Shown here one piece after another: positions 1 through 54,972 of a stretch of 54,972 nucleotides of DNA. A program made the translations under genes and the position numbers. Source of the stretch: Candidatus Geothermincola primus (GTDB lineage Bacteria > Actinomycetota > Geothermincolia > Geothermincolales > Geothermincolaceae). Within the stretch, counting starts at the first letter, position 1. The number at the start of each line of letters is the position of its first letter. The stretch spans positions 1 to 54,972 of the forward strand of contig JACVIX010000003.1 of NCBI GenBank assembly GCA_015711725.1. The letters run 5' to 3'. The notes beneath the pieces were generated by a model that worked only from the letters and a program-made list of their open reading frames with translations, did no database searches and had not been told where the DNA came from.

Positions 1-519
1 GAGTTGGCTCAGTTGAGGAACTCGTGTCCCGGCGTTTATTATTCCTCTCCCCTCACGCCTGATGGCGATTCCTGGGAGGCGCGAAGGGTCTGCTCTCGCT
101 TCCAGCAGCTCAAGCAACTTCACGAAAGTGAATTCACCTTCGCCTACCACTCCCATCTCAAGTTCCAGGTATTCCAGGCATTCCATGGGAAAGATGGTGA
201 AGCCAGCGCCACCTAATACGATCGGCGCATTGGTGCACGATTTTATCGTCTTCACAATTTCCTTAACTTGTGGGAGGTAGAATTCAGTTCGGTGGGGGTC
301 CTGGTTGTCGATGTTGCGGATAGATAAACCTATACAGTGTGGATTGAAGTTTAAAATCGCCTCGGTTATATCCAAGGTGGGATCCTCACTGAACATGAGA
401 TCCATTCCCATGACCTCATGTCCCGCCTCTCTGCAGGCGGCGGACACACAGGCGATGCCCAGAGGATAAGGAACCAGGTTCTCCCTTATGCGATTCTCCG
501 ATATAAGTAAAACTTTCAT
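1..519 (-). CDS. B12-binding radical SAM protein, N-terminal part (cut by window edge)
   Basis: An open frame runs without a stop from an ATG at 519 to the window edge, 173 codons. The product begins MKVLLISENR and contains PYPLGIACVSAACREAGH near residues 18-35, a PxGlxxlaaalreaGhev pattern typical of the cobalamin-binding domain in front of B12-dependent radical SAM enzymes. Later LGGAGFT and VVGEGEFTF (about residues 100-130) match the G-G-P/A-h-x-T and GEGE signatures of that domain. The CxxxCxxC SAM cluster would lie outside the window, so the reaction cannot be named. The gene sits 55 bp downstream of the FAD oxidoreductase on the same strand and is probably cotranscribed, which would suit a lipid or terpenoid modification role; that is inference. 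A weak AGAG ribosome site precedes the ATG. Confidence 0.8.
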   Translation of the reverse strand, partial: MKVLLISENRIRENLVPYPLGIACVSAACREAGHEVMGMDLMFSEDPTLDITEAILNFNPHCIGLSIRNIDNQDPHRTEFYLPQVKEIVKTIKSCTNAPIVLGGAGFTIFPMECLEYLELEMGVVGEGEFTFVKLLELLEARADPSRLPGIAIRREGRGIINAGTRVPQLSQL

Positions 520-573
520 AAATATCTCTTCGACACTCGCAAGCGATGCGATATAAAGGGAGTCCCTTCTTTT

Positions 574-2052
574 TCAGTATGTTCCTTTTGCCTTCTTGAT
601 CCACGTCTTTTTCTTTATCGTTCTGGAGAGCAGGAGCATAAGCATCAGCGGTTGGCCATATTTAAAGAGGGGAATCAGACCCTGTCCGAAGTCAGCCTTC
701 TTTACTAGGTCGACCATCACTCCCCGCTTGTCTTTTAGTATGGTCATGGCTGCCAGTTTGCCCGACACCACCGCTCCTTCCATGCCCGCTGAATGTCCCG
801 CCCGCGTAAAATCGCCCACCAGGTAGAGGTTGCTCAAGGGAGTTCTCTGCGGGGGACGGTAACGGTCCAGATTGGGTTTCTGGGCGAAGACTCCCTGTCT
901 TTCCCTCACGATCTTCCATTTGAGCACCTGGGCCTCTTTAGAGCCTGGCAGAATGCGGTGCAGGTCCCTTAAAACCTGAGCGTAAATGGCTTCGTCCGGA
1001 AGAGAAAGTAGATGTTTACATGGTGTAATAACCATCTCCAACACAGAGCCCTTATGGGGAAAGGCTTCGGGAACGATTTGGGTAAGATCGGCGAACCAGT
1101 TGAAAACGGTTCCTATGCCCGTGGAGATATTCCGGAGGCGCAGCACCTTACGGTCGAACCACAACTGCGCGGAGAGCGAGGGGGCTTCCTCGAAACGCCA
1201 CAGGTTTGCGAAGTATTGGTAGTCGAAAGCCCGGCTGGGCAGTAGCTTGCGGAGCGCCTGGAAGGGAAGGGCGGAGATATAGATGTCCCCTCGCATGTTT
1301 CTGCCCTGGTGAGGGGAGATATTTTTCACCTTGTCGTTCTCCACGTTGATGGATTTTACCCCTTTCCCCGTGATAATCTTCCCTCCTCTGGAAGTGACAT
1401 ACTTAACCGCTTTATTGACGTATATTTCCCCCAACCCACCCTTGGCGAATCCCACCTTGACCGCTTCCGCCGTGGTAGTGAGGTTGCGTATCCAGTAAGC
1501 CATGGTCCTGGCGGATACTTCGTGGGGTTCCAGAAAAGTCAATCCATTTACCATGGCTCTAAGCATATTGTCGATGAGTCTCTGGGAGACGCCATAGCGA
1601 TGCAGAAAGTCCTCCACAGTGATGGCGTCATATCCCCATAGCGATTTTTCGCTCATGGATAGGGCATGCATCGCTGCAGGTCCGAATCTTGCCAGGTCCC
1701 ACCAGCCAACATGGGAGAACTTGAAGAGACTTAGGCCGTGCAGCGGAGCGGGAAGTTCCCAGGCTCTGAAATGGGCCGCCTCCCCACCCTCCTTGAAGTA
1801 GGTAAGGGTATCGGTCCAACGGATGACGTCCCGAGCGCCGATATGGCTGAAAAAATCGAGTACGTTGATATAATGAGGAAAGAAGACGTGCAGGGCGTTG
1901 TCGATATTGTCCCCATCCTCATCCCTCCAGGAAGAGGCGCGTCCTCCCAGTATTTCCTCCGCCTCGATCAGGGTGACTTGAAAGCCATGGTCCACTAAGT
2001 AAACCGCCGCGGATAGTCCCGCCAGCCCTCCTCCCATGATCAATACTCTCAT
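574..2052 (-). CDS. FAD-dependent oxidoreductase, phytoene desaturase / HpnE-like
   Basis: The 492-residue product starts with a dinucleotide-binding motif (GGGLAGLSAA, residues 7-16), followed by an acidic strand end (LIEAEE) and the GGRASSW segment at about 38-44 that marks the flavin amine-oxidase/desaturase superfamily. Near the C-terminus, LYLVGDFTRAGHSAGMEGA is the second FAD contact seen in carotenoid desaturases and in the squalene-associated enzyme HpnE. A hydrophobic, basic tail (LMLMLLLSRTIKKKTW) may attach the protein to the membrane. The start has a strong AAGGAGGG site. Downstream is a B12-type radical SAM gene; upstream on the same strand is an SDR epimerase. An isoprenoid or carotenoid substrate is likely from family membership, but the exact reaction is not visible. 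No crtB or squalene synthase gene is in the window. Confidence 0.85.
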   Translation of the reverse strand: MRVLIMGGGLAGLSAAVYLVDHGFQVTLIEAEEILGGRASSWRDEDGDNIDNALHVFFPHYINVLDFFSHIGARDVIRWTDTLTYFKEGGEAAHFRAWELPAPLHGLSLFKFSHVGWWDLARFGPAAMHALSMSEKSLWGYDAITVEDFLHRYGVSQRLIDNMLRAMVNGLTFLEPHEVSARTMAYWIRNLTTTAEAVKVGFAKGGLGEIYVNKAVKYVTSRGGKIITGKGVKSINVENDKVKNISPHQGRNMRGDIYISALPFQALRKLLPSRAFDYQYFANLWRFEEAPSLSAQLWFDRKVLRLRNISTGIGTVFNWFADLTQIVPEAFPHKGSVLEMVITPCKHLLSLPDEAIYAQVLRDLHRILPGSKEAQVLKWKIVRERQGVFAQKPNLDRYRPPQRTPLSNLYLVGDFTRAGHSAGMEGAVVSGKLAAMTILKDKRGVMVDLVKKADFGQGLIPLFKYGQPLMLMLLLSRTIKKKTWIKKAKGTY

Positions 2053-2626
2053 CTTCCCTCCTTAAAAGCCTTGGAGTTTACTTGATAGTTTAAATATCCG
2101 CATGATTATTTACAGAATCTAAATATATTTAGATAAGCTGTCTCTTGTGACCGCATCCCCAACGAGTAAGTTCGGCTACGATGCGGAGGGATTTCCACGT
2201 TTTTCTTTCAATTATGAAATCATTTCTCATGGTCAGGGGCTTATCTTCATTCATGGTAACGATCAACGCTGATCGCCTTTATCATCGCTATCGCTTCGCT
2301 ATTCTCAAGGTCATGCCTCGGTTATGGAAACATTATATCACTGTGGCGGATAGGCTGGTGGAGGCTAGTTGGCTGGTAATCATTGGGTTTGTAATGGGAT
2401 GTGTCTCGGCGATTTGGAATTTAATCAGGAGAAAGATGGTTGTTATCTGAGAAGTTCCGCGCGAAGGGGACAAAAGTGGGAATTCCGTTCCTTTTTATTT
2501 TTCGCGGGATCGATGTGGAATATCTCTCTGCCGCTTTAATATTGGATGCTGTTTACCCCATGATACCGCTAATCCCGGGAGAGAAATCAAGTTATCTCCT
2601 CACTGCTTTTAATATCACACAACCAA
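2053..2626. other. Intergenic region between FAD oxidoreductase and epimerase
   Basis: This 574-bp gap has small open frames on both strands, but none has a convincing ribosome site or a protein-like composition. It carries the 18-bp palindrome listed separately and presumably the promoter of the FAD oxidoreductase gene. Confidence 0.6.
2117..2134. promoter_or_regulatory. 18-bp perfect palindrome, candidate operator
   Basis: ATCTAAATATATTTAGAT is a perfect inverted repeat without a spacer, 65 bp upstream of the FAD oxidoreductase start. Its size and position suit a dimeric repressor site. No binding protein can be named, and AT-rich palindromes also arise by chance. Confidence 0.4.
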
Positions 2627-3760
2627 TTAGTTCCAGGGAAGAGGAATCCACTTGTTCTCCTTGTACCATTCGATGGTCTCTTTTAAACCCTGGATGGGAT
2701 CGGGATGGCGGTACTCGAATCCCAGCTCCTTCAAACGGGAGTTATCCATGAGGTGTTGGGAACTGAAGTAGTGAAAAGCGCTGGCGTCGATGCGAGGCCT
2801 GAAACCGGGTTGCAATTGCTGATCGGCGGCGAGCGCGTCCCATTTCTCGCCGATGATCTGATTTAATTTATTGAGGTAGCTATCAGGGATATGGGCGAGC
2901 AGGCCAAAGAATTTTCCTTGAGAAGGGCTCCACTTGAAGAAGCGGTGCGTTTTGCCATAGGAGGCGAAGAAGAGCTCCAGCAAATTCCGCCAGGTGGTGG
3001 GATAGTCGTCCCCGCAGTTGAAAGCCTGGCCCTCCACCCCTTGCTTGTCCAGGAGGAAGAGCGATGCCCTAGCCAAGTCCTGGGCGTGGACGATATGAAA
3101 GTAAAGACCCTCACCGGGCAGGGGAATCTTTTCAGCGTTGTATGAGCAGAGGACGATGGAAGCCCCCAGGATGAAAGCCATTCCGTAGCGCGAATAGGGT
3201 CCATAAACCGCGCCCGGGCGCAGGGAACAGGTGGGCAACCCATGTTTTTTCCAGTATCGCAGCACCAAAGTCTCACCTATCGCTTTGGTAATCTCGTAGC
3301 TGTTACGGGGAGCTAGGGGATATTCCTCCTTGAGAGGGATGGCGAAGGGTTTGCCGTAGACGGTGATAGAGGCTATATGGACTAGTTTTTCCACTCCGGC
3401 GGCTAGGGCGGCTCTGCATACATTCAGGGGAGCGCGCACGTTGGAGCGATACAGCGTCTCATAGGGAAGGCTTAAATCGAATAATCCGGCCACGTTGATG
3501 ACGTAGTTGCACCCCTCTATGGCCCCTCGAGCGAAGGGAAGATCGCATAAGTCGCCATACCTAATCTCCGCCCCTAACTCTTCCGCGTAGGAGAGGTCTT
3601 TCCCCAGCAGGTCACTGGCGACTATCCCGTAACCCGCCTCTGCTGCCTCCTCCACCACGTGGCGTCCGATGAACCCCCCCGCTCCATTTATAAAGACCCG
3701 TTTCTTTGGCCCTCCGCCGCTCTGGGAACGAATATGCGATTCTTCTTTATCCCTCTTCAA
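2627..3760 (-). CDS. NAD-dependent epimerase/dehydratase, extended SDR family
   Basis: The 377-residue product has the nucleotide-binding motif GAGGFIG (about residues 26-32) of extended short-chain dehydrogenases, the NVAG structural motif, and SYEITK, which supplies the YxxxK catalytic pair with an upstream SITVYGKP serine segment. LRPGAVYGPYSR is the conserved post-catalytic motif. Relatives include 3-beta-hydroxysteroid dehydrogenase/isomerase-like and hopanoid-associated epimerases. The reading frame opens with TTG at 3760 behind GGGAG at a workable spacing; the first 20 residues are polar and poorly constrained, so a later start is possible. The gene precedes the FAD oxidoreductase after a 574-bp gap, so the two may be separately promoted parts of one pathway. 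The substrate is not known. Confidence 0.85.
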   Translation of the reverse strand: MKRDKEESHIRSQSGGGPKKRVFINGAGGFIGRHVVEEAAEAGYGIVASDLLGKDLSYAEELGAEIRYGDLCDLPFARGAIEGCNYVINVAGLFDLSLPYETLYRSNVRAPLNVCRAALAAGVEKLVHIASITVYGKPFAIPLKEEYPLAPRNSYEITKAIGETLVLRYWKKHGLPTCSLRPGAVYGPYSRYGMAFILGASIVLCSYNAEKIPLPGEGLYFHIVHAQDLARASLFLLDKQGVEGQAFNCGDDYPTTWRNLLELFFASYGKTHRFFKWSPSQGKFFGLLAHIPDSYLNKLNQIIGEKWDALAADQQLQPGFRPRIDASAFHYFSSQHLMDNSRLKELGFEYRHPDPIQGLKETIEWYKENKWIPLPWN

Positions 3761-4400
3761 AGCCGATCACTCCCTTAAGCACCTCTCTCCACTTTTTATT
3801 AAGATTAACATCAACCGGCGAACAGCGCTAGAAGTTTGCGAAGTGCTTTCCGCGCCGATTTAAGGTCAATACCGTTCCGCAGCCAGTGGCGATTTATGCC
3901 ACGTTTCGATGTTTTATAAGATATCATGTTAATCTTGCATGGGGATGGGAGAAGGAATGATTGCTTAGAGAACGGTGGGCCTCTCATGTGCGTGGATATG
4001 GAGTTTAGGATAAGTTGAATCCAACAATCGCTGGAATCTGCACGATGGCGAAGGGCCAAGTCACCGCATCCATTGCTTGCATAGATAATCATGCTGATCG
4101 CTTTGAGCAACGTTTGGATACTGGCGATATTCCGATGGAACGCACGCGGGAAGAGCAAATTCGCTTTTAAATATCACAGAGTATTAATGACAATATGTCA
4201 TTATCATTCTATAACCTAGAAAAAGTTGGACGTTGCGATAAACGAGATATGTAATCGAGAGGACACGGGAGTTATAACTTAAAATATGATCTCGACAAAG
4301 TTGGAAGGACTAGAGCTGTCATGTTTGATCAAGGGGAAGTGCCTTCGAAGACCTACTTATCAAACCGCGTCTCAGTGACCCTTTCTTGTCCTAGGTGAGG
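3761..4400. other. Intergenic region with an inverted repeat
   Basis: These 640 bp between the epimerase start and the mogA end hold no supported gene. The one frame of note (3811-4158, minus) has no ribosome site and looks random. At 4185-4203, TAATGACAATATGTCATTA gives 8-bp perfect arms around ATA, an operator-like sequence upstream of the epimerase gene. Confidence 0.55.
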
Positions 4401-4892
4401 TCAGGTGGCGCATTCCTCCTCGCTTCCCCGCAGCTTGGAGAGACCATGGGGAAGGGCGGGGAGAATTACCTCCAGGTTCTCCCTGGCTCCTCGGGGGCTT
4501 CCGGGAAGGTTCACGATCAAGGTGGAACCTCGAATACCGCTGATCGCCCGAGAAAGCATGGCGTGAGGAGTCTTCTGAAGAGAGCGCGCCCGCATGGCTT
4601 CCGCGAACCCAGGCGCTTCCCTCTCGATAAGCTTTAAGGTGACGTCGGGGGTTATATCCCGAGGGGAGAGCCCCGTCCCACCGGTAGTGAGGACCAAATC
4701 TACTTTAAGGATATCGCAGTATTCCCTCAGTTTTTGATAGATCTCATCCGCCTCATCCGCTACCAAGTCTCTTTTTACCACCTCCCACCCTTGGGAGAGG
4801 ATAAGTTTCTCCAACTCTAAACCGGATAAATCTTCCCGCTCCCCCCGTGCGCCCTTGTCGCTTACGGTGAGAATGGCGACGCGGAAATTCAA
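4401..4892 (-). CDS. mogA: Molybdopterin adenylyltransferase MogA/MoaB family
   Basis: The 163-residue product activates molybdopterin with ATP (adenylylation) before molybdenum insertion. VAILTVSDKG at the N-terminus, VLTTGGTGLSPRD in the middle (the GGTG loop) and LPGSPRGARENLEVILP near the end are the family hallmarks. I place the start at a TTG whose last bases overlap the MOSC gene's stop (TTGA); GAGGTGA lies seven bases before it, so translation is probably coupled. The longer frame reaching back to 5018 is only the antisense-frame continuation through the MOSC gene. It is the last gene of a moaA-moaC-MOSC-mogA operon; moaD, moaE and moeA are not in the window. Confidence 0.93.
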   Translation of the reverse strand: MNFRVAILTVSDKGARGEREDLSGLELEKLILSQGWEVVKRDLVADEADEIYQKLREYCDILKVDLVLTTGGTGLSPRDITPDVTLKLIEREAPGFAEAMRARSLQKTPHAMLSRAISGIRGSTLIVNLPGSPRGARENLEVILPALPHGLSKLRGSEEECAT

Positions 4893-5347
4893 TCCTCCAT
4901 CACCTCGATGAGGTCCCCTCTCCTCAAGTGGCCTCCCCTGATCACGCGAGCGAAGATACCCTCCCGGGGCATGATGCAATCGCCCGCCTGGTAGTAGATG
5001 GCGCAGCGCTCCACGCACTCCTTACCTATCTGGCTTACCTCCAATATTATCTCTTCTCCTACGCGCAAGCGATCCCCTACTTTGAGGGAGAGTAGGTCTA
5101 TACCGGAGGTGGTAAGGTTTTCCCCAAATGCTCCGGGGCGTAGATTTTTCAGCCCCAGAGCCTTCATCTTCTCCACGCTTTCCTCCGCCAGCAAGCTCAC
5201 TTGTCTATGGGCGTAGCCGGCATGAGCGTCCCCTTCCAGCCCGTACTCCTCGATGAGAAGAGCTTTTCCCACGTCGTCTTTCTGCACGTGCTTCTCTGAG
5301 CTTATGCACACCGCCTTGATCACGCCCTTCTTACCCACTAACGTCAT
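4889..5347 (-). CDS. MOSC domain protein
   Basis: The 152-residue product is a stand-alone MOSC domain, the fold found at the C-terminus of Moco sulfurases and in YiiM/YuaD-type proteins. Family features are GLEGDAHAG, RQVSLLAEES, LRPGAFGENLTTSGIDL and VGDRLRVGEEIILEVSQIGKEC. The cysteine in GKECVERCAI corresponds to the conserved Cys thought to handle sulfur or the metal cofactor. Single-domain MOSC proteins next to mogA are common in Firmicutes and actinobacterial anaerobes, and the pair overlaps by four bases here, supporting a joint role in Moco maturation or modification. The exact reaction is unsettled for this class. Confidence 0.9.
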   Translation of the reverse strand: MTLVGKKGVIKAVCISSEKHVQKDDVGKALLIEEYGLEGDAHAGYAHRQVSLLAEESVEKMKALGLKNLRPGAFGENLTTSGIDLLSLKVGDRLRVGEEIILEVSQIGKECVERCAIYYQAGDCIMPREGIFARVIRGGHLRRGDLIEVMED

Positions 5348-5368
5348 GTCATATCCCCGCCTCGTTTC

Positions 5369-5893
5369 TTACTGTTTATCTTGTTCTTTAAGATAAGTTC
5401 CGGATCTGCCTCCGCTCTTTTTCAGGAGCTGGATATCGGTGATGGTCATTCCCCGGTCCACCGCCTTGCACATATCGTAGATGACCAGGGCTGCGGTGGA
5501 GACAGCCACCAAGGCTTCCATCTCCACCCCCGTTCGCCCTCGGGTTTTCACCGTGGATTGGATGTCGATGCAGGATCTTTCCTTGTCGGTTTCGAACTCC
5601 AGATCCACCGAATTAATCTGCAATGTATGGCAGAGGGGGATGATCTCGTCGGTTCTTTTTGCCGCCATAATTCCAGCCACCTGCGCGATGGCCAAGACGT
5701 CTCCTTTCTTGATTCTCAAGTCCTCGATCATCTCCAAAGTCTGTGGCTGCATATAAATGCTTGCTCTTGCCACCGCCTCTCTTTCGGTAACTCTCTTACT
5801 GGAGATATCCACCATCTTAGCCCGGCCTTTGTCGTCCACGTGGGTGAGGGAAATTTCGCTTTCTGCGACTTTGCTCTTTTTCCTGACGGCCAT
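5369..5893 (-). CDS. moaC: Cyclic pyranopterin monophosphate synthase MoaC
   Basis: MoaC turns the 3',8-cyclo-GTP made by MoaA into cyclic pyranopterin monophosphate. The 174-residue product has LTHVDDKGRAKMVDIS, IPLCHTLQINSVDLEF, GVEMEALVAVSTAALVIYDMCKA and the C-terminal LLKKSGGRSG, all diagnostic for MoaC. Length matches the family with a slightly long lysine-rich N-terminus. The ATG lies one base after the moaA stop, and its ribosome site (GGAGGT) is made by the last two glycine codons of moaA, so expression is tightly coupled. Confidence 0.97.
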   Translation of the reverse strand: MAVRKKSKVAESEISLTHVDDKGRAKMVDISSKRVTEREAVARASIYMQPQTLEMIEDLRIKKGDVLAIAQVAGIMAAKRTDEIIPLCHTLQINSVDLEFETDKERSCIDIQSTVKTRGRTGVEMEALVAVSTAALVIYDMCKAVDRGMTITDIQLLKKSGGRSGTYLKEQDKQ

Positions 5894-5894
5894 T

Positions 5895-6914
5895 TCAACC
5901 TCCGATACGAGACATGCGGTGGGGTAGGATGGATTGGCTTTCGCGGTATCCTCTAGGTTTCGTCCCCAAGCAATATTTCACAGCATGTAATATATCTTCA
6001 TCACTGGCACCTTGTCGAAGTAGCTCTTTTAAATCCGTTTCCACGGAGGAGAGCAGGCAGGGTTTCATCTTCCCCTCGGCGGTCAACCTCAAACGGTTGC
6101 AGGAGGGACAGAAGTGGGCGGATATGGGGGAGATCAGCCCGATTTTACCGGGAGCTCCTGCCATCTCCAGATAGCGAGCGGGTCCCGCTCCCACGGGTGC
6201 GGCGCTCTCCCTAAATCTTCCCAGTCGGCTGAGAGATTTTCTTACCACCTCAATGGGGACGAAGCTGGATTCATCCAGTGCCCCCCGGGAGCTCATATAT
6301 TCTATGAATCGCACGTGTACGGGGTAGCGGTGAATCAACTCCACGAAAGGCTTTATCTGTTTCAAGGTATGGTTTACTCCTTTGAGCAGAACTACGTTTA
6401 TCTTGACGGGATGTAATCCCACGTCCAAGGCGACCTTCATCCCTTCCAGCGGTTTAGCCAGATCTCCCCCCCTGGTGAGAGCGCGATAGGTCTCTTCAAT
6501 CAATGAATCGATGCTAATATTGACCCTGTGCAGCCCCGCTCGTTTCAGCTCGCTCGCATAGTCGGCGAGAAGCACCCCATTGGTAGTGAGAGAGAGATCT
6601 AGCTCATGGTTGCTCTGAGCTATCTGGGATACCAGGCTGGGGAAATCTTTTCTCACCAGGGGTTCCCCCCCGGTGAATCTAACCTTTCTTATTCCCGCCG
6701 CCGCGGTGATTTTCACCACTCTGACGATCTCCTCGTAAGTGAGGATATCATCGTGCCGGAGATGGGGAACCCCTTGGGGTGGCATGCAGTAAGTGCAGCG
6801 CAGATTACAACGGTCGGTTACTGAAAGTCTCAGATAATCGATCCGCCGGGCGTAATTGTCCTTTAACACACTTTGGTTGTCCACCGACTCCTCACTGACA
6901 TGTTGTCCATACAC
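5895..6914 (-). CDS. moaA: GTP 3',8-cyclase MoaA (radical SAM)
   Basis: MoaA uses S-adenosylmethionine to rearrange GTP in the first step of molybdenum cofactor synthesis. The radical SAM motif CNLRCTYC is preceded by LRLSVTD, and the second 4Fe-4S site (CPSCNRLRLTAEGKMKPC) lies near the C-terminus. The protein ends in Gly-Gly, which is essential in characterised MoaA proteins. The frame could open at a TTG at 6920, but that codon touches a TATAAT box on the minus strand. A GTG at 6914 lies exactly six bases after the box, which suggests a leaderless mRNA starting there, about 339 residues; a GTG at 6884 behind AGGAG is an alternative. First gene of the Moco operon. Confidence 0.95.
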   Translation of the reverse strand: MYGQHVSEESVDNQSVLKDNYARRIDYLRLSVTDRCNLRCTYCMPPQGVPHLRHDDILTYEEIVRVVKITAAAGIRKVRFTGGEPLVRKDFPSLVSQIAQSNHELDLSLTTNGVLLADYASELKRAGLHRVNISIDSLIEETYRALTRGGDLAKPLEGMKVALDVGLHPVKINVVLLKGVNHTLKQIKPFVELIHRYPVHVRFIEYMSSRGALDESSFVPIEVVRKSLSRLGRFRESAAPVGAGPARYLEMAGAPGKIGLISPISAHFCPSCNRLRLTAEGKMKPCLLSSVETDLKELLRQGASDEDILHAVKYCLGTKPRGYRESQSILPHRMSRIGG

Positions 6915-6920
6915 TCGCAA

Positions 6921-6929
6921 ATTATATCA
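6921..6929 (-). promoter_or_regulatory. Extended -10 promoter of the moa operon
   Basis: On the minus strand TGATATAAT (TGn plus a perfect TATAAT) ends at 6921. There is no good -35 box (TGAAAA at 17 bp). Transcription would start near 6914, at the GTG I propose as the moaA start, so the message may be leaderless. Confidence 0.5.
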
Positions 6930-7031
6930 CAGCCTCGACTGGCTTTTCATGGAGGTCGAGCATGATGAGCGCATGGGGAGGCTCGATTAAGAAACGGTTC
7001 CCGACATGGGTTGATGAGGGAATGCGTCGCC

Positions 7032-9305
7032 CTAAGGCCCGGGTGCATCCAGCCAGATAGGACTGGACCATGCTTGGTGCCCGTCTTCCTGGGAGACTCT
7101 CAGGTAATAGAAAGTACTGTCCACAATGTCGCGATCCACCAGACGATATTCTGTATCCCAGCTATCTCCCGGAAAATCCTCCTCTGGCTTGATTGTTCTA
7201 GCCATATAACCCCTGAGGTCGTATTTCACCAGCTCTATCTCTTTTATGGGGGCTGTGCCCGCCACCCTGATATAAACTTCCGGTTCTGTGGTTAAGGCCC
7301 CTTCCTCTCCCATGAACAAGTCATTTATCCGGAACCGAAGGAAGATGCGAGCCCCGGTGGTGGCATAAGTTCGCCTAGCGTATAGGGCTTCCCAGATGGA
7401 AGTGGGGGTGAGCGCTTCCGCCCATACACCCACCAGCCCGTGGGGATAGACTCTTATGGGATATTTCCTCTCATCCACCGCTTGGTCGTGACGGTCCCCG
7501 CCTCCGGTGAAGCCGAAGCGGTATCCTAGGGCGAGAGCCTCCTGAACATAGGATCCCCATCCAGGCGCTCCTCGGTCGTCCCGAAGGCAGGAAGGCCAGA
7601 AGACCCCTCCCTTGCCATGGGTAATGGGATAGGGCCCGTGAAAACGCTCGGAGCTTCCATGGGAAGAGTAGACCTCCACCAGTCGAAGTCGCTCCCCTCC
7701 AACTCCCCAGTGGAAGCTTTGGGGAATCTTAATTCTCAAGAACTTTCCCCAGTTGAAGGGTAGATAGAACACCTTTCTCCACGCGCTGTGGTGGGGCACC
7801 ACCATATAGTTTCTTTCCCCCAGCTGATGGATGAGTTTTTCCGGGGTATCGCTTTTGGCGTCGAGATATTCGGGAAAGATAGGGTCCTTCTCCGTGGGCG
7901 CGAAATAAATATTACGGTGCCCCGCCCCATGGTGAGACCACTCATAGCCCAACAGAGCCACGAATTCACCTTGACGGGTAAACTCCTCTGCCAGTTGGTG
8001 GTGCAGCTCTATCTCCTCCTGGGTTCGCCCCGTGGGTTCAAACTTTCCCAGTGTGTCATGGGTGGTGAGGGAGGCGAAGTCTAGACCCTCCTCATCGCGA
8101 GCGCGTTCGTAGACGTATCTGGGACTTGCAGTCCCGTCGCAAAGGGCCGAATGTATATGAATGTCCCCCCAAAAGAGGCGTTTTTCGTCCTGTTGGGCAA
8201 CTATGAAGGGATTGCTTCTCCCCGTAAAAGGTTTTGATGGATGGCGGCTCCTCGCTTGGAGGTAAACGATGGAAGAGCCGCTAGGGCTTACCTCCTCTCT
8301 ATTTACTGAGAAGAATTTGTGTCCTCCGTCCTCTAGCCTCAGTTCTATCTCCGCTATCTGGCTTTCACCCTTGGTCGGAAGCACCTCTAGTTTTCCGCAG
8401 AAGGCGCTGTCGGTCTCCCCATGAGGGTCTACCGCCCGTAGATGGATTTTCACCTTTGGCTCGGATTCAAGCGGCGGGAATACGTTAAGTTCCAGGGATT
8501 GCGCCTCTCCTCCGGTGACCTTTATGGTGGGAATCTCATTGATCATACGATATCTTCCCAATGCGCGCTCGTCCACCTCCAACATCATCTCGGTGAGAAT
8601 GGGATGGGCGGGAATGGTCCAGCCTTTACCCCCTTGGCGCCTATCCCCCAAGGTGAATATAATTTCCTCCCCTTCATCCAGCCTGCCGCCTCTAACCCTC
8701 ACTTTTATCTTGCTCTCCTCCAGCATGAGATTGGTGAGGTCCAGCAGGGGAAGGCGGGTACCCCGCCATCTTAGGAAATGGTAGCCAGCTAGGCGCAGAA
8801 AGAAACGGAGGGGAAGGGCGGGCTTTCTCTCCACCTCCAGCCGCAATGGGTTCCGCGATTTGGCTTCGCAGGCGAAATAGTTGGCCCGTTTTGGTTTGGT
8901 GTTCTGCAACGTTCCCCATCCGTGGGCGAGAACATAGTGAGCCCTTCTCTTGCCGCCGGGGAATTCTATAACGCGGCAGGGAGCCAGCTTTACGCCCCCA
9001 CCCTCGGAGATGCCTCCCTTGCCGGCTATGAAACGCAGGATTACCGTCTGCGGCTTTCCTCCCGCGATGACTTGTCCCGGCATGATCTCGGCCCTCCCCG
9101 GGGCCTGCTCGACGGTTGGTTCCGGCTTTTTTCCCGCGCGCATGGATTCCGGGAAAGCCAGAAAATCAAAGATACCATATATGATCCCTCCCGCCAAAAC
9201 CCCCAGAATGGAGAGAAAGGCGTAGATAGAGGTTTTCCAGATCCGGCGGACGGCCCTGGCTATCTTCCAAAGGTGCTTACCGTAAGCCTTCTTGCGCGGG
9301 AACAT
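7032..9305 (-). CDS. Membrane-anchored DUF3604 (PHP-like metallohydrolase) protein
   Basis: The product (about 757 residues) has one hydrophobic segment near residues 24-46 and then a long exterior beta-rich region. The DUF3604 core starts near residue 380 with GDIHIHSALCDG, followed by LTTHDT, a VPHHSAWR segment and TGGGDRHDQ; these His and Asp residues resemble the metal ligands of PHP-type phosphoesterases. The function of DUF3604 proteins is not established. I start at ATG 9305 behind AAGGAGATA; a GTG four codons earlier is directly abutted by AAGGAG and is less likely. It is flanked by the Moco operon and a zinc ABC operon on the same strand, but gaps of 117 and 302 bp suggest separate transcription. 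Confidence 0.88.
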   Translation of the reverse strand: MFPRKKAYGKHLWKIARAVRRIWKTSIYAFLSILGVLAGGIIYGIFDFLAFPESMRAGKKPEPTVEQAPGRAEIMPGQVIAGGKPQTVILRFIAGKGGISEGGGVKLAPCRVIEFPGGKRRAHYVLAHGWGTLQNTKPKRANYFACEAKSRNPLRLEVERKPALPLRFFLRLAGYHFLRWRGTRLPLLDLTNLMLEESKIKVRVRGGRLDEGEEIIFTLGDRRQGGKGWTIPAHPILTEMMLEVDERALGRYRMINEIPTIKVTGGEAQSLELNVFPPLESEPKVKIHLRAVDPHGETDSAFCGKLEVLPTKGESQIAEIELRLEDGGHKFFSVNREEVSPSGSSIVYLQARSRHPSKPFTGRSNPFIVAQQDEKRLFWGDIHIHSALCDGTASPRYVYERARDEEGLDFASLTTHDTLGKFEPTGRTQEEIELHHQLAEEFTRQGEFVALLGYEWSHHGAGHRNIYFAPTEKDPIFPEYLDAKSDTPEKLIHQLGERNYMVVPHHSAWRKVFYLPFNWGKFLRIKIPQSFHWGVGGERLRLVEVYSSHGSSERFHGPYPITHGKGGVFWPSCLRDDRGAPGWGSYVQEALALGYRFGFTGGGDRHDQAVDERKYPIRVYPHGLVGVWAEALTPTSIWEALYARRTYATTGARIFLRFRINDLFMGEEGALTTEPEVYIRVAGTAPIKEIELVKYDLRGYMARTIKPEEDFPGDSWDTEYRLVDRDIVDSTFYYLRVSQEDGHQAWSSPIWLDAPGP

Positions 9306-9607
9306 TATCTCCTTCACTCCTTTTCCATAAGCGAAACCAAACGTTCAGAAGTGAGTATATAGAAAAAACAACCGTAGAGGAAGTGCGAGAGGAATAGGTC
9401 AGGTAAGAAAGTGGTGAGGATGGGACTCACTCGCCAGTATCTCCATCGACCTAGAAAAACAGGTGGAAATTGAAAGGGCAATTTGCGGATAAGGCGCGAG
9501 AATAGAGCTTGGGAGTGAAGATATTGGAATAGGGAATAAGTGCGTAAGCCCCCGAAGGTGATGCTCCCGGTCTCTTTTTAGCTATCTATGGAAAGGTCTT
9601 GATAGGA

Positions 9608-10441
9608 CTAACCCTTTTTTTTGGAAACGGTTCCTCCTCTTTTCTCCCGGATGACCCTCAAAGCCAGGGCTATTAGGAAGCAGCAGAATAAAGAGAGCAC
9701 GATGGTTGATCCGGAGGGGATATCCAAGAGATATGAGAGATAGAGTCCCACGAAGTTGGAGATCATTCCCACTCCCAGAGCGACAGCTATCATCCAGCGG
9801 AAATTGCCGGTGATTTGGTGTGCGGTGACAGCAGGAATAATCAGCAAGGCGGATACCAAAATCACACCCACCACCTTGATGGCTATCACCACATTCACGG
9901 CGATAAGCGCTAGCAGCACGAAGTGGAAGAAGGTCACCGCTATTCCGCTGACCCGCGCCATCTCCTCGTCGAAGGTGAAGTAGAACAGCTCCTTGAAGAA
10001 AAGGAAGACGCACCCCAGGACCACAAATCCAGTAACTGCTATCATAAGGATATCTCCCCAACTTACCGCGAGTATGTTCCCGAAGAGGTATCCCATGACG
10101 TCGGGAGTGTAGGTCTTCTTCAGGGAGATAAAAAGCACCCCCAATGCCATGCCGGTAACTAAAAATATGCCGATGGCGCTGTCCTCGGAGACGCGGCCCC
10201 GCTGACTGACCAACCCGATGGCTAATGCGGCGAGCAGAGAGAAAGCCAAGGTGGTGATATTGACGTTCCACCCCAGGAGCAGAGCCAGAGCCACGCCGCC
10301 GAAAGCCACGTGTGAGATGCCATGACCGATGAAAGACATATTTTTTAACACTATGTAATTTGACAGTATGGAACAACTCGCTCCCACCAGAATACCTGCC
10401 AGAAGGGCCCTCTGCATAAAACCTGAATGGAAGGGGTTCAT
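9608..10441 (-). CDS. znuB: Zinc/manganese ABC transporter permease
   Basis: The 277-residue integral membrane protein has about eight or nine hydrophobic helices and ABC-3 family features: NMSFIGHGISHVAFGGVALALLLG near the N-terminus (the cytoplasmic loop contacting the ATPase) and VGVILVSALLIIPAVTAHQ in the second half. It forms the channel for metal delivered by the ZnuA-type lipoprotein. Its ATG overlaps the ATPase gene's stop by four bases. Zinc versus manganese cannot be decided from the permease alone. Confidence 0.92.
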   Translation of the reverse strand: MNPFHSGFMQRALLAGILVGASCSILSNYIVLKNMSFIGHGISHVAFGGVALALLLGWNVNITTLAFSLLAALAIGLVSQRGRVSEDSAIGIFLVTGMALGVLFISLKKTYTPDVMGYLFGNILAVSWGDILMIAVTGFVVLGCVFLFFKELFYFTFDEEMARVSGIAVTFFHFVLLALIAVNVVIAIKVVGVILVSALLIIPAVTAHQITGNFRWMIAVALGVGMISNFVGLYLSYLLDIPSGSTIVLSLFCCFLIALALRVIREKRGGTVSKKKG

Positions 10442-11217
10442 CGATGCCTCTCCACCACCCGATGGGGAAGTTCGCCGTGGAAGAGCATCTCCACCTCGCA
10501 GGCGTAGGCTTCCTCCAGCGTCTTGCGGTCCAATTCCTCTGGCCTCTGGTGAAAGTAGAGCTTTCTGTTCATGCAGGCTAGGGAGTCAGCGGAGATGGAG
10601 ATGATTCCGATGTCGTGGCTAACGATGATCATGGTGAGTCCCATGGACTCTTTCAACTCGAGCAAAGTATCGTTGATGCTGCTCATAGCCTTCGCGTCAA
10701 CTCCCAGGGTGGGTTCGTCCAGGATGAGCAAGTCGGGGTCGTTTACTAGCGCCCGGGCGATAAATACCCGCTGCTGCTGCCCCCCGGAGAGCTTTCCTAT
10801 CTGCTTGTTCGCAGCTTCTTCCATGTCCACCAAGGCCAACGCTTCCCTGGCTTTGGCGTAATCTTTTCTGCGGGGGAATCTGCCCAAACCCATCTTTCCG
10901 TAAAGGCCCATCATTACTACGTCCAGTGCGCTGGCGGGAAAATTTTGCTCGATGTGGGAATGCTGGGGGACATAACCTATGCGATGCCGGTCTTCTCCCA
11001 GTTGGTCGGGACGGTGGCCAAATACTCTCACCTCGCCTTGGTAGTGAGTGATTAGTCCCAGAATAATCTTGAGCAGGGTGGTCTTTCCCCCGCCATTGGG
11101 TCCTATGATCCCCAGAAGGGAGCCAGGTGTGACCTCGAGGGTGATATCCTCTAATATATATCTGTCCTCCACTCGATAACTAAGGTTTTTTATCTCGATA
11201 ACGTTTTCCTTAGTCAA
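10438..11217 (-). CDS. znuC: Zinc/manganese ABC transporter ATPase
   Basis: The 259-residue protein has Walker A GPNGGGKTT, a Q-loop (VPQHSHIEQNFP), signature LSGGQQQR, Walker B LLILDEP and switch histidine in IIVSHD, in canonical order. The start is a TTG overlapping the znuA stop (TTGA), with GAGGAG eight bases ahead. Together with the overlapping permease and binding-protein genes it forms a complete three-gene metal importer. Confidence 0.95.
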   Translation of the reverse strand: MTKENVIEIKNLSYRVEDRYILEDITLEVTPGSLLGIIGPNGGGKTTLLKIILGLITHYQGEVRVFGHRPDQLGEDRHRIGYVPQHSHIEQNFPASALDVVMMGLYGKMGLGRFPRRKDYAKAREALALVDMEEAANKQIGKLSGGQQQRVFIARALVNDPDLLILDEPTLGVDAKAMSSINDTLLELKESMGLTMIIVSHDIGIISISADSLACMNRKLYFHQRPEELDRKTLEEAYACEVEMLFHGELPHRVVERHR

Positions 11218-12170
11218 CGCAAGTACTCCTCTAAAGTATTCAAATTGTAACGGATAATATTAAGATAAGAGTCGCGTTCCGGATTTCCCGGGTCACCTAG
11301 GGGGTCCAGTATGGCAAAGGTGACCCCTGATTCCGCCGAGATCATCTGAGCTACTTTGGGGTTGAATTGAGGCTCTCCGAATACCACCGGGACTTTTTGC
11401 GACTTGATGGTGGAGACCACTTCTTCGATATAATGGGGAGAGGGCTCTTTCCCGGGGAACTCCTCGATCACCGCCGCTTGTCGCAAACCGGCTCTGCGCA
11501 GCAGGTAAGTGAAGGCGGAGTGGAAAGTTACCACATCCTTATGTGTGACCTTTTTCTCTAAACCAGACACCTCCATGGCCAGCTCTTCTAGTTCTGCCAG
11601 ATAAGCGCGGGTATTTTTCTCGTATTCCGGGGAACCTTCGGCGTCCACGTCGCTTAAAGCCTGGGAGATTTGTCCGGCTATCTCCATAGCTATGATGGGG
11701 TCCAACCAGATATGGGGATTATAATCGCTCTCCCCAGGCTCTTGAAGGCGATGATCTTCCCCGTGCTCTTCCTGTCCGGGAATAAGTAGATGTGGGGGAA
11801 GATTATCTCCCAGAGTGATAATTTTGAGGTCCTTGTTTCCAGCAGAAGCCACCAGTTTATCCAACCAGAAGTCCAGGCCTAAACCCACTCGTACACAGAG
11901 ACGGGCTTTGCTTAACTCTTCCACTTGAGAGGGGAGAGGCTCATAGGTATGAGGGCTCGCTCCTGGGGGAAGCAACGTGATAACCTCCACACGCTCTCCC
12001 CCCACGAGGGAGGCGATATCGGCTACAGGAAAGATGGTGGCTAAAACTTTGACCTTCCCCTGGGCCAGGGGGCGTACGCATCCGCTCGTGCTCGCTCCAA
12101 GCGCGAAGAAGACCATGATGATAATTATTATGGTGATGACGATACCCTTCTTTGCTTCTATCGATTCCAT
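11214..12170 (-). CDS. znuA: Zinc/manganese-binding lipoprotein of ABC transporter
   Basis: The cluster A-I solute-binding protein has a hydrophobic N-terminal stretch ending in STSGC, a lipobox, so the mature protein would be lipid-anchored at that cysteine as expected in a monoderm. Metal ligands of the ZnuA/TroA family are visible as SPHTYEP, NPHIWLDP, TFHSAFTY and AILDPLGD. A short His/Asp/Glu-rich loop (EEHGEDHRLQEP) sits where ZnuA proteins carry their zinc-rich loop, which favours zinc over manganese. I use ATG 12170, preceded by GAGAAGGAT; the longer frame to 12233 has no ribosome site and would place charged residues before the signal. First gene of znuACB. I could not identify a convincing Zur box upstream. 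Confidence 0.92.
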   Translation of the reverse strand: MESIEAKKGIVITIIIIIMVFFALGASTSGCVRPLAQGKVKVLATIFPVADIASLVGGERVEVITLLPPGASPHTYEPLPSQVEELSKARLCVRVGLGLDFWLDKLVASAGNKDLKIITLGDNLPPHLLIPGQEEHGEDHRLQEPGESDYNPHIWLDPIIAMEIAGQISQALSDVDAEGSPEYEKNTRAYLAELEELAMEVSGLEKKVTHKDVVTFHSAFTYLLRRAGLRQAAVIEEFPGKEPSPHYIEEVVSTIKSQKVPVVFGEPQFNPKVAQMISAESGVTFAILDPLGDPGNPERDSYLNIIRYNLNTLEEYLR

Positions 12171-12696
12171 ATCCTTCTCACATACCCCTTCCTTCTGTGC
12201 GGGAAACATCTCTTTTTTATAGGTAAAAGACATATAAATGAAGCATTATCCAAAAGCGACCAAAAACAACAAACCGTTATCTACCAAATACAAATTAAAT
12301 TATAAGGTTTTTATGGTTCATTTAACATTTTCCCTCCCCATTTACCATAATCGCATGGGATTTATGAGAGCTAGGATAGTGCCACCGTCTTTCTTCCCGA
12401 TTTGAAAAGATTAATAACGTTGATGCGAATCAACTTAAATGTGAAAACGACGGATCCACGCTTTTCTTCCAAGGCGAGGGGGCGGAAATGGAGGGGATGT
12501 GCGGTCACATCTAATCGATGAAGAAAGTCATGGAAGGCGAGCTTCAAAGATTAGAAACAAATATTAGAAAGTTCTATAGAAGCCTCTTTATAGCAAGAGT
12601 TTGAGCGCATTAGCGGATGATCATTTATAAAGAGTGCACCTTGCTTCCCGCTTCCATAAGAGCGCCTTGAGAGGGAAGGATTGTGGCGCTGGAGGG
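12171..12696. other. Intergenic region upstream of znuA
   Basis: No gene is supported here. The AT-rich part at 12240-12350 presumably holds the znu promoter; TATAAT occurs on the minus strand at 12299-12304 without a good -35. A frame at 12551-12799 (minus) has no ribosome site and overlaps the next gene, so I reject it. Confidence 0.5.
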
Positions 12697-13128
12697 CTAT
12701 CTCTTTTCCCAGATCTTCACCCACTCCTCCATGGGGTACTCCGCCAGTTGCACCAGTACCCCAAAGGCGTCTTTGGGGTGGATGAAAGCCTCCTTCCACA
12801 AGGGGTTGGAATCGTTTATGTCGAAGGGCTCTATACCCATGCCCCGTATGTGTTCGATGGCTTCGTGCAGATTCCTTACTTTGAGAGTGATATGATGAAC
12901 TCCCTGCCCCCTCTTTTCAATGAAGCGATTGATGAAGTTATCCGGGTTGGAAGAGTAAACCAATTCCAGCATGCTGGCGTTGCCCATGGAGTAAGTTACG
13001 AAAGTATAGTCGCCCCAATCCATCTCCATGAGAAACCTGCCTCCCAGCACTTCGGAAAAGAATCGCTTGGCGGCGTCCGCATCGGAAACGGCGATTCCCA
13101 CGTGGTCTATATTTTCGAGCCAATCCAC
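12697..13128 (-). CDS. VOC-family protein, methylmalonyl-CoA epimerase-like
   Basis: The 143-residue product is a tandem betaalphabetabetabeta (vicinal oxygen chelate) protein with IDHVGIAV at the N-terminus, GNASMLELV, then GQGVHHITLKV and HPKDAFGVLVQLAEY. The layout is that of methylmalonyl-CoA epimerase, which inverts C2 of methylmalonyl-CoA. Oddly the usual GVLVEL, whose Glu is a metal ligand and base in characterised epimerases, reads GVLVQL here. No methylmalonyl-CoA mutase or carboxylase gene is nearby. The function may therefore differ from classic epimerase. I start at GTG 13128, with AAGGAGG eight bases ahead; the longer TTG frame to 13167 has no ribosome site. Confidence 0.8.
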   Translation of the reverse strand: MDWLENIDHVGIAVSDADAAKRFFSEVLGGRFLMEMDWGDYTFVTYSMGNASMLELVYSSNPDNFINRFIEKRGQGVHHITLKVRNLHEAIEHIRGMGIEPFDINDSNPLWKEAFIHPKDAFGVLVQLAEYPMEEWVKIWEKR

Positions 13129-13561
13129 CCATTCCACCTCCTTTTTCTTCAGGACACGCTTTTGCAATTACCGTAAATCACCGGGGTCGAAATTTCAATT
13201 GTTGCCGGGGCTCCACCTCCGATACGACCATCGTTAGCTCCTTAGCGATTTTGATTCCCCATCACCAAAATGATCGCCTAGTATATCATGATAAATAACA
13301 TACTGTTAATTGCGGTGAGGGCGCATGGTCGGCAAAAGCGCCCGTTTATATTTAAAGCTCGGTAGTAATTTTTAAATAATTATCTTATTAAAAGGTATTC
13401 GCTCGCTTTGCTAAAAAATCTCGCGCCTCAATTTTGAATTACTTTAAATGATGGTGAAGTAGGGCCTCATCTATGGTGAGAGGACGAGGGAATCTCAAGC
13501 AAAACCAATCACCCTATTGGCTCTCCTGGAAGATAAGAATTGCCTTATTCTTATTTGAGCT
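13129..13561. other. Intergenic region with AT-rich hairpin
   Basis: No gene is seen. At 13533-13554 an 8-bp perfect stem (ATAAGAAT and ATTCTTAT, 6-nt loop) lies eight bases past the stop of the flavoprotein gene on the minus strand. It may end that transcript, but no T-run follows. Confidence 0.45.
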
Positions 13562-14950
13562 TTATTCCAGCCCCTGGGCGTCGCAGGCGCAGGGCTCCCC
13601 TCTCCACTGGGAGAAGAGCAAGTTGCCGGCGACGATGGGCAGGTCCACCGCGGAGCTGAAAGGCGGCGCATAAGCTAGATCTAGGTATTGCATTTCCTCA
13701 ATGGTAAGTTTTCCCGCGAGGCAGAGGGAGAATATATCAAGACGTTTATCGGCGGCGGAATGGACATCGCCCACCAGCTGGGCGCCCAGCAGCCTACCGC
13801 TCTTGCTGTCGGCGGTAAGAATCGCGTTAATCTTTCCTCCGCCGGGATAATAACCGGGTAAAGAATGGCCTTCCAGCCGAAGGGTGAAGGGATGAAAACC
13901 GGCAGCCGAGGACTCCTCTTCGCTGAATCCGGTCTTTCCAATAATCAGACCCATGCTTTTGAGGATAAAGGTCCCCCATACGCCGGGAAAGACCTCCTCT
14001 CCCCCGGCGGCGCAGGTCCCCGCCACCCTTCCCTGCTTGCGGGAGGTGGAACCCAGAGGCATCCAAATCTCTTCGCCGGAGAGGCGATGAACAGTGGTGG
14101 CGCAGTCCCCGGCGGCAAAAATATCCTGGTTGGAGGTGCGCATATGCTCATTCACCCGGATGGCGCCTCGGGCCCCCACTTCCAGCCCCGCCTCAAGTGC
14201 GAGTTCGCTCGCTGGGCGTATGCCTATGGAGAGAAGAACTAAGTCCGCGGAAATCCTATCTTTATCGGTGATTACCTGGGTCACCCTATCCCCATCGCCT
14301 TCGATTCCCATCACCTGGTTTTCCAAATGCAATTCCACCTGGTTGCGCTCCAGGTGCTCTCGCACGAGGCTAGCGAGATCCCGGTCCAAGGGGGGCATCA
14401 CTTGCTTCTCCAGCTCCACCAGGGCAACCTCCATGCCCAAGGCGCGAAATGATTCGCACATCTCCAGACCGATGGCTCCGGCTCCCACGATCACCGCCTT
14501 TCGTGGACGACGATTCTTTATCCATTCCTCTATCCGAAGGGCGTCGCTCAAGGAGCGAAGGGTAAACACTCCCGGATTTCCCCTTCCCTCTATTGGAGGG
14601 ACAAAAGAGCGAGCTCCAGTGCAGATGATCAGGCGGTCATAATCCCTATAAAATTCCCTTCCATGGTCGAGGTCTTTAACCTTAATACGCTTCTTTTCAG
14701 GCTCCAGGGAAAGCACCTGATGGCGCAGATGCACTTGAATATCTTGTTTTTTAGAAAACTCCTTGGGGGTCCTGGCGATGAGGCTGTCTCGTTTCGCCTC
14801 GCCCGCCAGGAAGTAAGGAAGACCGCATCCCGCATAAGAGATAAACCTATCTTGGTCGAAGATCTCAACTTCCGCGTCGGGACAGCACCTCTTTGCCTTG
14901 GAGGCGGCGGTGGCACCTCCAGCAACTCCTCCTATAACCAAGATTCTCAT
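13562..14950 (-). CDS. CoA-disulfide reductase / NADH oxidase-like flavoprotein
   Basis: The 462-residue product belongs to the single-cysteine branch of the pyridine nucleotide-disulfide oxidoreductases (CoA-disulfide reductase, NADH oxidase, NADH peroxidase). It has the FAD motif GGVAGGATAA at the start, YAGCGLPY with the single redox Cys42, the NAD(P) motif VGAGAIGLE mid-protein, and DIFAAGDCAT for the second FAD contact; a dimerisation domain follows. Such enzymes reduce CoA disulfide, polysulfide or oxygen with NAD(P)H. The cysteine position rules out a dithiol-type reductase. The start has GGAGGTG ahead. It is divergent from the thiolase gene with a 261-bp shared upstream region. Confidence 0.92.
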   Translation of the reverse strand: MRILVIGGVAGGATAASKAKRCCPDAEVEIFDQDRFISYAGCGLPYFLAGEAKRDSLIARTPKEFSKKQDIQVHLRHQVLSLEPEKKRIKVKDLDHGREFYRDYDRLIICTGARSFVPPIEGRGNPGVFTLRSLSDALRIEEWIKNRRPRKAVIVGAGAIGLEMCESFRALGMEVALVELEKQVMPPLDRDLASLVREHLERNQVELHLENQVMGIEGDGDRVTQVITDKDRISADLVLLSIGIRPASELALEAGLEVGARGAIRVNEHMRTSNQDIFAAGDCATTVHRLSGEEIWMPLGSTSRKQGRVAGTCAAGGEEVFPGVWGTFILKSMGLIIGKTGFSEEESSAAGFHPFTLRLEGHSLPGYYPGGGKINAILTADSKSGRLLGAQLVGDVHSAADKRLDIFSLCLAGKLTIEEMQYLDLAYAPPFSSAVDLPIVAGNLLFSQWRGEPCACDAQGLE

Positions 14951-15211
14951 CCTCTTTCACCTCCGCCTTTAAATTTGTCGATTAACCCCATGGGGATCGA
15001 TGTCCAGACAGATTTACGGTCATCCATTGAAGCATTGTGGACATGCAGTCCCGTGTGGAAAAACCTTCCTGGGCTTCCGTAATCTCCTTACCCACCTTAT
15101 CCAAAAATTATTCAAATACGGGGATGATCACTATTCCACTATTCACCATTTCTTCCTTCCATTAAAATGTTTATAATCAGTATTTTCCCCGATGCAGAGA
15201 GGTTGATGCGT

Positions 15212-16417
15212 ATGAGCGAAGTTTACGTGGTCGGAGTGGGGATGACCGAATTGGCGCGGCATTCCCGAACGGGATTTCAATTGGGGGTGGAAGCCTGCGT
15301 TGAGGCATTAAGGGATGCCGGCTTGAAGCCAGAAGATATCGATGGGGTAATCGCCACCCCCCACGGATATATGACGGAGCACCACAAGTTCATTTCCCAG
15401 AAGATGGCCGACTATCTCGGGATTACGGCGAGACTGATGATGGATGTGGATTGTGGGGGGCTTTCCAGCGCTGTGGGAGTAAAGGTTGCGGTTTCGGATA
15501 TCTCCGCGGGTAGAATCAGGTCCTGCTTGATCTTCGCGGCGCAAAAGGAGATAAGCAAGACGGAGCTGTTAGCCAATCCTCAAAACAACTTTCACCTGAT
15601 CAAGGGAGCCAACAATCTTTACGACACTTACCAAGCGGCTTATGGGGCGGTGGCGGTGATTCCTTTCTATGCTATGGCAGTCCAGCGCTATATGCACGAA
15701 TGCGCTATCTCCGCGGAGGAGATAGCCATGCTCCCGGTGGTTCTTCGCGGGCACGCGGCGAAAAATCCCCATGCGGTATACCGCCAACCTCTAACGGTGG
15801 ATGAGGTACTGGGCTCGCGTATGGTCAGCCCCCCCATCCATCAGCTTGAATCCAGCGTGATGATGGATGGGGGGGCGGCGGCAGTGCTGGTGGGCGAGGA
15901 ACTTCTCCCTCTTTGTGAGGAGCGGGCGGTGAGAATAGCCGGAATGGGGGAGGCGCATGAACCTACCAGCTTTCTACCATATCGTCAGGATATATCAAGG
16001 TTTCCCAGCGCGGGCAAGGCTATGTCCGAGGCCTTGGGGAAGGCGGGATATGACATCGGGGACATACATGTGGCGGAGGTATATGGGGCTTTCGCTGGGG
16101 TTGAACTGATGCTCTATGAGGAACTCGGTTTTTTCGCCAGAGGAGAGGCGCCTCGGGCAGTCGGGAGGGGCGAGACTACCTATGGAGGAAGAATCCTGAT
16201 AAATCCCAGTGGAGGCAGACTCTCCCTAGGGCACCCGGCTTACGCGACTCCTCTCCTTGAATTGCTGGAAGTGGTGACTCAGTTGAGAGGGGAGGCGGGA
16301 CAGAGACAGCAGCGAGGAGCCAGGGTGGGTATGGTCCACGCCGAGCACGGGTTGATAAACGGCAACTTAGTGATGATCCTGGACCGGAGACTGGAGGAGC
16401 CATTAACCTGGGTATGA
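15212..16417 (+). CDS. Thiolase-family protein (acetyl-CoA acetyltransferase / SCP2-like)
   Basis: The product (about 401 residues) is a thiolase fold protein. The nucleophile loop is DVDCGGLSS (Cys81), the second catalytic segment is EVYGAFAGVEL, and the C-terminal motif is NPSGGRLSLGHP. The final active-site element reads GMVHAEHG rather than the CxG of canonical thiolases, which is usual in the SCP2/DUF35-associated class. It is followed after 19 bp by a DUF35 zinc-ribbon protein; such pairs work as one acyltransferase complex, for instance in archaeal mevalonate and bacterial steroid or fatty acid pathways. The start is ATG 15212 (or 15206) behind AGAGAGG; the longer frame from 15167 would overlap a TATAAT box at 15172-15177. 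Confidence 0.88.
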   Translation: MSEVYVVGVGMTELARHSRTGFQLGVEACVEALRDAGLKPEDIDGVIATPHGYMTEHHKFISQKMADYLGITARLMMDVDCGGLSSAVGVKVAVSDISAGRIRSCLIFAAQKEISKTELLANPQNNFHLIKGANNLYDTYQAAYGAVAVIPFYAMAVQRYMHECAISAEEIAMLPVVLRGHAAKNPHAVYRQPLTVDEVLGSRMVSPPIHQLESSVMMDGGAAAVLVGEELLPLCEERAVRIAGMGEAHEPTSFLPYRQDISRFPSAGKAMSEALGKAGYDIGDIHVAEVYGAFAGVELMLYEELGFFARGEAPRAVGRGETTYGGRILINPSGGRLSLGHPAYATPLLELLEVVTQLRGEAGQRQQRGARVGMVHAEHGLINGNLVMILDRRLEEPLTWV

Positions 16418-16436
16418 TGGAGGGGGATGAGCGAAC

Positions 16437-16874
16437 ATGGATTGGCGGCCGGAGATGCAAGACGAGGCGGCGGAAAAGTTCTTTCGCTACCTGGAGTCGA
16501 GGGAGTTCAAAACCACCTTCTGTGAGGATTGCCGGGAGGTAATTTTTCCCCCCAAAGTGGTTTGTCCCAGGTGTCTGCAGGGGCACATCTCCTGGAGGGA
16601 TTTGCCCAGGGAGGGGGTTGTTTACGCTTTTACCTACCAGGATAGGAGTTTTCGGTGCGCTTATCCGGAGGTGATTGGCTTGGTGGAGCTGAAAGGGGCG
16701 GGGAGGATACTCACAAAAATAGATGCCCCCTATGATGAGCTATCTATAGGGATGCCCGTGGAACTCAGTTTTTTCACCTCAAGAGACGGTTTAGTTCTCC
16801 ATCAGTTTAAGGTGAAGAGAAACAGTGGAGAGGATGGAGATGACCTAGTGGCGGACAGCGCCCCGACAGTATAA
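16437..16874 (+). CDS. Zn-ribbon / OB-fold acyl-CoA-associated protein (DUF35)
   Basis: The 145-residue protein has a rubredoxin-like zinc ribbon (CEDC and CPRC, about residues 24-46) followed by an OB-fold with GVVYAFTYQD and IGLVELKGAGRILTKID. DUF35 proteins bind the CoA part of the substrate and partner the thiolase encoded just upstream. GGAGGGGGA lies nine bases before the ATG. The two genes form a clear operon. Confidence 0.92.
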   Translation: MDWRPEMQDEAAEKFFRYLESREFKTTFCEDCREVIFPPKVVCPRCLQGHISWRDLPREGVVYAFTYQDRSFRCAYPEVIGLVELKGAGRILTKIDAPYDELSIGMPVELSFFTSRDGLVLHQFKVKRNSGEDGDDLVADSAPTV

Positions 16875-17274
16875 ATAAATGTCCACCAAGGTGTTCCCAT
16901 CCCGACCAGAGCGTATCTATTGTAGGGGATAACTTTTATGAAAGGGGACATAGGAGTCGAGGGCGAAAAGAGATAGAGGCTGAAGATAAGGCGGGGATAG
17001 TGGGTAGAGGTCAAAATACGCTGTAAATAAAGAGGAGCGGAAAAATTTATATTATGTCATTTAAAGCTGGACTATAACCGAGCGCGATGCGCAAGATTCA
17101 TAAGATGAGCCAAGAATTCGTGTTTTTTCGCAGTGAAGAAAATTTGGGTGGAAGGGGATGCTATCGTCTCTACTCACCCAGGAGGGAACGGCGCGGGAAC
17201 AGTCCTGAAGCCTCTCAAGGAACACACCACTCTTTATATCATTTTGTAAAAATTTGATGTATACTATCACTTGA
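16875..17274. other. Intergenic region
   Basis: No gene is seen in these 400 bp. A TATACT box at 17260-17265 may serve the following small gene. Confidence 0.45.
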
Positions 17275-17595
17275 ATGGTGGTTATCATGGAGAGCATGCT
17301 GGAGAAGTTGAATAAATATTACATCAGGAGTAAGGGGAAGAAGCTCACCTCCACCTATGCTAACCTCCTGCAGAAGGCGGAAGAGGATCTGACCGCGGAG
17401 GAGGAAGCTATCTATCGTACCCGCATCGAGCCCAACCTGGATTATTTCGTGGACACCCTCTATAAGATCTTCGTCGAGGAGGGAAGGCCGCTGGAGACAT
17501 GGAGAAAGAACGTGCTGGAGGGCAACTCCATCTTGAATAACATGGCCAAGAAAGTGGTGATAAGAGCTATACGGGAGCAGGAGATGAATCAGTGA
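17275..17595 (+). CDS. Small conserved-looking protein of unknown function
   Basis: The 106-residue product is highly charged and predicted mostly helical (for example LEKLNKYYIRSKGKKLTSTY, then a run rich in Glu from residue 40). I do not recognise a family. Codon choice resembles the neighbouring genes and the frame ends cleanly, so I think it is real. It begins at ATG 17275 nine bases after a TATACT box, or at ATG 17287. It is the only gene between the DUF35 protein and the PilB-like ATPase, 416 bp before the latter, and there is no strong sign of cotranscription. Confidence 0.6.
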   Translation: MVVIMESMLEKLNKYYIRSKGKKLTSTYANLLQKAEEDLTAEEEAIYRTRIEPNLDYFVDTLYKIFVEEGRPLETWRKNVLEGNSILNNMAKKVVIRAIREQEMNQ

Positions 17596-18011
17596 CTCCC
17601 GAGGGGATGGATACCGTCACCCTCATATCCCGCTCATTGGGGCGAGAATTACATGCGCTTTAAAGAGGATTTCGATAATGGAAACGGACTTTTGCTTTTT
17701 GTGGCAAGACTATTTTTATTCTCCGCCCAAAGCAGTTCAATAGCGATTGATTAATGAATGCATGGTCCCCATTTACTTTTCGGGAAATTAAATGTAAATC
17801 TTCCCAACTGAGGTTCTCACATAATCCCTTTTTGCGGAAAGTGCGCTGGTGAGGCGTTAGAACGTTTATATTGCGGAGTCGAGTCCATATTGTCCCTTAT
17901 ATAAATTCCCTTACATGAAAGAGAAACCATGCCAGCATGAAATCGCTGTGCCATTATGCGCGAGATATATATTTACATGTATATATTTCCCGTATATAGA
18001 AAAGGAACCAC
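17596..18011. other. Intergenic region upstream of the PilB-like gene
   Basis: No gene is seen in this AT-rich stretch. ATATATTTACATGTATATAT at about 17967-17986 is an imperfect palindrome 26 bp before the ATPase start and may be part of its promoter or an operator. Confidence 0.45.
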
Positions 18012-19754
18012 GTGACCGATACAATAAGAGGAGGAGGCATAAGTATATCTCTCAGAAAGAAAGGGGTTAAGGACTTGGCCACCAGGACGGATAGATTATC
18101 CTCGATGTTGCTGAAAAGCGGCGTCATCACCGAGGAACAGCTGCAGAAGGCTTACGCCCGGCAAAAAGAGACGGGATCATCATTGGGCAAGGTGCTTCTG
18201 GAGATGGGCTACCTCAAGGAAAGCCAGCTGGCGGAGTTAATTGCCAGGGAGATCGGACACGACTATGTGGATCTGCTGGAATACAAGGTCAACATCCAGG
18301 CGACCTCCACCATCGAGGAATCCATGGCTAGGCGCTATACCTGCATCCCCATAGATTTCGAGGATGGTAAACTGGTGGTGGCTATGGCTGACCCCACCAA
18401 TATCTATGCCCTGGACGATATCCGGCTGACCACCGGTTACGAGGTGAAACCGGTGGTGAGCTCCAGGGATGACATTATGAGCGCCATTCAGCGCTACTAC
18501 CATCTGGAGTCGGATGTGGTGGAGGAAGCCCTGGAGGCCAAGGGCGATGATGAGGAGAACATTACGGGGCTGAAAGAGGTGGTGGATGACGCCCCTATCG
18601 TCCGCTTCACCAACCTGCTGGTCACCGAGGCTATCAACCGGGGGGCTTCGGATATCCACATCGATCCCCGTAACGATCACGTGCTCATACGCTACCGGAT
18701 CGATGGGGTTTGCCAAGAGATACGTAAAAGCCCCAAGAACATTCATTCTGGAATTGTCTCACGAATCAAGATCATGTCCGATCTGAATATCGCCGAGAGG
18801 CGCGTGCCCCAGGATGGACATTTCGGAATGGTCTATCGGGACAAACCCATCGATTTTCGGGTGGCGGTTCTGCCCACCGTATACGGGGAGAAGGTGGTGA
18901 TGCGAATACTTGACAAATCCAGCATTCTCTTGAGATTGGAGGATCTGGGGTTTCTTCCCGAACCTTTGGAAAAATTCACCCAGGCTTTTCGCAAGCCCCA
19001 CGGAGCCTTGCTGGTTACTGGCCCCACGGGTAGCGGAAAATCCACCACCCTTTACGCCACCTTAAATGTTCTCAACACCGAGGAAAAGAATATCACCACG
19101 GTGGAGGATCCTGTGGAATATCGCCTCAGCGGAATAAACCAGGTTCAGGTCAATCCCAAGGCCGGCCTCACTTTCGCCACCGCGCTCCGCAATATCTTGA
19201 GAACATCTCCGGACATCCTCATGGTAGGCGAGATTCGCGATAAGGAAACCGCAAAGATAGCAATAGAGGCGGCGCTGACCGGGCACCTAGTTCTCTCCAC
19301 GCTACATACCAACGACGCGCCCAGCGCTCTTCCTCGCCTGATCGAGATGGGGGTAGAGCCCTTCCTGGTTTCCTCCGCAATCAATTGCGTTATGGCCCAG
19401 AGGCTGGTGAGAAAGTTGTGCCCTAACTGCAAAGTTCCTTATGAGCCTGACATCGATCTGCTCAAAGAGATAGGCTTCCCTTTGGGAGACGAGGAGGAAC
19501 TCATTATCTACAAGCCCAGCGAGACGGGTTGCTCTCGCTGCAGCAATACGGGTTACAAAGGCAGGGTCGGGCTTTATGAAGTGATGCCCATGAGTGAGGC
19601 CATCCAAAGACTTACCGTTCAGGAGGCTTCGGCCACCGCAATCATGGAGCAAGCCAAGAAGGAAGGTCTCTTTACCATGAAGGATGACGGCTTGACCAAG
19701 GTGAAGATGGGCCTTACCTCCATCGAGGAAGTCTTCAGGGTGGTAGCCATTTAA
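18012..19754 (+). CDS. Type IV pilus / type II secretion assembly ATPase (PilB/GspE)
   Basis: The 580-residue protein is a full-length PilB/GspE ATPase. An MshEN-type N-terminal domain (residues 30-165) carries LLKSGVITEEQLQ and the LGKVLLEMGYL pattern known to bind c-di-GMP in relatives. The motor domain has Walker A GPTGSGKST (337-345), an Asp box with DPVEYRL, Walker B DILMVGEIRD (401-410), and His box LVLSTLHTND. A tetracysteine zinc site is formed by CPNC (470-473) and CSRC (508-511). The start is GTG with AAGGA ahead; GGAGGAGG inside the frame is followed by no standard start codon. No pilC, pilT, pilM or pilin gene is adjacent, so the gene is an orphan here. Confidence 0.95.
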   Translation: MTDTIRGGGISISLRKKGVKDLATRTDRLSSMLLKSGVITEEQLQKAYARQKETGSSLGKVLLEMGYLKESQLAELIAREIGHDYVDLLEYKVNIQATSTIEESMARRYTCIPIDFEDGKLVVAMADPTNIYALDDIRLTTGYEVKPVVSSRDDIMSAIQRYYHLESDVVEEALEAKGDDEENITGLKEVVDDAPIVRFTNLLVTEAINRGASDIHIDPRNDHVLIRYRIDGVCQEIRKSPKNIHSGIVSRIKIMSDLNIAERRVPQDGHFGMVYRDKPIDFRVAVLPTVYGEKVVMRILDKSSILLRLEDLGFLPEPLEKFTQAFRKPHGALLVTGPTGSGKSTTLYATLNVLNTEEKNITTVEDPVEYRLSGINQVQVNPKAGLTFATALRNILRTSPDILMVGEIRDKETAKIAIEAALTGHLVLSTLHTNDAPSALPRLIEMGVEPFLVSSAINCVMAQRLVRKLCPNCKVPYEPDIDLLKEIGFPLGDEEELIIYKPSETGCSRCSNTGYKGRVGLYEVMPMSEAIQRLTVQEASATAIMEQAKKEGLFTMKDDGLTKVKMGLTSIEEVFRVVAI

Positions 19755-20166
19755 CCACCGCTTACCGTAGCTCCTCTCGGTCGTTCTTCGTGAATTGCAA
19801 GTAAAGGTTTAACGATTGAACCTATCCGGATACCAATCATTTGGTGTTGTAGTTTGCATTTGGTGTTGCAGTTTGAGGTTGTAGCCACGCCTAACCTGGG
19901 AGAGACAAGAACCTGAATGGCAGTTTTAAATATTACGTGATGTAAATAATAACATTATGGTATTTAACTCGAAATGATTTCTGTTGTAGAGCGGTTCCCA
20001 GCTCCATCTCGGTTGACGCTTGGTTCATGGTTAACGAAGGATATAATGTTCAAAGCTTTAGCCCTAGATAGGATGTATACCTGTGATTTTCCTATTTATT
20101 GATGGTTTTTTCTCGGGGCGAGCGACTTAATGTAGCACCTCTATCATGTGGGAGTAAAGGACCTAT
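19755..20166. other. Intergenic region with small duplications
   Basis: This gap between convergent genes holds no gene. A 19-bp unit (CATTTGGTGTTGTAGTTTG) is repeated back to back at about 19840-19877 with one change, and a copy of the 3' end of the cysteine synthase gene lies at 20091-20127. Confidence 0.55.
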
Positions 20167-20198
20167 TTATTGATGGTTTTTTCTCGGGGCGAGTGACT
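20091..20198. repeat. Direct repeat duplicating the 3' end of cysteine synthase gene
   Basis: Two 37-bp copies, 20091-20127 and 20162-20198, differ at one base and have a 71-bp period. The second copy encodes the last residues and stop of the cysteine synthase; the first is an untranslated duplicate beyond the stop. Confidence 0.85.
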
Positions 20199-21132
20199 GT
20201 ATAAACTCCCTGTAGACGCAGTCTAGATTGTCACATTGAAAACACTCGGTGCTCAAGTAGCGGTCACCTCTGTCTGGAAGTATCACCACTATCCTTCCTC
20301 TCTCCATCTCCTCGGCAAGCTGCAATGCGGCGTGCACTGCCGCTCCAGAGGAGATCCCCACGAAGAGTCCCTCTATATTGGCTAAAACCCTGGCGGTATT
20401 GAAGGCGCACCCATCCTCGACGTTTATCTTGCGGTCCAGAATGGAGAAGTCAAAGATGGGGGGAACGAAATCCTCCAAATTACGCAAGCCTTGAATCCTG
20501 GAGTTGCGATAGGGTTCCACCCCCACCACCAACAGGTGGGGATATTCCTCCTTGAGCCTTTTACCCACTCCCATGATGGTGCCACCCGTCCCTATTCCCG
20601 CCACCAGCGCGTCGATCTCTTCCACCTGCTGAAGGATTTCGACACCGGTACCTTCGTAATGGGCGCGTACGTTATCGGGGTTGGCGAACTGATTGGGATG
20701 GTAATAAATAGGATCCTGCGCCAGCTCCTCCGCCTTGGCTATGGCTCCGTTCATGCCTTCGGAGGCTGGGGTAAGGATGATCTCCGCCCCGAAAGCCTGC
20801 ATCACTCTCCTTCTCTCCATGCTCATGGATTCGGGCATGACGATCTTGAGCCTATAACCCTTGTAAGCGCAGACCATGGCCAAGCCGATCCCGGTGTTGC
20901 CACTGCTGGCTTCGATGACCGTCTTCTCATGGGTGAGCTCCCCCCGGGCTTCCGCCCCCTCGATCATATAGCGGGCGATACGGTCCTTGACCGAGCTACA
21001 GGGATTGAATCCCTCCAACTTTCCAAATATCTCCACTCGAGGATTGCTGGGAATCACTTTGGTGAACCTCACCACAGGTGTGTTGCCGATCATATCTAGC
21101 GTACTTCCTGGACGGGTGTTCAACCTAACCAT
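20167..21132 (-). CDS. cysM: Cysteine synthase (O-acetylserine sulfhydrylase family, CysM/CysK)
   Basis: This PLP enzyme replaces the acetyl (or related) group of activated serine with sulfide. The 321-residue protein has the PLP lysine in NPCSSVKDR (Lys49), substrate loop SSGNTG (about 76-81), and phosphate cradle [18 protein letters not shown] supplies the C-terminal PLP contact. The C-terminus [14 protein letters not shown] has three cysteines not found in standard CysK, so redox sensing or an Fe-S/zinc site is possible. AAGGGG precedes the ATG. No serine acetyltransferase gene is present nearby. CysK and CysM cannot be separated with confidence. Confidence 0.92.
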
Positions 21133-21296
21133 CTGCTTACCCCTTTTGATTATTTCCTAGCCTGGCGCGAAAAACCGCCATATTTTTACCAAAACTATCC
21201 TGTCGATTCACTTGCCTCTTGCCTATTAGAATCGCCACCCCGGGCTTAAATGTCAAGAGTGGCTGGGAAGGACTACCGTGGCTGGGAGATCGGCGG

Positions 21297-21941
21297 TTAA
21301 TTGTGAATATCTTGAACGAAAGCGAAATTGATGCCCTCGGCCTTCAAGATTAGAATCATCTCCCCCACGATCCTGGGAGTGTTGGGACGATGGAAGTGGC
21401 AGATGCCGATGGCAGTTCCATTTTTGCGCGACTTAGCCGCCAGGTTGCGCATGGCCGATCGGATGTAATCGGGGTCATTCTCGTGGTCGATAAAGACCTC
21501 GTTGCATCTCCGGGGCATTCCCAGGCTTTGTGCGGCTTGAGTGACCTTGCTCGCCCGGGAGCTATTACTATCTATCACGAATAATCCTCGTTCCCGAGCC
21601 CATTCGCACATATAGGTCATCAGCTGAAGATTGTCGCATCCCGCGGAGCCCTGATGGTTATTGATTCCCAGTACATGGGGGATAGTGGCTAGGTCGGCGT
21701 CTAAGACGCGAAAGACCGTTTCCCGGCTCATTCCCACTTCCAGTTGACCTTTGGACGAGAAGGAATGGGGCTTTTCGTTCTCCGTGGGTATATGCATGAT
21801 GATCCGATACCCAGCTAGCCAAAGTCGCTCCGCCTCCGAGTTGGAGAAGGGTTGGTGGGGCATCACCGCGAAGGTTAAGGGAGCATCTATGCTTAGCCAT
21901 TGTGAGAGGTTGTTCTCCGTGCTTCCCACGTCATCCACCAC
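21297..21941 (-). CDS. Divergent polysaccharide deacetylase, catalytic part (probably 3' part of a frameshifted gene)
   Basis: The 214-residue frame covers the divergent polysaccharide deacetylase (YibQ-like) domain: VVDDVGSTENN with the metal-binding Asp pair, FAVMPHQPFS, HIPTENEKP, GINNHQGSAG, and a C-terminal IGICHFHRPNT. In the translated frame codons before this (IRNHAAHIAI) continue the expected family sequence, but a TGA is met after about 20 codons. The adjoining frame (21893-22270) provides a membrane anchor and linker as found in complete family members. A one-base slip at the five-A run at 21974-21978 would join them. As written, only a GTG internal start would give this piece, and it has no ribosome site. 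Confidence 0.8.
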   Translation of the reverse strand: MVDDVGSTENNLSQWLSIDAPLTFAVMPHQPFSNSEAERLWLAGYRIIMHIPTENEKPHSFSSKGQLEVGMSRETVFRVLDADLATIPHVLGINNHQGSAGCDNLQLMTYMCEWARERGLFVIDSNSSRASKVTQAAQSLGMPRRCNEVFIDHENDPDYIRSAMRNLAAKSRKNGTAIGICHFHRPNTPRIVGEMILILKAEGINFAFVQDIHN

Positions 21942-22270
21942 GATAGCAATGTGGGCGGCGTGGTTACGGATAGTTTTTCTTTGGGGAATGACTTTTCGTC
22001 ATTGGAAGAAGACCCTTCTTCTTCGCCGTTTGAAGTGTGGGGGCCGCTATCTTCGCAACACTCATTTTCGCTGGAGTACCCCTCCGATCTTTCCGATGAG
22101 GAGAAGAAGACGCCTCGCAGGGGTCCCACCGGACTGAAAAGGAAAATGGCTATCATGAGAAGGGGAAGGAGAAAATAGAGGCACAACCACTTTATCTTTC
22201 TCCTGCGCCTTATCCTCTTTCTGCGCCTCCTCAGCTCTTCAATACCTGATGGATCCTGAAAAAGCTCCAT
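21893..22270 (-). CDS. N-terminal membrane anchor and linker of the frameshifted deacetylase
   Basis: The frame starts at an ATG behind GGAGATATT. It encodes a strongly basic stretch (about residues 14-27), one hydrophobic helix (about 28-47) and a long Ser/Glu-rich linker, then runs out of frame beyond residue 100. The layout is that of the N-terminus of a divergent polysaccharide deacetylase whose catalytic domain follows in the -1 frame. The downstream tail (LSWWMTWEARRTTSHNG) is out-of-frame reading of deacetylase codons. Whether the break is real, programmed or an assembly error cannot be told from one sequence. Confidence 0.7.
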   Translation of the reverse strand: MELFQDPSGIEELRRRRKRIRRRRKIKWLCLYFLLPLLMIAIFLFSPVGPLRGVFFSSSERSEGYSSENECCEDSGPHTSNGEEEGSSSNDEKSFPKEKLSVTTPPTLLSWWMTWEARRTTSHNG

Positions 22271-23490
22271 AATATCTCCATCCGGCTATTTGCGCTTCTT
22301 TATCTTTCTTCCCTTCCGTTCCCAACTAGCTCGGGTATGAGCTCTATTTAGTCGTCTCAAGCCAGTTGCCAATGCGATTGCGAATCGGACTTTGTAAACG
22401 CATCACAATCCATTTTGAAATTTTTCTTATTCCATTCGGGGATATTTTATACGCAGACCCTGCCGTCGAACAAGGAGGAAGAGCAAGATGGGAAGACGCG
22501 AAGGATTTTTCAATGGTTTATTCCTAAATAGGTATCTATCGATTGAGTAACCAACAGAGGGTAATAACGGATGGAAAGGCTGAAGGTAGACGATTCCCAT
22601 ATCTAGATTCCCTTATCTGGATTGAGCAATCCCGATAGGGCAACGTTTTATCATCAAGACAAGTGCGTGTTGGGCATGTATTCTCAACATGAATGGTTTT
22701 CTCACCGCCTGCTATTTTCATCTAAGCGTGCACCCGCGATCCACTATAGTTTTCGACACAAAGCCATGAGAAACGCTTGATAGTATTCGCTGAATGTTTG
22801 AGCCGTATCCCTCAATGGGATCTTCTTCATAAAAAAGGCTTGATAATTATTCGGTTTATTCCAATGCTTTTGGTTAAAAGAGAATGGACCATTAATGTCA
22901 GTTTCGGGTCAATCGGCTGATCGAAAAATAATATATTCATTTTCAGGGTTGGCGATAAGATAAGGAATAGGGGCGGGCCTTCCGTCTCATTTGCTTTGAT
23001 GGGGTCGATGGACGATGTCGGACTCCCTTTGAAAAAGACATTGGCTGACGTAAAATTGTTTCGCAATTTTTTACGGCTCGCTAGTAAAATTTTTCCTTCC
23101 CTTGAACCTATCAGGTTTTAAATAATCGCAAATTATCTGTTGAAAAATTTTTATCGCACTTATCTATGCCTATAGATAATTTCCTATAGCGTTCCCGATA
23201 TATGAGAGGGTTATCCCCGAACACCCCTGGAGTTTACTGAAAGGGGAGGTTAGTCATATCTCAATATTTAATGTCATTTAAGATGTCATTTCAGCCTGGT
23301 CAAATTTACTTTTCCCGCTTGGGATTAGTCATTCTTTGATAAAACCAAACCTTCTATGAAAAACAAAATTTTTACTCATGAACTTATCGAGGTCCATAAA
23401 CATAGTGAACGATGGGCATGTTTTGCCCGTGGTTTTTGGAGAAAAACCGGAAATGGGGATAATGTCAAAGGAGATGGAATTAAAAGAAAA
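22271..23490. other. Long intergenic region without recognisable genes
   Basis: About 1.2 kb with several stop-rich short frames; none has a ribosome site plus protein-like composition. I see no RNA gene motif except the tRNA that follows it. It might hold decayed sequence. Confidence 0.5.
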
Positions 23491-23511
23491 GAGGCGGAAT
23501 GCTTCCGCCTC
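23491..23511 (-). terminator. Intrinsic terminator of tRNA-Ala
   Basis: A perfect 9-bp stem (GAGGCGGAA and TTCCGCCTC) with a three-base loop lies eight bases past the tRNA 3' end. The minus strand continues with TTTTCTTTTA and the plus strand with TTTTTCC, so it could act in both directions. Confidence 0.85.
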
Positions 23512-23518
23512 TTTTTCC

Positions 23519-23593
23519 TGGTGGAGTCGATGGGATTTGAACCCACGACCTCTGCCGTGCGAAGGCAGCGCTCTCCCGCTGAGCTACGACCCC
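23519..23593 (-). tRNA. tRNA-Ala(CGC)
   Basis: The minus strand folds as a full cloverleaf with an encoded CCA end. The acceptor stem GGGGTCG pairs with CGACTCC and includes the G3:U70 wobble that identifies alanine tRNAs. The anticodon loop in CTGCC-TTCGCAC-GGCAG reads CGC. The T-arm has GGTTCAAATCC. Open frames overlapping it on either strand (residues such as RSSAGERCLRTAEVVGSNPID) are the well-known spurious translation of a tRNA gene. Confidence 0.97.
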
Positions 23594-23849
23594 ATATCTT
23601 AAACGTGCTTTCACTTAAAAAGATTAACACCAAAATTTTAACAGATGGAGAAGTTCTGTAACAGATTTAGCTACCATTTCTTCCTACCCTTTAGGGGAGC
23701 GGAACTGAAACTTCCCCTCTCAAATTTTTCAAGATCAGATTTTCTCGGCGACTATCTGTTCATGGTAAATGAGAGCAATCCTTTCATTTGTGGATGGTGC
23801 GTGGAGGACTGGAGAGCCCCCTTTCCCCCTCATTGTCCTTGATGATGAT

Positions 23850-23855
23850 TATAAT
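23850..23855 (+). promoter_or_regulatory. -10 box of priA, leaderless layout
   Basis: A perfect TATAAT is followed by six bases and then the ATG at 23862. No clear -35 lies 16-18 bp upstream. Confidence 0.4.
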
Positions 23856-23861
23856 ACAGTC

Positions 23862-26399
23862 ATGAATGAGAGTATGGATTGCGCTGGGACATACGATGCC
23901 GAGTACGCGGAGATAATCCTTGACACCGCCACCAGACAGCTAGATAGACCCTTCACCTATCACATCCCGGAGGAATTAAGGGGAATGGTGAGGGTAGGCT
24001 CGGCGGTAGTTGTTCCCTTCTCCAATTCGCGGAAGATCGGTTACGTGCTAAACTTCTGCGATAAACCACAGCTGGAGAAGATTAAAGATATCTATCGGGT
24101 TATCAGCGAGCCCCCCTTCTTTGGCCAAGAGATGGCACAGTTGTGTCATTGGATCGCGGAGAGATATATGGTTCCTCTATCCCAAGCATTTCGTCTAGTC
24201 ATGCCTCCGGGAAGAAGCCAAAGCCTGTTGGAAAATATCAAGTTGAAGGAGAGCGATGAGGAGAGACTGCGCAAGATAACTGCTCGCAGCCCGCTAGCCA
24301 AAGAAATCATCGAGTTGCTAAAGGAACATGGAGGGGTGATGCCCCTCCACATTCTGAAGGTTAACTTGCGGGGGAGGAATCTAAGCGGAGCGCTGAAACG
24401 AATGGAGGAGGCAAGGCTGATCGAGCGGGAATTGATGATATCACGCCCCGCCGTCTCCATCCTGCTTTTTAGGGAGGTCGAGCTTGAGGAGGCTGGCCGG
24501 AAAAGGCTAAAGGGACTTGTAGGGGAGGATGAAAGGAAAAAGAATGGCGTTACCCCATTGCAGATGAAAGCTTTGAAGACCTTAGAGGAGAATGGGGGAA
24601 AGCTTCCCCAGGCGGAACTGATGCGTGTCTCCGGGATAGGAAGGTCCAGCCTCCTTTCCCTGGAGAGTAAAGGATTGGTCCGCATAGTGGACACAGAGAA
24701 GTTCAGGGATCCTTTCGCGGGGCGTTTTTTCTCGAGACCGGAACATGTGAAACTCAACCGAGAGCAAGAGAAGGCTCTGCGAGCGGTAGTTCAAGCCATG
24801 GAGGATGATAGCCATGGGGTCTTTCTCCTCCATGGAATCACCGGGAGCGGTAAAACGGAAGTTTACCTACGGGCTATCTCTCACGCGCTTGAAAAGGAAA
24901 AATCCGCGATAGTGCTGGTTCCCGAGATATCCCTTACCCCCCAGATGGTGGAGAGATTCAAGGGGGCGTTGGGAGAACAAGTGGCGGTGCTCCATTCACG
25001 ACTCTCTGCGGGTGAACGCTATGACCAGTGGCGCAGGATTCGGGATGGGGAGTATCGGGTGGTAATCGGTGCGCGCTCCGCCCTCTTCGCCCCAGTTAAA
25101 CGACTAGGTTTAATCGTCATCGATGAGGAGCATGAGGCCACGTATAAGGAGAACTCCTCCCCTCGCTACCATGCCAGGGATGTGGCGATTTACCGGGCAA
25201 AGCTTAACCGAGCCGTGGTGGTGTTGGGAAGCGCCACCCCTCAGTTGGAGACCTTATGGAGAGCTCGTAGGGGTGAGTACTGCTATTTAGTGCTTCCCCG
25301 TAGAATAGATAATCGGCCTTTACCCAGGATTGAGGTGGTGGATATGCGGGAGCTGAATGTTCCCGGAATGCGCACCATCTTCAGCCCCAAATTAGTAAAC
25401 GCGCTTATCAACGTATACGAGTCAGGCGAACAAGCTATACTTTTTCTCAACAGAAGGGGATTCGCCCATTTTCTTCAATGTCACAAATGCGGGTATATCT
25501 TCCGTTGCGAGAACTGTTCGGTGAGTCTCTGCTTCCATCTTAAGGAGGACTATCTACTCTGTCATCATTGCAACCGATCCATTCGCCCTCCTTTTTTCTG
25601 TCCGGACTGCGGAAATAGGGAACACCGATTTCTAGGTGTGGGAACCGAAAGGGTGGAGGAGGAACTGCGCAGATTGCTCCCTCCCTTAAAATGCCTCCGT
25701 ATGGACGCAGACACCACCCAGAAGAAGCACGCTCACTGGGACATATTGGATAAGTTCAGGGCTAAAGAGGCAAATGTGTTACTGGGCACACAGATGATCG
25801 CCAAAGGGTTGGATATACCCAACGTGACCTTGGTGGGGGTGATCAACGCGGACACCTCCATGGCGCTGCCCGATTTTCGCGCCGCTGAAAGAACATTCCA
25901 GCTGCTCACCCAGGTGAGTGGAAGAGCTGGGCGGGGCCATTTACCAGGGAGGGTGATAATACAGACCTATTCGCCGGAGAGCAACGCCGTAGAAGCTTGC
26001 TCTAAAGGGGATGAAGAGACTTTCTATGCGAAAGAACTTAAGTTTAGGGAAGAAGCGGGTTATCCTCCATTTTTACATATTGTAAATTTAATTATCTCCT
26101 CTGTATTAGAAGGAGCAGCAAAGCGCGCCTCCCAGTTTCTAGGCGAACTGCTTCGCTCCATCCATAATTCGGTAGGCGTCTCCGTGCTGGGGCCAGCTCC
26201 CGCCCCGCTTTCCAAGTTGAAAGGAAGATACCGCTACCATCTGTTGGTGAAATCCAAGGATTTAAGGGAAGCCAGAGAAAACATTCAGATGGTTCTCCCT
26301 GATTTCGAGAGGATGCGAGCTCTTATCTGTAAAGAGGAGGAGTTAAGAAAAGAACAACTTACCCTGGCTATTGATGTCGACCCCATCTCAATGCTCTGA
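23862..26399 (+). CDS. priA: Primosomal protein N' (replication restart helicase PriA)
   Basis: PriA reloads the replisome at stalled forks as a 3'-5' helicase. The product (about 845 residues) has the N-terminal 3'-DNA-binding domain (residues 10-110), a winged helix region, Walker A GITGSGKT (about 325-332), DEEH (about 421-424), then an insertion with eight zinc-binding cysteines (CHKC, CENC, CHHC, CPDC; about 530-580), the helicase motif QVSGRAGRG and a C-terminal domain ending near GPAPAPLSKLKGRYRYHLLVKS. I choose ATG 23862 because TATAAT ends six bases before it and no ribosome site exists, a leaderless layout. The frame itself extends back to 23769 without family-like sequence. Confidence 0.96.
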   Translation: MNESMDCAGTYDAEYAEIILDTATRQLDRPFTYHIPEELRGMVRVGSAVVVPFSNSRKIGYVLNFCDKPQLEKIKDIYRVISEPPFFGQEMAQLCHWIAERYMVPLSQAFRLVMPPGRSQSLLENIKLKESDEERLRKITARSPLAKEIIELLKEHGGVMPLHILKVNLRGRNLSGALKRMEEARLIERELMISRPAVSILLFREVELEEAGRKRLKGLVGEDERKKNGVTPLQMKALKTLEENGGKLPQAELMRVSGIGRSSLLSLESKGLVRIVDTEKFRDPFAGRFFSRPEHVKLNREQEKALRAVVQAMEDDSHGVFLLHGITGSGKTEVYLRAISHALEKEKSAIVLVPEISLTPQMVERFKGALGEQVAVLHSRLSAGERYDQWRRIRDGEYRVVIGARSALFAPVKRLGLIVIDEEHEATYKENSSPRYHARDVAIYRAKLNRAVVVLGSATPQLETLWRARRGEYCYLVLPRRIDNRPLPRIEVVDMRELNVPGMRTIFSPKLVNALINVYESGEQAILFLNRRGFAHFLQCHKCGYIFRCENCSVSLCFHLKEDYLLCHHCNRSIRPPFFCPDCGNREHRFLGVGTERVEEELRRLLPPLKCLRMDADTTQKKHAHWDILDKFRAKEANVLLGTQMIAKGLDIPNVTLVGVINADTSMALPDFRAAERTFQLLTQVSGRAGRGHLPGRVIIQTYSPESNAVEACSKGDEETFYAKELKFREEAGYPPFLHIVNLIISSVLEGAAKRASQFLGELLRSIHNSVGVSVLGPAPAPLSKLKGRYRYHLLVKSKDLREARENIQMVLPDFERMRALICKEEELRKEQLTLAIDVDPISML

Positions 26400-26430
26400 A
26401 AAGGGGGATGAGAGAGTGACTTGGGGGAAA

Positions 26431-26648
26431 TTATGGGAAGGGTTTCGCGAAAGCTCCATAAAAAGACCGGGTATATGCGATAGAGGCGCGAGGCCTCTCC
26501 CCACTGATTGGAGCTTATAAGAATTTATTGTTCGTTAAAAAATTATAGGAAGGGTTTCGCGAAAGCTCCATAAAAAGACCGGGTATATGCGATAGAGGCG
26601 CGAGGCCTCTCCCCACTGATTGGAGCTTATAAGAATTTATTGTTCGTT
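26431..26648. repeat. Tandem duplication of a 112-bp hairpin-forming element
   Basis: Copies at 26431-26536 and 26543-26648 agree at all but one position. Each holds an outer inverted repeat (AAGCTCCA with TGGAGCTT, about 50 bases apart) enclosing an inner stem (AGAGGC with GCCTCT). They lie between the convergent ends of priA and ssb. No protein is encoded. Possible roles include a terminator region, small RNA or a decayed mobile palindromic element. Confidence 0.85.
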
Positions 26649-26914
26649 GTGAAAGTATATTGTCAACAGCATAAATTGTAATCGTGGCGTCGCAGGGCAT
26701 AAGAGAGGTCCCCGCCCATAAGTTGGTGTTCGTTAAAAGTAGTGTGGTCCAGGTCCTGGGCTCTTTGGCAATCCCGTCATCTTTCTATGAGTCACGTGAA
26801 TGCGATATAGGCTTGACAGGAAAACATTTCTATTTTTTTCGATTGGCAAAACAGAAGCACAGGACTCTGGACCTTATGTTATAGCATCATTGCTCTACGC
26901 TCTGCTCGGCTCGA
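26649..26914. other. Intergenic region after the duplicated element
   Basis: These 266 bp between the repeat and the end of ssb contain no supported gene. Confidence 0.4.
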
Positions 26915-27283
26915 TTAATCGCCGATGATGGCTTCTTCTCTCGCACGGCTCGAGTAGGAACTGAATTGAAGCGAGAGCCCCACCGCCTCGGCGGTTATGA
27001 TCGTTCGATTATGGCGGACCCCTTCTTTATCCATCCAGTCCTGTTGGCGTAACCTGCCGATAATGATAAGGCGGTCGCCCACCGAGCACGAAGAATTTAG
27101 ATTCTCCGCTTGTCGCCCCCACACCTCCACGTCGAAGAAGTCGGTTTGCCGCTCCCCCTCTTTATTGGAGGCTCTCCGGTTGCAGGCAAAGCGAAAACGG
27201 GAGAGCTGATGGCCATTGCTGGTAGAGATGATCTCCGGAGGGCGGACAATATTTCCCAACAATGTAACTTGGTTGTTCTGCAT
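26915..27283 (-). CDS. ssb: Short single-stranded DNA-binding protein
   Basis: The 122-residue product is an OB-fold SSB: NQVTLLGNIVRPPEI, LSRFRFACNRR, TDFFDVEVWGRQAENL, SVGDRLIIIGRLRQQDW and RTIITAEAVGLSLQF are all family segments. Unlike housekeeping SSBs it has no long linker and no DDDIPF-like acidic tip; it ends in EEAIIGD. It may therefore bind ssDNA without recruiting the usual partners. It follows the prepilin peptidase by 79 bp at the end of the Tad operon, a place where extra ssb genes are sometimes found. Start chosen at ATG 27283 behind AAAGGAGG; an in-frame TTG two codons before is possible. Confidence 0.88.
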   Translation of the reverse strand: MQNNQVTLLGNIVRPPEIISTSNGHQLSRFRFACNRRASNKEGERQTDFFDVEVWGRQAENLNSSCSVGDRLIIIGRLRQQDWMDKEGVRHNRTIITAEAVGLSLQFSSYSSRAREEAIIGD

Positions 27284-27362
27284 GAGCAAGGGACCTCCTT
27301 TTAACTTACCCGTGCGCCAGTTGTCCTGCGATGCGTCCAATTGAAAGGAGTAAAACCGGGCG

Positions 27363-27851
27363 TCAAATTTTCAATAGCGTGAATAGACACGCCATAGCCA
27401 AAAAGGTGGAATAGGGTAGCCCGTACCTCAAAAACTTCCCAACTTCTCCAAGTACCGAGGAAGCGTGGGAATTCCGGCTTTTATATAGGGAAACTACGAG
27501 CTTGGTCAATAGCGTCAGTAGAACCAATCCGCCCAAGGATATATTTGCATAAAAGAATATTTCCCAAAGAGCCGCTGTGCCCACCAGGGAACCTAAAGCG
27601 GTCAGGACTTTCACGTCCCCACCGCCCAGAATCTTTAGGGCGAAGGGGACTAGCCCCAATCCCAGCCCCAAAGCCGCTCCCTTGAGAGAGAATATCAGCT
27701 GTTTTCCTCCCGCTAGAGCGCTGATAGTTAAGGCTGTTGCCAGAGCTGCAAGGCTCAGGGCATTGGGTATCCTTCTGCAAAAGAAGTCCCAAACGCCCAC
27801 AACGAGAGCGTAAGCGATAATGGTAACCTTGAACGCTATCCCCACTTCCAC
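27363..27851 (-). CDS. tadV: Prepilin peptidase, TadV/CpaA type (A24 family)
   Basis: The 162-residue polytopic membrane protein has the two catalytic aspartates of A24 peptidases: VWDFFCRRIPN near residue 22 and LGGGDVKVL near residue 79 (GxGD-like GGGD). It lacks the long N-terminal methylase domain of PilD, as is usual for TadV/CpaA. It would cleave the Flp prepilin encoded 10 bp upstream. Confidence 0.92.
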   Translation of the reverse strand: MEVGIAFKVTIIAYALVVGVWDFFCRRIPNALSLAALATALTISALAGGKQLIFSLKGAALGLGLGLVPFALKILGGGDVKVLTALGSLVGTAALWEIFFYANISLGGLVLLTLLTKLVVSLYKSRNSHASSVLGEVGKFLRYGLPYSTFLAMACLFTLLKI

Positions 27852-27861
27852 CTCCTTATGA

Positions 27862-28056
27862 TTATCCCAGTCCTTTTATCAATTGGCCGAAGATCTTATT
27901 GAAGAAACTCTTGATCACGTCGGTTCCGCCAGCCCAGGCGATCAAAGCGCCAGCAACAGCCGCGGCTCCTAGGATTACCAGGGCATATTCCGCGGTGGTC
28001 TGGCCGCTCTCATCCCTCCACAGGGCTTTAGCAAAGGCGGTTAACTCTTCCATCAT
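27862..28056 (-). CDS. flp: Flp-type pilin subunit
   Basis: The 64-residue preprotein has a hydrophilic leader and the Flp cleavage motif SG-QTTAEYALV with processing expected after Gly18. A 20-residue hydrophobic helix and a short amphipathic tail follow. AAGGAGGTGAG precedes the ATG pair, the strongest ribosome site of the operon, as suits an abundant structural subunit. Confidence 0.95.
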   Translation of the reverse strand: MMEELTAFAKALWRDESGQTTAEYALVILGAAAVAGALIAWAGGTDVIKSFFNKIFGQLIKGLG

Positions 28057-28085
28057 CTCACCTCCTTTTAAATTTTATGTGAACT

Positions 28086-28979
28086 TCACAAACGGCCCCC
28101 CAAGATCATCCCTCCCACGGTGAGCAGGAGAAAAGAAGGGAGGATTAGAAACACTAGAGGAAATAGTATTTTTACCGGAGCCTTAAATGCTCTCTCCTGG
28201 AGCTGATTTTTACGGCGGTGCCTGAGCTCGCCGGAGAAGTTCTCCATGATGGCGGAGAGAGGAGACCCGAAACGCTCGGCACGCAAAATAACTCGGCAGA
28301 ATCTACGCAGATCGGGGGAGGAATTTCTCTCAAAAATTTCTTGCAAAGCCTGGGTGCGGGGCATCCCTAAATCTATGGCGCTGAGGGCCTGGTTAAATTC
28401 ATCAGCTAGAGGCCCTCTAGCCGAAGACACTGCGCGGGGAAGAGCCTGGTTGAGATTCTGCCCCGCAACCACGAAGATGGTTAACAAATCGATAAACTCC
28501 GGCAGAGAAGCGGAGATGGCTTCTTGTCTGGCCTTTTCCCGCCTGCGTAGATAAATTAGGGGAAGGTACCAGGAGAGGAGCAGGCAGGGTGGGGTGGAGA
28601 ACAATAGGAGGTAAAGGCCTCCTAAGGCGAGGGTGATGAAGGAAATGAAGGTGAAGAGGATGAGGCGGCAAGCCTGAAATTCTCCCACCGACCATGATAA
28701 GTTCGCCTTTTTGAGCTGTTCCGCATGGACGGGAAAGGGTAATTTTCCCGATAACTTGGCCAAGCATCGCCAGCATGCCTTTATAAAAACATCGTTGCCC
28801 CTCCTCTTCAGCTGTCTTTTTATGGGGGCTGAAGAGTCAACCTCGCCGACGTCTTTCCCGCTGCTTTTAATGGATCTCAGACGAAGTTTTATCTGCTCCC
28901 TTTCCGTTCTGCGCATGAAAAGATAGAGCGCCAGCGAGAGCAGGGAGAGAAAGGAGAGCGAGAAAATTAGCTCCTGCAC
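28086..28979 (-). CDS. tadC: Tad pilus inner-membrane platform protein TadC
   Basis: The product (about 297 residues) is a GspF-domain protein with hydrophobic segments at the N-terminus, two in the middle and one at the C-terminus, plus LPEFIDLLTIFVVAGQNLNQAL and ERFGSPLSAIMENFSGELR, which are typical of TadB/TadC. I take GTG 28979 as start, overlapping the tadB end by 13 bases and preceded by GGAGGTGG; the frame extends further upstream only through tadB sequence. Confidence 0.92.
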   Translation of the reverse strand: MQELIFSLSFLSLLSLALYLFMRRTEREQIKLRLRSIKSSGKDVGEVDSSAPIKRQLKRRGNDVFIKACWRCLAKLSGKLPFPVHAEQLKKANLSWSVGEFQACRLILFTFISFITLALGGLYLLLFSTPPCLLLSWYLPLIYLRRREKARQEAISASLPEFIDLLTIFVVAGQNLNQALPRAVSSARGPLADEFNQALSAIDLGMPRTQALQEIFERNSSPDLRRFCRVILRAERFGSPLSAIMENFSGELRHRRKNQLQERAFKAPVKILFPLVFLILPSFLLLTVGGMILGGRL

Positions 28980-29950
28980 GCCTCTTCCACCTCCATGGGG
29001 GAAATATTGGCCGCGTCGCGAGCTCGCGAACGCGGCTTCAATGCAAACCAACCTGTCTCTTTAAAGCCGTCATCCACCCCCAGACGAGAGATCTTACGGA
29101 TCCACAGAAAACCTATGGTTTCCATGAGAAGGCCTACTACCAAGAGGATAAGTCCGGAGGGCGTGGTGAAGAGCGGTCGCACAAACTTGCGGGAGAAAGC
29201 GCTCTCAATCAACAAAAAAGCAACCGGAAGCGCGGATACCACATAGCCGGAAAGGCGTCCCTGCACGGTAAAAACTTTAATTTCCCTCTGGATTTCCTGG
29301 CGATCTTGCATCATCTCCCGGAGCTTTCGCAATAGTGAGGGGAGATTGCCGCCGCTTTGTTTTAAAAGGATAATGGCTGTGAGAATGACATGCAGGTCAG
29401 GGTGGTTTATCCTCTCACCTAAGGTTTTCATGGCATCCTCGAATTCCTCGCCAAGGTTGATCTGGGTCACCGCCTTCTGTAGCTCGGAAGACAAGGGTTC
29501 CTCCATCTCGGAAGCGGCGAAATCCAGTGACTGGAAGACGGAGGATCCGCCTTCTAAAGACTGAATCATGCAGTCTACAAAGTCGAATAGTTGGACCTCG
29601 ATAATCTTCCTCTTCCTGGACTCGCGAAACTTTTCTATAAAGCGAGGCAGCAACCAATAGAGGGGAATGGACAGGGGCAAGCTCCAGAAAGATCTGGTTA
29701 TCAAGTAAAGAAAGGCGCAGGGTAAGACCAAGCAGATGGTGCGGGGATGCCTGAGCAGCAGCTTTCTTGTCCCTTCCGCCCATCTAGAAATGGAGCTGAT
29801 GTCGCCTCTCTCCTCATTCTGGGTAATGGCGGCCGCACGTAGCTTTTTCTCCGCCTTCTCCTGTAGCGACTTTTTTCGGTATATATCGATGGAGATAGCG
29901 AAGGAGAGGGAGAGAAGGAAGAACATAAACGGAAGCAAGAACTTCATCAT
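28967..29950 (-). CDS. tadB: Tad pilus inner-membrane platform protein TadB
   Basis: The 327-residue protein has an N-terminal membrane helix, a second helical pair near residue 75-95, a GspF domain (VQLFDFVDCMIQSLEGGSSVFQSL, then LKQSGGNLPSLLRKL), and C-terminal helices. Its ATG overlaps the tadA stop by four bases. TadB and TadC form the platform to which the TadA motor docks. Confidence 0.93.
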   Translation of the reverse strand: MMKFLLPFMFFLLSLSFAISIDIYRKKSLQEKAEKKLRAAAITQNEERGDISSISRWAEGTRKLLLRHPRTICLVLPCAFLYLITRSFWSLPLSIPLYWLLPRFIEKFRESRKRKIIEVQLFDFVDCMIQSLEGGSSVFQSLDFAASEMEEPLSSELQKAVTQINLGEEFEDAMKTLGERINHPDLHVILTAIILLKQSGGNLPSLLRKLREMMQDRQEIQREIKVFTVQGRLSGYVVSALPVAFLLIESAFSRKFVRPLFTTPSGLILLVVGLLMETIGFLWIRKISRLGVDDGFKETGWFALKPRSRARDAANISPMEVEEACRS

Positions 29951-31437
29951 TCACCTCCCAGATCGTTGCCCTCGCGCGCGGATCTTTTATGATAGATTTT
30001 CAGAAGATGGCGGTCATCTACCCCTTGCCTATAGTAACATCCCATCTTCTCGTCTCTGTTGTCCAGCGAGAATATTCGGTTAAGTAGATACTGGGAAGGT
30101 TCTCCACCTGGTTCAATCTCCGATACCTCCATCACGCGGCGGTTTCCTCTCTGGGTGCGGGACAAGTGGATGATCAGATCCACTGAGCTCTTAATTTGAG
30201 CGGAGATAGAGGATGAAGGAAGCCCCACATTGGCCATGAGCGCCATGGTTTCCAGGCGATAAAGGCATTCTAAAGGGGAATTGGCGTGGACTGTGGAGAG
30301 GGATCCTTCATGTCCGGTGTTCATGGCTTGGAGCATATCCAGAGCCTCTCCGCCTCTCACTTCCCCGATGATGATACGATCAGGCCGCATGCGCAGAGCG
30401 TTGCGCAGAAGGTCCCTGATGGTCACCTCGCCCTTTCCTTCCAGATTAGGAGGCCTGGCTTCCAGGGAAATTACATGGGCTTGTTGCAGCCTTAATTCTG
30501 CCGCGTCCTCTATGGTGATGATGCGCTCCCCAGCGGGTATGAAAGCGGAGAGGGCGTTGAGAAGAGTGGTTTTGCCGCTTCCCGCTCCCCCGGAGATGAC
30601 GATATTTAAACGCTGTTCCACCGCTTTCTGAAGAAAAGCGGAGACTTGAGGGGAGAGGGAGCCTCTGCTCACCAGGTTTTCCATAGTGAGAGGTTTTGCC
30701 GAAAATTTACGGATGGTGATGATCGGGCCCTTCAGGGAGAGAGGAGGAATGATCACGTTAACCCTGGAGCCGTCGGGTAAGCGCGCGTCTACAAAGGGAG
30801 CCGATTCGTCCACCCTCAAACCCAGAGGTCCTACAATTTTTTCGATGAGATAATATACATGTTGGGAATCCTTCAATTTCAAAGGAAGCAATAGCAATCT
30901 CCCTTCTTTCTCCACAAACACTTGATGGGGGCCATTGACCATGATCTCGGTAATCTTTTCATCTTCGAGCAGCGGCTCAAGTGGGCCGAGCCCGATCATC
31001 TCTTCCACCAAGCATTTCACCAATTCCTGCAATTGTGGTGCGGAGAGGAGCAAGCCTTCCTCGCAGACAATCTCTATGGCTTTGTCCCGAAGTTTTCTGG
31101 AGCGCTGCTCCGGCGAGAGTGAGGGATGATACAGGGAATCGCTTTCCGCTTGTATCCGACCTTTGATGTGGTTGAGCAGTATCGGGTCTATCTGCCGATA
31201 TGACCAGTGGGATCCACTTCCCGAGGACGCCAGTTTCCCCAGGGAAAACCGAAGGTAGTTTCCCTCCTTATTTTGTCGATCTGAGTAATTGAATTCTCCT
31301 TCAGCTCTTGAAGACCCCATCTTTGCTTCCGATGATTCCATCTCCACTCCATGTCCTCTGAGACCGCGGCCGAGCGGCCTTCTACTTTGCCACCCTTGCT
31401 CTCGTCTCATAAAGTGATTCTGGTTTAAGTAGGCCAA
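29947..31437 (-). CDS. tadA: Tad pilus assembly ATPase TadA/CpaF
   Basis: The hexameric motor of Flp pilus assembly. Walker A is GGAGSGKTT (283-291), the Asp box TIEDAAEL follows, Walker B is RIIIGEVRG (354-362), and the His box is HEGSLSTVHAN (376-386). The upstream segment GPLEPLLEDEKITEIMVNGP is the usual TadA N-domain signature. The frame begins at TTG 31437, 12 bases after cpaE; ATG 31341 (GGAG ahead) gives a shorter and perhaps more likely protein because the first 32 residues are low in family-like sequence. Gene order cpaE-tadA-tadB-tadC is standard. Confidence 0.94.
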   Translation of the reverse strand: MAYLNQNHFMRREQGWQSRRPLGRGLRGHGVEMESSEAKMGSSRAEGEFNYSDRQNKEGNYLRFSLGKLASSGSGSHWSYRQIDPILLNHIKGRIQAESDSLYHPSLSPEQRSRKLRDKAIEIVCEEGLLLSAPQLQELVKCLVEEMIGLGPLEPLLEDEKITEIMVNGPHQVFVEKEGRLLLLPLKLKDSQHVYYLIEKIVGPLGLRVDESAPFVDARLPDGSRVNVIIPPLSLKGPIITIRKFSAKPLTMENLVSRGSLSPQVSAFLQKAVEQRLNIVISGGAGSGKTTLLNALSAFIPAGERIITIEDAAELRLQQAHVISLEARPPNLEGKGEVTIRDLLRNALRMRPDRIIIGEVRGGEALDMLQAMNTGHEGSLSTVHANSPLECLYRLETMALMANVGLPSSSISAQIKSSVDLIIHLSRTQRGNRRVMEVSEIEPGGEPSQYLLNRIFSLDNRDEKMGCYYRQGVDDRHLLKIYHKRSAREGNDLGGE

Positions 31438-31449
31438 CTCTTACTTACT

Positions 31450-32274
31450 CTATCCCCAAAGCGCACGCTTAAGGCCGGAGTAGAATCTTCTAGATGTGGC
31501 TTGGGCTGGCTGGTCTATCAGGCCGAGCCTGGACGCCATCCCCGTTATGGCTTCCAGAAAGGGCGAGTTATCCGAGGGCCTTTTCCCCAGGTTGGAGAAG
31601 TTTTCCGCCGCTTGAGGGTCTTCGGGCAAGATCGCCACCAGGGGAATTTGCAGCGCATCGGTTATTTGGTGAGGCCTGATAAGGGTGGCGCGGCTAAAAC
31701 CATTTATCACCAGCCCCCATCTCTGACTCCCAATTCCTTTCACTCGTTCTACCAGCTCCTGATTTCGGAGGGCACAATGGAGGGAGAGCAGGTCTGGGCG
31801 GGTTATAAGCAAGATCAATTCACAGGGGTTAAGCGCCCCATTGACCATCATATGGTGATTGGAAGAGACGTCGATCAGGATTAAATCGTAGTGGCGAGAA
31901 AGGTGTTCGTATATAACGTTCAGTTTTTCGCTGGTGAGCAGCCCTTCTTCTTCGGGAACCCTGAATCCGGGCAGCAGGTGAAACCCCATGGGGTGTTCCC
32001 TGATCAGATGTTGCAATGCGTCGGCGCCATTCTCTCCGATGAGCATGATTAGGTTGGAGATACCGGGAAATCCATTCTTTTCAAAGGAACACCTGTGTGA
32101 TGAGTTGCTATCTAAGTCCAGCATTAGAAGTTTTCTCTCTCGAGAGATCACCGAGGCGAGGGTAGCGGCGAACATGCTCACGCCCGAGCCGCCTTTAGCT
32201 CCCATCATTCCTAAAAATAGGGTTGTGGGTCGTCTTCCTTCCTCCGCCAAACCCTTAATAACTTGTGTTTCCAT
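31450..32274 (-). CDS. cpaE: TadZ/CpaE-like MinD-family localisation protein
   Basis: The product (about 274 residues) is a MinD/ParA-fold protein. The deviant Walker A reads GAKGGSGVSMFAAT: the signature lysine at the first position is present but the P-loop lysine is replaced by Val, a known trend in TadZ/CpaE proteins. LLMLDLDSNS and DLILIDVSSNHH follow the family pattern. No receiver domain is present. It likely positions the pilus machine at the membrane. AGGAGG precedes two in-frame ATGs; I use the second (32274) for spacing. Confidence 0.88.
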   Translation of the reverse strand: METQVIKGLAEEGRRPTTLFLGMMGAKGGSGVSMFAATLASVISRERKLLMLDLDSNSSHRCSFEKNGFPGISNLIMLIGENGADALQHLIREHPMGFHLLPGFRVPEEEGLLTSEKLNVIYEHLSRHYDLILIDVSSNHHMMVNGALNPCELILLITRPDLLSLHCALRNQELVERVKGIGSQRWGLVINGFSRATLIRPHQITDALQIPLVAILPEDPQAAENFSNLGKRPSDNSPFLEAITGMASRLGLIDQPAQATSRRFYSGLKRALWG

Positions 32275-32338
32275 CGACATGGTCCTCCTCATAATGTTAA
32301 TCATCATAGCTAACATACTTTATATATATATTATAGTT

Positions 32339-32365
32339 ATTATAACATAATTATTTAATTGTCAA
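32339..32365 (-). promoter_or_regulatory. Promoter of the Tad operon
   Basis: On the minus strand TTGACA (32365-32360) and TATAAT (32344-32339) both match consensus perfectly; the spacer is 15 bp, shorter than the usual 17, but the -10 box is extended (TGT before it). It lies 65 bp before the cpaE start. Confidence 0.65.
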
Positions 32366-32470
32366 TATTTATAAACTTAATAATTTTATATAACTAAATC
32401 ATTCATAACCATTCGCCCTCTTAAAGGAGTCCTCGTATGGGTAAAGGGATACTGGCAGCGCGAAGTGTGT

Positions 32471-32565
32471 ATTAGGTGTGTATTAGGGAACAGATAACTT
32501 CGATATTTTCCCTCCAGGAAAAAGCTGTAAACAAGATATTAGGTGTGTATTAGGGAACAGATAAC
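32471..32565. repeat. 28-bp direct repeat, 67-bp period
   Basis: The sequence beginning ATTAGGTGTGTATTAGGG occurs at 32471-32498 and 32538-32565 without change. The second copy runs into the 35-bp tandem array that follows. Confidence 0.85.
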
Positions 32566-32699
32566 CCATCTCAAGGGGCGTTTTGTCCTGGAAAGATAAC
32601 CCATCTCAAGGGGCGTTTTGTCCTGGAAAGATAACCCATCTCAAGGGGCGTTTTGTCCTGGAAAGATAACCCATCTCAAGGGGCGTTTTGTCCTGGAAA
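32560..32699. repeat. Four identical tandem copies of a 35-bp unit
   Basis: The unit begins GATAACCCATCTCAAGGGGC and ends GTTTTGTCCTGGAAA; four copies follow without a changed base. There are no unique spacers, so this is a minisatellite and not a CRISPR array. It lies between the divergent Tad operon and the 33366 gene. Confidence 0.93.
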
Positions 32700-33238
32700 G
32701 ATGGGAAGGGATACCCGCGCGAAGCTGACGTGGAAAAATCTTTTTCAGCATATTTTTCAGTATATAAAAATTTTTATGCCTCCTAAGACACGCGGCGCTT
32801 ATCATAAAGAAACTTTCCTGAAGGGCTCCTTCGGCGTTTTTTCACGCGCATGCCTTCCGGTTCTAGAGTCATGATTTATTTATGATTTATTTACAGTAGA
32901 GTAAGAAGGTAGGACGGACATAGAGGCAGGCGGGTTAAGAGGGCATAGGGTATGCCCATACATTCACTGTGATGCCCCATTGGTTTATAATAAGCATAAA
33001 ATAGCGGAATGCAATCCAACGTGGATGCTTAATCGATGATAGAACTTTTAAAGATGAACTTTTACGAAAGTCGACGTAGCGATTGATCCGAAGGGGTTTT
33101 TAAGTGAGAGTCCACCCCCAGAGCCAAGCCACAGGCAGGTGCCACGTTCGCAACCAGCCTTTCTGTTCCGATAGCTTCAGGAGCACGGGGCGGAACCAAT
33201 TATGTGATTATTGTTACAATAAGCGTTATTTGAAGATA
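32700..33238. other. Intergenic region
   Basis: No convincing gene is seen. The frame at 32653-32874 (plus) starts inside the tandem array and is rejected. GATTTATTTAT is doubled at about 32872-32892. Confidence 0.45.
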
Positions 33239-33388
33239 ATGTCTGTATATGATGATAGAACCACGCCCGCGGGGGTAACTCTCAATGCGTGGGAAGAAGA
33301 GACTGGCTGGATGCCGACGGAAAAAGACCTTCACAACCTCATCTTATCCTGGGGGAGGGGAAAATATGGAAAGCTCACCTCAGCCTAA
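33239..33388 (+). CDS. Possible small protein overlapping the next gene
   Basis: A 49-residue frame (MSVYDDRTTPAGV...) overlaps the start of the following gene by 23 bases. Its composition is soluble and acidic-aromatic rather than random, but the ribosome site (TTGAAG) is weak and I know no relatives. If real it could couple translation of the downstream gene. Confidence 0.25.
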   Translation: MSVYDDRTTPAGVTLNAWEEETGWMPTEKDLHNLILSWGRGKYGKLTSA

Positions 33389-34478
33389 TGAGAAGACAGG
33401 GAAAGAACCGGATGGAGCTGGGATGAATCTGGATGATCCTGGGGATAGCGACGGCGTGAAAAAAAGAATGGGCCTCGCCAGGTTTCCCCTCTTTTCCCGG
33501 AAAAAAAAGAAGAAAAAGGGAGAAGGAAAGGAGGGTGCCGGCGGAGAGTCGGAAGGAACCGTTTTTGAGGAAGGGCCAGATTACGATTTCTCCATGCTAA
33601 ATGAGGAAAGCGCGGAGAAAAGGCCCATTATCTCCAGTTTAGGGGCGAAGGGGGAGGATAAGGCCGCTCCTGGAATTGAGCCTGCCGTGGAAGAAACTTC
33701 TACATCCCCAGAGGAAGCGCCCGCGGAAAGGGACGTGGACGCGCTTTTACGAGACGTTTTACCTTCTCTGGTGGATGATTCGGTGGTGGGAAAGATGGAA
33801 AAATCCGCGGGAGGCGCGGTGGGGATTGCCCCCACCTTAAAGGATATGGAGGAAGCGGAGCGTGCCAGGTTAGAGGGGTTGGAGAAAGAGGCGTTGAAGG
33901 AGGAGAAGAGGAAGAGACGGGAGGAGCGTTGGGGTTTCCTAGCCCAGCCCCGGTCCCAGGATTCCACCTTCATCGCTTTTACCAAACCCAAGGCGACCCT
34001 CTTCATTTTCTTTATGCTGATGCTGGGTACCCTGCTCTGGGCGTTGCCCAACGCTTTTCTTATCCCCAAAGATACCGAGTACGTAGTTCACGCGGTGGCT
34101 ATAGGAATAGTGATTGGCCTGCTCTTTTGGTGGAAGGCGGGGAAAAAACACAGCACCAAACTCGCCGTTCAATCCGCTCTCACCACCCTGTTTTCCCTGA
34201 TTATAGGGGAGTTGCTCCACTGGATCTTCGTGGTTCTGGGGACCTCCGCCTTTCGCAAAGTCTTTTTCGATCTCATCTCCTTTCAGTTTCTCTGGAACCG
34301 AAGCGTGCTCTCCGCCGTGGGCAGCGCCATGTATCCGCTCTCCTATTTATGGATATTGATTCCCGCTTCGCTGGTGGCTTTTATTATCGGCTTCGGGATG
34401 CCGCCCATACCGGAGATCTTCCTGCAGTTGTGGGATGCTCTCCGAGGAGGGAAAGAGCCGGAGAAAGGTGAGCCTTGA
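33366..34478 (+). CDS. Membrane protein of unknown function with charged N-terminal half
   Basis: The product (about 370 residues) starts at ATG 33366 behind GGAGGGG; the frame extends to 33285 without a ribosome site. Residues 1-205 are hydrophilic with a Lys run (RKKKKKKGEGKEG), an acidic Pro/Glu-rich stretch and a likely coiled coil (about 155-190, rich in Glu, Arg, Lys). Four hydrophobic helices follow between about 208 and 350 (for example LFIFFMLMLGTLLWALP and YLWILIPASLVAFIIGFGMP). I do not recognise a family. The next gene, 22 bp downstream, encodes a STAS-domain protein, so a role in a membrane-linked signalling pathway is possible. Confidence 0.75.
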   Translation: MESSPQPNEKTGKEPDGAGMNLDDPGDSDGVKKRMGLARFPLFSRKKKKKKGEGKEGAGGESEGTVFEEGPDYDFSMLNEESAEKRPIISSLGAKGEDKAAPGIEPAVEETSTSPEEAPAERDVDALLRDVLPSLVDDSVVGKMEKSAGGAVGIAPTLKDMEEAERARLEGLEKEALKEEKRKRREERWGFLAQPRSQDSTFIAFTKPKATLFIFFMLMLGTLLWALPNAFLIPKDTEYVVHAVAIGIVIGLLFWWKAGKKHSTKLAVQSALTTLFSLIIGELLHWIFVVLGTSAFRKVFFDLISFQFLWNRSVLSAVGSAMYPLSYLWILIPASLVAFIIGFGMPPIPEIFLQLWDALRGGKEPEKGEP

Positions 34479-34500
34479 GAGTCATAAAAAGGGAGAAAGC

Positions 34501-34845
34501 ATGAAGATAGAGGTAAAAGATATTGGAGAAGACAGGCAGGTTACCATTATGGAGATGGACGGAGTCATCGACTCCACCAACTTGGAGGAATTTTTTAAGA
34601 AGGTAAGCATGGTGTTCAAGGGAGGGGCTATCAATATTATAATGGATCTCTCCCACACCAGCTACATATCCAGTGGTGGTCTATCCGTGATCACGGACGC
34701 TTTTAAGAAAGCGGGAGACCGTGGGGGGAAGTTGGTCATCTCCTGCGCTAGCGAATCCGTCAGGGAACTTTTTAGGGTCATCAGGTTCGATCGAGTTATC
34801 GAGTTCTATCAAGATTTAGATTCCGCTATCAAGTCCTTCGCTTGA
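34501..34845 (+). CDS. STAS-domain anti-sigma factor antagonist-like protein
   Basis: The 114-residue product has the SpoIIAA/RsbV fold: MEMDGVIDSTNLEEFFKK, NIIMDLSHTSYISSGGLSVI with the phosphorylatable serine in the SSGGL loop, and LVISCASESVRELFRVI. It would bind an anti-sigma kinase in its unphosphorylated form. No anti-sigma factor or sigma gene lies next to it. GGGAG precedes the ATG at 34501; the longer frame to 34435 overlaps the preceding gene and is not needed. Confidence 0.9.
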   Translation: MKIEVKDIGEDRQVTIMEMDGVIDSTNLEEFFKKVSMVFKGGAINIIMDLSHTSYISSGGLSVITDAFKKAGDRGGKLVISCASESVRELFRVIRFDRVIEFYQDLDSAIKSFA

Positions 34846-35085
34846 AAAGCTTAATCGGAAAAGTTAAAAAATATTTTAGGCGCGGCGTAGCTTGGGGACA
34901 TCTTGGCGCCGTAAGACTTATGCCAGGCTTGGGAAGGAAGCCGGTTTCAAGGAAGCGGAAAACATATCGGATAATACATTTATACAAACCTCGCTAGATG
35001 TGAGGACAAGTTCACTTTGGGTCAATTTATTTTTGACCTTTTCCGTCTATTTAGTTTCGCTCAACATGTAGAAGGGAGAAAATGA

Positions 35086-36231
35086 TTGATCAAGGATATC
35101 TATCTGGATAATGCCGCAACCACTTATCCCAAGCCCGACTTGGTATACCGGGCTATGGATTCTTTCGCCCGAGAAGTGGGGGGAAGCCCAGGGCGTAGCG
35201 GGCATGAGAGGGCTTTGGAGAGCGGTAGGGAAGTTCTGCGCGCACGGGAGGTGCTGGCAAAGCTACTGGGAGTGGGGGATTCTTCCCGCATTATCTTTAC
35301 CAAGAACGCTACCGAGTCCCTCAACTTGGCCATTAAAGGAGTGGTCAAGCCGGGAGGGCACGTGATTATCTCCTCCCTTGAACATAACTCGGTGTTGAGG
35401 CCCATCGCCTCTCTCAAGCAGGAATGGGGAGTGGAGTATACGGTGGTTCCGTGCAGGAAAGATGGAAGCCTGGATCTGGACGCTCTAGCCTCCTCCATTC
35501 GCCCTAATACCCAACTTTTAGTTTTCACTCATGCTTCCAACGTTGTGGGAACGCTGATGCCCTTAGGTAAGTTGGTGGAAATAGCCAATAAAAACAATCT
35601 ACCCTTGCTCGTCGACGCGGCGCAGACCGCGGGGAGATACCCTCTGAATGTGGAGGAGGAAGGAATCCAGCTATTGGCCTTCACTGGGCATAAAGAACTT
35701 TTTGGGCCCCAAGGAACCGGGGGTCTCTATATTTCTCCGGAACTAGACCTACATCCTCTGATGGAAGGGGGGACAGGTAGCGATTCAGAATCGGCGCATC
35801 AGCCCTATTTCCTGCCTGACCGCTACGAATCGGGAACTCTCAACGCTTTTGGTATTGCCGGCTTGAGGGCTGGGGTGGAATATATCATGGGGGAAGGGTT
35901 GGAAAAAATCAGGGAGCACGAGAAAGTGCTTACCCAACACCTTCTGGAAGGATTAACTAAATTACATAATGTAAAATTATATGGTTCTACTGATTGGGAT
36001 AGAAGGGTAGGAATTGTCTCCTTTAACGTGGAGGGTTACAGCTCGGCGGAAACAGCATCCATATTGAACGAGAAGTACAGGATAGCGGTGCGCGGAGGAT
36101 TACATTGTTCTCCCCTAGCTCATCAAACCATTGGCACTTTGGGACGGGGAACCGTGCGGGTGGGGCTTAGCTATCTCAACACCATGGATGATGTGGATTG
36201 TCTTCTAGACGCCATTAAAGACTTCGCCTGA
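35086..36231 (+). CDS. Cysteine desulfurase-family PLP enzyme (class V)
   Basis: The 381-residue product begins IYLDNAATTYPKP, typical of the cysteine desulfurase family close to SufS/CsdA. The PLP lysine is in TGHKELFGPQG (Lys203) and the catalytic cysteine in RGGLHCSPLAHQTIGT (Cys341). EHNSVLRP and VDAAQTAG complete the cofactor pocket. It mobilises sulfur from cysteine as a protein persulfide. The start is TTG behind GGGAG; the ATG four bases upstream is out of frame. No sufBCD or iscU gene is close, so a housekeeping or a Moco/selenium-related sulfur role is open; the Moco genes are 28 kb away. Confidence 0.92.
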   Translation: MIKDIYLDNAATTYPKPDLVYRAMDSFAREVGGSPGRSGHERALESGREVLRAREVLAKLLGVGDSSRIIFTKNATESLNLAIKGVVKPGGHVIISSLEHNSVLRPIASLKQEWGVEYTVVPCRKDGSLDLDALASSIRPNTQLLVFTHASNVVGTLMPLGKLVEIANKNNLPLLVDAAQTAGRYPLNVEEEGIQLLAFTGHKELFGPQGTGGLYISPELDLHPLMEGGTGSDSESAHQPYFLPDRYESGTLNAFGIAGLRAGVEYIMGEGLEKIREHEKVLTQHLLEGLTKLHNVKLYGSTDWDRRVGIVSFNVEGYSSAETASILNEKYRIAVRGGLHCSPLAHQTIGTLGRGTVRVGLSYLNTMDDVDCLLDAIKDFA

Positions 36232-36367
36232 AAGATATTGCCGTCAATTTTTCTCAATGCTACGCGAGGGAACAAGGGAGCCATTCACCTATGAGAAAAA
36301 GTTTGAGTAGATGTATCCCCTGCGGCTGCAAAATCGCTTGGTGGATAATTTATACCAAACTTTATCA

Positions 36368-37414
36368 TCAGAATATGCGGATGATGAGGTCTCCCTTCTC
36401 GTCAACCCTTGTTTCGGCAGCCAACTCTTCCCCGCGCACGCTTTCATAGTAACCTAAAATTCTTCCTGCCGCCAAATGAGGATTGAAGGGGCTTTTCAGC
36501 CTCAATTCTATCCCATCTCCCTCTTCTATGGTGAGGAGACCCATTCCGAAAGCGGCTAGCATAGCGCTGGACTCCGTAGGACTTTTACGGAGATGAGGAA
36601 AGGCGGTGAAAATCTCCCTGGCGTGCTCCCTCTCCAGCTGCGCCAACCGCATATAGACATGTTCCCCCATCTCTTCTGCAAGGAGGTCAAGGATGAGATC
36701 GATGGTCATGGTGTTGATCATGATTATCCTTCTGCCCGTGACCAAATCATAGATGCTGCCCTCATCCAGATCCCAGTTGATTCGGGCAATATGCTTGGGG
36801 ACGCAGCATTCAGGGCAACGTTGGATTTCCCTATATTCTTCGTGTGGCTGTTTATAAATATCTCCTGGTGTAATTTCTTCCCCCAATTCATCCGCTTCCC
36901 CCATGTGGGCAAGTAGCTCTAAAACCCCATTTTCGCAGTCACCCTCCCATTCATAGACGAAGGGTTGGCCCTCCAAGGCCTCCAGGGACCCCTGGAATTT
37001 TCCACAGATCAGGGGAATACAGGCGATATTTTCCAGTTCCAAGCGAAGGCTTTCGCCCCGGTGGTAATGGCTCGTTTGGGGTGAGGCTAATCCCCAGATT
37101 TTGGCATGATCGCAGAACAGTTCCAGGAATTTTTCGCTATGCAAGTAGGAGGAATTCCTGTCAAGAGTCATATTTATCAGGCTTCGTGCGAAGTGCCTAT
37201 AGGTTCTGCGGGATCCCTCCGCGATAAAACCATCTAAGCCCGCCCCCAACTGCTCGGAGAGCCTTTCGAAGATTTCCACGAACTCGTGCGCGTCGTAGAA
37301 GAGTGGGCGAAGCGTGGGAAGATCCTTGTAGTAGATATGCCCGTGAGCACACCACTTGACCCTTTCGCCAATCATCAATGGGGTGCCACATTTGGAACAA
37401 GTTACGACAGGCAT
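36368..37414 (-). CDS. Zinc-ribbon protein with V4R-like C-terminal region
   Basis: The 348-residue product has an N-terminal CSKC...CAHGH zinc-ribbon-like site and a second CPECC pair near residue 200. The C-terminal third (from about residue 270: AAFGMGLLTIEEGDGIELRLK, SPFNPHLAAGRILGYYESV, then GDLIIRI) resembles the 4-vinyl reductase (V4R) small-molecule-binding domain in its final helix-strand layout, though the usual ligand cysteine is missing. This assignment is from pattern memory and weak. Middle residues are unrecognised. GGAAGGAAGAG precedes the ATG. It is convergent with the cysteine desulfurase gene and stands alone. Confidence 0.75.
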   Translation of the reverse strand: MPVVTCSKCGTPLMIGERVKWCAHGHIYYKDLPTLRPLFYDAHEFVEIFERLSEQLGAGLDGFIAEGSRRTYRHFARSLINMTLDRNSSYLHSEKFLELFCDHAKIWGLASPQTSHYHRGESLRLELENIACIPLICGKFQGSLEALEGQPFVYEWEGDCENGVLELLAHMGEADELGEEITPGDIYKQPHEEYREIQRCPECCVPKHIARINWDLDEGSIYDLVTGRRIIMINTMTIDLILDLLAEEMGEHVYMRLAQLEREHAREIFTAFPHLRKSPTESSAMLAAFGMGLLTIEEGDGIELRLKSPFNPHLAAGRILGYYESVRGEELAAETRVDEKGDLIIRIF

Positions 37415-37440
37415 ATCTCTTCCTTCCGCCAGGAAAATGA

Positions 37441-37491
37441 ATACGCGATCCTAATTTGAAGCCCGATACGCGATCCTAATTTGGAAGCCCG
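37441..37491. repeat. Two tandem copies of a 25/26-bp unit
   Basis: The unit starting ATACGCGATCCTAATTT is present at 37441-37465 and 37466-37491, with one extra G in the second. It lies 27 bp upstream of the V4R-like gene's start. Confidence 0.85.
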
Positions 37492-37770
37492 CTTTCCAAT
37501 AATCTTAACATAAATTATCTAATCTGGGTCGAATTCTTTGGGTGGTTCTTTGTTCGCAAGCATATGCGATTGGATTAAACCCCCTTCTAAATACTCTTAA
37601 CCTTTATGGTTTCCGCGGATGGCGCGAAGCTAGGGGCAAAACACGAGCCCAACTAGCGATTAGGGGGGAATGAGATGGATTTAAGAAAGGGCTCCACATA
37701 GATGCTGATTTCTCTTTCGCCTGTCGCCCGCCTTCCCTATAATATTTTAAGATTGCGCAGATATCGGTTG

Positions 37771-37779
37771 TGATATAGT
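37771..37779 (+). promoter_or_regulatory. Possible extended -10 promoter of carAB
   Basis: TGATATAGT gives TGn plus TATAGT. No strong -35 is visible. Transcription would begin about 50 nt before carA; I see no pyrimidine-responsive leader structure. Confidence 0.35.
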
Positions 37780-37835
37780 GAGATTGATTGGGAGATCGAG
37801 AGTTGCCTTCGGATGGTTTTATTAAGTGGTGAGCG

Positions 37836-38984
37836 ATGGGGAAAGCGTTAGTGCTACTGGAAGATGGGAAATATTTCACCGGCACCCCCTTCGGGGTGAC
37901 CGGCGAACGCTTCGGTGAACTGGTCTTCAACACCAGCATGACCGGTTATCAGGAGATCCTCACCGACCCCTCGTACAAGGGACAGATCGTGGCTATGACC
38001 TATCCCCAGATAGGCAACTACGGGATCAATGAGGAGGACTTGGAGTCGGAAAGACCCCAGGTAGAGGGGTTTGTGGTCAAGGAGTGCTGTCGTTATCCCT
38101 CTAACTGGCGTTCGGTTATGTCCCTGGATGAGTATTTGGTGGAGCACAGAATTGTGGGAGTGGAGGGGGTGGACACCCGGGCGCTTACTCTTCATATCCG
38201 TTCTCGGGGGGCGATGAAATGCGTGATCTCCACTGAGGATACCGACCTTTACTCGCTGAAAGCCAGACTGGAGGCGGCTCCGGGCATTGTGGGAAGGGAT
38301 CTGGTCAAAGAGGTAACCTGTGCGGAACCCTACCGCTGGGAAGGTGAACCACTACCACCTTTAGGAAGTGGCATTATACCAGAGGTGCCCGTAGCCAAGG
38401 AAAGACCTTTGAAGGTGGTGGCTTTCGACTGTGGCATCAAACGCAATATTTTGAGGATACTTTCCGCATTGAATTGCGAGGTTCTGGTGGTGCCAGCTTT
38501 TACCAAAGCCAGCAAGGTGCTGGAGATGGGTCCGGATGGGATATTTCTATCTAATGGTCCAGGTGACCCCGAGGGAGTTCCTTACCTTATCGAAGAGGTA
38601 CGCAAACTGATCGGGGTAAAACCCATCATGGGAATCTGCCTAGGTCATCAGATATTGGGGCTGGCCTTGGGAGGAAAAACCTTCAAGCTCAAGTTTGGAC
38701 ATCGAGGAGCAAACCAGCCGGTTAAAGATCTGCGTAGGGGAAATATTCTCATCACCGCGCAGAATCACGGTTTTTGCGTGGATATAGAAAGCGTCTCCCG
38801 GGTGGCGGAGCCAACCTTCGTGAACCTGAACGACGGTACCCTGGAGGGTATGCGTCACCGTATTTATCCTGCGTACTCCGTCCAATACCATCCGGAGGAC
38901 TCCCCTGGGCCCCACGACGCGCTCTATCTCTTCGGGGATTTCATCAGAGCCATGTGGGCGAAGCGGGGTGAGCCCCATGCCTAG
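37836..38984 (+). CDS. carA: Carbamoyl-phosphate synthase, small (glutaminase) subunit
   Basis: The 382-residue subunit hydrolyses glutamine and passes ammonia to CarB. The N-terminal CPSase domain has [20 protein letters not shown]. The class I glutaminase domain has SNGPGDPEG, the nucleophile in GICLGHQ (Cys268), and VQYHPE with the catalytic His351 and Glu353. It is complete and of normal length. It overlaps carB by eight bases. Confidence 0.97.
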
Positions 38985-41900
38985 AAGAAAAGATATAAAT
39001 AAGATTATGATAATCGGGTCAGGTCCCATTATTATATCCCAGGCTTGCGAATTCGACTACTCCGGTACTCAGGCATGCAAAGCCTTAAAGGAGGAGGGTT
39101 ACCAGATCGTGCTGGTAAACTCCAACCCAGCCACTATTATGACCGACCCGGAGATGGCCGACCGTACCTATATCGAGCCAATCACTCCCCAGGTAGTGGC
39201 GGAGATCATCGCCAAGGAAAGGCCCCAGGCTTTGCTGCCCACTCTTGGAGGGCAGACTGGCCTTAACACCGCGGTCAAAGTGGCGGAGATGGGAGTGCTG
39301 GACGAATATGGGGTGGAGATGATCGGGGCCAACATGGAAGCCATTAAAAAGGCGGAAGACCGCGATCTCTTCAGGGAGGCCATGCGCTCCATCGGGCTGG
39401 ACCTTCCCCGTTCCGGACTGGCACACAATATGGATGAAGCCAGGAAGGTGGTGGAGGAATTGGGCTTTCCAGTGATCATACGTCCCGCTTTTACCTTGGG
39501 AGGCACTGGCGGTGGAGTGGCTTACCATCAGGAGGAGTTCGAGCGGGTGGCCTCCAGTGGTTTGGCCTCTTCCATGATCAGCGAGATACTCATCGAGGAA
39601 TCGGTGATAGGCTGGAAGGAATATGAGTTGGAAGTGATGAGAGACCTAGCGGACAACGTGGTGATCATCTGCTCCATTGAGAACTTCGACGCCATGGGGG
39701 TGCACACGGGAGATTCCATCACCGTGGCCCCTGCCCAGACCCTCACCGATCGGGAGTACCAATTGATGAGGGACGCGGCCATCGCCATCATACGGGAGAT
39801 TGGAGTGGAGACAGGGGGGTCCAATATACAGTTCGCCATCGATCCCCGGGATGGTCGGATGGTGGTTATAGAGATGAACCCCAGGGTCTCGCGCTCCTCC
39901 GCCCTTGCTTCCAAGGCCACCGGTTTCCCTATCGCCAAGATAGCCGCCAAGCTGGCGGTAGGATATACCCTGGATGAGATACCCAACGACATCACCAAGG
40001 AGACGCCGGCTTCTTTTGAGCCCACCATCGATTACTGCGTGGTGAAGATCCCCCGCTTCGCCTTCGAAAAATTCCCTGGCGCCGACCCCACCCTAGGCGT
40101 CTCCATGAAATCGGTGGGGGAAGTGATGGCTATAGGACGGACCTTCAAGGAAGCTCTTCAGAAGGGCATCCGCAGCCTGGAAAAGGGCCACTATGGCTTG
40201 GGCGGATACGGCAAGGAGCTTTTAGATATAAGTGGCGCTAGCGATCCGGAAGTGCGGGAGGACTTACTGGGAAAGGTCCGGGAAAAATTAGCCCGACCCA
40301 ATGACGAACGGTTCTTTTTCATAAGATATGGGTTTCTTCTGGGGATGAGCGTCAAGGAGATCAGCGAACTCTCCCACATCGACCCCTGGTTTCTTTACAA
40401 TATGAAAGAAATCGTGGATGAGGAGCTCAAGCTGGGGTCGGGGCTAAGCGGGGAAATGGAAGCCGAGGAACTCTACCAAGCCAAGTCCCTAGGGTTCTCC
40501 GATATTCAACTCGCCCATCTTCTAGGGATAAAAGAGGAGGAGGTGAGAGAGAGGAGAAGATCGCTGGGGATAAGGCCAGCCTTCAAGCTGGTGGATACCT
40601 GCGCGGCGGAGTTCGAGGCTTATACCCCTTATTATTATTCCACTTACGAGCGCGAGAAGGAGCCAATTTCCGCCTCTAGGCGCAGGCCGGGCAAGAAGGT
40701 GATGATTCTGGGGGGAGGTCCCAATCGCATCGGTCAGGGTATAGAGTTCGATTACTGCTGTGTGCATGCCTCCTTCGCGCTGAGGGAAGAAGGATACCAA
40801 TCAATCATGGTCAACAACAACCCAGAGACCGTATCCACAGATTACGACGTGTCCGATTTCTTATATTTTGAGCCGCTCACTTTAGAGGATGTGCTGGAGA
40901 TAATGGACGAGGAGAAGCCGGATGGCCTTATCGTTCAATTTGGCGGTCAGACCCCTCTGAATCTCTCCATTCCCTTGATGCGAGCGGGCGCGCCCATCAT
41001 CGGAACCAGTCCCGAATCCATCGACCGGGCAGAGGATCGCGATCGCTTCAAAGAAATGCTCTTCAAGTTAGGCCTGCTCCAGCCAGAAAACGGAACGGCC
41101 ATGTCGGTGGAGGAGGCTAGGGAGGTGGCGGAAAGGATCGGTTATCCTCTGGTGGTAAGGCCTTCTTATGTGTTGGGGGGCAGGGGGATGGAGATCGTGT
41201 ACGATCCGGCCTCCCTGGAAGATTTTATACGCGAGGCGGTGGAGGCATCCCCGGACCATCCGGTGCTCATCGATAAGTTTCTTGAGGACGCTATCGAGAT
41301 AGACGTGGATGCGGTCTCCGATGGACGCGAAGTGGTGATCGCCGGAATCATGGAACATATCGAGGAAGCAGGCATCCACTCGGGTGACTCCGCCTGTTCG
41401 CTGCCGCCCTTCAGCTTGGATCCTCCCATGCTACAGAAGATCAAGGAAGCTACCTACGCTCTGGCCAGGGAGCTGGAAGTGGTGGGCCTGATGAACGTGC
41501 AGATGGCGGTGAAAGAGGAGAGGCTTTACATCCTTGAGGTAAACCCACGAGCTTCCCGGACAGTGCCCTATGTCTCTAAAGTCACAGGCATCCCCTGGGC
41601 AAAAGTGGCCACCAAGGTTATGATCGGAAAGAGTCTGCGGGAGCAGGGGATTTTAACGGAGGTGGCAGTTCCCCACTTCGCGGTGAAGGAAGCGGTGCTG
41701 CCCTTCAACCGCTTTTTCGGCGTGGACACCATACTGGGACCGGAGATGAAGTCCACTGGGGAGGTGATGGGCATAGACATGGACTTGGGCATGGCCTTCG
41801 CCAAGTCGCAGATGGCCGCGGGCTCAGCTCTCCCCACCTATGGCAATATCTTCATTAGCGTGAAGGATGCCGATAAAAAAGATATAATACCCATCTCCCG

Positions 41901-42252
41901 CAGATTGCACCAGTTGGGTTTCAACCTATTGGCCACTCGAGGAACCGCCTCGGTTCTGGAACGCGTGGGCCTTCCAGTGACTAGGATAAACAAGATGCAC
42001 GAGGACCGCCCCCACGTGGTGGATTATATGCGCAACGGAGAGATACAACTGATCATTAACACTCCATCGGGAAAGAGGCCCCGCTCCGACCAGATCTCCA
42101 TCCGCAGCTACGCGGTGATGTACAATATCCCTTTGATTACCACCCTCAAAGCGGCTCAGGCGGTGACCTATGGAATCGAATCTTTGCAGTCCAAGGGGCT
42201 GGGAGTGAAGCCCATTCAAGAATGGTATTCCTACATCAGGACGCGGCGTTAG
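38977..42252 (+). CDS. carB: Carbamoyl-phosphate synthase, large subunit
   Basis: The product (about 1091 residues) makes carbamoyl phosphate for pyrimidine and arginine synthesis. Two homologous ATP-grasp halves are clear: [20 protein letters not shown] in the first and [20 protein letters not shown] in the second, each followed by ATP-grasp motifs ([16 protein letters not shown]) and metal-binding segments ([38 protein letters not shown]). A C-terminal MGS-type allosteric domain follows ([21 protein letters not shown]). Start chosen at ATG 38977 behind GGGGTGAG; a GTG three codons upstream has no site. Confidence 0.97.
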
Positions 42253-42903
42253 TTGGATACCTATCGTTATCCTTCACCAATAGAGTTTAACAACCATAAG
42301 CTCATATAGATCCCGAGGTTGGAATTTCCGTCAGGGTGTTAAATCTATGATGTGGCTTTCAAAACAATTTAGGTGGCGCCAAGGGCCGGTGAGGTTTAAT
42401 CAAGGCTAAGTGTCAACTTAATAATATTACCCATATCATGATTTACATAAGAACCAATGTACGCTTCGTTCTATCACCGATTATTTTTCGCGAGAACCGA
42501 TATCTCCACAAATTTACAAAACGTTAATTATGGCAATCATCGATTGAGATGATTGCGGGCCGGGGGATAATGAGGGTCATTAATACCCGATGACGCCCGG
42601 GGGTTTCAAGTCTTCTCCCGGGATCCACCCATCGGTTCCATAAAAGGGACATAAGAAACCCTGTGAACTTGGATAGATTTCCGTGCCAAGGTCTAATTTT
42701 TCTGTGAACCGGGCTCTCTTATTGAATCAAGAACTGGGGATATTTATATTTATAGCTTTTTGTTTGGCTTTTGCTATTATTTCGGAAATTTTTTATTTAA
42801 GATAATGATGGAATGGTTATTCTCATAATTGAGTTTTTAATTATGACTAAAACCGGGAAGTGTAACCGATTGTCGAGCAGCGCGAAATAAGGTGGTTTGT
42901 GAT
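42253..42903. other. Intergenic region with possible structured RNA
   Basis: No gene is found. A GC-rich stretch at 42555-42690 inside this otherwise AT-rich gap can form several nested stems and is listed as a separate feature. Confidence 0.5.
42556..42690 (+). ncRNA. Possible structured RNA element upstream of degV
   Basis: Pairings that can be read directly: CGGGC (42556) with GCCCG (about 42595), enclosing GGGT/ACCC; GGGTTTC (42601-42607) with GAAACCC (about 42655-42661), enclosing GTTCC/GGGAC around ATAAAA; and CTTGG with CCAAG at about 42669-42690. I cannot match it to a known riboswitch or RNA family. It may be chance. Confidence 0.3.
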
Positions 42904-43743
42904 ATGACAGTAGCGGTGGTGACCGACAGCCAGACCTGTATCCCATCGGGGATCGCCAAAGAGCTGGAGATCTTCGTGCTCCCTTATACCATAAATCTCG
43001 ATGGCCGCCTCTTTCTTGATGGAGTGGACATAACCCCCGAGGAGTTCTATCGCATACAACCCAGCCTGTCGGAGGCAGCCACCACCTCGGCAATATCTCC
43101 CGGCGCTTTTATCAATGCTTTGGAGAGTCTATCTGCGAGTTTTGATAGTATTTTGATAATCACCATTGCCTCCACCATGAGTGGTACATATAACAGCGCT
43201 TGTATAGCGGCGAAATCCTTCGATAAAGTCCCGGTCGCCGTTTTCGATTCACGTACGGCGGCTATGGCACAAGGTCTGGTGGTCTTGGAGATAGCCGAGG
43301 CGGCTAGAGAGGGCGCAACATTGGATGAATGCCTGGATTTAGCGAATATAAGAGCGAAGGAAGTGGAGCTCTTCGCCTATATCTCCACTTTCGAGTATTT
43401 GCGCAAGAGCGGAAGGGTCAACGCGATTACTGCCTTGACTGGGGAAGCCCTATCCATAAAGCCAGTCTTCCGTTTTAAGGATGCAAAAGCCACCGTCTCC
43501 GCCAAAAAGCGTTCCGCTGAGAAGGCCCGCGTCTTCATCGCGGATGAAGCTTACCGATACTTCCAGCGTAAAGGGTCAGTGCGGGCCTCTGTTTTCCATG
43601 CCCATGCCCAAAGTGAGGCCGAGGAACTCTTGCTCCTCATCAAGGATAGGGTGGAGCTTCAAAGGGAAATCATACTTTCGGAATTCACCCCGGTGATGGG
43701 TTGTCATACTGGACCGGGTGTGGTGGGGGCTGCGTTCCTTTAA
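42904..43743 (+). CDS. DegV family fatty-acid-binding protein
   Basis: The product (about 279 residues) has TDSQTCIPSGIAKE at the start, FLDGVDITPEEFY, a TSAISPGAF segment, IASTMSGTYNSA and a C-terminal HTGPGVVGAAF, all DegV signatures. Members bind fatty acids; FakB-type members present them to the FakA kinase, whose product feeds PlsX/PlsY. The plsY gene is 2 kb downstream, on the other strand. No fakA gene is visible. Start chosen at ATG 42904 behind AAGGTGG rather than GTG 42892. Confidence 0.92.
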   Translation: MTVAVVTDSQTCIPSGIAKELEIFVLPYTINLDGRLFLDGVDITPEEFYRIQPSLSEAATTSAISPGAFINALESLSASFDSILIITIASTMSGTYNSACIAAKSFDKVPVAVFDSRTAAMAQGLVVLEIAEAAREGATLDECLDLANIRAKEVELFAYISTFEYLRKSGRVNAITALTGEALSIKPVFRFKDAKATVSAKKRSAEKARVFIADEAYRYFQRKGSVRASVFHAHAQSEAEELLLLIKDRVELQREIILSEFTPVMGCHTGPGVVGAAFL

Positions 43744-44043
43744 TTTCCCACTCACCCCTGCGTTTAAATATGGTCTTTGAGCACTTAATTAAGGAACAAT
43801 CGAGCATCGCATGAATAATAACCTTTCCCAACATTTTTTCCTTCAGGATAATTCATTTTAACCCGGAGCAATAAAGCGTCACATGCATGTTTCATCTCAT
43901 AAAATTAGGATCAATTAGAAATGTAAATGTTCAGGAGTTTCGCAGGCGGGTCTCCTTATTCTATGAAAGTGATTAATTTACAGTTCGTAAAATAACGATA
44001 AGCCCGAATACCCGAGGCTAACTCACCGCTTTCGACAATTTTT
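43744..44043. other. Intergenic region between convergent genes
   Basis: Nothing is recognised in this 300-bp AT-rich gap; no clear terminator hairpin is seen. Confidence 0.45.
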
Positions 44044-45381
44044 TCATCTATCGAGCCTCCGCCTGAGGGGCAGAAAAGACACGGAGGCGATAAGCACGCC
44101 AGAAGCGAACATGGCTATGGTCACTCCCCAGATGTGTAGTCTAAATAGCCCGAGATTTAGGTAGAAATCTCCAACCGTCCCCGCCAGCGCTCCCGCCAGC
44201 GCCGCCCCCAACATTAAAAAAATGCGGGAGATGGCGTGAAATATGGCGAACGCTTTGCCTCTGTTCTCGTCCTCGAAAATCTCCTGAACAATAGTGATTC
44301 CAGTTATAAAGATAATGGAGAAGGATGCTCCGAAGACTACTGCCGCCAGATATGCCATGAACATAACAGTTACCAGGGACATCCATATAAGGGTGCCCCC
44401 GGCGCAGAGTAACCCGAACTTGAAAATAACCCACTTGGCTCGCGTGCGCGAGAAAAATTGTAGCCCCACTAACCCAGATAGCATTCCCAAGCCAAAGAGG
44501 GCCATTAGGAAACCGAACTGGGTATCATTACCGCTTAAAACCTCATGGACATAGACTACTCCCGTGGCGAAGAGCCCGCCCCCGCCCAGGGTGCCTGTGG
44601 CCAAAGCGGCGGTGAGAGCGCGCATAGTGGGATCGCGAAACGCAAAGAGCAGAGTCGAACCAATATTGGCTTTCTCTTCCCCACTTTTTCTCTTCGCTAA
44701 TTTAAGGATTAAGGGTTTTTTAATTCGGGAGATCATGAGTGCGGAGAAGAAGAAGGTCAAAGCGTCGGCGATGAAAGGTAAAGAATATGGGTGATTGCGA
44801 AAGAACACGTTTTCCTCAAGCGCGCCCATGATTGGTGAGGTGCGTATCATCAGGAGAGCGAAAATGCCCGCTGATAGAGGAATGGACCCATAAGCGCTTC
44901 CCATGTTCATGGAGTTGGCTAAAGTAAGCTGGCCCTCGCTTTCCACCAGATTGGGAAGGCCGGCGTCTCTAGTCGATATATAGGTTACGGCGATAAATTC
45001 TATGCAAAATATGAGGATGTATAGGTAGATTAGGGAATTCAGCACCGCCGCGCAGAGGATCAGGGCTCCCCGTAGAATATCGCAGAATACCAGTATATGT
45101 TTACGGTTCCAGCGGTCACCGATCCAGCTAATCATGGCGCCGGAAAAGGCGGTGGGGATGATGCGTAACACCAGAAGCCCCGCTACCGCTCCCGCACTGT
45201 GGCTGCGATTCCATACTAGAGCCATGAGGGCGAAGGTGGCTAACCAGTCTCCTATGGAAGAGATGGACTGGCCCACCCACAAGCGACGGAAATCCGCGTT
45301 TGCCCAGAGGGATCTCAGATCAGCCCCCACCCCACCCTCTTTTTCTTTTGCGGGATTAATTTTTTCCTCCAATTGTTTCAA
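44044..45381 (-). CDS. Major facilitator superfamily transporter
   Basis: The 445-residue protein has about eleven or twelve hydrophobic helices. The first helix carries SISSIGDWLATFALMALVWNRS and the loop after helix 2 reads WIGDRWNRKHIL, which matches the MFS_3/enterobactin-exporter-like branch. An unusually long interior loop lies between helices 5 and 6 (about residues 185-205). The substrate is unknown. The gene stands alone and starts at TTG behind GGGGAAAGA. Confidence 0.88.
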   Translation of the reverse strand: MKQLEEKINPAKEKEGGVGADLRSLWANADFRRLWVGQSISSIGDWLATFALMALVWNRSHSAGAVAGLLVLRIIPTAFSGAMISWIGDRWNRKHILVFCDILRGALILCAAVLNSLIYLYILIFCIEFIAVTYISTRDAGLPNLVESEGQLTLANSMNMGSAYGSIPLSAGIFALLMIRTSPIMGALEENVFFRNHPYSLPFIADALTFFFSALMISRIKKPLILKLAKRKSGEEKANIGSTLLFAFRDPTMRALTAALATGTLGGGGLFATGVVYVHEVLSGNDTQFGFLMALFGLGMLSGLVGLQFFSRTRAKWVIFKFGLLCAGGTLIWMSLVTVMFMAYLAAVVFGASFSIIFITGITIVQEIFEDENRGKAFAIFHAISRIFLMLGAALAGALAGTVGDFYLNLGLFRLHIWGVTIAMFASGVLIASVSFLPLRRRLDR

Positions 45382-45758
45382 TCTTTCCCCGTTTCTAGTT
45401 GCGATGTCTAGATAGACCCTTACCAGAGTCGGATATGATCGTCATCTCCGCATCGTGAGAATTATTACTTATAATCATATACGTCCCGTTGTCGGAAATC
45501 AGGTGCGAAAAAATTAATGGGTAGCAAGCGGGAAAACGCCCCACGTAAAAGAAGTTACCCCCTTGGAATAATCGTCCCGATACCGTTTGACAAGTTGTGG
45601 ATGGCGATTTTTTCGAGATATCTTTCGCGGCGGAAAAATGGGGACACCCTCCCCACATATTCATAGCTATCGTCAGCTCTATCGGGTTTGGAGCACTAAT
45701 CTCCACGCACTTACCCCCGTCGACTTTGACCTGATCGCGCATCCATCATGTTTAAGAG
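45382..45758. other. Intergenic region between MFS gene and plsY
   Basis: A frame at 45395-45742 (minus) has no ribosome site and no recognisable sequence, so I do not call it. Confidence 0.45.
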
Positions 45759-46406
45759 TCACTTCTCGTGGTTGATTTCCGTCTCCCGATCGTAGACCAA
45801 TCGGTTCCACAATACCTTACCGGGGTCTTCCCTCAATTTCTTCTTTTTTAGGTACGGACTACCCTGCGCGCGACGGAGAATGGTAAGGACCAGCACCGCC
45901 AGGGTGAAGGCGATCAGCTCAGGAGGTCTTTCTAACCGCCAGGCGATTATCGGCAGAAGGGCTAGTCCCAGTAGGTTCATCTCCGCAGTGTGTCGGGTGA
46001 AGACTCCCAGGGTGAGAAATGCGGTCAGTGTGGCCCCCTCATAAGGAATTAAGATGAGCGTTCCGGCCAAAGCCATGGCCATACCGCGCCCTCCCTGGAA
46101 ACGCAGATAAAAGGGCCAATTGTGACCGGCGATTACCGCCAGACCACCACCCACTTGCCAACCTAGGCCCCAACCTAGTGAACGGATAATCAAAATAACC
46201 GCTACTTCTTCGGCGCAATCTAGAAAAAAGGCTATCGCCGCCTTACCTTTGCCCAATTGCAGAGAGAGGTTAGAAGCTCCTAAGTTGCCGCTGCCAGTTT
46301 TACGGAGGTCTATTCCCAACTTAAAACGAGCGAGGATGTAAGACAGGTTTATCGTGCCTAAGAGATAGGCTGCAACCAATATCAGGATTCTTGGTAGATA
46401 AACCAA
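45759..46406 (-). CDS. plsY: Acyl-phosphate:glycerol-3-phosphate acyltransferase PlsY
   Basis: The 215-residue membrane protein transfers an acyl group from acyl-phosphate to glycerol-3-phosphate. PlsY motif 1 appears as TGSGNLGASNLS, motif 2 as AGHNWPFYLRFQGGRG, and the third region is diverged (RHTAEMNLLG). Several hydrophobic helices fit the seven-helix PlsY fold. The usual GATN of motif 1 reads GASN, a mild change. Starts at TTG with AAGGAG about 12 bases ahead. Confidence 0.88.
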   Translation of the reverse strand: MVYLPRILILVAAYLLGTINLSYILARFKLGIDLRKTGSGNLGASNLSLQLGKGKAAIAFFLDCAEEVAVILIIRSLGWGLGWQVGGGLAVIAGHNWPFYLRFQGGRGMAMALAGTLILIPYEGATLTAFLTLGVFTRHTAEMNLLGLALLPIIAWRLERPPELIAFTLAVLVLTILRRAQGSPYLKKKKLREDPGKVLWNRLVYDRETEINHEK

Positions 46407-46981
46407 AATAGGATCGATCTCCTTTATAGTTTAACCTAGATATGGAATATCCGAACCATAATTATGTTCATGATTATATTGAATGATGGCTCTCATCATT
46501 GCTAATTCTCCACTTTCCCCGCTTTTGGTTTAATTTGATTCTCCTGATGTCTCCCCGCGATGTCTTTACCATTCTATATTCTCCACTATCTCCGCATCGG
46601 TAATCTCCGTTACGATGGCCCTTTATAAATTCCAATTACAAAGGCGAGGGTTTAACGCTTTATATGTGAATATTTACTCCTAATTAAAGTTATTTCCTTC
46701 ATCTTGGAGCCCATTTAGTTTTTATGATAATTGGATATGAAAGAAGGTCTATTCCCCCCGTTTGTGTACCAATCATCATAAAAAGTTAATGATCATTAAT
46801 GTAAAAGAAATCCCAAGGCCTCTCACGCTATCATCATAATGAGTGCGATAGATTATTATCGGGACCTCGTCAATGAGGGGTTGGGCAAAGAGTTCCTCTC
46901 TAAAACAATTTCACGTTATACTGAGGATGTTAATGATATTAATCTTAATAAATAATAACCGAGGGAGGGAAGAGCCAAGCG
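46407..46981. other. Intergenic region upstream of the ANTAR gene, with palindromes
   Basis: No gene is seen. A 7-bp stem (AATGATG / CATCATT) lies at 46482-46500 and a 14-bp palindrome TTAATGATCATTAA at 46786-46799. Either could be an operator for the regulator gene or for plsY. Confidence 0.5.
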
Positions 46982-47680
46982 ATGGAGGAGTTCATTCCGG
47001 CGAAACACCTGGAGGCGCTGGAGGAGATAAGCAAGGCGATAACCTCGGAGCTTTACCTCGAGGATATTCTCAAACTCATCGTCATGCTGACCGCTGAGGT
47101 AATGAACTCCAATACTTGTTCCCTGATGCTCCTGGACGAAAAGACCAAAGAGTTGCGCATCCGGGCGACCCAGTCCATCAGCGAGGAATACTTGAGCAAG
47201 CCCCCTCCCAGGTTGGGGGAGGGGATAGCAGGGTTAGTGGCGAAGTATGGCAAGCCCATCACCTCCCTGGACGTGAGGATGGACCCCCGATATTTAAACA
47301 AGGAGGTAGCGCGCAAAGAGGGGCTCTGTTCCTTGCTATCCGTGCCCATGATGGTCAAAGGGAGGATCATCGGGGTGCTCAACTGTTACACTTCCCAGCC
47401 CCACGAGTTCACCGAGGGGGAGATAAGGCTACTCACAGCGGTGGCATGCCAAGCGGCCATCGCCATAGAGAATACCGAGTTGATGGTGCGCACCCGGATT
47501 ATACAGGAGGAGTTGGAGACCCGCAAACTGGTGGAGAGGGCTAAGGATATCCTCATGCGGGACAGGGGGCTTTCCGGTGAGGAGGCTTATCGACGCATAC
47601 AGCGCAAATCCATGGACACCCGCAAGAGCATGCGGGAGATCGCCGAGGCCATCATCCTCGCCGACTTGGGCTACGATTGA
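46982..47680 (+). CDS. GAF-ANTAR transcription antitermination regulator
   Basis: The 232-residue protein has a GAF domain (about residues 15-165; DILKLIVMLTAEVMNSNTCSLML, GLCSLLSVPMMVKGRIIGVLNCY) and a C-terminal ANTAR domain (about 172-228; LETRKLVERAKDILMRDRGLSGEEAYRRI, SMREIAEAIIL). ANTAR domains bind leader RNA with paired hexaloop hairpins and prevent termination; GAF domains usually sense small ligands. No kinase gene is beside it, so direct sensing is likely. A GGGAGGGAAG site precedes the ATG. The redox operon downstream has a matching hairpin and terminator in its leader. Confidence 0.92.
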   Translation: MEEFIPAKHLEALEEISKAITSELYLEDILKLIVMLTAEVMNSNTCSLMLLDEKTKELRIRATQSISEEYLSKPPPRLGEGIAGLVAKYGKPITSLDVRMDPRYLNKEVARKEGLCSLLSVPMMVKGRIIGVLNCYTSQPHEFTEGEIRLLTAVACQAAIAIENTELMVRTRIIQEELETRKLVERAKDILMRDRGLSGEEAYRRIQRKSMDTRKSMREIAEAIILADLGYD

Positions 47681-48889
47681 GATAATACGCGGGCGGAGTT
47701 GTTAATGAAAAAGTTAGCGGCGCCCTAAATACCTTGCGAAAACCCTGATCATAGATGAGATTAATTATTTACATAATGTAATATATTTGTTTTGCCCTCG
47801 CTTAATGCGAGAATTACCTAAATCACTCTCTGCCGCCCAATAAAGATATAGCCATATTCAATTGTCGAAATTCATGGAGACTAGTTGAAGGATAGCTAAT
47901 ACTTAACGAAGCGGGTAGGGAAGCGAACTCTTTATTTCCTATGAAGCATGTAATGGCTAAATTCAGGGAAAAAAGCTCTATCATATGATGAAACCGTAGA
48001 GAAAAATGGAATATCGACGGTATTGAAAATAAGCGGAAGAGATGGAGATTAGGCGAACAGGTTAGTCGAGCCATTCCTAAGAAGTTGAGGATAGGGGCGC
48101 GCAGAAAGAATGACAAAAGGAGGGATAACGAGATGACAGGGTGGCTGGATCGATTCCAAAGAAGGGAAAGAAAGAGATGCGTGGAAGCGCGCACAAATTC
48201 AGAGAAAGACAGCTGGCGTAGGCCAGGTTCTTGTGGCTCTGGCGGGCTCGAGCATGCTGATCGACTCATTTCTCCTCGCCGTACGGGATACCACCGCTTT
48301 CAAAAAAGTAGCCCGGATATGCTTACCACCTTGCTTTTCATATTGGGGTTGTTTAACTTTCTCGGCCTCCTGGCAGTTATTTCGATCATGATGAATTGGT
48401 CTCGCCGACTTAAGTTGTCTTGGAAATAGAAGATCATTCCCTACGATCTTGCCCGTATTTTTCTGGAAAATGTTAAAATCTATTATTCTGACGCACTTAT
48501 GTGGTTTCGCCCTCACTTATGGCTTCTAGACTTTGCTCATGCCTGGTATCAGTTGAATAAAAAGCGTTTCCAAGAAGCTCTTCGACTTCTTCAAAGAGAA
48601 TTATCCAGACGTTTCGCTAGGCTATAGCAAAGAGCTGGTCAGGCGAGACAGGAAAGGTCCTTTTTCTGTGAGATAAAATCCCCAGAGGCTAATAAAAGAT
48701 GAAAAAACCGCTATTAATTGACTCTGGCGAGGCCGGCACGCCAATTCTTAAATATTCCGATCCATCTTCTTCGCTTCGAATAAATGAGGTTTGATCTTGG
48801 TAAATATAGTCCTCCCTAATCATTTGGATTTATGTTTTATTAATATATTATTGAATTTTATGGAGAGCGCCTTAGAATAACTTCTATGC
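47681..48889. other. Long intergenic region between ANTAR gene and redox operon
   Basis: About 1.2 kb. It holds TTACATAATGTAA at 47769-47781, one possible small membrane-protein gene (48133-48429) and otherwise nothing recognisable. Confidence 0.5.
48133..48429 (+). CDS. Possible small single-helix membrane protein
   Basis: A 98-residue frame begins at an ATG with AAGGAGG nine bases ahead, a near-perfect site. The N-terminal 62 residues are basic and look unstructured; a strong hydrophobic helix follows (MLTTLLFILGLFNFLGLLAV) and the tail is basic, so the C-terminus would be inside. No family is recognised. The N-terminal composition resembles random GC-rich sequence, so this call is uncertain. 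Confidence 0.35.
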   Translation: MTGWLDRFQRRERKRCVEARTNSEKDSWRRPGSCGSGGLEHADRLISPRRTGYHRFQKSSPDMLTTLLFILGLFNFLGLLAVISIMMNWSRRLKLSWK

Positions 48890-48918
48890 TTGACACCGCA
48901 ATATGGTTCACTTAATAT
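48890..48918 (+). promoter_or_regulatory. Promoter of the NuoE/NuoF/HoxU/GltS-like operon
   Basis: TTGACA (48890-48895), a 17-bp spacer and TAATAT (48913-48918). Transcription should start near 48925, giving a leader of about 83 nt before the first ATG. Confidence 0.65.
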
Positions 48919-48934
48919 TTTTCAAGATAGTTAT

Positions 48935-48986
48935 GCACAATGATGTGCTAATTTGACGGAGTCGTCGTGAAGATGGCTCTTTTTTT
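48935..48986 (+). promoter_or_regulatory. Leader attenuator: hexaloop hairpin followed by intrinsic terminator
   Basis: Hairpin 1 is GCAC-AATGAT-GTGC (48935-48948), whose six-base loop has A at 1 and G at 4, the positions conserved in known ANTAR targets. The terminator is GAGTCGTC-GTGAA-GATGGCTC (48959-48979; two G-U pairs) followed by seven T (48980-48986). An alternative stem GACG/CGTC (955-958 with 963-966) would destroy the terminator's 5' arm. The operon's ribosome site follows at once. This is the layout of an antitermination-controlled leader; the match of the second hairpin to the ANTAR consensus is only partial. Confidence 0.6.
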
Positions 48987-49007
48987 GTTGAAGAGGGAGA
49001 TGGTTGT

Positions 49008-49487
49008 ATGGAAGAAGACGTAAGACCAGAAGTTCAGGTGATGGAGAGGTATGGATATGAGCGAAGTTATCTTATATCCATTCTTCACGAGGTGCAGAAA
49101 GAATATCAATACTTACCAGAGCAAGCGTTACGTAACGTTGCTGCGGGGATGGGCATCTCTCTGGTGGATATTTATGGTGTGGCTACTTTTTTCAAAGCAT
49201 TTTCTCTCAAACCCAAGGGCAAACATTCCATCGTGCTCTGTATGGGCACGGCTTGTCATGTGCGTAACTCCCGAGGGCTGTTGGAAGAAGCCCGCCGTTT
49301 CCTGGGTATCGAGCCTGGGGATACCACTGATGATCTGCTTTTCTCGTTGGATACGGTGAATTGCTTAGGAGCCTGTGCCTTGGGGCCCATAGCGGTAATT
49401 GATGGTGAATATCACGGTCAGATGACACCGGCGAAGATGGAAAGACTGCTGAAGAAGCTGGCAAAAGAAGAGGGTGTGAGAAAATGA
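49008..49487 (+). CDS. NuoE/HndA-like [2Fe-2S] thioredoxin-fold subunit
   Basis: The 159-residue protein is the 24-kDa-type subunit of NADH-oxidising complexes. Four cluster ligands are visible: Cys78 and Cys83 (CMGTACH) and Cys119 and Cys123 (NCLGACALGP). The N-terminal helical region (LISILHEVQKEYQYLP) is usual. It partners the NuoF-like gene, which overlaps its stop by four bases. It could feed electrons between NAD(P)H and the rest of the complex. Confidence 0.94.
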   Translation: MEEDVRPEVQVMERYGYERSYLISILHEVQKEYQYLPEQALRNVAAGMGISLVDIYGVATFFKAFSLKPKGKHSIVLCMGTACHVRNSRGLLEEARRFLGIEPGDTTDDLLFSLDTVNCLGACALGPIAVIDGEYHGQMTPAKMERLLKKLAKEEGVRK

Positions 49488-51346
49488 AAGGCTCATTAAG
49501 TAGCCCCAAAGATTTGAATGAATATAGAAAATCAATACAATCCACCAAAAAGAAGTTTGAAAAGGTTATATCGGTATGCGGAGGAACTGGGTGTCATGCG
49601 CAAAACTGCGTCCAGGTTCGCGAAGAGATAAGCCGCGAGTTAGATGAGAGATTGCTTTCGGATAAGGTGATGGTAAAATTCACGGGATGCCATGGTTTTT
49701 GCGAGATGGGTCCATTGGTGGTAATTCATCCTGCGGGCATCCTATATGTGAAGGTCAGCCCAAGTGACGCTCAGAGGATTATCGAATCAAGTGTGGTTGG
49801 CGATTCGGTAATTGACGAACTTCTTTATAAAGATGTTGCAACCGGAAAAAATTTTGAAAAAGAGCAAGATGTCCCCTTTTATTCAAAACAGAAACGCCTG
49901 CTTTTGGCCATGAATGGCATGATTGATCCTCAGAATATAGAGGATTACATAGCCCAAGAGGGTTATTCTGCGCTGGTGAAGGCGCTATTCGAAATGTCCC
50001 CGGAGGAGATTATTAAAGAAGTTGAGATCGCGGGCCTGCGTGGCCGTGGAGGAGCCGGATTTCCCACGGCAAACAAATGGAAAGCCTGCCGGAGAGCGAG
50101 GGCGCGAGACAATATTAAATATATCCTGTGCAACGCGGACGAAGGAGATCCTGGGGCCTATATGGATAGGTCCCTGCTTGAAGGCAACCCTCATGCGGTT
50201 ATCGAGGGGATGATTATTGGTGCTTATGCTATTGGGGCTACTGAGGGTTTTGTTTATGTGCGTCACGAGTATCCTCTCGCGGTAGAGAATTTATTGAAAG
50301 CCCTCGAACAAGCGCGTCAATTGGGCCTGCTCGGAGATAACATTTTAGGCTCCGGTTTCAGCTTCGATATCAAGGTGAGCGTGGGAGGGGGCGCCTTTGT
50401 CTGCGGAGAATCCACTGCTTTGATGGCCTCCATCGAGGGGCGCATCGGTGAGCCGCGGGTCAAGCACATCCACACCGCGGAAAAAGGTCTTTACAATCGG
50501 CCCACCAACCTAAATAACGTCGAAACCTGGGCCAATGTCCCTATCATCATCAGGGAGGGCGCTGAGGCTTATGCGCGCATCGGGACGGAGAAGAGCCGTG
50601 GCACCAAGATATTCTCTCTGGTGGGCAAGGTAAGGAACACAGGTTTGGTGGAAGTGCCTATGGGTATCACCTTGCGAGAGATAATCTTCGATATAGGTGG
50701 AGGCATGGCAAATGGAAAGGCTTTCAAAGCTGTTCAAACGGGAGGACCTTCAGGAGGATGCATACCTGAGAGCATGTTGGACACCCCAGTGGATTTCGAA
50801 CGCCTCACTGAGGTGGGATCCATGATGGGTTCAGGAGGAATGATCGTCATGGATGAATCCACCTGTATGGTGGATATCGCCCGCTATTTTGTGGATTTCC
50901 TCTGCGAGGAATCCTGCGGGAAATGCGTGCCTTGTCGTGAGGGCCTGAAGCAGATGCGTTTCATCCTTGACGATATCGTTTCCGGGAGAGCAACCGGCAA
51001 GCAACTGGAGCTGCTTAAAGAACTGGCAGAGGTGGTTAGGGATACTTCTTTGTGCGGGTTAGGCCAGACCGCGCCCAATCCCGTTCTCTCCACCATTAAA
51101 TACTTCGAGGATGAGTACCATGAACATATCGAGGAGAAGCGATGTCGTGCGGGAGTGTGTCGGGATCTAATCGAATACCAGATAGATGCGGATAAGTGCA
51201 CAGGCTGTCTTCGCTGCAAAGCGCAGTGTCCAGTAGGCGCGGTATTGGGAGAAAAGGAGAAACCGCATCATATAGACTTGTCAAAGTGCGAAAAGTGTGG
51301 CATCTGCTATGAAGTATGCGAGTTTGGCGCGGTCCTAAGGAAGTGA
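49484..51346 (+). CDS. NuoF/HndC-like NAD(P)H-binding flavo-iron-sulfur subunit
   Basis: The 620-residue protein has four parts. An N-terminal thioredoxin-like 2Fe-2S domain has Cys32, Cys37, Cys69 and Cys73. The FMN/NADH core carries GLRGRGGAGFPT, CNADEGDPGAY and GGGAFVCGESTALMASIEG. A 4Fe-4S site follows in ESCGKCVPCREG. Two ferredoxin-type 4Fe-4S clusters end the protein (CTGCLRCKAQC and CEKCGICYEVC). This is the arrangement of bifurcating-hydrogenase and NADP-hydrogenase flavin subunits. No hydrogenase or formate dehydrogenase catalytic subunit is in the operon; a glutamate-synthase-like protein takes that position. Confidence 0.95.
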   Translation: MKGSLSSPKDLNEYRKSIQSTKKKFEKVISVCGGTGCHAQNCVQVREEISRELDERLLSDKVMVKFTGCHGFCEMGPLVVIHPAGILYVKVSPSDAQRIIESSVVGDSVIDELLYKDVATGKNFEKEQDVPFYSKQKRLLLAMNGMIDPQNIEDYIAQEGYSALVKALFEMSPEEIIKEVEIAGLRGRGGAGFPTANKWKACRRARARDNIKYILCNADEGDPGAYMDRSLLEGNPHAVIEGMIIGAYAIGATEGFVYVRHEYPLAVENLLKALEQARQLGLLGDNILGSGFSFDIKVSVGGGAFVCGESTALMASIEGRIGEPRVKHIHTAEKGLYNRPTNLNNVETWANVPIIIREGAEAYARIGTEKSRGTKIFSLVGKVRNTGLVEVPMGITLREIIFDIGGGMANGKAFKAVQTGGPSGGCIPESMLDTPVDFERLTEVGSMMGSGGMIVMDESTCMVDIARYFVDFLCEESCGKCVPCREGLKQMRFILDDIVSGRATGKQLELLKELAEVVRDTSLCGLGQTAPNPVLSTIKYFEDEYHEHIEEKRCRAGVCRDLIEYQIDADKCTGCLRCKAQCPVGAVLGEKEKPHHIDLSKCEKCGICYEVCEFGAVLRK

Positions 51347-51351
51347 TAGAC

Positions 51352-51978
51352 ATGGTTAACCTGATAATCGACGGACAGCACGTACAGGCGGAAGAGGGAT
51401 GGACGATTTTAGAAACCGCGCGTTATTACGGTATTGACACCATCCCGACCTTATGTTACCGGGAGGGGTTGACTACCGATAGTTCCTGCCGACTTTGCGT
51501 GGTAGAGATAATATCGCGAGGCCGCTCCCGTCTTTCAGCTTCCTGCTCTTACCCGGTGCAGGAGGGTATCGAGGTGCGAACCAATTCCCGCAGGGTAAGG
51601 CAGGCGAGAAAGATAATAATTGAACTTCTATTGGCTTCCTGCCCCAACTCCAAGACCTTGCAGTGCCTCGCTTCCCAGTACGGGATAAAAGAACTGCGTT
51701 TCAAGGTTGAAGACCGAGGCTGTATCCTATGCGGCCTATGCGTACGCATGTGCAAGGAACAGATGCAGGCGGGTGCCATAGGTTTTTTCAACCGAGGAGT
51801 CGATCGAAGGGTGGCTATGCCCTTTCACGTTCGCTCGGATGTCTGCAGGGAATGCGGGGCTTGCCTATATATATGTCCTGTCTGTGAGCTGCAATGTCGC
51901 GGCCCAAGAGAGCCAGGCGACCTTTGTAACGGATGTTTTGAGGCGATAAGAATAGATCCCTTTCCCTCTAGGGATTGA
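51352..51978 (+). CDS. HoxU/NuoG N-terminal-like iron-sulfur subunit
   Basis: The product (about 208 residues) begins as a 2Fe-2S ferredoxin (VNLIIDGQHVQAEEGWTILE; cysteines in PTLCYREG, SSCRLC and SASCSY). The next segment, CPNSKTLQCLASQYG, has two Cys where HoxU/NuoG keep their His-Cys3 cluster, so that cluster may be changed or absent. Two 4Fe-4S sites follow (CILCGLCVRMC; CRECGACLYIC) with extra cysteines near the end. It is too short to carry the molybdopterin domain of NuoG. ATG 51352 lies six bases after the preceding stop, with AAGGAAG ahead. Confidence 0.9.
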   Translation: MVNLIIDGQHVQAEEGWTILETARYYGIDTIPTLCYREGLTTDSSCRLCVVEIISRGRSRLSASCSYPVQEGIEVRTNSRRVRQARKIIIELLLASCPNSKTLQCLASQYGIKELRFKVEDRGCILCGLCVRMCKEQMQAGAIGFFNRGVDRRVAMPFHVRSDVCRECGACLYICPVCELQCRGPREPGDLCNGCFEAIRIDPFPSRD

Positions 51979-51990
51979 AGAGAAGGAGGA

Positions 51991-53580
51991 ATGTTGACCA
52001 TGACCATGACCAAGTACAACCGTTCGGCGGCGACCCTCTCTAAAAACCGTACCCCTGATTCCGTCAGCCCTTTTAGCGGGATGTGCGTCACCTGCGTTGA
52101 AGGATGCGTAGGCATGTGCGAGGTGGGCAAATCCGCTTACCGAGGACCCGAGGTGATCTACCCGCAGCCGTTTGGAATCATGACCGCTGCCTCTGAGAAG
52201 GATTACCCCATTGACTTCTCCCATTTTAGCATCATGGGAAGCGCGGTGGGCGCCTATGGGGTTCCCGCGGACAGCGAGCACGCGGTCTTCACAGCGGTGG
52301 ACCTAGAGACCACCATCGGTGATAAACACCCTATCAAATTGAAATTGCCCATCGTCATCCCTGGCTTGGGCTCCACCGACGTGGCGAAGCGTAACTGGGA
52401 TGGCTTGGCGGTGGGAGCGGCTATATCGGGCGTGCTCCTCACCATTGGGGAGAATGTGTGTGGCATGGATGACGAAGCGATTGTGGAAAACGGACGCGTG
52501 GTGAAGTCACCGGATATGGAGTACAGAATCAAGACCTATCGCGAATGGCAATTGGATGGCTACGGTGATATCGTGGTGCAATTCAATGTGGAGGACACCA
52601 ACCTAGGGGTTCCCGAGTACGTGCTCACCAGGCTGGGAGTGGAGACGGTGGAGCTGAAGTGGGGTCAGGGAGCGAAAGATATCGGTGGTGAGGTTAAGTT
52701 GAAGTCCATCGAAAAGGCCCGTTCTATGAAGAAGAAAGGATATATCGTCCTGCCCGATCCAGATGATCCCGAAACCGAAGAGATATTCCGCGTCGGAGGC
52801 GTGAAGGAATTCGAAAGACATTCCCGGATCGGCATGGTTACCGAGGAAGGTTTCGCGGAGAGCGTGAAGAACCTGAGGGAAATGGGCGCCAAGCGCGTTT
52901 TTCTGAAGACCGGCGCCTATCGCCCGGTGGACCTTGCCCGCGCGGTCAAGTACGCTTCAGACAATCGCATCGACATGCTCACCGTGGATGGTGCGGGCGG
53001 GGGCACGGGGATGAGCCCATGGCGAATGATGAACGAGTGGGGAATACCCACCGTGGAGTTATGTTCGTTGACGTATCAATATGTGGATTACTTGGCTAAG
53101 CAAGGACGTTACGTTCCCAGTGTCGTCTTCGCGGGGGGGTTCACGATGGAAGATCAGATGTTTAAGGGTTTTGCCCTGGGCGCTCCCTATGTCAAGGCTA
53201 TCGGCATGGCGCGCTCCTCTCTCTGCGCCGCCATGGTGGGCAAGACCATCGGAAATCTGATTGAGAAAGACGACCTGCCTGTTTATATCGAACGTTACGG
53301 AAACACCGCCGAGGAGATATTCTACGCTGGCGTGCACTTACGCGATGCCTATGGTAAGGACTTTGAGAGATTACATCCCGGAGCCATCGGCGTTTACACT
53401 TACTACCAGCGCCTCGCTCATGGGTTGCGCCAGCTCATGTGCGGAGCGCGCAAATTCGCCCTTTCTTATATCACCAGGGACGATATCGCCGCCCTGACCA
53501 GGGAAGCGGCGTCAGTATCCGGTATCCCCTATGTCACCGAGCTGGATAAGGAGGCGGCCTGGGAGATTCTTAAGGGCTGA
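51991..53580 (+). CDS. FMN-binding glutamate synthase-family protein
   Basis: The 529-residue protein matches the FMN domain of glutamate synthase (GltB central part): KLKLPIVIPGLGSTD, LLTIGENVCGMDDE, VELKWGQGAKDIGGEVK, DMLTVDGAGGGTGMSPWRMM, FAGGFTMEDQMFKGFALGAPYVKAIGMARSS. The canonical 3Fe-4S cysteine motif (CHxxxCPVG) after this is missing; only one Cys is found there. Instead the N-terminus has C32-x2-C35-x3-C39-x3-C43, a probable Fe-S site. No glutaminase domain is encoded, so ammonia or another donor would be used if it makes glutamate. AGGAGG precedes the start; ATG 51991 is very close to it and ATG 52000 is an alternative. Confidence 0.88.
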   Translation: MLTMTMTKYNRSAATLSKNRTPDSVSPFSGMCVTCVEGCVGMCEVGKSAYRGPEVIYPQPFGIMTAASEKDYPIDFSHFSIMGSAVGAYGVPADSEHAVFTAVDLETTIGDKHPIKLKLPIVIPGLGSTDVAKRNWDGLAVGAAISGVLLTIGENVCGMDDEAIVENGRVVKSPDMEYRIKTYREWQLDGYGDIVVQFNVEDTNLGVPEYVLTRLGVETVELKWGQGAKDIGGEVKLKSIEKARSMKKKGYIVLPDPDDPETEEIFRVGGVKEFERHSRIGMVTEEGFAESVKNLREMGAKRVFLKTGAYRPVDLARAVKYASDNRIDMLTVDGAGGGTGMSPWRMMNEWGIPTVELCSLTYQYVDYLAKQGRYVPSVVFAGGFTMEDQMFKGFALGAPYVKAIGMARSSLCAAMVGKTIGNLIEKDDLPVYIERYGNTAEEIFYAGVHLRDAYGKDFERLHPGAIGVYTYYQRLAHGLRQLMCGARKFALSYITRDDIAALTREAASVSGIPYVTELDKEAAWEILKG

Positions 53581-53604
53581 AAGCCGAACTTTTCATAAAA
53601 GAGC

Positions 53605-53628
53605 AGGGACGAGCTTTGGCTCGTCCCT
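53605..53628 (+). terminator. Terminator of the redox operon
   Basis: A perfect 10-bp stem (AGGGACGAGC and GCTCGTCCCT, loop TTTG) 25 bp after the stop. The following sequence is pyrimidine-rich (CTATTCATCTTT) rather than a pure T-run. Confidence 0.8.
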
Positions 53629-53841
53629 CTATTCATCTTTGGGGAGTAACCTTGGGGATTCCCGGAATAGGAATATTTATATAATGTAATAATTATTGGG
53701 TTGAAATGGATTGGGAAGTGGGGGATGTGCATAAGATTAAGGAAAAGATAGGGAATTCGACTCCGAAAAAGGGGTTAGCGGAAACCGAGAAAGCAAGCAT
53801 TCTTTTCCGGGAAAATACCTATACGCTCACCAATTGAATAA
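53629..53841. other. Intergenic region
   Basis: No gene. TTATATAATGTAA at 53677-53689 is one base off the palindrome seen at 47769. Confidence 0.45.
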
Positions 53842-53872
53842 AAAGGGAAGGGAATTTCATCCCCCTCCCTTT
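53842..53872 (-). terminator. Terminator of the exported-protein gene
   Basis: On the minus strand AAAGGGA pairs with TCCCTTT, with further G-C and G-U pairs inside the stem, followed by TTTTTATTC. It starts 20 bp past the stop of the 53892 gene. Confidence 0.75.
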
Positions 53873-53891
53873 AATAACCACGCGATTTCGT

Positions 53892-54689
53892 CTATTGCAT
53901 GATCGCGGTGAGCGGGATGTAGGCGAGCGGGGTATATGAGTGATAGGTGGATCCGTAACGGTGCCAAATCCTGGTCAACACGGGATTCCCCAGCACGTCC
54001 TGCCATATCTGGTAGATATCGTTGAGGCTTGAGTATCTGCCCCAGCTCCACTCCTCCCTCATGCCGCTCACCGAAATATAAGCGGTGCTGGGATCGATAG
54101 CCGCGCCATTGGTGTCTATGGTGAAGATAATGTCCGCTTTGGTCCCCACAACGCTGGGATAACGATTCACCGTTCTCCAAAGGTAAGAGCTGTTGCTGCA
54201 GTCTTTGCCGTAGAGAATATAGGAGCGTCCCCCGCTATATAGAACGATCTGTAGCGGGATGTAATTCTGATAGTAGTTGGTGGGGGATATATAGTTGTTG
54301 TGGTAGATTCCCTCGTGGGACTTGTTGGTCCTGCAGTACTTCCATAGGGTGGTGTTGGTCTGCTGGTAGATGGGATAATCGTTGGACATCCACTCTATGG
54401 TTATGAAGAGATGAATGTAGTTGGCGCCACTCCAGTTGTCGCTGTAAAGTCCGGGATGTCGGTTATCTATGAGCACGCTCTCCCAGTCAACGTCCGCCGA
54501 GGGCTCCACTCGGGTAAAGGTATACTTGTAATCTCCCCAAACCACCTCGGGTTTCTTGGGAGTGGACACAGCGGTGGTGGTTCCAGGTTGGGGCGCCTCG
54601 CCCTGCTGGCTCTGGGATGCCCAAGTAAGCCCCAACAAAGCGCCGATCATGGAAATGGAGAGGAGAACGACGATTACCGGCCTTTTCAT
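53892..54689 (-). CDS. Exported protein of unknown function
   Basis: The 265-residue product has a clear signal peptide (MKRPVIVVLLSISMIGALLG, likely cut after TWAS near residue 24), a short Pro/Thr/Gln linker, then a soluble domain rich in Tyr, Trp, Ser and Asn (for example NWSGANYIHLFITIEW). I do not recognise a family. The composition suggests a beta-rich secreted or cell-wall-facing domain. It contains only two cysteines (RTNKS-flanking C and GKDCSNS). It has its own promoter, ribosome site (GGGGGAG) and terminator, so it is a single-gene unit. Confidence 0.8.
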   Translation of the reverse strand: MKRPVIVVLLSISMIGALLGLTWASQSQQGEAPQPGTTTAVSTPKKPEVVWGDYKYTFTRVEPSADVDWESVLIDNRHPGLYSDNWSGANYIHLFITIEWMSNDYPIYQQTNTTLWKYCRTNKSHEGIYHNNYISPTNYYQNYIPLQIVLYSGGRSYILYGKDCSNSSYLWRTVNRYPSVVGTKADIIFTIDTNGAAIDPSTAYISVSGMREEWSWGRYSSLNDIYQIWQDVLGNPVLTRIWHRYGSTYHSYTPLAYIPLTAIMQ

Positions 54690-54725
54690 ATCATACTCCC
54701 CCTTACCTTTATAACTTGAAAAATT

Positions 54726-54754
54726 ATCATACCATCAATTTTGTATATCGTCAA
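54726..54754 (-). promoter_or_regulatory. Promoter of the exported-protein gene
   Basis: Minus strand TTGACG (54754-54749), 17-bp spacer, TATGAT (54731-54726) with an extended TGG. About 37 bp lie between it and the ATG. Confidence 0.7.
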
Positions 54755-54972
54755 TTATCTCGGATATCTTGACAGTCTTTAAAGCGTTATACAAGGTGAA
54801 AAAAGAGAACATAGTATATATTTCGATGAATGTTTATAGAATGTAAAAGTGGAAACGGATTGACATCTGGGAAAGTCAATGGCTCGACTGGCTACCGCTT
54901 GGTGAATGAAAACCCGCTTATTTGAGCATAATAATCGCTTGGGGTGGATCGATCCGCCGGCATTTCGTGGTC
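54755..54972. other. Region upstream of the exported-protein promoter
   Basis: No gene is seen up to the window edge. TTATAGAATGTAA at 54834-54846 is a two-mismatch relative of the 47769 palindrome. Confidence 0.4.

Follow-up and report, generated by a model that had tools for sequence, protein, structure and literature searches.

A putative ANTAR-type transcription attenuator before a flavo-iron-sulfur operon in Candidatus Geothermincola and its relatives

Transcription attenuation by ANTAR proteins acting on dual-hairpin leaders is already established (PMC3369931, PMC8934654). The EutV-eutP attenuator of Enterococcus faecalis comprises two hairpins with six-nucleotide loops and G at loop position 4 (G4), joined by a short linker, the second of which (P2) overlaps a terminator before the first gene. 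EutV, whose sensor is a phosphorylated REC domain, serves several attenuators and is thought to require hexaloops. Its crystal structure shows no specific contact to the A at loop position 1 (A1), which may serve merely against cross-loop pairing. Dual-hairpin ANTAR attenuators linked to glutamate synthase genes have been predicted in Desulfotomaculum (Ramesh 2012, PMC3369931), whereas the ANTAR RNAs of Actinobacteria have looser loops and few terminators, and many of them either overlap the ribosome-binding site (RBS) or fall within coding regions (Mehta and Ramesh 2021, PMC8164766).

We analyzed a 54,972-nucleotide stretch (the window) from Candidatus Geothermincola primus, a member of an uncultured class of Actinomycetota. 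Its leader shares the architecture of the eutP attenuator, but the P2 loop begins with G (G1), the target operon combines NuoEF/HoxU with an FMN enzyme, the sensor of the regulator is a GAF domain, and there is usually one attenuator per genome. Dual hairpins, a link to glutamate synthase and a nitrogen theme recall the Desulfotomaculum regulon; unlike the genes annotated as glutamate synthase there, the window operon pairs a Bfu-like module with a distantly GltS-like enzyme. As in the RNAs of Actinobacteria, the same phylum, loop positions 1 and 4 are looser than in Firmicutes, but essentially all leaders found here have a terminator.

Three things are new: the pairing of a GAF-ANTAR protein with an attenuator, supported in 21 genomes; a target that joins a Bfu-like module to an FMN enzyme; and a P2 loop with G at position 1. 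A first-pass annotation of the locus had suggested a new kind of ANTAR target; because glutamate synthase genes had been predicted as targets before (PMC3369931), the class is not entirely new, and the novelty of the target lies in the Bfu-like module with its FMN enzyme. From sequence comparisons, we consider it very probable that this leader is an ANTAR-type (EutV/NasR) transcription attenuator at which the GAF-ANTAR protein antiterminates the nuoE-nuoF-hoxU-gltS-like operon.

The regulator and the leader

The locus comprises the GAF-ANTAR gene, a gap of about 1.2 kb, a promoter, a leader of about 83 nt and four close or overlapping genes (Table 1), which bears out the earlier reading of a GAF-ANTAR gene followed by an operon. 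The gap (47681-48890) holds no convincing gene, is short in relatives and is perhaps remnant sequence.

Table 1. Features of the regulator gene, leader and operon in the window
Feature	Coordinates	Strand	Basis
GAF-ANTAR regulator gene, 232 aa	46982..47680	+	Pfam GAF/GAF_2/ANTAR
sigma70-like promoter, TTGACA-17-TAATAT	48890..48918	+	sequence; equivalent promoter in 23/23 leaders
P1 hairpin, GCAC[AAUGAU]GUGC, 4 bp, hexaloop A1/G4	48935..48948	+	sequence; stem covariation, 20 leaders
P2 hairpin, GAC[GGAGUC]GUC, hexaloop G1/G4, putative antiterminator	48955..48966	+	sequence; GAC...G..GTC in 20/20 leaders
Intrinsic terminator, 9-bp stem (48958-48966/48972-48980) and T7 tract (48980-48986)	48958..48986	+	sequence, folding
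Probable RBS, GAGGGAG	48993..48999	+	sequence reading; no overlap by P1/P2
nuoE-like (BfuC-like) 2Fe-2S subunit	49008..49487	+	PF01257, 165 bits
nuoF-like (BfuB/HydB-like) subunit, C-terminal 2x4Fe-4S	49484..51346	+	Pfam; nearest solved chains
hoxU-like (BfuA-like) 2Fe-2S/4Fe-4S subunit	51316..51978	+	Pfam Fer2_4, Fer4_7; NCBIfam HoxU / FeFe hydrogenase A6 N-terminus
gltS-like FMN TIM-barrel enzyme, distant glutamate synthase relative	51991..53580	+	PF01645, 55 bits; AlphaFold model

The regulator fuses an N-terminal GAF sensor domain (72-79 bits) to an ANTAR domain (PF03861, 70 bits against a cut-off of 27.3), as ANTAR antiterminator proteins combine ANTAR with a sensor. It is the only protein with a PF03861 match encoded in its genome, and its orthologues in 20 other genomes of the class are 62-83% identical. 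Among the residues by which EutV contacts RNA (PMC8934654), the window protein retains R142, K143, K149, Y164, M172 and R175 and carries the changes K147R, E160G, R168Q, N173D and R177S. The main contacts R142, K149, M172 and R175 are kept in all 23 aligned orthologues; the changes E160G and R177S/P among orthologues count against the ANTAR reading. The nearest relatives of the GAF domain are those of PtsP and NifA. These domains are linked to glutamine/2-oxoglutarate sensing, which is why we suggest such a signal for the regulator.

P1 fits the A1/G4 pattern, as the first-pass annotation had recognized. A linker of 6 nt (between 4 and 10 nt in the set of leaders when P1 is taken as 5 bp) separates it from P2, whose stem either has 3 bp (plus UG) and encloses the hexaloop GGAGUC or extends to 4 bp around a tetraloop. 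The window leader thus has the tandem stems of at least 3 bp and the short linker of ANTAR-target RNAs, with A1 in the P1 loop and G1 in the P2 loop. The stem of P2 had been described as a competitor overlapping the 5′ arm of the terminator, with a loop devoid of the A/G pattern. The overlap and the absence of A1 hold, but G4 is present, and the stem is better read as a second ANTAR hairpin with G1. The T7-ended terminator was correctly called, and its last T lies 21 rather than 22 nt before the nuoE start codon (49008).

P2 and the terminator are mutually exclusive, because the 5′ arm of the terminator consists of the loop and the 3′ arm of P2, while P1 is compatible with both. In stepwise folding of the window leader, P1 formed first, then P1 and P2 together (-11.4 kcal/mol), and then P1 and the terminator (-19.5 kcal/mol) once the 3′ arm was included. 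When the ribosome-binding region was added, the minimum-energy fold kept the terminator and lost P1 to long-range pairing. The window leader folds better than its shuffled versions by 2.9 SD.

Conservation of the leader and its co-occurrence with the regulator

We aligned 20 leaders preceding nuoE or the gltS-like gene within the class. Conservation of G4 (20/20 P1 loops and 20/20 P2 loops), of the C-G closing pair of P1 and of the GAC 5′ of the P2 loop is partly a product of the candidate finder, which demanded all three; the GTC arm of P2, unlike GAC and G4, follows from pairing. Position 1 of the P1 loop is A in 14 of the 20 leaders, as in the window. In the P2 loop it is G in 16, again as in the window, A in three and T in one, and a G1-C6 pair could turn the hexaloop into a tetraloop in half of the leaders (10/20). 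Both features count against the ANTAR reading. P1 covaries on three of its five pairs, namely the outer ones (G-C/A-U, C-G/U-A and C-G/G-C), independently of the finder requirements. Over the whole structure, 19 double-changed cells were counted against 6.2 +/- 2.1 in shuffles, none of 500 of which reached 19. The three core pairs of P2 never vary in the aligned leaders, and they therefore show no covariation of their own.

Terminator stems overlapping P2 are predicted in nearly all 20 leaders, and the mutual exclusion typical of ANTAR-target RNAs appears both in these predicted folds and in the stepwise folding of the window leader. Of the conservation expected in relatives (both hairpins and the terminator, with A1/G4 loops), the P1 stem covaries and the terminator is near-universal, but A1 is not kept in both loops, P2 mostly having G1. 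In one leader (L048), the P2 used in the alignment does not fall in the terminator; the terminator arm instead contains a canonical GAC[AAAGGC]GUC. At another locus (L050, near 8754-8827), nuoE is preceded by a tandem of two dual-hairpin/terminator units.

When the window leader was left out of a covariance model, the model still gave this site its top score in the 3.17-Mb genome (28.5 bits, E 2.9e-4). The runner-up scored 19.0 bits, and this genome-wide search found no second convincing leader that would indicate a wider regulon. The model of the aligned leaders recovered two leaders outside the training set, in genomes G001 (E 1.2e-4) and G008 (E 5e-7). Its weak matches in other classes of the phylum (~20-28 bits) resembled GC-rich coding sequence, had no T-tract and were attributed to chance. 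In 23 of 23 leaders, P1 is preceded at 8-18 nt by a promoter equivalent to that of the window, although 10% of shuffles score equally.

One ANTAR gene is present in 21 of the 31 genomes of the class, and each of these 21 has exactly one leader (E<=1e-3), in every case preceding nuoE or the gltS-like gene. Nine of the ten genomes devoid of the ANTAR gene have no leader, the tenth (G008) being a decayed locus (Fisher p = 5e-7, a value that ignores shared ancestry). This comparison supports antitermination by the ANTAR protein, as the first-pass annotation had proposed. Relatives that keep operon genes without the leader had been named as evidence against it; the gltS-like gene does occur without a leader in G007, G023 and G027, the second of which retains the whole operon, but since these genomes also lack the ANTAR gene they do not refute the proposal. 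The converse, an ANTAR gene without the leader, was not seen in the 21 genomes. The ANTAR gene adjoins the operon, or gltS alone, in 20 of the 21 genomes; in G001, it and the gltS-like gene are on separate contigs. In the decayed locus of G008 (L180, G008:C11, 3845-5043), nuoE and the leader are intact, and nuoF is cut after residue 123 and abuts gltS and ANTAR fragments.

Several kinds of terminator-based leaders exist, and the window leader contains a 7-codon ORF, MHNDVLI. Nevertheless, an attenuator governed by leader-peptide translation, a T-box or a metabolite riboswitch is very improbable, given that the presence of the leader tracks the sole ANTAR gene of the genome. A leader peptide was rejected because no ATG-initiated ORF of the leader is conserved across relatives, and an Rfam riboswitch or T-box because the leader matches no Rfam family. 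Less probable still is that the ANTAR protein works on the window leader mainly at translation, as reported in mycobacteria, rather than at termination. Action at the RBS has been proposed for many actinobacterial ANTAR RNAs (PMC8164766), but here the RBS and the start codon are free of overlap by P1 or P2, and nearly all leaders retain the terminator that overlaps P2. The least credible alternative is a conventional intrinsic terminator belonging to the upstream gene, its hairpins resembling ANTAR targets by chance: terminator-like sites are common (12 in the region against 9.3 expected by chance), but the element sits between a conserved promoter and a nearby nuoE or gltS in every genome, the ANTAR gene is upstream in some genomes and convergent in many, and the dual-hairpin model ranks the window site first.

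The target operon

The four genes (49008-53580) probably encode, as judged from their domains, an NADH/ferredoxin-linked, Bfu-like flavo-iron-sulfur complex that feeds a glutamate-synthase-related FMN enzyme. As in Bfu (HydABC-type) enzymes (Schut 2022, PMC9304861), whose definition of the subunit set we followed, BfuC-, BfuB- and BfuA-like domain sets are encoded together (2Fe-2S_thioredx; Complex1_51K, NADH_4Fe-4S, SLBB and Fer4; Fer2_4 and Fer4). The NuoF-like protein is a full-length HydB/BfuB-like protein nearest to HydB and NfnB, and its best solved matches also include NiFe-hydrogenase subunit B. The hallmark residues A202 and M204 agree with the published numbering and are kept in the window protein; at the number of the published hallmark F182, the aligned chain has no F. 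Unlike in the surveyed Bfu enzymes, the partner here is a GltS-like FMN enzyme, and the text of the survey does not mention glutamate (PMC9304861).

The GltS-like label fails if taken to mean a glutamate synthase and holds for a distant FMN-barrel relative. The match to Glu_synthase (PF01645) is weak and partial (55 bits over 121 residues), the C-x5-C-x4-C 3Fe-4S motif found in the canonical homologue is missing from the window protein, and the window operon encodes neither of the glutamate synthase partners, amidotransferase and GXGXG. An AlphaFold model (pLDDT 83) resembles FMN 2-hydroxyacid oxidases and IMPDH, and a fold search with it returned generic FMN-barrel enzymes, with no glutamate synthase among the best 50. 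Canonical GATase-GltS-GXGXG-glnA genes are located on contig C23 of the same genome, with no leader detected before the synthase genes. Because of the weak match, the absent motif, the oxidase/IMPDH-like model and the canonical genes elsewhere, we describe the protein only as a glutamate-synthase relative. In place of the 3Fe-4S motif, it has an invariant N-terminal C-x2-C-x3-C-x3-C.

Relatives with the gltS-like gene include MAGs of Candidatus Geothermincola, Geohydrothermomicrobium and Solincola. In a sample of 80 loci from many phyla, archaea included, 70 have a hoxU-like gene adjoining the gltS-like one. The nuoE-nuoF-hoxU-gltS-like cluster (L084-L163), which would encode a Bfu-type enzyme, is found again in Aminicenantes, Zixibacteria, Methanoperedens, Dehalococcoidia and others, where the gltS-like proteins are ~63-69% identical.

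Link to nitrogen assimilation and proposed mechanism

A sister lineage within the phylum has 14 genomes with regulator orthologues (53-61% identical), mostly adjoining a split glutamate synthase of canonical type (GATase, GltS with the 3Fe-4S motif, and GXGXG). In 13 of these genomes, the amidotransferase gene is preceded by GGU[ANNGNN]GCC overlapping a terminator, and an automated search located a P1 in nine; these leaders have canonical A1/G4 loops. Canonical leaders also precede glnA-GATase in G032 and, in an unrelated MAG labelled Proteobacteria (L147), a gltS-like gene followed by glnA. In Hakubella (L149), glnA, a gltS-like gene and an ANTAR-type regulator fragment are consecutive. Since these deeper relatives sit with glutamate synthase, glnA or amtB genes, the regulator family belongs to ammonium assimilation, of which the window target would likewise be part. 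One locus (G256; L196, 7214-8760) comprises a GAF-GAF-ANTAR gene, a canonical dual-hairpin attenuator, a small sigma-like/helix-turn-helix ORF, amtB, a glnB-like (P-II-like) gene and glnA.

We propose that transcription begins about 9 nt before P1 and that P1 and then P2, as predicted by folding, can form as the transcript emerges. Without active regulator, the 3′ arm of the terminator would invade P2, and transcription would stop at the T7 tract ahead of nuoE. When its GAF domain receives a signal, presumably nitrogen/carbon status in the form of, e.g., glutamine or 2-oxoglutarate, the ANTAR dimer would bind the P1 and P2 loops and keep P2 closed, allowing readthrough into the operon. More tentatively, and on balance doubtfully, a nitrogen/carbon-reading GAF-ANTAR protein may use the G1/G4 dual-hairpin variant to induce a Bfu-type bifurcating complex in which a new FMN enzyme related to glutamate synthase is the third partner. 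If true, this would add a third-substrate class to the Bfu enzymes and widen the ANTAR RNA code.

With one ANTAR protein and one attenuator in each of 21 genomes, the system offers a clean pair for studying GAF-driven ANTAR antitermination. The G1 loops give a chance to ask whether loop position 1 must be A, and what the protein does with such loops is the point most accessible to experiment. The leader would also offer regulatory access to a four-gene flavo-iron-sulfur module that many unrelated bacteria and archaea share, and the relatives of its regulator point toward nitrogen assimilation.
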